A DNA stretch of 40,295 nt, from assembly GCA_007125355.1 (NCBI GenBank), contig SLDG01000041.1, positions 1 through 40,295 of the forward strand, in the 5' to 3' direction. The notes under the pieces were generated by a model, which did not search any database, was not told where the DNA came from, and saw only the letters and a list, made by a program, of their open reading frames with translations. This stretch comes from Balneolales bacterium. Lineage in GTDB: Bacteria; Bacteroidota; Rhodothermia; Balneolales; Cyclonatronaceae. Below are positions 1 through 40,295 of the stretch, piece by piece (within the stretch, counting starts at the first letter, position 1; each line of letters begins with the position of its first letter). Made by a program: the position numbers and the translations under genes.

Positions 1-2822
1 ATCTGCTCTCCAGATTCATCTTCAAGGCGATTTACCCAAAATTCTATGCTTAACTCTGAACCTCTAACCTCAAGGCTTGGCCTGTAAGGTAGTTTCAGAT
101 ATCCGTTCCCGGATAATTCAAGTGCACCACCACCTCTGCTGTCAAGAGCACGGACATGAGCTGATGCTGAGTAATCTCCCATGATAAAATTTCCATGACT
201 AATTCTACTTCTTACTTGAACAAAATAATCCTGATCATCAGGAAGAGTGAGCGATCTGGGTTGACTTATATTTGGTGAAAAATTCGTTAATTCACTGGTA
301 TTTCCATCTGAATCAGTTAGATAAACAAAATATGCAATTAACTCGTCTTGTGCATAGGATGGTTGTTCTGCATATAGATGCACCTGGTCAGAACCAGGGG
401 CATTAACAGTTCGGATTAACGGTGGAAGCGGAAAGGCTCCAGGGCTGTCTAAGGTTGCATCGCCATTTAATGTTCCGAAAACTGTAGTGGTTCGCATTTC
501 TCTGACTATACTACCATTTGTTTGGTTGAACCAGAAATAAGCCGCAAGTGGATTTTCTAATTCTTCAGTGGTGAGCCTTCTCCCTAAATTTTCGTTGATT
601 TCAGCCAGATTCAACACATTTCGCCAAATTCTGACCTCATCAAGATAACCGGAAAAGAACGGGCCACTTAATCCAATATTAGTACCCATTACAATACCCA
701 CATTTTGGTTTCTTAGCGTACGCCCACCACCTGCTGTATTTTGATTATCTAATTGGCCGTTAATATAAATCAAAGTATTGGGATCGTTGTAAACAAGAGT
801 GATATGATACCACTTGCCAGATTTTATCCCGCTTGTCGACCTTAAATGCCTGTTACTGAAGCTGGTCGGTGCAAATAAAATGTGAGGTTCTTCACCGGAA
901 CCAACAAACCTCGCCATATAGCCATCTGAACCCTGCGAGGTTTTATTAGTTATGATGATGGCATCTTCCTCGCTATTTCCGTCGTGTTTTAACCAAAACT
1001 GCAATGTCATTTGTTCTCCATTGACTGCATGAGACAGGTTATGAGGAACATGCACATGTCCATCTCCGGCTAAATGTAATCCACCATGGTCATAGATATC
1101 ATATCTTGCTCTAACATTTACAGATGGATTTTCAAAGTCGTCAGATAGTATTGCAATATCGAAATAAAAGGATCCTGAATCATTGAGTGATGATGAAATT
1201 GTTACTTCGAGTATGGCAGATTCATCCGGTTCAATTGTGAAATTGGGAGTAAAATCATTTCCGGAGCTATCTATAAAATTGAATGATGTACTAATACTTG
1301 AATCATGAGTCCAGTTAAGAATTCTTAAATCATCATTACCTGTGTTTGTGATAGTTATAGGTATTGTTTGAGATTCTAATTGAAAAACATGGAAATGTAT
1401 AGAATCTGCAGATACAGTAATTTCCGGTTTAATTATGGGTGCTGTATCACGATAAGAGGCTACAGCATGTCTCATTTCACGCATTGTGCGTGCATTATCT
1501 GCCGGTGGTGCGAAGGTTGAATCAGCCCAGATACCATCACCTGTATAACTTCCTGTTGGTGTGCCCTGAAAACTAATATCCGGATTTGAAAAATGGGGAA
1601 TTCTTTGTGCAGGTGGATATTCACCCTGACCACTATGGTAAGTCATAGTAGATACATAATGGTTGTTATCAGTGCCTTGCCATCTCCATCCGGTTGCATA
1701 ATCAAAAAGCAAAGTATTGTCATTGGGCACACCATCAGTTTGGAGTCTGCTATGAGCGTTGCCCATGTTGTGACCAATTTCATGAGCATGGGTTAAATTT
1801 GTTACTGCTAAATCAACCCTGCTAATTGAAAACCCTCTTTCCGGATATCCATCTTCCTGTCCGTCCCTAGGCCTCCAAGCTACGCCTCCTCCCGCTACTT
1901 CTAATCCTGTAAATAATGCTACAAGATCAGCGCCACTTTCATCTCTCCAATCATGAACTTCGTTCATAAAACCTTCTAAATCATAAGATGCAACTACATT
2001 ACCCTCATCGTCAGTTTCTTCATACGTATCTCCCCAAGGGTTATAATCTTCTGATATTGTTAATCGCCTGAGATCAGCAAAAATATTACCAGATTCCACA
2101 TATATAACCTGCTCTAATCTTACCAATTCATAAAAAGTTCTCGAATCACTGTTTGATGAAGCAAGATTTAGATCTGCCATAGAAAGAGAAGAAGCCAGAT
2201 AAATGTTCCCAAAATTATTGTTTGCATAGGTTCTTGCTGAAGGTGTATACACAATCATTATGTCTATTGTTGTAATAGCAGCACGATCAAATTCGTTTGT
2301 TCGTGATCTGCGTATTTCTGACTGGACTGTTTCATGATCGTGCAGCATGCACTGTTCCGGAGGAAAAACGTTTTCGTCAATCTTATACAAATAGTGGCCT
2401 CTTTGATTATTATCAAATCGGATTTGATATGAATTTCCGTTGTAAGCTCTGAGATTACTTAAAACTTTATCATCGTGTATGCTCATACTAAAGGTGCCAA
2501 TTTCAGCATTATCAACGCGGCCATACATGTTCCAAACACCCATACGGTTCATATAAACGTTGTCGATTTCGATTTCGGCCCGGCTCCCGTTAGGTAATTC
2601 TAAAATAAACCCTGAATTGTGCCTGGCTTTAACGGATGTAAGAACATCAAAATTTATATTAACAGCACTTCTGTGTACATCATGCTCAAGTTTGTTATTC
2701 CAGCTTCTCTCTTCTATGGTTGTAAATTCAAGTAAGTCAGCTTTCTCCTGAGCTATAGCTGATCCTAAAAATAAAAAAAGTAGAACTACAGTGGTGAGTG
2801 TAGTATTAATCACGGATTTCAT
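1..2822 (-). CDS. Secreted metzincin-type zinc metalloprotease with LamG/concanavalin-like domain, truncated at the left window edge
   Basis: Manual reverse-strand translation from ATG at 2822: MKSVINTTLTTVVLLFLFLGSAIAQE (signal peptide) ... NLTHAHEIGHNMGNAHSR (HExxHNxGxxH) ... LamG-like segment GGLHLAGDGHVHVPHNLSHAVNGEQMTLQFWLKHDG. Open to the edge, so absent from the ORF track. Confidence 0.85.
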   Translation of the reverse strand, partial: MKSVINTTLTTVVLLFLFLGSAIAQEKADLLEFTTIEERSWNNKLEHDVHRSAVNINFDVLTSVKARHNSGFILELPNGSRAEIEIDNVYMNRMGVWNMYGRVDNAEIGTFSMSIHDDKVLSNLRAYNGNSYQIRFDNNQRGHYLYKIDENVFPPEQCMLHDHETVQSEIRRSRTNEFDRAAITTIDIMIVYTPSARTYANNNFGNIYLASSLSMADLNLASSNSDSRTFYELVRLEQVIYVESGNIFADLRRLTISEDYNPWGDTYEETDDEGNVVASYDLEGFMNEVHDWRDESGADLVALFTGLEVAGGGVAWRPRDGQEDGYPERGFSISRVDLAVTNLTHAHEIGHNMGNAHSRLQTDGVPNDNTLLFDYATGWRWQGTDNNHYVSTMTYHSGQGEYPPAQRIPHFSNPDISFQGTPTGSYTGDGIWADSTFAPPADNARTMREMRHAVASYRDTAPIIKPEITVSADSIHFHVFQLESQTIPITITNTGNDDLRILNWTHDSSISTSFNFIDSSGNDFTPNFTIEPDESAILEVTISSSLNDSGSFYFDIAILSDDFENPSVNVRARYDIYDHGGLHLAGDGHVHVPHNLSHAVNGEQMTLQFWLKHDGNSEEDAIIITNKTSQGSDGYMARFVGSGEEPHILFAPTSFSNRHLRSTSGIKSGKWYHITLVYNDPNTLIYINGQLDNQNTAGGGRTLRNQNVGIVMGTNIGLSGPFFSGYLDEVRIWRNVLNLAEINENLGRRLTTEELENPLAAYFWFNQTNGSIVREMRTTTVFGTLNGDATLDSPGAFPLPPLIRTVNAPGSDQVHLYAEQPSYAQDELIAYFVYLTDSDGNTSELTNFSPNISQPRSLTLPDDQDYFVQVRSRISHGNFIMGDYSASAHVRALDSRGGGALELSGNGYLKLPYRPSLEVRGSELSIEFWVNRLEDESGEQ

Positions 2823-3143
2823 AAGTATTCCCTGTTAGTTATGTATTCAGTTCGTATGATGATTAGTTAAAGAGAATGATACAGCTATTCCCTCAATAAG
2901 AATTTGCTTTGCCGAATCATTAAAAGAAGATAATGAATGGGCTGCAATAATAAAAAAAACTGTAAAAAAGATTTCTAATCGGTCTCAAATTTATGTGAAT
3001 ATTTGGGTGTAATAAAACCCGCCAAATCCATAAAATGTATTTTTGTACTTGGTAAGAACAATCATAAATTACTGATCAAAATATTTCAAATAACAGTTAT
3101 TTGAGTTAAACTATAATTTTATCAACTTTCAATCTTATCAATC

Positions 3144-4214
3144 ATGTCGACTGACACTAAAATCGATTTTCTTGAAAAACTATTATCAACACCAAGTCCC
3201 GTAGGGTACGAGGTTGCAGGACAAAGAGTATGGCTGGATTTTGTTAAACCATTTTCTGATGAAATAACAACTGACGTTTATGGCTCAGCTGCGGCATCAT
3301 TAAAAGTTTCTGATGATGCCATTACTGTTATGCTTGAAGCGCATTGTGATGAAATTGGCATGGTAGTACAGTATATCGACTCAGATGGTTTTGTGTACAT
3401 TAACCGATTGGGTGGCTCAGATGCCGGAATTGCAAGGGCTAAAAAGGTTTTCATACATACACAAAAAGGAATTGTAAGCGGAGTAATCGGAAACACCGCG
3501 ATTCATTTACAAGACAGAACAAATAAAAAGCTTCCAACCTGGAAAGATTTATTTATTGATATTGGAGCTCAAAACAAAGAAGAAGCGCAGCAAATGGTAC
3601 GCGTTGGCGACCCGGTTACATTCACTGATGACCTGGAATTTATTACAGATGACCTTATTACTGCACGTGCCCTCGACAATCGCATAGGAAGTTACATAAT
3701 CGCGTGTGCTTTACAGAAACTGTCATCCCAAAAAGATAAACTGAAAGTAAATGTAGTGGCAGTTAATTCTGTTCAGGAGGAAATTGGGGGATATGGCGCC
3801 CGAATGATGAGTTATCGCCTAAAACCCAATGTGGCAATCGTTACCGATGTTACTCACGCAACCGATACACCGGGAGTTGATAATAAAGAACATGGGGAAG
3901 TTAAACTCGGTAAAGGCCCGGCTGTTACGCACGGAACTGCGAATCAGATTAAATTGGTAGAATTTTTGATAGAAACAGCTGACAAAGCTGAAATTCCGAT
4001 TCAGCATGAGGCATCGAGCATAAGAACCGGAACCGACACAGACAGTATTTTTTATTCGGGTACGGGGATTGCATCTGCGTTGGTTTCAACACCGATGCGA
4101 TACATGCATTCACCGGTAGAGATGGTCTCTTTGCAGGATGCAGCCCATGTGAGTGAACTTATGGTTCAGGCTGTTTTGATGATGGAAGCCAAGCAGAGCT
4201 TTGAGTTGTTCTAA
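3144..4214 (+). CDS. M42 family metallopeptidase (glutamyl aminopeptidase/endoglucanase-like)
   Basis: 356 aa ORF; M42-type features LEAHCDEIG, TARALDNRIGSY, NSVQEEIGGYGA, TDVTHATDTPG, RYMHSPVEM. Confidence 0.9.
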   Translation: MSTDTKIDFLEKLLSTPSPVGYEVAGQRVWLDFVKPFSDEITTDVYGSAAASLKVSDDAITVMLEAHCDEIGMVVQYIDSDGFVYINRLGGSDAGIARAKKVFIHTQKGIVSGVIGNTAIHLQDRTNKKLPTWKDLFIDIGAQNKEEAQQMVRVGDPVTFTDDLEFITDDLITARALDNRIGSYIIACALQKLSSQKDKLKVNVVAVNSVQEEIGGYGARMMSYRLKPNVAIVTDVTHATDTPGVDNKEHGEVKLGKGPAVTHGTANQIKLVEFLIETADKAEIPIQHEASSIRTGTDTDSIFYSGTGIASALVSTPMRYMHSPVEMVSLQDAAHVSELMVQAVLMMEAKQSFELF

Positions 4215-4220
4215 TCCGTC

Positions 4221-4574
4221 TTAGTTTCCGTCTTTTTCGGGTGGTAAAATACCCGCTTCAACCGGACACCCTTTTCTAAGGTATTCCCAACGGTAAATCC
4301 CGGTATTGTGGCCATCGTTCCAGAAAATTTGAATGGCATAATTGCCAGATTGTTTGATATTTGCAATATCAAGGCGCTCTGAGGTGTCAGTTAGAAACAC
4401 AATCGGATCAATATCTTTACCCATTGCTTCGTGACCACCCTGACAAAAAACACACGGGCAGGATTTGCGCAATCCCCCAAAGGGATATACAGATGAATGT
4501 CCGTCTTTCCAGTTTATGAATATCTTTTTAGCGCTCTTATTTACCGATACACCTGTGGGTGTGTATTTGTCCAT
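4221..4574 (-). CDS. DUF971 domain protein (gamma-butyrobetaine hydroxylase N-terminal-like)
   Basis: 117 aa; INWKDGHSSVYPFGGLRKSCPCVFCQGG and NYAIQIFWNDGHNTGIYRWEYLRKGCP are DUF971-like. Confidence 0.8.
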   Translation of the reverse strand: MDKYTPTGVSVNKSAKKIFINWKDGHSSVYPFGGLRKSCPCVFCQGGHEAMGKDIDPIVFLTDTSERLDIANIKQSGNYAIQIFWNDGHNTGIYRWEYLRKGCPVEAGILPPEKDGN

Positions 4575-4640
4575 TTGTATTTAGAATTTGGATATTAATA
4601 TCAATTAAAGGTAAATATAAGACATTTTAGGCTTTAGGAT

Positions 4641-4690
4641 AGAACGCAGATTCTGATGATTTTTACTTATGAACACAGATGATGTAAGAA
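4641..4690. repeat. Degenerate intergenic repeat, inverted relative to 17753-17832
   Basis: GAACGCAGATTCTGATGATTTTT...GAACACAGATGATG; reverse complement resembles 17790-17830. Confidence 0.45.
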
Positions 4691-4720
4691 CGTAATTGGA
4701 GATGCAGATGTTTAGGTGAC

Positions 4721-5290
4721 ATGAGAGTTAAATTTTTAATAATAATTATAGCAGTTGGCTTACTCGCCGTTATTGGTGGCTGCACTTCTGCTGAATATCA
4801 AAACGAATCTATTATGATTGCCGAAAGAACAAATCTGAGCCTAAACGAATTACGTGAGTTTGAGCAACGTACGGATATTGAAAACGTGAAACCCTTTGAG
4901 TTGCCGGATGAAGAGTGGAGAGCAATGCTTTCAAGTTCCGAATACAGAGTTCTCAGAAATCATGGTACTGAATTACCCTGGAGAAACGAATACAACAAGG
5001 TCAAAACAGAAGGTGTGTATCATTGCAGGGGATGTCACCATCCTTTGTTTACTTCGGAAACGAAATACGATTCAGGTTCAGGTTGGCCGAGTTTCTGGGC
5101 ACCACTTGCCAAGATTAGCGTTAAAACTAAGGTAGATAAGTCATTTTTTATGACCAGAACGGAAGTTGTATGTGCTAGCTGTGAATCCCATTTAGGCCAC
5201 GTATTCGAAGATGGGCCGGAACCAACCGGACTCCGTTATTGTATGAACTCGGCGGCGATGAAGCTCATGCCGATGAGCTTAAGTGAATAA
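4721..5290 (+). CDS. msrB: Peptide-methionine (R)-S-oxide reductase MsrB, lipoprotein form
   Basis: Lipobox (AVIGGC); zinc CxxC pairs CRGC and CASC; GSGWPSFW; catalytic RYCMNSAAM. Confidence 0.92.
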   Translation: MRVKFLIIIIAVGLLAVIGGCTSAEYQNESIMIAERTNLSLNELREFEQRTDIENVKPFELPDEEWRAMLSSSEYRVLRNHGTELPWRNEYNKVKTEGVYHCRGCHHPLFTSETKYDSGSGWPSFWAPLAKISVKTKVDKSFFMTRTEVVCASCESHLGHVFEDGPEPTGLRYCMNSAAMKLMPMSLSE

Positions 5291-5322
5291 TTCCGGTCAA
5301 ATAATTTAACCACTCTCTGAAA

Positions 5323-5350
5323 TAAAAAAAGCCCGCAATTGCGGGCTTTG
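5323..5350. terminator. Bidirectional Rho-independent terminator between convergent msrB and HiPIP genes
   Basis: Perfect palindrome AGCCCGCAATTGCGGGCT (5330-5347) preceded by a run of A and followed by TTTG. Confidence 0.85.
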
Positions 5351-5369
5351 AAGTTTGGATGGCTGATTA

Positions 5370-5732
5370 TCAGCTCGTCATTGGCACCCAGGAGATGCAC
5401 CATCCGCCGGGATGGAAAGGTCCGGCCATAATCTGGCAACCACCACAAGGTGAACCGGCTTCAGGTTCAATCCACAGTTGACAGTTATCACAGCGTTCCT
5501 CTGGATTTGGCGTTTCAGCTACATATTGTAAACTTTCTCTCATTGCAATGTCAGATTCAGAAAGTCCGGTCAAATCAGCACATGGGTCGATTTCTTCTGC
5601 TTCTACAGTTGGTGCAGGAGCTTCATCAGATCCACCACAAGCTTTTAGCAGGGTAGAAGCACCAATGGCACTAATACCAAAGAGCGATACTTTTTTGAAA
5701 AAGTCCTTACGATCAATTGATTCGTTCTTCAT
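5370..5732 (-). CDS. High-potential iron-sulfur protein (HiPIP), Tat-like signal with lipobox
   Basis: 120 aa; RKDFFKKVSLFGISAIGASTLLKACGG leader; CDNC..CGGCQIMAGPFHPGGWCISW cluster-ligand pattern. Confidence 0.88.
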   Translation of the reverse strand: MKNESIDRKDFFKKVSLFGISAIGASTLLKACGGSDEAPAPTVEAEEIDPCADLTGLSESDIAMRESLQYVAETPNPEERCDNCQLWIEPEAGSPCGGCQIMAGPFHPGGWCISWVPMTS

Positions 5733-5841
5733 AGATAATAATATTTAGTTTAAATTTGTTGATGCCTAATGATAACACATAAAACCACTAAATGTGCCAA
5801 TACATTTCTAAAAACAGTAATTTGGAAATAGTTTAAATAAA

Positions 5842-5871
5842 AAAGAGCCACCCCGAAAAAAGCGGCTCTTT
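5842..5871 (-). terminator. Rho-independent terminator for the E1 gene
   Basis: AAAGAGCC ... GGCTCTTT hairpin with A/T-rich tail just past the minus-strand gene end. Confidence 0.7.
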
Positions 5872-5914
5872 AGCTTAAAAAAGTTGCAGGGGTTGTACCT
5901 CTAAATCAGTTAAT

Positions 5915-7987
5915 TTAATAATTAATGAGGCGTTCGAAGCCCTCTTTTATATCGGTATCATTAGGTAGAATGTAGTCTTCGTAAGGCGCTGCAAACCCAA
6001 TAGGAGCGAACTTTGCTGCGACTCTTACAACGGGGGCATCCAAATCTTCGAAACACTTATCCGCAATTTGAGCAGAAATTTCAGCTCCGAAACCAATAAA
6101 CTCATAGTCTTCGTGCAGCACCATAATTTTATTGGATTTTCTCACAGATTTGTGAACTGTTTCGGCATCGTAAGGTACGATGGTACGAAGGTCAATAACT
6201 TCAATCTCTACGCCTTTTTTTGCGTATTCCTTCGCAAGATTTAGCGCTTTTTGAGTAAGCGCACCATACGTAACGATAGTAGCATCGCTTCCTTCTCTTA
6301 AAATTTTAGCTTTCCCAATTGGGGTTAGGTAATCAACTCCCGGTTCCGGTGCGCGCGCAAATCCTTGACGATACAAAAATTTGTGCTCGAGATATAAAAC
6401 AGGATCATTTCCGCGAATGGCTGCTTTTAGCATTCCTTTACCGTCTGCAGCATTACTTGGCATTACAATTTTAAATCCCGGAATATGGCCAAAAATCGAT
6501 TCTATATTCTGGCTGTGACACAATCCACCATGTATGTATCCTCCACAAGGAACCCTAATAACCATGGGCGAAGACCACTGATTATGTGACCTGTATCGAA
6601 GTGTTGGCACTTGATTTCTGAGCATTTGCATAGCCGGCCAAATGTAATCGGCAAACTGAATTTCTACGACGGGCTTAAATCCCTGTATACTCAAACCACA
6701 GGCTGCACCAACGATTGAAGCCTCAGCCAAGGGTGAGTTATAACAACGTTTTTTGCCAAATTTATCAGTTAATCCCCTTGTAGCAGTAAAAACACCGCCT
6801 TTACCACCGGCAACATCCTCGCCAAAAACGATTACTTTTTCATCACGCTCCATTTCTTCATGCAGAGCGTGGTTAATGGCATCCACAAGAACAATTGGTT
6901 CGCCTGATGGCTCCTCTTTTTCATACTCTAATGTGTCTTCATCCTCAGAAAGAACATATCTTAAACCATCTTCCTCCGCCGGATCATCCTGAGTTTTTAC
7001 CCATTCTGTATCTTCATCTATCTGCTTTTTTACATCTTCTCTGAGTACTTCTATTTCTTCTTGTGTTGCTAACTTAGCTTTGATGAGTTGATTTGCAAGC
7101 TTCGCTATAGGATCATGCAGCTTATCAGCTTCAAGTTCATCTGCATCTCTGTATTTCTTTTGATCATCGGAAGAGGAGTGAGGTAATAAACGAACAACAT
7201 GAGCATGCACCAAAGTCGGCCCTTCACCTGAGCGTGCTCTTTTTACCGCTTTTTCCATAGCAGCATATGAGCTCATGTAATCTGTTCCGTCAATTTCAAG
7301 AATTTCGAGATTTGCAAAACCACTTACTGTTTTTGAGATGGAGTTATTACTCGTTTGTTCAGATACTGGAACACTGATAGCGTATTTATTATCCTGAACT
7401 ACTATAATTGCGGGGACTTTATCTCTTGTAGCCCAGTTTAATAACTCGAAGAAAGAACCTTCTGAGGTTCCTCCGTCACCTGTGGAGATATAAACTACAT
7501 CATCATTACCAAGATATTTTGAGGCTTGCGCCACGCCAAGTCCCGGCAGGAACTGTGCTCCGATAGCACTCGAAACAGATACAATATTTAATTCTTTGCT
7601 GTTAAAATGAGACGGCATCTGCTTGCCGTAAGATGTGTCGGTAACTTTTGATAAATGGGCTGATAGTAACTGTTTTGGAGTCATGCCAAGGCCTAATGAA
7701 AAAGCCATATCTCTGTAATAACAAAGTGCCCAGTCCTTACCTGGAATCATATTTTTGGCAGCCGCAACCTGAATGGCTTCGTGTCCGGAACCACCAATGT
7801 GGAAGAAACCCCTGCCTTGTTTTAGCAGGTTGAGCATCTTGTCATCAAGCTTTCGGGAAGTCATCATAGTGCGAAGTGCTTCCATAAGCTCATCTTTCCT
7901 GAATTTTTTTAAAGACGCAGGCTTAATAGTATATTTAGATTCTTCGGGCACTAAAGATGTTGTTCCGTTTAATGTATTAACACTCAT
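5915..7987 (-). CDS. Fused alpha/beta subunit 2-oxoacid (branched-chain/pyruvate) dehydrogenase E1 component
   Basis: 690 aa; N-terminal half E1-alpha with thiamine-diphosphate motif GDGGTSEGSFFELLNWA; C-terminal half E1-beta (VFGEDVAGGKGGVFTATRGL, SPLAEASIVGAACG). Confidence 0.92.
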   Translation of the reverse strand: MSVNTLNGTTSLVPEESKYTIKPASLKKFRKDELMEALRTMMTSRKLDDKMLNLLKQGRGFFHIGGSGHEAIQVAAAKNMIPGKDWALCYYRDMAFSLGLGMTPKQLLSAHLSKVTDTSYGKQMPSHFNSKELNIVSVSSAIGAQFLPGLGVAQASKYLGNDDVVYISTGDGGTSEGSFFELLNWATRDKVPAIIVVQDNKYAISVPVSEQTSNNSISKTVSGFANLEILEIDGTDYMSSYAAMEKAVKRARSGEGPTLVHAHVVRLLPHSSSDDQKKYRDADELEADKLHDPIAKLANQLIKAKLATQEEIEVLREDVKKQIDEDTEWVKTQDDPAEEDGLRYVLSEDEDTLEYEKEEPSGEPIVLVDAINHALHEEMERDEKVIVFGEDVAGGKGGVFTATRGLTDKFGKKRCYNSPLAEASIVGAACGLSIQGFKPVVEIQFADYIWPAMQMLRNQVPTLRYRSHNQWSSPMVIRVPCGGYIHGGLCHSQNIESIFGHIPGFKIVMPSNAADGKGMLKAAIRGNDPVLYLEHKFLYRQGFARAPEPGVDYLTPIGKAKILREGSDATIVTYGALTQKALNLAKEYAKKGVEIEVIDLRTIVPYDAETVHKSVRKSNKIMVLHEDYEFIGFGAEISAQIADKCFEDLDAPVVRVAAKFAPIGFAAPYEDYILPNDTDIKEGFERLINY

Positions 7988-8366
7988 TTTGTAATAATTA
8001 TGTGATCGTGTAGTCTGAATAAATTCATGTTTAAAATACGGCTTTCGCTTCTTTCATCCCAACAGCGATAAATAGTTTTACAGTTCAAAAATACTTGATT
8101 TAGGCGTAAAAAACCGCTTACAAAAGATTTCTGCTTGATTTGTATCAGAGCAATCTAAAGCAGTGATACGAAAACCGGGATGCATAAATACGTCATTTAA
8201 TTTTATCAGAAAATGCGAAAATTAAATTGAAAATAAGAAAACTATGAACTCAGATGCTTCGTTCGGTACATTTGCTCAATCTAAATCAAACTTTATCGAC
8301 AATTACGTATATTGTCAAGCGTTCTAATTCAACTAATCATTGATTCTTCAGGTACAGCGTACTAAA

Positions 8367-8957
8367 ATGCGATTCACTTTTTTTATTCTTTCTTTTCTAT
8401 TCATAATGAGTGGCTTGCTCTTTGCTCAGTCTGTTGATGATGAGCGGCCGGCCCCAAATGTAGAAATCGTATCTGAAGAGATTGGTATGTTACTTGAAAA
8501 AAGTGAAACAATTCGAAATCTGAATACACCTTTCCATCTGTCATCAAGTTTTCCGGACATGGTAACATCCCGGCTTTATAATGTTTTGCTTGGTATGGAT
8601 AAGGAAGTACTGATAAATCGAAGCTATCCGGTGCTGGAACTAAGGCTAACACCCAAAAACAGCTTGATTCAGGAATCATCTCATTCAGCTAACAGAATAC
8701 TTTCGGCTGAGCTGCAATTGTTTCTAACAGCAGAAAATTCCAAACTGTTGGCCACAGAAAGCCTGCGATTCACATATACCGATACTGTTTCGATGGACTT
8801 TTTCGATGATCTCGATATGGCATGGCAGGGAGCAGCATTTCAGGAGAAAAAACGCATCGAAAAACGTAATCTATGGCGCAGTGTGGGTCAACCTGCCATC
8901 ATAGCGGCAGCTACAGGAGTTACTGTTTTCCTGCTATTTAATGTAAGATCAAGCTAA
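8367..8957 (+). CDS. Hypothetical exported protein with C-terminal TM segment
   Basis: ORF track starts at TTG 8340; ATG 8367 (MRFTFFILSFLFIMSGLLFAQS) gives a clean signal peptide. C-terminal hydrophobic AIIAAATGVTVFLLFNV. Ends 4 bp before the next gene. Confidence 0.65.
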   Translation: MRFTFFILSFLFIMSGLLFAQSVDDERPAPNVEIVSEEIGMLLEKSETIRNLNTPFHLSSSFPDMVTSRLYNVLLGMDKEVLINRSYPVLELRLTPKNSLIQESSHSANRILSAELQLFLTAENSKLLATESLRFTYTDTVSMDFFDDLDMAWQGAAFQEKKRIEKRNLWRSVGQPAIIAAATGVTVFLLFNVRSS

Positions 8958-8961
8958 AGCA

Positions 8962-10686
8962 ATGCCTTTTTTCAGATATATCACCATTCTGGCTATTCTG
9001 CTGCTGAGTGTACTGTTCGTTTATTGTGCGACTCCAACAGCGCCAACGGGCGGTGAGGTAAGCAGAATACCCCCAAGCATCATAAAAACCGTGCCCGAAA
9101 CCGGAACTGTAAATTTTGATGATGATGAAATCCGTTTTTATTTTGACAAATATCTTGATCGCAGATCATTCGAAAATGCATTTAGCATCAATCCTGACTT
9201 ACAGTTAGACTACAGGGTACGCTTCAGGGGCCGTTCAGTCAGAATACAGTTCAACGAGCCGTTGCCCGACTCTACAACAGTTATTTTTACATTGGGAACC
9301 GAACTTTCTGATGTGGACAGAAACCGTATCAGGTCGCCTATTGTACTGGCGCTATCAACCGGTCCAACTATAGATGAGGGTAATATTGAAGGCCGGATTT
9401 TAGATGCATTTACCGGTAAAGCCCTGGAGGGTGCCACGGTACTTTTATACCGTGAGCCTTTTGACCTTGAACAAAGAGCAGAGTATGTGGCTCAGACTGA
9501 TTCATCGGGGAAGGTCAGTTTTTCTTATTTAAGGGATGGCGAATACAAAGCATTTTGGTTAAACGATAGAAACCGTAACCGAATTTGGGACAGGGAAAGA
9601 GAAGCCGCCCGGCCATTTAATAAACAATTTGTGAGCGTAACCGATGGTGAAACTGCTCAACTTGGTACCATGTTTGTTGGTGAACCTGATACACTCAGGC
9701 CTGAATTACAAGGTGTGGGGATGTTTTCATCACAGCGGTTACGATTACGTTTCAGTCGGGAAATGCTGCTTCATGATGATTCTGAAATAGTAGTTGTAGA
9801 TACACTCGGAAATACTTTTGCAAGCGCGTTACCATTGTATGCACAACCGGATCAAATGAATGTTGTTTTTGCGCATACAGAAAGAAGGCTACCCGAAGAT
9901 CAAACATTTAGAATAGAAACGAAGGGAATTACAGATAAACACGGCAATCTTCCTACTGATTATTCACCTGGATTTACGGGATCAATGGTATCTGATACGA
10001 CACATGTACGTAAAATACGGCATTTGACATCCGGCGGAGTATTTGAAACAGAGCCACATGTATTCCAGTTTTCTACACTTATTGAAGGAACCGTTTTGAT
10101 GGATTCATTGCAAATTGTGCAGGATGAAATCATCTATACCGCCTGGGAACCATACGAAATTGAAGGAAACCTCTTGTTCATTTATCCGCCCGAAAACTGG
10201 CAGGATGGGAGTAATTACACCGCCCGATTTTTTGATGTCCGAAACGGAGTTTTTAGAGATGTTCCTATGAAAATCCTGCGTTCTTCCAGAATGGGCTCAA
10301 TTGACCTGGAAATTGCGGAAAAATACAGGAAAGAGGAAATTTATCACCATATTACCGTTTATGATAAAGATGGATTCGAAGTTTTTTCCGGAAAAACAAC
10401 GGATTCAATCGAAATCCCGATGCTTCCGGCAGGCCATTATACCATTCGATCTTTCAAAGATCTTAATGGTGATGGGCGTTGGTTCAGGGGAAGTGTGGAT
10501 CCGTTTGAAATTCCTGAGCCATTAGTCATTCAGCGCAGCTTGCGTGTTGCAGAAAGGATGGTAAGTGATATTGAGCTTTCGTATTCTGAACCGGAACGAT
10601 CAGAAGTGATTGAGGAATTCATAGAAGAAATCCCGGATTCTGAACTTAATGAAACTGAAGAAGTCCAACAAGAAGAACAAAACTGA
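8962..10686 (+). CDS. Ig-like domain-containing (SbsA-like) lipoprotein, Bacteroidota type
   Basis: 574 aa; N-terminal lipobox-like VLFVYCATPTAPTGG, then PPSIIKTVPETGTVNFDDDEIRFYFDKYLD; carboxypeptidase-regulatory-like repeat AFTGKALEGATVLLY. Confidence 0.75.
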   Translation: MPFFRYITILAILLLSVLFVYCATPTAPTGGEVSRIPPSIIKTVPETGTVNFDDDEIRFYFDKYLDRRSFENAFSINPDLQLDYRVRFRGRSVRIQFNEPLPDSTTVIFTLGTELSDVDRNRIRSPIVLALSTGPTIDEGNIEGRILDAFTGKALEGATVLLYREPFDLEQRAEYVAQTDSSGKVSFSYLRDGEYKAFWLNDRNRNRIWDREREAARPFNKQFVSVTDGETAQLGTMFVGEPDTLRPELQGVGMFSSQRLRLRFSREMLLHDDSEIVVVDTLGNTFASALPLYAQPDQMNVVFAHTERRLPEDQTFRIETKGITDKHGNLPTDYSPGFTGSMVSDTTHVRKIRHLTSGGVFETEPHVFQFSTLIEGTVLMDSLQIVQDEIIYTAWEPYEIEGNLLFIYPPENWQDGSNYTARFFDVRNGVFRDVPMKILRSSRMGSIDLEIAEKYRKEEIYHHITVYDKDGFEVFSGKTTDSIEIPMLPAGHYTIRSFKDLNGDGRWFRGSVDPFEIPEPLVIQRSLRVAERMVSDIELSYSEPERSEVIEEFIEEIPDSELNETEEVQQEEQN

Positions 10687-10695
10687 CGAATAATC

Positions 10696-13416
10696 ATGCA
10701 AAAAAAGAGAACGACATCTGCATTTAGTATAATTTTAACATTTTTCCTTGTATTTCTATTCTCAAGCTTATCAATTGCGCAAGAAAGCATAATGCTATTA
10801 AGTGTTGATGGCGAAAAGTCTCCACAAAACCGGCATTTGGCTGAACATAGAACGTCTTTCTATAATGTTCAGATTAATAAGAATGCTTTTGGCGCACTCA
10901 ATAGAGGGGATCGATTTACAATTGATCTTCCCCATAAAGGGCATGGCGATTTTAAAGTAATTCGTGTAGCAGAGTTTATTCCCGGTGTTATATCAATTTC
11001 AGCGCATGAAGTGGGGACAAAAGAGAATATTGTGACTCTGAATATGGACAAAGACGGAAAAATACTTGGTCAGATGGAGTTGTTCGCTGATCATAAGTTT
11101 TATGAATTAAGAACCGACCCGGTTTCTAAATCTCAGTTCATGGCTGCTTTTAATTCATCGCAAAGAGACGAATTAACCTGTGGCCTCAGCACGCATGCCG
11201 ATGAGTTTCTTGAACCTATAAAGTCACATAATCACATGATTCCGGGAAAAGAAACATCAATTTTAGGTGATAGTAGTACTAAAAATCTGCCGGGTATCGG
11301 ACATGAGCTTGATACTATCAGCAGGCACACCGCAGGTCCTGATGGAAAAACCACTCTCGATATTCTTCTTGTGTATACATCTAACGCAGATAATTGGGCA
11401 GCTGGTCAAGGTGGTATTGATCTTGTTATTGCAGAGATGATTAACCGTTCCCAAAATGCGCTTGATAATAGTGAAATAGCAGTAGAGCTGCGTGTAGTTT
11501 TTAGTGGCTTGATTAATTACAATCAGGATGGAGATTCCGGTGTGTCTGGAGTTGATCAGCTTAGAAGAATTACAACATCACCTGAATTTAGCCTTGGCAC
11601 TGAATTCGAAGGATATATGAATGAAGTGCACGACCTGCGTAATCAATACGGTGCTGATTTGGTATCTGGTTTGATGCTTTTAAGTGATATTGGCGGAGTT
11701 GCATGGCGTGGCAGCTCGGCTGCACCTGATCCGCGATATGCTTTTTCAATTAACCGCATCCAGCAAATGACCACAACGTACACTTTTATTCACGAAGTCG
11801 GTCATAATTTAGGTTTGGCTCATAGCAGGAATCAACAGTCTAACACAGCCAATATTTTTGGAGGTGGATTTGAATACAGCACTGGCTGGAGATTTACCAC
11901 AAGTCAGGCGCAAACATTCGCCACTGTTATGACTTATGCAGAGGGTGATGAAAGAATACCGGTATTTTCAAATCCGGATATTTTGTGGCAGGGAGAACCT
12001 ACAGGCTCGTATGATGGTTTTTTTGCTCCCGCAGATGCTGCCCGTGCTATTCGCCATACAGCGCCGTTCATTGCCGGCAACAGAGCTACCACATTAATGC
12101 CGCCTATCCCTGCTGTTGACCAATCACCAATTTCGGTTACGCTTGGCCTTGATACTATCGAAGAAATGAATATTACCGTTGCAAATAATGGCGAATCCAT
12201 TCTTTACGCTCGTCCTGAGTTTAGGGCTTCATTTACTTCTGCACAAAGCATAGTACTGCCGCAATCATGGAAAGAAAATGCTTTAATGAATGCGCAAGCT
12301 GAGGATAATAGAATATGGGGTTCTGATTTTAGTCAGGGTTCCAATTTCCAAACGGGTTCGTTCCAGATTATAAATGACTGGAGAATCTTTGCCCAAACGT
12401 TACAGGATTCTTATCAAATAGTTGAGGATCCTTCAGAAGTGAATGGACAAATGTTGCAGTTTGGTTATCAAAATAATAGTCAGAATAACAGTTTTTTAAG
12501 CGTGCGTTCAGCATACGATGGCTTATTCTCAACCGGCGGGTACTACTTCAGTTCAACTTTTAAAATTAGTGGAAGCAATCCCCCTAATTATTATTTTGAA
12601 TTGTACGATCCATCGGTTTACGGGAAAAATGAATCTTTCTCATGGTTGAATTTTTCCCCAAACGGATTCATTTTCTTTGTAAGCGGACTCACAGCAAATA
12701 ATCAATGGATACAACAAAATTCGGGAGTGGAGTGGGTTGCTGATGAATTCAAAACGGTAGAGGTTATTTATCATCCCGCTGAAAATGAAGTGAAATTTTA
12801 CTATGATGGCGAGTTTTTAGGTTCCGCACCACCGCTATCTGCAGTCCAACCTGCTCAAGGCAGAGTTTGGAGAGTAAATACCGGTGTGGGTAGTGTTGCA
12901 GAGTATCGGCACATAACTTTAAACAGAATGTATGATGGGCTTGGCTTCGTAAGATCAAGCACACCTGCATTAGCGTTAGATGTTGCTCAAGCTGATTTTA
13001 TCAACCTTACATTTGATACAAACGGCCTTGAACCCGGTTTTTACGAAGCAGATTTGGTTGTATATACCAACGCTATAGATTCTGAGAAAATAGTTATTCC
13101 CATTGAGCTTGAGGTAACGGGTCAGGTTTCGGTTGAATCTCCGGAAATTCCGCTTAAAGCATCACTCGAGCAAAACTACCCGAATCCGTTTAACCCAACC
13201 ACCATGATTAACTTCCAGTTGCCCGAGAGCGGCAATGTAACACTCGAGGTGTTTAATATGGCCGGACAAAGGGTGCAAACTCTGGTTAATGGACTAATTT
13301 CTCAAGGAAACCATTCTGTAAATTTTGATGCCTCAGAATTATCGAGCGGGATGTATATCTACAGGCTGTCTTCAGAATTTGGAACAATCAGCCGTAAGAT
13401 GTTGTTAGTTAAATAG
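10696..13416 (+). CDS. Secreted metzincin-type metalloprotease with T9SS type A C-terminal sorting domain
   Basis: 906 aa; signal peptide FSSLSIAQE; TFIHEVGHNLGLAHSR; C-terminal YPNPFNPTTMINFQLPESGNVTLEVFNMAGQRVQTL...GMYIYRLSSEFGTISRKMLLVK. Confidence 0.9.
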   Translation: MQKKRTTSAFSIILTFFLVFLFSSLSIAQESIMLLSVDGEKSPQNRHLAEHRTSFYNVQINKNAFGALNRGDRFTIDLPHKGHGDFKVIRVAEFIPGVISISAHEVGTKENIVTLNMDKDGKILGQMELFADHKFYELRTDPVSKSQFMAAFNSSQRDELTCGLSTHADEFLEPIKSHNHMIPGKETSILGDSSTKNLPGIGHELDTISRHTAGPDGKTTLDILLVYTSNADNWAAGQGGIDLVIAEMINRSQNALDNSEIAVELRVVFSGLINYNQDGDSGVSGVDQLRRITTSPEFSLGTEFEGYMNEVHDLRNQYGADLVSGLMLLSDIGGVAWRGSSAAPDPRYAFSINRIQQMTTTYTFIHEVGHNLGLAHSRNQQSNTANIFGGGFEYSTGWRFTTSQAQTFATVMTYAEGDERIPVFSNPDILWQGEPTGSYDGFFAPADAARAIRHTAPFIAGNRATTLMPPIPAVDQSPISVTLGLDTIEEMNITVANNGESILYARPEFRASFTSAQSIVLPQSWKENALMNAQAEDNRIWGSDFSQGSNFQTGSFQIINDWRIFAQTLQDSYQIVEDPSEVNGQMLQFGYQNNSQNNSFLSVRSAYDGLFSTGGYYFSSTFKISGSNPPNYYFELYDPSVYGKNESFSWLNFSPNGFIFFVSGLTANNQWIQQNSGVEWVADEFKTVEVIYHPAENEVKFYYDGEFLGSAPPLSAVQPAQGRVWRVNTGVGSVAEYRHITLNRMYDGLGFVRSSTPALALDVAQADFINLTFDTNGLEPGFYEADLVVYTNAIDSEKIVIPIELEVTGQVSVESPEIPLKASLEQNYPNPFNPTTMINFQLPESGNVTLEVFNMAGQRVQTLVNGLISQGNHSVNFDASELSSGMYIYRLSSEFGTISRKMLLVK

Positions 13417-13549
13417 TAAAGCCATATAAATATTGATTTTATCTGCCTTTATTACATCTCAATTCCGAAGAAAATTAATCGGGCTTGTGTTATAGTTAAT
13501 GAAAAGTGAATAGAACTCTTTTCAAGGATTTAAATTATAGGAGTAGGGT

Positions 13550-14041
13550 ATGAATAGTGTTAAATGGATTGTATCATTAATGGTAATTTCTTTAGGATTG
13601 ATGATTGCATCTTGTGGTGAGCCTGCAGATACAGTAGATCAACCGGAAGCCCCGGGTGTAACTGCAAATCCGGATTTTGGAGATGAATTAGACAGGAGCG
13701 AAAGAATAGCAACTGTTGCAGATTTATCAGCATTTGAGGACAATAGAGAAAGAGAATTGAATGAAACATTTACCCTGACTATAGCCGACACATTATTTTT
13801 AGAGCTAAATATTCAAAATAAATCTAATCCATTACGTGATCTTATTAGCTATTCAGGTTCTGTTACCGGAGATGGTGCCGGAGATTTTACACTTTCTAAG
13901 GATGGCTCTATGTTCTTAGGCACTATTCGTATTTACGAAGATAATCTAAGATTTCAAATAACGTACGACAGGGTAGATGAGCATCACAAATTGTACCGTC
14001 TTAAGCATGATCAAATTGAGGAAGTTGATATTTTGGATTGA
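13550..14041 (+). CDS. Hypothetical lipoprotein
   Basis: 163 aa; lipobox LMIASCGEP; SD-like TAGGAG just upstream of ATG. Confidence 0.7.
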   Translation: MNSVKWIVSLMVISLGLMIASCGEPADTVDQPEAPGVTANPDFGDELDRSERIATVADLSAFEDNRERELNETFTLTIADTLFLELNIQNKSNPLRDLISYSGSVTGDGAGDFTLSKDGSMFLGTIRIYEDNLRFQITYDRVDEHHKLYRLKHDQIEEVDILD

Positions 14042-14133
14042 TTATTGAAAAGCTGAATTATATTGATAAATTAATCGCATTTCGAAATATATCATCAATA
14101 ATCCTGCAAACTGGAATGATGATAAATTTAATG

Positions 14134-14166
14134 CAATGAATAAATGATTTGTGTCAATGAATAAAT
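14134..14166. repeat. 12-bp direct repeat CAATGAATAAAT x2, 21-bp period, upstream of icmF
   Basis: Perfect copies at 14134-14145 and 14155-14166. Confidence 0.6.
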
Positions 14167-14295
14167 TTTTGAGGATTATGCATTTCAAAACCAGACTGTT
14201 AAATCATGTTTAAGGTAATGCAATACGTTCATTAAAGCGTTATCTTTAGATGATAATAAAAAAGCGCTTTTTGAAACCTGAACTAAAAAACTACC

Positions 14296-17200
14296 ATGCC
14301 GGAAGCAGCTGCTAAAGTAAAGAAAACAACCGCTGATAATAATCAGCCATTTATCTATAAACCAAAACATAAAATAAGGTTTGTTACTGCCACAAGTTTG
14401 TTTGACGGACACGATGCGTCAATAAACATTATGCGGAGGATTCTGCAAAGTTCAGGGGCCGAGGTCATTCATCTTGGCCACAATAGGTCGGTCGGTGAAA
14501 TTGTAGATTGTGCCATTCAGGAAGATGTACAGGGGATAGCTATCAGCTCGTATCAGGGGGGACACATCGAGTTTTTCAAGTACATGGTTGATTTACTCAG
14601 GGAAAATGGCGCTCCGCATATAAAAGTATTTGGCGGCGGCGGTGGCGTAATTGTAGATAGTGAGATTAAAGAGCTGCATGAGTACGGGGTCAGCCACATT
14701 TTTAGTCCTGATGATGGTAGAAAATATGGCCTTCAGGGGATGATCAATCAAATGCTCGAAACCTGTGACTTCAGTACAACAGTTTTAGATAAAATTGATT
14801 ACGATTCAGTAAACAGGAAAAATCCCAAAATTCTCGCGCGTTGTATTACAGCTATTGAAAATGACGCAAATGAGCTTCTCGAGTATCGCGATAACCAATT
14901 ATTTTTTGATAACGGGAAGAAGCTTTTATCCGGTAAAAACGGAAAAACTATTCCATTAATCGGTATTACGGGAACCGGTGGTGCGGGTAAAAGTTCGTTG
15001 ACAGATGAAATAATCAGGCGCTTTCTTACCGAATTTGAGGATAAATACATCGGAATTATATCCATCGATCCATCCAAAAGAAGGACAGGCGGCGCATTGC
15101 TGGGTGATAGAATCAGGATGAATGCAGTTTATAATGATCGGGTGTACATGCGCAGCTTAGCAACCAGAGCTTCGAATCGGGCTACAAGTAAGGCGGTTTC
15201 TGGTACTGTTGAGCTCATGAAATCAGCCGGCTTCGATATGATTATAGTCGAAACCAGCGGAATTGGACAAAGCGAGTCCGAGATTGTAGATTTGACGGAT
15301 ATCAGCTTATATGTAATGACCAGCGAATACGGTGCAGCCACACAGCTGGAAAAAATTGACATGCTGGATTTGGCTGATTTCGTAGTCATCAACAAATTCG
15401 ACAAAAAGGGATCGCTCGACGCTCTCAGAGATGTCAGAAAGCAGTACAAAAGAAACCGCAATCTGTGGCATGAGGATGAAAAAACGCTGCCTGTATATCC
15501 CACCATCGCGGCTCAGTTTAATGATGAGGGCGTAAATCGTCTATTTAAGGCGCTTACTAATAAAATTAACGAACAATATTCAATTAATTGGGAAACTTCG
15601 GTTTACAATAATCCCGAACCGGCTGAGGAGCTTAATAAACAGGCGATTATCCCCGGAAACAGAGTGCGGTATTTATCAGAGATTTCAGAAAGCCTTCGTG
15701 AGTATCATGAGTGGGCAGAGGAGCAGTCGAAAGTCGCCACCAAACTGAACGATATTGAAGGAACGTTAGCTCAGCTTGAAAAATGGAATCCTGATGATAA
15801 GGAAACATTACAGGCTACTCTAAACGAAATGAGAGATCATTGGCGCTCAAAACTCGATCCGGTTTCACTAAATATTTTAGATAATTGGGATAAAACAGCC
15901 GAAATGTATCGCAGAGACGTGGTCGAAACTAAAGTGCGCGATCGCGTTATCAAAAACGAGCAGTACCGGACATCATTAAGCGGCTTGAAAATTCCCCGTG
16001 TATCACTGCCTCGTTATGAGGGCTGGGGCGATCGTCTTAATTTTGCTTTAAAAGAGAACATCCCCGGTTATTTTCCCTTCACATCCGGTGTTTTTCCGTT
16101 TAAGAGAGAAGGCGAAGACCCGGCGAGGATGTTTGCCGGAGAAGGCACGCCTGAGCGCACAAACAAGAGATTCCACTATGTAAGTGAGGGTTTGCCGGCA
16201 AAACGATTGTCTACTGCTTTCGATTCGGTGACACTTTATGGCGAAGACCCTGCTTTGCGTCCTGATATTTATGGAAAAGTGGGGAATTCAGGTGTGAGCA
16301 TTTGTACTTTGGATGACATGAAAAAGCTCTATTCGGGATTTTATCTAACGGAACCTACTACCTCGGTTTCCATGACTATAAACGGGCCGGCTCCAATGAT
16401 TTTGGCCATGTTCATGAACACGGCCATTGATCAGCAGGTAGAACGCTGGCTGAAAGAAAACGGTGAGTGGGATAAAGCTGAAAAGAAAATTGAGTCGTAT
16501 TTCAGAGAACGCGAGGCGAATCGTCCCCGATACAATGGCGATTTGCCGGCTAATAGCAATGGCCATGGACTTGGATTACTTGGAATCACAGGTGAGTTTG
16601 TAACCGACCGAGAAGTGTACGAAAAAATTAAAGCCGACACGCTTAAAGTTGTTCGGGGAACCGTTCAGGCTGATATTCTTAAAGAAGATCAGGCGCAGAA
16701 TACCTGTATTTTCTCCACAGAATTTGCTTTAAAGATGATGGGGGATATACAGAGTTATTTCACCAGGAATAAAGTCAGAAATTATTATTCTGTTTCTATT
16801 TCAGGATATCATATCGCAGAAGCAGGTGCAAACCCTGTAACTCAGGCGGCATTTACGTTAGCGAATGGTTTCACATTTGTTGAATATTATCTCGCCCGTG
16901 GTCTGAAGATTGATGATTTCGCGCATAATCTTTCCTTTTTCTTCAGCAACGGACTTGATCCTGAATACGCCGTAATTGGAAGGGTAGCGCGACGCATCTG
17001 GGCGGTATCCATGAGGAATAAATACGGTGCCAATGCTCGTTCGCAAAAGTTGAAATATCACATTCAAACAAGCGGTCGTTCACTGCATGCTCAGGAAATT
17101 CAATTCAATGATATTCGTACTACATTGCAGGCGTTGTTAGCGATTTATGATAATTGTAACTCGCTTCACACCAATGCTTATGATGAAGCGATAACCACAC

Positions 17201-17751
17201 CGACGGAGGAATCTGTTCGTCGCGCATTAGCAATTCAGCTGATCATAAACAAAGAGTTGGGACTGGCAAAAAATGAAAATCCACTTCAGGGCTCATTTAT
17301 CATAAATGAATTAACTGATTTGGTTGAAGAAGCTATTTTGACTGAATTCGACCGCATCACCGAGCGTGGGGGCGTACTTGGGGCGATGGAAACGATGTAT
17401 CAGAGAGGAAAAATTCAGGAAGAAAGCCTCTACTACGAGACGCTAAAACACAATGGCGACCTTCCGATAATTGGGGTGAATACTTTTCTCGGGAAAAATT
17501 CTGAAACGCCTCAGGAAGTTGATCTTATTCGTTCAACTGATAACGAGAAAAAGCAACAAATTGAGGCTTTAGATTCTTTTAAACACCGCAACTCAGACCG
17601 AAGTGAATCATCCCTAAAAAAACTAAAACAGGTTGCCAGAAATAATGGCAATTTATTTGAGGAGTTGATGGAAACCGTCAAGTATAGTTCGCTTGGACAG
17701 ATTTCTCAGTCTTTGTATGAAGTTGGCGGGCAGTATCGTAGGAATATGTGA
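14296..17751 (+). CDS. icmF: Fused isobutyryl-CoA mutase (B12-binding + MeaB-like GTPase + mutase large domain)
   Basis: 1151 aa; B12 motif [30 protein letters not shown]-loop [12 protein letters not shown] and NKFDKKGS; mutase [64 protein letters not shown]. Confidence 0.95.
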
Positions 17752-17752
17752 T

Positions 17753-17832
17753 TTTCACTCAGATTTCGCTGATTGGCGCGGATTAGTATTATCAGTGTTA
17801 ATCATCAGAATCAGCCAAATCTGCGTTCTGTT
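17753..17832. repeat. Degenerate intergenic repeat of the ...GATTTCGCTGATT...AATCATCAGAATC...TCTGCGTTC type
   Basis: Shares AATCATCAGAATC and TCTGCGTTC blocks with the reverse complement of 4641-4690. Confidence 0.5.
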
Positions 17833-18027
17833 CTTTGGGCGTATAATCTGGTACCGCTTCCACTGATAATTAAGAATTTATACGTTAAAAATGATATATT
17901 TACTCGATTGCTTTGTAAGACTGTTAATTTCTTCTGCAATCAATCATTTTTTAGCTGTTTTGACGCAACACCATGCATCTATACAGTTTGATATTTAATT
18001 TATATTAACTCAGGAGGTTAACAAAAT

Positions 18028-19104
18028 ATGGCTTTAACACTTTCTAAAATTGAAGAATATCTTGGTTCAGAAGCTGATGCGCTTCTAAACCATAAGTGTA
18101 AAACTATTTCTAAAGAAAATATTCATCTTCCATCATCAGATTTTATTGAAAAAGTATGGATGGATTCAGACCGGAGTCCACGTGTTCTTAGAAATTTGCA
18201 ATCTATTTACGATCACGGTCGCTTGGGCAGAACAGGATTTATGTCAATTTTACCCGTAGATCAGGGTATTGAGCATTCAGGTGGTGCGTCTTTCGCGAAA
18301 AATCCCGCTTATTTCGATCCGGAGAACATCGTAAAGCTTGCTATTGAAGGTGGATGTAATGCAGTTGCTTCGACCTATGGTGTACTCGGTTCTGTTGCAC
18401 GTAAATATGCTCACCGGATTCCATTTATTGTGAAAATCAATCACAATGAACTTATGACGTATCCTAACAGCTTCGATCAGATTATGTTTGGTACAATCGA
18501 TCAGGCTTACGATATGGGATGTGCCGCGGTTGGTGCAACAATTTATTTTGGCTCTGATGAATCATCCAGACAAATTATTGAAGTTGCTAACGCTTTTGCT
18601 TATGCACATGAACTTGGTATGGCAACCATCCTTTGGTGTTACACACGTAACAATGCTTTCAAAAAAGATGGTGTTGATTATCATGTGGCGGCTGACTTAA
18701 CAGGACAAGCTAACCACCTTGGTGTGACTATAGAAGCGGATGTCATCAAACAAAAACTACCTGAAAATAATGGCGGTTTTAAAGCTTTAAACACCGGCGA
18801 TTCTTCTTACGGTAAGTTAGATGAACGTATTTATTCTGACCTGACCAGTGATAATCCAATTGACCTGACACGTTATCAGGTTGCGAATTGCTACATGGGG
18901 CGCGCGAACCTGATTAACTCAGGTGGTGCTTCCGGTGACAATGACTTTGCTGATGCGGTTAAAACTGCTGTTATCAACAAGCGTGCCGGTGGAGCAGGCC
19001 TTATCAGTGGCCGTAAAGCATTCCAGCGTCCGATGGATGAAGGTGTAAAACTACTGAATACCATTCAGGATGTATATCTGGAAGATGGTGTAACTGTCGC
19101 CTGA
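18028..19104 (+). CDS. fbaB: Class I fructose-bisphosphate aldolase (FbaB/DhnA type)
   Basis: 358 aa; [73 protein letters not shown] 9 nt before ATG. Confidence 0.9.
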
Positions 19105-19162
19105 TAAATCATTTCAAAAACTATGTTCTACTTAGTATGATTATGGTAGAGCTCGAAGAAAT

Positions 19163-19190
19163 AAAAAAGGAGCATTTCGCTCCTTTTTTT
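19163..19190. terminator. Bidirectional Rho-independent terminator between convergent fbaB and 19210-21696
   Basis: AAAAAAGGAGCATTTCGCTCCTTTTTTT. Confidence 0.85.
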
Positions 19191-19209
19191 ATATCGTAAA
19201 TAGTTTGGG

Positions 19210-21696
19210 TTAGTCTGTAACTTCCATCAAAAAAGTCTCTTTAAACGGTTGCCCACCATCTGTTATTCCTTGCAGAACAATTCTGTATCTCGACGGCACA
19301 TCATTTGTCCAGAACAGTACCCGGCCACCGTTAGGTCCGATAGTGAAATCCGGTTCCCAGTGCAATGTAATTCTCTGATCATCTAAGGCTTCAAGTTCTG
19401 GCGTCATAAAACCATACCTCGGAGAGTAAAAGGTTGTAGGTGGGTGATACCCTTGCATATAGGTTCTGAGGAAGCCACGTGATTGATCAGGCCTGCTGAG
19501 ATTGCGTCTTGTGGTTATGCTTATTACACCTCCTGTAGCAACAGAGCCAAATGCGGCTAATTCATGTGCACGGCGATACACATCAATAGTTTGAACATCA
19601 TCGGAGGTCAATGTCCAAAGCATCGACATATCAGTTTGAACACCATCGATATACAATAGTGGATCAGGTGTACCAGATGTGGTTGCTGCACCTGTGTTGA
19701 CTATAATTCTTTGTCCAAAATCTTCACTTCCAACACTTGTTACACCGGGAATTTGAGTTAGTACCTGCTCTAAAGGTAAAGTGCGCAGCCAATCTCTGTC
19801 ATCCATGTTTACACTTTGGCTGCCGGGTGTGGCTATTCTTACATTCCTGTCCATTATGTCTTCTGTGATTCTGTCAGCTGTAATAATTACATCTTCGAGA
19901 ACACCTTCCATCTGAAAATCAAAATGACGCTCTGTAGCAGTTCTTGATGCAGTTGCTCGGTCAGATATAGATTCGTCGCCTAAGGTAGTGGGATCATTTG
20001 TAATATCTCTTTGTACAATTTTAGGTTCATCAGAAGGGTTTACTTGAAACTGCTCATCTAAAACAATAGTAACATTATCTCTGCCTCGCTGTGTATTTGC
20101 TCTTATTTGGATCATTTCAGAAAGCTCGAAATCGAGATTGTTTATAAAAAAGCGGCCTTCTTTGTCTGTTTCGAGAAGATACATTTCTTCCTGATTTGTA
20201 CCATGAGATACAACTACACTTGCTTCGGCTACGGGCCTGCTCCAAAGTTGAGTAAAGACTTGTCCGGAGATGGTAAAGCCGAATTCAGGATTATGATTAA
20301 GGGCAAGCGGTGCATCCCCGGAAAAAATATTCATATTATACGCGCGCCATCCTTGGGTCATAAGTAATAAATCAAGGTACTCATCGGCTTTTGTGTGGCT
20401 GCTGAAGTAAAACCCTGGATCTTCGATAAAGCCGTTAATTTCCGGTTCCAAATATAAGCCAGCAAGTATGTTACTTGCATTGAAATTATAATCATGAATG
20501 GTGTCATCAAAAACTGAAACACTTGCTGTTGCTCCAATGGTATTGCCTGTGTGGTCTTCAAGGAAAAAGCGAAGCGGCACGTCTTCACGCTTTTTAAAAG
20601 AAGGGATGCTACCATCTCTTCTAACTTCCGCATTATTGATAATTAACCTCGGTTTAATATCATCTACATTGTTTTTATTGAAAGCCAGCCGTTCTGTTAC
20701 TGGACGCCCATCTGGCGATAACACCGTAAAATGAACAATACCTGTCGGGAAAAGTGAAGCAGGAATAAAAGAAAAGCCTAAGCCATCTTCAACAGGTATT
20801 CTTGCTACGTGATAGGGGACACCTCTGACATGAGCGAAAATTGTGAAATCCTGATTATCCGGGATACCGCTGCTCCGGGTCTGCACAATAAACTGATCTG
20901 CATTTCTTGTTACTTTCATGTTCATGCCTGTTTCAATAGCAGTCGGTAGTTGAACTACAATTCTGCCGGCATTTGCGGTATATCCCTCGGGATCTTGAGG
21001 TGTAAATGAAAAACTACCCATTCCATTATGAACTGATTCAAATTCAGCAACAGTTTCACCGGCACTATTAAGGATGAAACCGAATACGTCTCTGTGTAAA
21101 CCATCTTTGCCAACCGCTTTAAAAGCAACTCTGTTTGGTACACCTGCAATTAATTGGCCGCCCTCAGGCAAAAATTGAAGGTCAATCTCATGTGAATCTG
21201 TTTGCCTTCTTTCGCGTTCTCTTTGCACACGGCGACTTTCTTCTTCATTGGTATATACTTCAATATTCTTACTGAAAATGTAGGATTCACCAAAGTTAAA
21301 TCCCCATAAAGTATATGCTCTGAGTTGATACGTTCCTCTTTCAACGAGATGTTCATCGAAAGATATACTTCCATGCGCTCTTCCACGATCGAGTCTTTTT
21401 ACGACTCGGTTAATGCGTTCACCCGACGGAGCATGTAAATCAATGTACAAAACCCTGCTAATTCCTGACCGGTATTGATTCGATCCGCTTGTGGCATAGA
21501 CAGAAAACCAAATTCGGTCGCCGTGGTAATACCATTGTCTGTCTGTGTGAACATAAATGCGTTCTCTTGGAATTTCTTCATTAACAACACGGAAATTCTG
21601 AAGAAACGTCTGCTGCTCATTTGTCAACTGAGAGAAAGATGGGTCAATAAGAAATAAAAAAAATATAAAGGGGATTAATTGTAGAATCCTTCGCAT
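19210..21696 (-). CDS. MG2-like and TonB-dependent receptor plug domain protein lacking a beta-barrel
   Basis: 828 aa; signal peptide; ERIYVHTDRQWYYHGDRIWFSVYA (MG2-like); plug segment VEDVIITADRITEDIM..LPLEQVLTQIPGV..DPLLYIDGVQTDM..IDVYRRAHELAAFGSVATGGVISITT; ends about 110 aa later. Confidence 0.8.
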   Translation of the reverse strand: MRRILQLIPFIFFLFLIDPSFSQLTNEQQTFLQNFRVVNEEIPRERIYVHTDRQWYYHGDRIWFSVYATSGSNQYRSGISRVLYIDLHAPSGERINRVVKRLDRGRAHGSISFDEHLVERGTYQLRAYTLWGFNFGESYIFSKNIEVYTNEEESRRVQRERERRQTDSHEIDLQFLPEGGQLIAGVPNRVAFKAVGKDGLHRDVFGFILNSAGETVAEFESVHNGMGSFSFTPQDPEGYTANAGRIVVQLPTAIETGMNMKVTRNADQFIVQTRSSGIPDNQDFTIFAHVRGVPYHVARIPVEDGLGFSFIPASLFPTGIVHFTVLSPDGRPVTERLAFNKNNVDDIKPRLIINNAEVRRDGSIPSFKKREDVPLRFFLEDHTGNTIGATASVSVFDDTIHDYNFNASNILAGLYLEPEINGFIEDPGFYFSSHTKADEYLDLLLMTQGWRAYNMNIFSGDAPLALNHNPEFGFTISGQVFTQLWSRPVAEASVVVSHGTNQEEMYLLETDKEGRFFINNLDFELSEMIQIRANTQRGRDNVTIVLDEQFQVNPSDEPKIVQRDITNDPTTLGDESISDRATASRTATERHFDFQMEGVLEDVIITADRITEDIMDRNVRIATPGSQSVNMDDRDWLRTLPLEQVLTQIPGVTSVGSEDFGQRIIVNTGAATTSGTPDPLLYIDGVQTDMSMLWTLTSDDVQTIDVYRRAHELAAFGSVATGGVISITTRRNLSRPDQSRGFLRTYMQGYHPPTTFYSPRYGFMTPELEALDDQRITLHWEPDFTIGPNGGRVLFWTNDVPSRYRIVLQGITDGGQPFKETFLMEVTD

Positions 21697-21991
21697 ATAG
21701 CCAATTATTGTTTATTCGATGTAAAAGCTGTATTGCAAGTTATAGCTTTGAAGTGGTTTAAGGGTCAAAATTAAAAGACCATACGTTTAACAACGTGCAT
21801 GGCCAAATATATGTATAAAATATCCCAAAAATATCTAAAATTGAGGTATTGTTCACTTGCCTGAATAAACCCCGGGAAGAACACGGTTTTGCAAAGCCTT
21901 CTATTAGTCAGAAAAAATGTTGGCATTGGGTTATCACTTTTATATACTTAGCACTTAATGAACAATAATCAACAAATGAATTTTATTTACT

Positions 21992-22819
21992 TTGTTTGAA
22001 TCAACCGACATTATACTAATAAAGTATGGTGGGAATGCCATGCTTAATCCGGATTTGCAAAAGCAGGTTGTTGTTGCTTTGACTGAATTACATTCTCAGG
22101 GGCTTGGCATTGTTCTTGTGCATGGTGGCGGGCCTGAGATTAACAAGCTGCTGAAACTTGCCATGGTTGAAAGTGAGTTTGTAGGCGGACAACGCAAAAC
22201 GTCTGCCGAAGCAATGATATATGTTCAAATGGCACTGCGCGGGCAAGTAAATGGTACGTTGGTTCGTCTGCTAAATAATGCCGGTGTATCAGCTGTTGGG
22301 CTCTCCGGCAAAGATGGCAGCATGGTCATCGCCGAAAAAAGATTTCACGTGCTAAATGTAAATGGCAAAACCGAAAAAGCTGATTTGGGATTTGTTGGAA
22401 ATATCAAGGATATAAATCCCAAATTGATTTTTACACTCATAGAAAACAGCTATTTACCTGTTGTGGCGCCGATTGCAGTCGGAGAAGATGGAATGGATTA
22501 CAATATAAACGCCGATATTTTTGCCGGAAAACTGTCAGCGGCACTCAAGGCAAAAGCGTATGTAAGCCTGACCGATGTTGATGGATTGTATCATGATATT
22601 AATAATCCCGAGTCGAGAATCCCTCAGGCGACCTTACCTGAGTTGCATCAATTTATGAAAGATATTGCAACAGGAGGAATGCTCCCCAAACTGGAGTCCA
22701 TCGCCGTTGCATTACAGGGTGGGGTAAAAGAAGCTCATATTTTTAATGGAACAAAGCCGGATGATCTGAAGCAACAACTGCGGGGTAAGTCAACTTCTGG
22801 TACAAAAATCACCGCTTAG
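21992..22819 (+). CDS. argB: Acetylglutamate kinase (TTG start as tracked)
   Basis: IKYGGNAML, VHGGGPEINKLL, AVGLSGKDGSM, INADIFAGKLSAALKAKAYVSLTDVDGL, TGGMLPKLESIAVALQGGV. Confidence 0.92.
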   Translation: MFESTDIILIKYGGNAMLNPDLQKQVVVALTELHSQGLGIVLVHGGGPEINKLLKLAMVESEFVGGQRKTSAEAMIYVQMALRGQVNGTLVRLLNNAGVSAVGLSGKDGSMVIAEKRFHVLNVNGKTEKADLGFVGNIKDINPKLIFTLIENSYLPVVAPIAVGEDGMDYNINADIFAGKLSAALKAKAYVSLTDVDGLYHDINNPESRIPQATLPELHQFMKDIATGGMLPKLESIAVALQGGVKEAHIFNGTKPDDLKQQLRGKSTSGTKITA

Positions 22820-22854
22820 AAAACCAATCACTTTTTTACACAAGAGTTTCAATT

Positions 22855-23886
22855 ATGATTAAAGCAGGAATTGCAGGCGCATCAGGTTACACAGGGTCAG
22901 AATTGATTCGATTTTTGATTCAGCACCCTGATGTTGAAATAACATCCGTAACCTCAGAGCGTGCTGCCGGTCAAGCCATAGAATCTATACATCCACAATT
23001 CAGGGGGATGAAAAACATCACCTTGTCTTCCATAAAAGAGTTAGATACAAGTGCGTTGGATGTGCTTTTCCTGGCACTGCCACATAGAGTTTCAATGAAA
23101 TTTGTGGCCGAAAACCATCCAATGAAGTGTCCGGTTATTGATTTATCGGGTGATTTCAGATTAAATGATGCTGATGTATATGAATGCTGGTACGGCGAAA
23201 AGCATCAAAAACCGGATTTGTTAGATTCGGCTGTATTCGGACTGCCTGAGCTTTTCAGAAATCAGATAAAAAATGCAAAACTGGTATCAAATCCGGGATG
23301 TTATCCCACTTCGGCTATTATCCCGCTTGCACCACTGGTAGAAGAGGGATTTATAGACACAAAAACAGTTGTAATTGATGCCAAATCGGGAACTACCGGA
23401 GCGGGAGCCAGTGCAAAAGAAGGAACACATTTCCCGAATGTTCATGATAATTTCAGTGCCTATGGCTTAAAAACACATAGACATACACCTGAAATAGAAA
23501 TGACCATTGACCGCTTTTGCGGGGTTCGCCCAATGGTTCAGTTTACGCCCCACTTGTTACCGATTAACAGGGGGATTTTAACCGCTGTTTATTCTATGCC
23601 TGTAAAAGACATCAATGAAAATAAACTTAGGGAACTTTATGCAGATGTGTATGGAAATGAATATTTTATACGATTGGTTGAACAACCGCCTCAACTAAAA
23701 AATGTTAGAGGTTCAAATTTTTGTGATGTTTACGTTACGCATGACAACAGAACAAATCGTATTATAACCATAAGTGCTATTGACAATCTTGTAAAGGGTG
23801 CAGCAGGGCAGGCAGTGCAGAATATGAATATACTTCTTGGCCTCGATGAAACGGCGGGCTTGACTTTAGCGCCGGTATCACCTTAA
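22855..23886 (+). CDS. argC: N-acetyl-gamma-glutamyl-phosphate reductase
   Basis: AGIAGASGYTGSELIRFLIQHPDVEI; SNPGCYPTSAIIPLAPL; KSGTTGAGASAKEGTHF; HRHTPEIEM. Confidence 0.96.
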   Translation: MIKAGIAGASGYTGSELIRFLIQHPDVEITSVTSERAAGQAIESIHPQFRGMKNITLSSIKELDTSALDVLFLALPHRVSMKFVAENHPMKCPVIDLSGDFRLNDADVYECWYGEKHQKPDLLDSAVFGLPELFRNQIKNAKLVSNPGCYPTSAIIPLAPLVEEGFIDTKTVVIDAKSGTTGAGASAKEGTHFPNVHDNFSAYGLKTHRHTPEIEMTIDRFCGVRPMVQFTPHLLPINRGILTAVYSMPVKDINENKLRELYADVYGNEYFIRLVEQPPQLKNVRGSNFCDVYVTHDNRTNRIITISAIDNLVKGAAGQAVQNMNILLGLDETAGLTLAPVSP

Positions 23887-23902
23887 AAATAACTTACGTG
23901 CT

Positions 23903-25105
23903 ATGCAAAATATATCAGATGTCCGAGGGTTCAAATTCTGGGGTGCTCATACCGGCGTTAAAAACAAGCGAAGAGATTTAGGATTTATTTATTCTGTTAA
24001 ACCGGCATCAGCTGCCGCTGTGTTTACAAAAAATGTTATCGTAGCCGAACCTATAAAAATCAGCCGCGATTCGGTTAAAGATGGCGTATTACAGGCCATT
24101 GTGGTTAATTCAGGCAATGCGAATGCGTGTACCGGCAAGCAGGGCTATGAAGGGGCAAAAGCTATGATTGCCGAAACAGCGAAGCAATTCGATATCCCCG
24201 AATCGCATGTTTTGGTGGCTTCCACCGGCGTAATTGGACGCGAATTTCCCACTGAAAAAATTCTGGATGGAATTAGGGTTAACGCATTGAAAATTTCTGA
24301 CAGAAAAGTGGCAGGCTCATTTCTGGCATCGGCGATTCTTACCACAGATACATTTCCTAAAGAGGGATTTGTGAAGTTTAAAGTGGGTGGGAAAACCATA
24401 AATATGGGCGCCGTAGCAAAAGGCTCTGGGATGATTCATCCCGATATGGGAACAATGCTATGTTTTATTGTTTGTGATGCTGCCATAGATTTCAAGTTGC
24501 TTGATAAGGCGCTAAAAGAGGTCGTAGACCAGACATTTAACATGATTACCGTAGATGGTGATACATCAACCAACGATATGGTCTCCATTATGTGTAATGG
24601 TGAAGCCGGCAATCCGGAAATAACGGAAGAGGGTGCCGATTACAAACTGTTTAAGTCTAAACTCCTTGAATTATGTCACCATTTGGCGCGCTTGATTGTA
24701 TCAGACGGCGAAGGTGCCTCTAAGATTTTAGAGTATATCGTAAAAGGGGCTAAAACCGAGCAGGATGCTCGAAAAATAATACGAACGGTATCGGATTCAT
24801 CGCTCGTAAAAACCGCAATGTTTGGCCGTGACCCTAACTGGGGAAGAATAATCGCAGCAGCCGGACGCTCAGGCATAACGTTTAAACCCGAAAACGTAGA
24901 CTTGTACATTGGCAGTGACGAAGATGTGCAACTGCTTAAGAAAGGCCAACCGTGTCCAGTTGACTTTACCAAACTGAAAAACATGATGAAATCAACCGAC
25001 CTGCGAATTACAATCAACCTAAACGACGGCAAAGCAACCGCCAAAGGCTGGGGCTGCGACCTAAGCTACGAATACGTTCGCATCAACGCGGAGTATACTA
25101 CGTAG
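23903..25105 (+). CDS. argJ: Bifunctional glutamate N-acetyltransferase/amino-acid acetyltransferase
   Basis: VVNSGNANACTGKQGYEGAKAM; ASTGVIGREFP; GMIHPDMGTMLCFI; ITVDGDTSTNDMV; GRDPNWGRIIAAAGRSG. Confidence 0.97.
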   Translation: MQNISDVRGFKFWGAHTGVKNKRRDLGFIYSVKPASAAAVFTKNVIVAEPIKISRDSVKDGVLQAIVVNSGNANACTGKQGYEGAKAMIAETAKQFDIPESHVLVASTGVIGREFPTEKILDGIRVNALKISDRKVAGSFLASAILTTDTFPKEGFVKFKVGGKTINMGAVAKGSGMIHPDMGTMLCFIVCDAAIDFKLLDKALKEVVDQTFNMITVDGDTSTNDMVSIMCNGEAGNPEITEEGADYKLFKSKLLELCHHLARLIVSDGEGASKILEYIVKGAKTEQDARKIIRTVSDSSLVKTAMFGRDPNWGRIIAAAGRSGITFKPENVDLYIGSDEDVQLLKKGQPCPVDFTKLKNMMKSTDLRITINLNDGKATAKGWGCDLSYEYVRINAEYTT

Positions 25106-25327
25106 ATATTGGTTTTTTGGGGTTTATTAGGTTGTGAGTTGAACCACTATGGCTCGAAGAATGTGATTACTGTACTAATTCAGCCAACGTTTACTCTCCT
25201 TAAACCATTAAGAAACAAGAAAACCCCTAAATAATCAAGTACATATGCCCTTAGTAAACTTATTGGTTTTATGTCTTTTTTATAAATCATCACACACTTA
25301 AACCATTCGTGTCTTTGAGTCTTGGTG

Positions 25328-25346
25328 CCTGCCTGCTGCAGGCAGG
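25328..25346. repeat. Palindrome CCTGCCTG-CTG-CAGGCAGG in an A/T-rich intergenic region
   Basis: Perfect 8-bp arms, next to GTGTCTTTGAGTCTTGGTG, a dispersed-repeat-like phrase. Confidence 0.6.
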
Positions 25347-25585
25347 GTTCAAAAAAAAGGAGATTCTTTGTAAGTATAATAACTAAAAAAACGAAGTTAT
25401 ATACTTGCAATCTCACCGACCCAAAATCCACTCAATACAAGCTTTCGCATTTTACCCGGTTTAATATATCTGATTATTAATAAAGTATTTAATTTGTTAT
25501 ATTTCTTAGCTGTTAAGGATAGAAAAGGGTGTATGTCATCCTAATTATTAATCTTACGAATTGAAATTAGAAATTATTCAGCAAC

Positions 25586-26035
25586 ATGTTCGACTTTACG
25601 GTTATTAAACCATCTACATATAGAGAAAGCACACACGATCTTACCGAAATTATTAATTTTCTGCATACCCATCTTGGTCAATATGGCGACAATAAAGAGG
25701 ACATTCGTAAATGTCTGAATTACGCTTTAAGTGATGAACCAGGATTTGGTGGGTTTGTAGTAACCGCGCGCGATACGCAAAAAGGTAATTTGGCCGGAGT
25801 TGTTGTAATTAACGATACAGGTATGGAAGGGTACATACCCGAAAATATTTTAGTATACATAGCTGTACATGACGGTTACAGAGGTAAAGGCTTGGGTAAA
25901 AGTCTGATGAAAACCACAATGGAAACAGCAGAGGGAGACATTGCATTACATGTTGAACCGGATAACCCTGCCAGATACCTGTACGAAAAACTTGGCTTTA
26001 CCAATAAATATCTTGAGATGCGCTACACGCGTTAG
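25586..26035 (+). CDS. GNAT family N-acetyltransferase
   Basis: 149 aa; ILVYIAVHDGYRGKGLGKSLMKTTMETAEGDIALHVEPDNPARYLYEKLGFTNKYLEMRY. Confidence 0.9.
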   Translation: MFDFTVIKPSTYRESTHDLTEIINFLHTHLGQYGDNKEDIRKCLNYALSDEPGFGGFVVTARDTQKGNLAGVVVINDTGMEGYIPENILVYIAVHDGYRGKGLGKSLMKTTMETAEGDIALHVEPDNPARYLYEKLGFTNKYLEMRYTR

Positions 26036-26037
26036 TT

Positions 26038-27108
26038 ATGGCCTACTTAAAAGTTTACAGAGATAAATTAAAGCATAATCATGCTTTTTTGTCTGAACTG
26101 TTCAAAAAGAATGACATAGAATGGGGGGCGGTAACCAAATTATTTTGCGGTAACGAAGACCTTATCCGTGAAATAATCAATCTGGGAATTCGCGAAGTAC
26201 ACGACTCCCGTATCAGTAATCTCGCTGTCGTAAAGAAAATCGATCCCGATGTACAGACTGTATATATAAAGCCACCACCAAGGAAAATTATCCCTGATAT
26301 TGTTCGCTTTGCAGACGTAAGTTTCGACTCTGATATTGGCACCATCAAAATGCTTTCGAAAGAGGCTAAGAAGCAGAAGAAAGTCCATAAAATAATCATT
26401 ATGATTGAAATGGGGGACTTACGTGAAGGCGTTGTACGAGAAGACCTTGTAGATTTTTATGAACAAGTTTTCAAACTGCCCAATATTTCCATAAGCGGAA
26501 TCGGAACCAACCTTAACTGCCTGCATGGTGTAATGCCAAATACAGATAAGTTGATTCAGCTCTCTTTGTACAAACAAATAATTGAGTTAAAGTTTAACAA
26601 AAAAATCCCTTACATATCGGGCGGAACATCAGTTACAGTTCCACTTTTGCTGCGGAATCAAATCCCCCATGAAATTAACCATTTCAGAATTGGCGAGTCA
26701 CTTTATTTCGGCCTCGATTTGTTTAGCGGAAAAACTATTGAGGGTATGGAGCCGTCGGTTATGGAGCTCTTCAGTCAAATAATTGAACTTTATGAGAAGC
26801 CGGTAGTCCCAAGTGGCGAACTTGGCAGTAACCCATTTGGTGAGGTTGCTGAGATAGATGAAAAACTCTACGGCAAAACAAGCAACAGGGCTATTATAGA
26901 TGTCGGTTTTCTTGATATTGACCCCAAGTTTTTAATCCCGGTGAATCCTAATGTCGAAATTGTCGATGCAAGCTCAGATATGCTTGTTGTAGATGTTGGG
27001 GAGAATAAGGATGGATATAAAGTAGGGGATATGCTTCGTTTCAGGCTCAAATATATGGGTGCATTGGGAATTATGAACTCAGATTATATCGACAAAATTA
27101 TTGAATAA
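26038..27108 (+). CDS. Alanine/ornithine racemase family PLP-dependent enzyme
   Basis: 356 aa; fold-type III racemase pattern GAVTKLFCGN, IREVHDSRISNL, MIEMGDLREGV, GIGTNLNCLHG, INHFRIGESLYFG. Confidence 0.85.
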   Translation: MAYLKVYRDKLKHNHAFLSELFKKNDIEWGAVTKLFCGNEDLIREIINLGIREVHDSRISNLAVVKKIDPDVQTVYIKPPPRKIIPDIVRFADVSFDSDIGTIKMLSKEAKKQKKVHKIIIMIEMGDLREGVVREDLVDFYEQVFKLPNISISGIGTNLNCLHGVMPNTDKLIQLSLYKQIIELKFNKKIPYISGGTSVTVPLLLRNQIPHEINHFRIGESLYFGLDLFSGKTIEGMEPSVMELFSQIIELYEKPVVPSGELGSNPFGEVAEIDEKLYGKTSNRAIIDVGFLDIDPKFLIPVNPNVEIVDASSDMLVVDVGENKDGYKVGDMLRFRLKYMGALGIMNSDYIDKIIE

Positions 27109-27109
27109 G

Positions 27110-27700
27110 ATGTTAAAACCATCCGTTTTTGAATTTCATCCGGTGATGGAATATACGGGTCCGCTTACCGCGATTGACCTTTCAAAAGGATATGACCATT
27201 CGGAAAATGCTCCTGAATTAAGAGGTGCAGGTGGTTATTTGGAGAGGAGAGAAGCAATGTACACTTCGGTACTCTACGGAGGAAAACGGTTCATACACAT
27301 GGGAGTTGACATTTGGGCGCCGCAAGGAGCACGCATTTTTGCATTTGATGACGGGGTGATTTGGGGAGTTCGGGATAATAATAACGAACTTGACTATGGT
27401 CCCACTTTAGTAACTGAACATGAATTTGGCGGAGTGCGTCTTTTCGCTTTACATGGGCATCTAAGCAAAGAGTCTATCATCAAATTGAAGCCCGGCACGC
27501 GATTTTCGAAAGGTGATGTTCTTGGTGTTTTAGGAAGTCGTCAGGAAAACGGCGGTTGGATACCACATTTGCACTTTCAGATTTCAGTAAAAGAACCCGA
27601 TGCCCCTGATATGCCGGGGGTAGTCTCTGAGGAAGAATTGCAGGAAGCTATAAAAATCTATCCTGATCCACGTATTGTACTTGGCCCGTTATATCTGTAA
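27110..27700 (+). CDS. M23 family peptidase-like protein, no evident signal peptide
   Basis: ORF track start TTG 27101; ATG 27110 also in frame. HMGVDIWAPQGARIFAFDDGVI (HxxxD), LFALHGHLS, IPHLHFQI (HxH). N-terminus MLKPSVFEFHPVMEYTGPL lacks a hydrophobic core. Confidence 0.85.
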   Translation: MLKPSVFEFHPVMEYTGPLTAIDLSKGYDHSENAPELRGAGGYLERREAMYTSVLYGGKRFIHMGVDIWAPQGARIFAFDDGVIWGVRDNNNELDYGPTLVTEHEFGGVRLFALHGHLSKESIIKLKPGTRFSKGDVLGVLGSRQENGGWIPHLHFQISVKEPDAPDMPGVVSEEELQEAIKIYPDPRIVLGPLYL

Positions 27701-27715
27701 ATCTTACCTTAGTTA

Positions 27716-28894
27716 ATGAAAACCGACATCTTTATAAAAAACAATCTTTCTGAAATCATATCATTTCGTAAAGAACTACATGCTAATCCCGAGGTCTCTG
27801 GCAAAGAAATAAAAACAGCAGAGCGAGTAACAGAATGGCTGAAAGATTGTAAGCCTGATCGGTTAATCACAAACATCGGAGGCGAAGGCATTGCTACTAT
27901 ATTTGGAGAAGATTCCAGGAAATCACTTTTATTCAGAGCGGAGCTTGATGCGTTGCCAATCAACGATAATATTGAAGCAGATTACAGGTCAAATGCAAAA
28001 GGTGTTGGGCACAAATGTGGCCACGACGGACACATGGCTAATCTTGCCGGCCTTGCTCTTTGGTTGAAGGAAAATCGCCCGAAAGACGGAAATGTAATGC
28101 TGCTATTTCAGCCGGCTGAAGAAACCGGTGAGGGCGCGGCGAAAATGCTGTCTGATCCCAAACTTAAGCAACTGGGGTCACCATCGGTGATTGCTATGCA
28201 TAACTTGCCGGGATTTGAAAAAGGCGATGTGATTTTAAAAGATGATGTGTTCACATTTGCATCAACGGGCATGATTATTCAGCTGGAAGGTGCGACCTCA
28301 CACGCTGCTCATCCTGAAGGGGGAATTTCTCCATCACTTGCAGTATCTGAAATTATTCAACTGCTGGAAAATCCTACATCCTCAACTGGACATTCTGAGG
28401 ATAAGGTTCGCATAACAGTTATACACGCTAAGATTGGTGAGCAGGCGTTTGGAACTTCCCCGGGCGAGGCGGTGGTCATGGCTACAATTCGTTCAGCGGA
28501 GACTGAAATAATGGACGCCGCTACGAAAGAAATCGAATCAAATGTAAAAGAAATTGTCACTAAATTTAAATTAAGTCTTAATATTTCATACACAGAAAGA
28601 TTTGAAACCACCCGAAACGATGCCGAAATGGCAGATGTGGTCAGAAAAGCAGCCAAAGATTGTGCTCTGAATATTCAGGAAATTGAAAAACCATTTCCCT
28701 GGAGTGAAGATTTTGGTAGATTTACAGGTGTATTTCCCGGTGTATTATTAGGGATGGGAGCCGGTGTTGAGTATCCGCAGTTGCATCATCCAAAATATGA
28801 TTATCCCGATGAATTAATTCCTGTGGCGCTTAGGTTTTACATCCAAATAATGAATAACTACTTCGGTCTTTCAGAAAAAGAATCTACGAACTAA
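27716..28894 (+). CDS. M20D family amidohydrolase
   Basis: 392 aa; FRAELDALPI, HKCGHDGHMANLAGLALWL, LLFQPAEETGEGAAKML, IAMHNLPG. Confidence 0.92.
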   Translation: MKTDIFIKNNLSEIISFRKELHANPEVSGKEIKTAERVTEWLKDCKPDRLITNIGGEGIATIFGEDSRKSLLFRAELDALPINDNIEADYRSNAKGVGHKCGHDGHMANLAGLALWLKENRPKDGNVMLLFQPAEETGEGAAKMLSDPKLKQLGSPSVIAMHNLPGFEKGDVILKDDVFTFASTGMIIQLEGATSHAAHPEGGISPSLAVSEIIQLLENPTSSTGHSEDKVRITVIHAKIGEQAFGTSPGEAVVMATIRSAETEIMDAATKEIESNVKEIVTKFKLSLNISYTERFETTRNDAEMADVVRKAAKDCALNIQEIEKPFPWSEDFGRFTGVFPGVLLGMGAGVEYPQLHHPKYDYPDELIPVALRFYIQIMNNYFGLSEKESTN

Positions 28895-28921
28895 ATATAA
28901 AACAAGCGATTATCTCAATAC

Positions 28922-30082
28922 ATGTTCCATAGCTCTTATATTGAAATCAGTGAATCAGCACTAAAGAATAATCTGGATTACCTTAGAAACAGATTTGGCG
29001 GTGATGTTATTTTTTCCTCTGTCATTAAAGGAAACGCGTATGGGCATGGAATTGAGAACATCCTGCCTCTCGCAGAAAAATATGGGGTTAATCATTTTTC
29101 AGTATTTAGTGCAAATGAAGCCCTCAAAGCCCTGAAATATCGCACCAATGGCAGTGAGATAATGATAATGGGGATGATTGATAATGAGCAGGTAGAATGG
29201 GCGGTCGAAAATGGCATATCATTTTATGTATTTGAAAAAGACAGGCTCAATTCTGCAATTGAAAACGCTAAAAGGCTGAAAACGAAGGCGAAAATACACG
29301 TTGAGCTGGAAACTGGTATGTATAGAACCGGATTTGAGGAATCAGAACTTGATGAAATCAACGAAATTATTAAAAAAAACACTGAATTTCTCAGCGTTGA
29401 GGGCATTTGCACCCATTTTGCCGGAGCTGAAAGCATCAGTAATTATCTGAGGGTAAAAAATCAGATGAAATTGTACAGCAGGATGGTAAGGAAGATTCAG
29501 AAATCGGGATTAATTTTCAAAAAATGCCATGTTGCGTGCTCTGCTGCAGCAATTAGGTACAAACGAACATTGATGGATATGGTAAGAATTGGAATTGCAC
29601 AATATGGAATGTGGCCAAATCGGGAGACATTTATGCACGATGTATCTGAACAGGAAGGGGATGAATACGCGGTCGATCCACTTAATAGAGTTATCAGTTG
29701 GAAAACCAATGTGATGAGCCTTAAAGAAATACCGGCAAATAGGTTTGTTGGATATGGCACATCGTACCTGACAAACACCAAAACTACAATCGCTACGGTT
29801 CCGGTTGGTTATGTTCACGGGTTTAACAGAAACCTGAGTAATCTGGGAAAGGTAATGATACATGGTAAGCATGTTCCTGTAATAGGCCTTGTAAATATGA
29901 ATATGATGGTGGTAGATGTAACAAATCTCGAGAATGTGCAAAAAGGGGATGAAGTTGTGATTATTGGAAATCAAGATGGCAATGAGTTGAGTGTAAGTTC
30001 TTTCAGCGAGCTCACAAATTACCTTAACTATGAGACTTTAGCACGATTACCGGAAGTTATTCCCCGTTTTGTGGTTGATTGA
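28922..30082 (+). CDS. alr: Alanine racemase family protein
   Basis: 386 aa; PLP-lysine region SVIKGNAYGHGI; HVELETGMYRTGF; GICTHFAGAES; VRIGIAQYGMWP; VGYGTSYL; VGLVNMNMMVVDVT. Confidence 0.88.
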   Translation: MFHSSYIEISESALKNNLDYLRNRFGGDVIFSSVIKGNAYGHGIENILPLAEKYGVNHFSVFSANEALKALKYRTNGSEIMIMGMIDNEQVEWAVENGISFYVFEKDRLNSAIENAKRLKTKAKIHVELETGMYRTGFEESELDEINEIIKKNTEFLSVEGICTHFAGAESISNYLRVKNQMKLYSRMVRKIQKSGLIFKKCHVACSAAAIRYKRTLMDMVRIGIAQYGMWPNRETFMHDVSEQEGDEYAVDPLNRVISWKTNVMSLKEIPANRFVGYGTSYLTNTKTTIATVPVGYVHGFNRNLSNLGKVMIHGKHVPVIGLVNMNMMVVDVTNLENVQKGDEVVIIGNQDGNELSVSSFSELTNYLNYETLARLPEVIPRFVVD

Positions 30083-30390
30083 AAGATCTGAAATTATGTC
30101 TGAAATCCGGCAGATTGTATATTAAATTGTACACATTAATTAGAAAGTAGACACCCATTTTCATCATTTTGGGCATGTTTGCCATTAATTCCTTCAAAAA
30201 TTTATTGGTATGGTTTTTGTTCCTTAACTCTGTAGAACACGTTGAATAAAAGATTCCGTATAAAAGCGGATGAAATTATAAATCAGCGGCTCTTGTTTTA
30301 AATAATGAGTTTAGAGTTCATCCACTAAAGGCTCTTATTTAATAACAGTTAAAGGATACAATAACAATTTTAACTAAGCGTTTAAGCCTT

Positions 30391-31023
30391 ATGTTGACAA
30401 CACAAAGTAACACTTCAAAATACACTGGTCTTGATGATCAGGAACTCGTACGTATGTACAGAAGAGAGAATGATCAGGTGGCATTCAGCGAATTGATGAA
30501 TCGCCATCAGAACAAAATATATTCGTACATATATAGTATGGTTACCAATCAGGAAGTGGCTAACGATATTTTCCAGGAAACCTTTACCAAGGTAATCACC
30601 AAAATGGGTGACACCTATAATGAACAAGGTAAATGGATTGCTTGGGTCATGCGTATTGCTCATAATGCTACAATTGACCATATCCGTAAAAGAAAGCGTT
30701 TTGTTGATGTCAACTCTCATGATGACTCAGACTACGACTTCTACGACAGACTGGAAGATTCGAATACGCCGAGTGCACAGGATAACCTTGAGTTTGATGA
30801 AGCTAAAAAAAGCCTCATGAAACACATAGATGGCCTGCCACAAGAACAGCGTGAAGTGGTTATGCTGAGACATTACTATGAGATGTCTTTTAAAGAAATA
30901 GCCGAATTAACCAACGTTTCCATAAACACGGCTCTGGGCAGAATGCGCTACGCACTGATTAATCTCAGGAAAATGTTTGACAAGGAAAACGGAAAAGAGT
31001 ACCAATATGCAGAACGTGGATGA
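30391..31023 (+). CDS. ECF-type RNA polymerase sigma factor
   Basis: 210 aa; QDLVRMYRR-like region 2 (DDQELVRMYRRENDQVAFSELMNRHQNKIYSYIYSMVTNQEVANDIFQETFTKV); region 4 GLPQEQREVVMLRHYYEMSFKEIAELTNVSINTALGRMRYALINLRK. Confidence 0.92.
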   Translation: MLTTQSNTSKYTGLDDQELVRMYRRENDQVAFSELMNRHQNKIYSYIYSMVTNQEVANDIFQETFTKVITKMGDTYNEQGKWIAWVMRIAHNATIDHIRKRKRFVDVNSHDDSDYDFYDRLEDSNTPSAQDNLEFDEAKKSLMKHIDGLPQEQREVVMLRHYYEMSFKEIAELTNVSINTALGRMRYALINLRKMFDKENGKEYQYAERG

Positions 31024-31651
31024 ACTGTGTATCAAATATGTATTAAATGAGCTCGACCCTGCTGAGCGGCTTATAGTCGAGCAGGCGATGCGAGACGATG
31101 AAAATGTGTTGATAGAGGTTGAGAGTCTCAGGAGTACACTCCGGAGACTCAACAACCTTCCTGATAAAGAGCCTCCTAAGCATGTGCAAAAGATTATACT
31201 TGAAAAGGCAGCAAAGGAGTCTAAGAAAAAATCAACTCTTGTATACGATAGAATAGCCTGGGCCAGTTTGTTAGCAGCGGCTGTTCTATTATTGGTGGTA
31301 GGAGTGAATTACTTTAATGTCACCGGCGAAACAGGTGCACAATATAATGCGACCATTGGATTGCAAGAGATGGAAGAGTCAACAGGTACAGCTCCGGTTT
31401 TATTGAGCCAACCGGCACCATTAATACCAGCTGTTACAATGCAAAGAAACGCAGTAGAACCATGGATTGACCGCCAAAATGTGTTGCAACTTCAAGTTTC
31501 TTATGGCCCCAACGGGCAGGTCAAATTAAGTCCGGGTACAGATAATGAACGTACAAACACCGCAGTATTAAGGCCAGTGCAGCCAAATAATAACAACAGA
31601 CAAGCAGTACCTGCAGCAAGGGATATTCAGCTTACCCGTACACAGAATTAG
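31007..31651 (+). CDS. Putative membrane-anchored anti-sigma factor
   Basis: Probable ATG at 31007 (MQNVDELCIKYVLNELDPAERLIVEQAM) overlapping the sigma gene; single TM IAWASLLAAAVLLLVVGVNYF. Confidence 0.75.
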   Translation: MQNVDELCIKYVLNELDPAERLIVEQAMRDDENVLIEVESLRSTLRRLNNLPDKEPPKHVQKIILEKAAKESKKKSTLVYDRIAWASLLAAAVLLLVVGVNYFNVTGETGAQYNATIGLQEMEESTGTAPVLLSQPAPLIPAVTMQRNAVEPWIDRQNVLQLQVSYGPNGQVKLSPGTDNERTNTAVLRPVQPNNNNRQAVPAARDIQLTRTQN

Positions 31652-31670
31652 ATATTAAGATTATTATCCC

Positions 31671-31711
31671 AAAAAAAACGGTGTATTGCCTTGGTGATAC
31701 ACCGTTTTTTT
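31671..31711 (+). terminator. Rho-independent terminator of the sigma/anti-sigma operon
   Basis: AACGGTGTAT-TGCCTTGGTG-ATACACCGTT followed by T run. Confidence 0.9.
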
Positions 31712-31920
31712 ATGTCTATAATACACGAAAACAACCAGTTATGGTGATCAGGCGGCCCAGGTGTTTGAATGGGATTTTGATCTTAGTCCCGCCGTCACTT
31801 CGACTCCGCTCAGAGGCTCTGAACCATTGGTGCTATTGGCAGGAACGAAGTTGATCCAACAGAGGGTTCGACTACGCAGCGACCAACCATCCCAACCCGT
31901 TTTTCATCCAAAGCCGCTGC

Positions 31921-32152
31921 TCCGCTACTAATGACAGAGATGCTCAGTGATCTGTCAAGGGTTTGTTGTCCCAAAAGACCTGTCAGGTTTTTGCGCTTAG
32001 GTTCCTATTTACAATAAAATGACCCATAAAACCTGACAGTTCTGCGGCATATTAGACTTGACTTGACACTAGCGGCGATTGAGCGGAACCGAAACCAAAG
32101 CGGTTATTGAGCTATTTTCTAAGGACAAACTAACTCTGTCATTAGTAGCGGA
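31921..32152. mobile_element. MITE-like foldback element, copy A (nested inverted repeats)
   Basis: Outer 19-bp perfect IR TCCGCTACTAATGACAGAG (31921-31939) / CTCTGTCATTAGTAGCGGA (32134-32152); inner 12-bp IR CTGTCAGGTTTT (31980-31991) / AAAACCTGACAG (32028-32039). Confidence 0.6.
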
Positions 32153-32487
32153 ATGCTGGCCTCGCAAAATCGCCAAGTGCAATAAAGGTAGTCCGGCATG
32201 TAGTCGAAACATTAGTGGATTAGGCTTCAATATGCTCTCGGGTTGTATAGACTATCCTTCGCCTACTCCGAGGAAACCAACAGAGCTTAAAGTAACCATT
32301 AGGGATCGGCCGCTCCCCGATAAATGCGGGACGCGGCAGGATGACGATGCTTTTAAGAGATAATTTTCTAATTCAGAAAGCTAATGGCATTATAATTTTG
32401 TATCTTAGCAAATTGGAGAATAATGAGCAATTATAGCTTATTGTTCCTTTAACTCGCTTTATTTAACTTAATCGGAATAACCTGTAC

Positions 32488-33300
32488 ATGGGTAAAGTAA
32501 TTTCAGTTGCTAATCAAAAAGGTGGGGTTGGTAAAACCACAACAGCAATTAACCTTGCTGCCAGTCTTGCCGCTATTGAACACTCAACCTTACTTATCGA
32601 TATTGATCCTCAGAGTAACTCAACAAGTGGAATTGGGATTGAACCAAAGTCTGTTTCTCAATCAATCTATCAGATATTAGTAGATGGTGTAGAAGCTTCT
32701 GAAGCAGTTATAAAAACAGATTTACCCTATCTGGATTTAATTCCAAGCCATATTAATCTTGTGGGTGCAGAAATTGAAATGATAGACCGCCCCAAAAGAG
32801 AGCGTATTTTGTCTGAAGCACTTGAATCGATAACCGATAAGTATGATTTTGTAATTATTGATTGTCCACCTTCATTGGGGTTATTGACCATCAACTCTCT
32901 GACTGCCAGCGACTCGGTATTGATCCCCGTTCAGTGTGAATATTTCGCTCTTGAAGGACTCGGACAGTTGCTGAATACCATAAAAATTGTAAGACAACAC
33001 CTGAATCGTGAATTGGAAATTGAAGGCGTTGTATTAACTATGTACGATACAAGAACCCGTTTATCCAGTCAGGTTGCTGAAGAGGTAAAAAGATACTTTG
33101 GCGATAAGGTATTTGAAGCTGTTGTAACCAGAAACGTAAGGCTGGCTGAATCGCCAAGTTTTGGAAAACCGGCACTTTTGTACGACTCAATGAGTGCAGG
33201 AGCACAGAACTACCTTGCTCTCGGCCGTGAACTCATCATCAGAAACCGAAAACTTTTCAAATCCAGTCCGGTTTTTAGCACCGAGAGTACTGAGAATTAA
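32488..33300 (+). CDS. parA: ParA family chromosome partitioning ATPase
   Basis: Deviant Walker A QKGGVGKTTTAINLAAS; DIDPQSNSTSG; VIIDCPPSLGLLTINSL. Confidence 0.95.
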   Translation: MGKVISVANQKGGVGKTTTAINLAASLAAIEHSTLLIDIDPQSNSTSGIGIEPKSVSQSIYQILVDGVEASEAVIKTDLPYLDLIPSHINLVGAEIEMIDRPKRERILSEALESITDKYDFVIIDCPPSLGLLTINSLTASDSVLIPVQCEYFALEGLGQLLNTIKIVRQHLNRELEIEGVVLTMYDTRTRLSSQVAEEVKRYFGDKVFEAVVTRNVRLAESPSFGKPALLYDSMSAGAQNYLALGRELIIRNRKLFKSSPVFSTESTEN

Positions 33301-33317
33301 GAACATTTGATTTTATT

Positions 33318-34232
33318 ATGTCAAAAAAAGTATTAGGCAGAGGATTAGGCGCATTTTTCCCGGATATAGAAGGAGATGAGTCATCAGAAAACTCCTCAAA
33401 GGCATTACCAGTTGAACCGGCTGAAAGAGTAAATATCATTATGCAGGTTCCTGTTGAGTTTATTCGTGCCAATCCGCATCAGCCGAGAACCGATTTTGAT
33501 GAAATCAAACTGCAGGAGTTATCAGACTCTATTAAAAAATATGGTTTGATACAGCCAATTACTGTGCGTCATCATGGGCGAAACCGCTTTGAGCTAATAT
33601 CCGGAGAAAGACGCCTTAGGGCGTGCAGAATGGCCGGTATCGAAACAATTCCGGCATTCGTCAGAGAAGCGAACGACGAAGAGATGATTACCTTCGCAAT
33701 CATCGAAAATATTCAACGTGAACAGTTAAATCCCATTGAAGTAGCGTTAGGATATCAAAGGTTGATTGAGGAATGCAGCCTTACGCAAGAACAGGTGGCA
33801 TCAAATGTTGGTAAAAACAGAACCACGGTTACGAACACACTAAGATTACTGAATTTGCCGCCAACTATACAGGCCGGGCTTAAGTTGGGTAAAATTTCAG
33901 CAGGACACGCCAGAACACTTATCGCTATAGAAGATGATGCTGAACAGGAGGCGCTATATCATCGCACCATAGAGCAGGAGTTATCTGTTCGTCAGCTCGA
34001 AGACATGGTGCGAAATCTCGAAACAAAAAAGAAAAAGGCCAAAAAGCAAAAGCCGGAGCAGGATCCGCACGACATCCAAATAAGAGAAATAACAAACAGG
34101 CTCCGCCGCACATTTGCGACAAAAGTTGACATAAAAAAAACAACAAAAGGCGGGGAAATCCGCATAGAATACTATTCAGATGATGAGCTTGAGCGCATTC
34201 TGAATATGCTGGAACATTCCGGTAACTCCTGA
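33318..34232 (+). CDS. parB: ParB/Spo0J family partition protein
   Basis: NPHQPRTDFDEIKLQELSDSIKKYGLIQPITVR; GERRLRACRMAG; ENIQREQLNPIEVALGYQRL; HTH and KISAGHARTLIA. Confidence 0.96.
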   Translation: MSKKVLGRGLGAFFPDIEGDESSENSSKALPVEPAERVNIIMQVPVEFIRANPHQPRTDFDEIKLQELSDSIKKYGLIQPITVRHHGRNRFELISGERRLRACRMAGIETIPAFVREANDEEMITFAIIENIQREQLNPIEVALGYQRLIEECSLTQEQVASNVGKNRTTVTNTLRLLNLPPTIQAGLKLGKISAGHARTLIAIEDDAEQEALYHRTIEQELSVRQLEDMVRNLETKKKKAKKQKPEQDPHDIQIREITNRLRRTFATKVDIKKTTKGGEIRIEYYSDDELERILNMLEHSGNS

Positions 34233-34243
34233 TTTTACTTGCC

Positions 34244-34864
34244 ATGCTGTTTAAACTATTGGCTGCTTTATTATTTTTCTTTTCAATAGCGTTTTTATAC
34301 ACACCAAACGCTTCAGCGCAGTTTAGCTCAAATTTTGATTTAACAGGTTTTGGCAACTATGAACTTTCAGGAAGTGCTTCTGAGGCTGTTAACGACACAG
34401 TTCCACATCCCCGAAAAGTAATGATAAGATCGGCTATTTTGCCAGGATGGGGACAACATACTAACAGACAGGCCTGGAAAATCCCCATTGTTTATGGTTT
34501 GATAGGAGGGCTAAGCTATTACGCATATTTTGCGCATACTCGCTATGAGGGCTACAGAGCCGCGTTTTATAATTCAAATCCTGATAACACAGACTTTAGA
34601 TTTGGCCCAACACCGGGCTGGATTCAGGAAGGAGCCCCTGCACAATTCTACCGAACTTCACGTGATTTTTACAGAAACCGTCGTGACTTCCTTATAGTTA
34701 CCGTTTTCCTATCATACATATTAAATGTTGTGGATGCATATGTTTTTGCTCACATGCGAGATTTCGATGTAAGTGATGACTTATCCGCACGAATAAAAGT
34801 AGAACCTGCCACAGATTTAGTGTATCAACCCAATATTGGCTTAACCATGCAAATTAGATTTTAA
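34244..34864 (+). CDS. DUF5683 domain-containing protein
   Basis: 206 aa; MIRSAILPGWGQHTNRQAWKIPIVYGLIGG; signal peptide; directly after parB, as I recall being common in Bacteroidota. Confidence 0.8.
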   Translation: MLFKLLAALLFFFSIAFLYTPNASAQFSSNFDLTGFGNYELSGSASEAVNDTVPHPRKVMIRSAILPGWGQHTNRQAWKIPIVYGLIGGLSYYAYFAHTRYEGYRAAFYNSNPDNTDFRFGPTPGWIQEGAPAQFYRTSRDFYRNRRDFLIVTVFLSYILNVVDAYVFAHMRDFDVSDDLSARIKVEPATDLVYQPNIGLTMQIRF

Positions 34865-34868
34865 CCTT

Positions 34869-35552
34869 ATGAATAAGCAAATACCTGATAAATATTCAAA
34901 CGGCTTCGAAGCTGATATTTGGAGTGTACTGAAAATAATGGGAGAATTCGTAGAGGGATATGAGCGCATGCATAAAATTGGGCCTTGTGTTTCTATATTT
35001 GGATCAGCTCGCTTCCACAAAGGCCACAAATACTACGAAATGGCAGAAAAAGTAGCGTTGCAATTAACAAAAGTCGGTTTTGGTGTAATTACAGGTGGCG
35101 GACCCGGTTTAATGGAGGCCGGAAATAAAGGAGCCAGAGACGGTGATGGAAAATCGGTTGGATTAACCATTCGTTTACCATTTGAATCTGATGCCAATGC
35201 TTATGTTGACAGAGATTATCTGATACAATTCAATTATTTCTTTGCCAGAAAAGTAATGCTGGTAAAATACGCTCAAGGGTTTGTGGTTTTACCGGGTGGA
35301 TTAGGCACATTAGATGAATTTTTTGAAAGCCTCACACTTATGCAAACAGGCAAAATTAATGCTTTTCCGGTGGTTTTAATGGGGAAAAGCTACTGGCAGG
35401 GTTTGTTAGACTGGATGAAGCAAACGCTGCTTGCTGAGGGTGCTATTTCGGAGTCTGATCTGGATTTATTCATTCTTACTGATGATCCGGAAGAGGCGGT
35501 TGAACATTTAACTAAATTTTATCAAACACATTCTCTTGCTCCAAACTTCTGA
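34869..35552 (+). CDS. TIGR00730 / LOG family Rossmann-fold protein
   Basis: 227 aa; VSIFGSARF, VITGGGPGLMEAGNKGA, VVLPGGLGTLDEFFESLTLMQ (PGGxGTxxE). Confidence 0.92.
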   Translation: MNKQIPDKYSNGFEADIWSVLKIMGEFVEGYERMHKIGPCVSIFGSARFHKGHKYYEMAEKVALQLTKVGFGVITGGGPGLMEAGNKGARDGDGKSVGLTIRLPFESDANAYVDRDYLIQFNYFFARKVMLVKYAQGFVVLPGGLGTLDEFFESLTLMQTGKINAFPVVLMGKSYWQGLLDWMKQTLLAEGAISESDLDLFILTDDPEEAVEHLTKFYQTHSLAPNF

Positions 35553-35759
35553 TATTATAGCACTAACATAGTACAAATATGATTTTTTTTAGTTTAGTGT
35601 TTCGTTTCTGAAACGTTTAATTTATATTCAGGACGCTTTAACATGCTCTAATCAACAAATTATCGCATTACGCTACCATTTTTAATTAAAACACAGTTAA
35701 CATACTTAAACAGATTACACAACCGTTTTAGATTTAACTTTAATATTCAGCTAACAGAA

Positions 35760-36752
35760 ATGTTTCTTATGAATCAGAAAATACAATACACATCTTTACT
35801 TGTACTAATCGCCTTGATAGTTGGCGGCTTTACAAATACATCAGCTCAATCTTATGCCGATGCTGTTGAAAAGTTTAACGATGCACAAGAGCTTCTCAGA
35901 GCCAATGACTTGGCAGGTGCTAAAAATGTATTCCAAGAGGCTATATCAATATCAAGGACTGTTGGGTCAGAGGCAGATGAACTTAGAGCCAGAGCAGAGC
36001 GTCAAATTCCTAATATTCAGTTTACCATAGCAAGAGGCTATTTTAGTAATCGCAATTTTGAGCGTGCTATTACAGAATTTGAACAAGCCCTGGAATATGC
36101 TGAGCAGTACAATGAAACGCAAATTATCAATAATGTTCGCAGGGCTTTGCCGGTTGCATATTTGCAGTGGGGCAATCAGGAGTTCAGAAATAACAATAAC
36201 GATAAGGCCGAAGAACTTTATAGAAGAGCGATTGAACTGAATGCAAATTACGCCAGAGCTTATTATCAGTTAGGTTTAATTGAACGCAGAAGAGGCAATA
36301 CCGAACAAGCACTTGAGTTATATGATCAAGCTATATTAATAGCCAGAAATCTGGGTGATACCGAAGTAGAAAACCTGGCTGAAACAGCTGCCCGCGATTT
36401 CCTTACTTTTTTAGGCGCAACTGCTACAGAAAATGGCAGATACAGACAAGCTATTGAATATCTTGAACGTTCATTAGAATACGACATGCAATTTGCAGAT
36501 ACTTTTTATCGTCTTGCTGAGGCTCAGAATAATTTAGCTCTATGGGATGAAGCTGTTCGTTCAGCTGAGCAGGCACTAAGGTTCGAGCGTGGTGGGCAGG
36601 TTGCTCGTGCAAAAATTCACTTCGAATTAGGTATTGCACACATGAACAGGGGACAAGAAGCCCGTGCTTGCGAATCGTTCAGAAACGCATCTTTCGGCGC
36701 CTTCAGAGCTGCAGCTGAGCATCATATCGAGCATGAGCTGAATTGCCGTTAA
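35760..36752 (+). CDS. Exported tetratricopeptide repeat protein
   Basis: 330 aa; signal peptide ending NTSAQS (in-frame ATG also at 35769, MNQKIQ); TPR units such as NNDKAEELYRRAIELNANYARAYYQLGLIERRRGNTEQALELYDQAI. Confidence 0.88.
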   Translation: MFLMNQKIQYTSLLVLIALIVGGFTNTSAQSYADAVEKFNDAQELLRANDLAGAKNVFQEAISISRTVGSEADELRARAERQIPNIQFTIARGYFSNRNFERAITEFEQALEYAEQYNETQIINNVRRALPVAYLQWGNQEFRNNNNDKAEELYRRAIELNANYARAYYQLGLIERRRGNTEQALELYDQAILIARNLGDTEVENLAETAARDFLTFLGATATENGRYRQAIEYLERSLEYDMQFADTFYRLAEAQNNLALWDEAVRSAEQALRFERGGQVARAKIHFELGIAHMNRGQEARACESFRNASFGAFRAAAEHHIEHELNCR

Positions 36753-36775
36753 AATCAAATTCTTCTTCACATTCA

Positions 36776-36804
36776 AAAGCCGGACTAATTGTTCGGCTTT
36801 TTTT
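36776..36804 (+). terminator. Rho-independent terminator after TPR gene
   Basis: AAAAGCCGGACTAATTGTTCGGCTTTTTTTG. Confidence 0.8.
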
Positions 36805-36910
36805 GTTTTTAAAGGATAAATATGGCCTGAGAAACTTTTTCGGGAATGCTTTGCCTCAACAAGAACAAATATTTTATGGCATACCTTAAGAACATGGCAC
36901 CCGCGTACCC

Positions 36911-37002
36911 TACTAATGACAGAGTTGGTTTGTCCAAAGAAAATAGCTCAATAACCGCTTTGTTTCTGCTCCGCTCAACCACCGCTACAGCATCTCTGTC
37001 AT
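36911..37002. mobile_element. MITE-like foldback element, copy B (compact, inverted relative to copy A)
   Basis: Arms ATGACAGAG (36916-36924) / CTCTGTCAT (36994-37002); 36911-36978 is the reverse complement of 32079-32147 with about 5 mismatches and 1 indel. Confidence 0.6.
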
Positions 37003-37208
37003 ATACATCAAATGTATCTGTCGTAAGCGCAGATATTAGGGCCTCATAATGACAGTCTTTGACTTCGTACTTCAGTCTCTTTCACCATAACCTCATTTTA
37101 TACTTGTTTTAAAAAGTCAAATGGTATAACTTCAATAATTAGTTATAAATTCTTGTAAATACAACTGATCATTTAGTTCAATTTGTATCCTATATACCGA
37201 CTATACCG

Positions 37209-37697
37209 ATGAAATACCTTGTATCCTTTCTGCTGATATTTGTATTACTGCAATCAGCTTCATTAGCGCAATCCAGCCAAATAGATTTCAGAGCAAATGA
37301 TATTGATGGTAATACACACACTTTAAATCAATATCTGGAAAAAGGCCCGGTTTATATCAGTTTTTGGGCGCTGTGGTGCCAACCTTGCCTTCACAAAATG
37401 CGTTTGTTAAATGCATTGCACAAAGATTTAGAAGAAGATGGTTTTACGCTGCTTGCCGTAAATGTAGATAATCAGAATAGTATGGCAAGAGTCCGTGCTT
37501 TTGTTAATGCGCAAAGCTATGATTTTCCAGTCTTAATGGATCCAAATGAGCAAATCTTCGAATTATTCAACGGCAGGTCACTTCCTTTTGCCGTATTAAT
37601 GGACAAAACGGGGATAATTGAGACTCATGTTGGCTTTATACCCGGAGATGAGAAGAAATTAAGAGAAAAAGTAGAATACTTATTAGCCGCCGATTAA
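37209..37697 (+). CDS. TlpA/ResA-like thioredoxin-fold protein
   Basis: 162 aa; signal peptide SASLAQS; ISFWALWCQPCLHKMRLLN (CQPC); LPFAVLMDKTGII. Confidence 0.9.
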   Translation: MKYLVSFLLIFVLLQSASLAQSSQIDFRANDIDGNTHTLNQYLEKGPVYISFWALWCQPCLHKMRLLNALHKDLEEDGFTLLAVNVDNQNSMARVRAFVNAQSYDFPVLMDPNEQIFELFNGRSLPFAVLMDKTGIIETHVGFIPGDEKKLREKVEYLLAAD

Positions 37698-37755
37698 TAC
37701 GCTCTTAACAATACTCTAACCTTTATTTTATCATCCCTCTATACCGCTTCGTTTT

Positions 37756-39423
37756 TTGATGAATCAATTTGCCTGTAAATACACTATAGCTAAAGTTACT
37801 GCTACAATCTTCTTTTGTGTATTAGTCTTTTTCCATTCCGAGATTCAAGCACAAAACGTGTCTCTATCCGTAAATAATAGTACAAACTATGGAATTGGGA
37901 ATGAATTCGGATTTTCCGGGAAGGAAGAGAAGGAATATTTCGAAAGTTTTACAGACTTGCGGCTTCGGAGCAGTAACATAACAGTAGGAGTGAGGATGGA
38001 ACTCAGAAAACCTGCAGAATTCGGTCCTGATGAACAAGCGATTACAAGACGCTATGTGGAATATCGAAAAGAAGGTTTAAGACTGAGAGCTGGAGATTTA
38101 TATACGCTTTTCAACCGTGGATTATCTCTTAACCTATTCGAAAACCGTATTATACGGTATGATACCCGCTTAGACGGCATGCTTGCTGAATTTGAAACCG
38201 GCATGTTTGGATTTTCTGTGGTTGGTGGCGAAATTGAATACATTGAACAGCTGACTTTCGACGAACCAAACATACATACTGAAAGGCATTCATTGCGCGC
38301 TGCAAAAATGTCGTTTAGTCCGAGCCGAAGTTTTAACATTACAGGTAGTTTTTTAAGAAGTGAATCTGCCGTACCCGAGTATCCGTTTACAATAGGTTTT
38401 AGTGATACCGTTTCAGTTAGAAATCATATCCCCGAAGCATCGGTAAACGTAAGGCTTCCTTTTGCAGATTTTCATGTCGGGTACTCTTATAAGTTTACTG
38501 AGTATGCAGATAGTCTTGAGTCACATGGCGGTGGATTTTATGCGTCGATTTCGCAAACAGGCAGGGGATATGGTGTAACGCTTGAATTTAAGGATTACAG
38601 ATATAATATCTCAGATCCATTTCAAGAAGCGAATTTTTTAAGACCTGAAAGGATGCTTCCATTTCAAAATCCCCCAATAGCACACAGAGAGCATTCTTAC
38701 ACACTAATGAGCCGTGAACCACATTTGGTAAACTTTAACGATGAAACCGGCTTTTTTCTGGATGCCTTTTATTCTGTTTCTCCACGCTTATTAATGAACG
38801 CAAGTCTGGCTCTCGCAAGCCGTCATTATGCGTTTGAATTAGATAATGATACTTTCGAGTTTAACAGGGTTAATCGATCAAATTCATGGATGCCATCCCT
38901 CGACAGAGACAAAAATCCATTTTTTGAGGTTTACACAGAAGGTACGTATCTGTTGAGTGACTTCATATCGTATGTCAAGTTAGCTTATAATTACAGATAC
39001 AGATACGAAAATGATCCCTATGCTCCTGAATTTTCAACAGACTTGAAAATACACAATATTCTTGCTGAAGTAAGTTATTCGCTTACTCCAATATGGAGTG
39101 TAAAGTTGTCTTCAGAGCATCAGTTTGTATACAATAGTATTTACGCTGCTAATCCCAATAAATACAATCAGCTCATTACATTGCAGGTTGCAAAATCTCC
39201 TACACTCTCTCTTTCGGGCAGATTTGAATTTACTGATACTGAAGACGAGTTAAGTGGCAGAACAAGTTGGTTTTTTGTTGAGGGTAGCTATCGAATTGGG
39301 CAATCACATACTATTGCTGCAGGATATGGTTCCGATCGCGGTGGAGTCGTTTGCACTAATGGGGTGTGCCGCGTAATTAATGCATTTGATGGATTTCGTT
39401 TTAGCCTTACAAGTACTTTCTAA
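37756..39423 (+). CDS. Outer-membrane beta-barrel protein, DUF6029-like
   Basis: 555 aa; signal peptide HSEIQAQ; alternating amphipathic strands; RAGDLYTLFNRGLSLNLFENRIIRYDTRLDG; terminal aromatic SLTSTF; VVCTNGVCRV loop. Confidence 0.65.
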   Translation: MMNQFACKYTIAKVTATIFFCVLVFFHSEIQAQNVSLSVNNSTNYGIGNEFGFSGKEEKEYFESFTDLRLRSSNITVGVRMELRKPAEFGPDEQAITRRYVEYRKEGLRLRAGDLYTLFNRGLSLNLFENRIIRYDTRLDGMLAEFETGMFGFSVVGGEIEYIEQLTFDEPNIHTERHSLRAAKMSFSPSRSFNITGSFLRSESAVPEYPFTIGFSDTVSVRNHIPEASVNVRLPFADFHVGYSYKFTEYADSLESHGGGFYASISQTGRGYGVTLEFKDYRYNISDPFQEANFLRPERMLPFQNPPIAHREHSYTLMSREPHLVNFNDETGFFLDAFYSVSPRLLMNASLALASRHYAFELDNDTFEFNRVNRSNSWMPSLDRDKNPFFEVYTEGTYLLSDFISYVKLAYNYRYRYENDPYAPEFSTDLKIHNILAEVSYSLTPIWSVKLSSEHQFVYNSIYAANPNKYNQLITLQVAKSPTLSLSGRFEFTDTEDELSGRTSWFFVEGSYRIGQSHTIAAGYGSDRGGVVCTNGVCRVINAFDGFRFSLTSTF

Positions 39424-39447
39424 ACACTAATCATTACTACAACTACT

Positions 39448-40295
39448 ATGAAAAAATTAACAATTCTTAGCCTGCTCGTTTTTCTGTTGCCATTGTCTTT
39501 AGATGCTCAGAGTATGAATGAAAGTAACACAGAGCGCTCAGTGTTAATTGAAGTCTTTACAAGCACTACATGCCCTCCTTGTTTTCCTGCAGCTAATGCA
39601 CTGCAAAATTGGTTCAATAACTACTCCAATAACGATAGGGTAACCATTATAAAGTATCCTGTTTGGGGTCCTGGTTCCGGCTGTGTCTTTTATCACCAAA
39701 ATCCACAACCTGTTCTGCAAAGAAATACGTTTTATGGCGGAATTGCCGGAGTACCTCAGGGATTTGTTGATGGAATTAATTCAGGACATGGTGCAAGCAG
39801 TTGGATAAACCGTGTGAATAACAGAATAAATGTCGCATCTCCTGTTAGAATAGATGTTTCTGCAAATATCTTTGAAGATGAAATCTTTATTGATGCTTAT
39901 GTAGAAAATGTCAGCGGTGAGGATCTGCCGGATAATGTTTCTCTCAGAGTTGGTATAGTTGAAAAAAGCATCAATTATTCGGCTCCAAACGGATCTTCTG
40001 TTCAACGTTATGTACATCGTAATATGCCGGGTGGTGCAGCAGGTGTGCCGGTAGATATATTTGCAGATGAGTATTTACATGTAACATTTGTAGATGAAAT
40101 TGATTCTAACTGGGATGCTGATAATCTTAAAGTTGTTGCATTTCTTCAATTAAACGAACTTAACCGCATCGTATATCAATCTGCTGATGCCGACATTTTA
40201 AGCTTTCCGGGCACGGCATCTCAAGTATTTCCTGAAAATGGTGCCACAAACATTCCACTGACTGCTGAATTAGAGTGGGCGTCTATGAGTGGTTC
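39448..40295 (+). CDS. Omp28-related thioredoxin-fold outer membrane protein, truncated at the right window edge
   Basis: ATG 39448: MKKLTILSLLVFLLPLSLDAQS...RSVLIEVFTSTTCPPCFPAANALQNW; open to the edge, so absent from the ORF track. Confidence 0.8.
   Translation, partial: MKKLTILSLLVFLLPLSLDAQSMNESNTERSVLIEVFTSTTCPPCFPAANALQNWFNNYSNNDRVTIIKYPVWGPGSGCVFYHQNPQPVLQRNTFYGGIAGVPQGFVDGINSGHGASSWINRVNNRINVASPVRIDVSANIFEDEIFIDAYVENVSGEDLPDNVSLRVGIVEKSINYSAPNGSSVQRYVHRNMPGGAAGVPVDIFADEYLHVTFVDEIDSNWDADNLKVVAFLQLNELNRIVYQSADADILSFPGTASQVFPENGATNIPLTAELEWASMSG

Follow-up and report, generated by a model that had tools for sequence, protein, structure and literature searches.

E, the 133-bp unit represented by copy B at 36910-37042, is one of a genuine family of small mobile elements that are target-specific and restricted to one lineage; the family is ordinary in kind and notable for its target rule and its nested history. 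E is probably a non-autonomous element inserted by a recombinase supplied in trans, and the longer relative of copy B in the same region, copy A, probably arose by a later fusion. The window, i.e. the whole stretch of 40,295 nucleotides analysed here, is contig C9 of a draft bin of 2.84 Mb (362 contigs, 85% complete). Together, these repeats provide independent insertions and uninserted controls within one genome, from which the target rules can be read.

A 121-bp query around copy B recovers the E core at 20 places in the 2.84-Mb draft genome (E-value < 1e-18), and the ends alone occur at about a dozen further places. The resemblance is thus far more than a chance match and extends well beyond one pair, bearing out the suggestion of the initial annotation of a dispersed family with common ends and variable interiors. 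Copy B (plus strand, no ORF) was aligned with 12 other full copies, and its excision restores an uninserted repeat. These thirteen full copies of the common type are 133-135 bp long and about 90% identical on average (mean pairwise identity 0.90), full copies in general being 82-98% identical. The left end, CTACTAATGACAGAG (36910-36924, plus strand), with its boundary taken from uninserted hosts, has 21 exact copies in the assembly; allowing up to 2 mismatches, it occurs 28 times versus 4 times for a reversed control pattern. The right end (37001-37042, plus strand; 21 copies compared) had been placed at 37002, but alignment of the flanks shows that E continues past this limit to ...GATATTAGGGC, so that the true end is at 37042 and a right-end hairpin had been cut off. 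The two ends, CTACTAATGACAG and GATATTAGGGC, are weakly alike when inverted.

The hairpin in question (ATCT..CG TAAG CG..AGAT, about 37016-37034, plus strand) has a helix, helix 2, that is paired in 92% of cells across the 21 copies, with 5 cells changed on both sides. Its covariation score was reached by 0 of 500 shuffles, which is moderate evidence because kinship among copies may by itself push a score above such shuffles in the absence of structure. The left end of the common type pairs only with the inner CTCTGTCAT arm. A second interior type, with a GTCATCCCGCA...TGCGGGATGAC palindrome between the same ends, is found at L186, L188, L195, L184, L189 and L190, and in a large-interior version, three copies have a 121-bp insert at a shared position; interiors that can be exchanged between the same ends are what would be expected if only the ends matter. 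Further nesting was seen: an insert with AAGCCTGACATGTCGAGATACCCGAATCCGCGTTAGCGGGCAAT..., at GATC/GGAAGATC, lies in the second interior type (L185, L186, L188 and L195), and the start of an IS110-like element lies inside an E copy at L178 (contig C122, 2816-3092).

E occurs in a single orientation at sites immediately before CTCACCATGAC (after GTCATGGTGAG on the other strand), within the arm of palindromic repeats that carry the CGTC tag. Of about 20 right ends that could be read, nearly all continue with CTCACCATGAC or something close to it. The same flanking sequences occur elsewhere without E, as ...CCGGCATTCCG joined to CTCACCATGACGGGG..., ...CCCGCCTG joined to CTCACCATGACGGGG... and ...CTGCTCCG joined to CTCACCCTGAC..., which places E, always in one orientation, at a fixed point ahead of CTC---ATGAC. 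By kind, the uninserted hosts comprise 6 H1 hairpins, 5 H2 hairpins and about 13 of the CTGCTCCG type; they were counted in 0.9 Mb of stretches chosen partly for holding E, which biases the ratio of empty to filled hosts. Comparison with these empty hosts limits any target duplication to CT at most. In full copies, CT is found both at the start of the left end and just after the right end, two bases that by themselves are weak evidence, and the element end CTACTAATGAC resembles the target CTCACCATGAC.

The hosts carry the tag CGTC or TGTC followed by AT... and, read backwards, give CGTCATGGTGAG. They are REPs of the CGTC-tagged kind, an assignment made from the tag and the following AT rather than from a formal model. 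CGTC-tagged REPs are known from, among other groups, Bacteroidetes and Chlorobi (PMC3733652). Beside them, an abundant GTAG-tagged palindrome, GTAGAGACGCAAGATTTTGCGTCTCTAC, is present genome-wide (e.g. L168 about 3520 and L183 about 7400). Copy B itself lies in a host that differs from the H1, H2 and CTGCTCCG hosts: an R5 repeat of the GGGAGATTTCTCGG...TACCCTCGAAATGACA family, whose left part occupies 36819-36909 and whose right remainder, CTCATAATGACA, occupies 37043-37054 (both plus strand). Without E, the site would read CACCCGCGTACC followed directly by CTCATAATGACAG, and the joined flanks, ...CACCCGCGTACCCTCATAATGACAG, align to an uninserted R5 copy in L167 with a score of 37.5, the best of 200 shuffles reaching 21.5.

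Copy A (31925-32148, no strand assigned) has a different history. The strongest inverted repeat in the window pairs 32093-32148 with 36910-36965 (56 nt, 93%); when extended, 36910-36988 matches the reverse complement of 32070-32148 (the part of copy A, minus strand, that comprises its E left end and core) at 88.7% over 79 bp; the alignment contains a single indel, and its longest stretch of exact identity is 24 bp. The inverted similarity that first drew attention to the pair is thus real (89% over 79 bp), and 36989-37002 is indeed the exact reverse complement of 31931-31944 over 14 bases. The initial annotation went on to describe a compact copy B and a longer copy A, both with the order left arm, core, right arm. 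Copy A does hold extra sequence, but copy B is the complete element and copy A the rearranged one, and the common order does not hold, as the outer end of copy A (31925-31939, plus strand) is a second left end, in a host of the CTGCTCCG^CTCACCCTGAC type of which about 13 uninserted examples exist in the sample. Similarly, the roughly 100 bp of extra interior are present, but they are a separate, unrelated, MITE-like insertion element of 121 bp (31948-32068, minus strand) at the inner CTAG, with CTAG on one side and a degenerate TCAG on the other. Beyond it lies the second left end and no E right end. Copy A was consequently rejected as the full-length form, since it lacks a right end and holds a separate element.

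The simplest account of copy A would be a deletion between two opposite E copies at a shared 9-bp word, ATGACAGAG, so that two left ends now face each other; copy A would then be a later, probable fusion that also holds the 121-bp element. On its other side, copy A is bordered by the H1 hairpin (ATGCCGG...CCGGCATTCCG; 32149-32211, minus strand), part of a CGTC-tagged REP, and another dispersed repeat (GCATCGTCATCCTGCCGCGTCCCGCATTTATCGGGGAGCGG) lies at 32310-32356 (no strand assigned). The 121-bp element has 12 copies in the 0.9 Mb sampled, mostly with CTAG on both sides and several far from E; the family, with its CTAG target duplications, was seen inside E and elsewhere (L178, L179, L181, L189, L193, L195, L203, L228 and L249). 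Repeats such as E and the 121-bp element make up the extra length between the anti-sigma gene and parA, a gap of 836 bp here, where most relatives have about 205-290 bp. Nesting of such repeats, as with E in its hosts, breaks draft assemblies and mimics 'inverted copies'.

Outside this genome, E was found on one shared contig only. Plasmids and phages gave no match, one viral match (L084) being discarded as a chance match inside an apparent phage tail-fibre gene, and a search with one pattern (21 specified bases) was likewise empty across 84,980 species genomes, a set from which records of the own genome may be left out. Among 60 relatives, only the sister bin G002 matched, on one contig; as this contig and C122 of the own bin share 99.5% identity, it is likelier to be shared or misbinned than to reflect transfer. 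A literature search by sequence words for repeats with the GAGCGGAGTCGAA motif found no paper. E looks like a recent, local expansion.

How E reached its sites can be approached from the target itself. The target choice, the fixed orientation, the lack of terminal inverted repeats, a duplication of at most CT and the likeness of end and target are consistent with site-specific recombination and count against ordinary DDE-type MITEs. We propose that a recombinase supplied in trans would insert E just before CTCACCATGAC, at one position and in one orientation, copying at most CT; a circular intermediate would then have the RE-LE junction ...GATATTAGGGC-CT-ACTAATGACAG.... In keeping with a mobile element, 26 of 27 tested copies lie outside ORFs >= 110 aa. 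Among enzymes, we read E as most like the products of IS110-type (DEDD, bridge-RNA) recombinases, because of the target choice, the CT on both sides and the likeness of CTACTAATGAC to CTCACCATGAC, and because E has neither terminal inverted repeats nor a target duplication. The assignment of E's presumed mobility to such an enzyme is tentative. No autonomous parent with E's ends was found in this assembly (an 85% complete bin), nor was any IS110 transposase over the Pfam cut-off; the assembly holds one 42-aa N-terminal IS110 fragment with a weak match (E 0.009 in Pfam, 0.001 in NCBIfam). This absence is not final, since the bin is incomplete. IS copies are often lost from bins of such completeness, and there is no relative close enough to reveal an unoccupied orthologous site.

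The main rival among enzymes is an HUH (Y1) transposase of the IS200/IS605 or RAYT kind, which would have mobilised E; we consider this possible but doubtful. It would suit an element that, on the other strand, lies 3′ of TGAG with a hairpin close to that end, that has no inverted repeats or duplication, that has a one-sided fixed target word and orientation, and whose conserved subterminal right-end hairpin carries compensatory changes. The last bases of E, moreover, are GTAG, which is the classical REP tag (PMC3733652), and there is one Y1 transposase gene in the assembly. Yet the flanks of this gene hold other repeats, of the GCCGTAGGCAC and CCGTGGGATGAATCCCACGG types, none of them E, so that RAYT was rejected as E's owner; the target requirement seems to exceed four or five bases; and neither the CT on both sides nor the likeness of end and target is accounted for. 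The gene (L265, contig C346, 217-678, minus strand; IS200/RAYT-like) is the only one of its type in the assembly, whose incompleteness may hide others. Alternatively, E could be immobile by itself, with the composite of host hairpin, E and tail having spread as a unit or by gene conversion, as suggested by most copies having an H1 left flank and a right tail in common. Against this, similarity among the flanks of E copies (0.745) is no higher than between these flanks and empty hosts (0.773), as compared with 0.89 for E itself, and E sits in at least four host contexts, with empty hosts of the same kinds available. Host flanks are thus more diverged (74%) than E (89%), and the insertions are therefore independent of host descent; E arrived later, in hosts already divergent by then, and spread of the composite, already disfavoured, is improbable.

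The remaining alternatives give E a function. A structural RNA or terminator kept for its role in transcripts would fit an element whose copies are intergenic and mostly between tandem genes, which has a hairpin with compensatory changes and whose copy A folds strongly (z -6.8). However, the interior is exchangeable, the presence of E tracks the target repeat rather than a gene class, and E is missing from relatives apart from the one shared contig; with no Rfam family in the window, a known RNA family was rejected as its identity, and we regard a role of this kind as very unlikely. Still less probable is that E is part of an integron, with its left arm as an attachment site for cassettes. This idea draws on contig C63, where E's CAGAG^TT is continued, exactly at the G^TT crossover, by a toxin-antitoxin-like cassette bearing a typical attC, and on the presence of an integron integrase in the genome (TIGR02249, 442 bits). 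It is opposed by there being one such case only, by the arms of E in the consensus of full copies, which have GTT first and AAC last, the reverse of the attC box order (RYYYAAC ... GTTRRRY), and by the lack of an E left end at the start of the integrase contig C224. On C63 (L192), reading the minus strand from 1676, the E left end CAGAG leads directly into the cassette, a HigBA-like toxin-antitoxin pair with an 89-bp attC, the junction falling exactly at G^TT, and then comes a further cassette ORF to the contig end; the integrase lies at 295-1251 of C224 (L271, plus strand; cut-off 265 bits), in a bacterium with dispersed cassettes. Finally, copies A and B are inverted to each other and 4.8 kb apart, and they had been proposed to invert the parA-TPR segment by recombination, which would make them the sites of an invertible DNA switch. 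We found no support for such inversion: sigma factor, anti-sigma, parA, parB, DUF5683 and LOG stand in the same order and direction in the window and in nine relatives of the family (all those in which both sides of copy A's position are seen), as is TPR in the eight whose contig reaches it. The parA-TPR segment therefore keeps its ancestral orientation, and at most a low-frequency inversion, not a fixed one, is conceivable, in a comparison that covers the copy A side, as the gene beyond TPR varies among relatives. In addition, E copies are scattered over the genome, no dedicated invertase lies beside copies A and B, and homologous recombination would find little to work with in a repeat of 79 bp at 89% identity whose exact matches reach 24 bp at most. 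The switch was rejected on the strength of the synteny and is the least probable reading of all.

Compared with known systems, E shares features with several classes. Like RAYT-mobilised REPINs and BIMEs, it is small, structured and ends in GTAG; unlike them, it is not a pair of REP hairpins, and the only Y1 gene here is flanked by other repeats. Its hosts have the same CGTC/TGTC tag and following AT... as the CGTC-tagged REPs described by Di Nocera et al. 2013 (PMC3733652), whereas E itself is an insert in such repeats, several times longer and, as far as searched, confined to one genome. CGTC-tagged palindromic repeats have no known transposase of their own (PMC3733652). Bacterial MITEs such as NEMIS, ERIC and RUP resemble E in size, lack of coding capacity, intergenic position and multiple dispersed copies. 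Unlike MITEs, which have terminal inverted repeats of 15-30 bp and a target site duplication of fixed length, E lacks perfect terminal inverted repeats and any duplication beyond CT; the 121-bp CTAG element of copy A fits this class better than E does.

The closest parallels come from IS110 family members that insert at fixed points in REPs (PMC1525189; PMC11208160). Relative G007 provides a further REP-targeting element in the same family: an IS110-type element was observed inside CGTCATC...TCATCCCG repeats (L287, L289 and L290). E differs from the REP-inserting elements in being 133 bp long, in having no recombinase gene and no known IS110 parent with its ends, and in its hosts, which are CGTC-tagged rather than GTAG-tagged; no account of such a class of non-autonomous IS110 elements was found. 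One conceivable, rather speculative extension is that E is a minimal passenger, a 133-bp donor with an exchangeable interior that a bridge-RNA (IS110-type) recombinase would move in one orientation to CGTC-tagged repeats; if the enzyme is of this type, E would show how short a donor it can move. What E has in common with IS621, ISPpu9, ISPpu10, ISPa11 and ISRm19 is a single exact position inside a palindromic repeat, no need for terminal inverted repeats and the same short core on both sides, CT in E as in IS621 (PMC1525189, PMC11208160).
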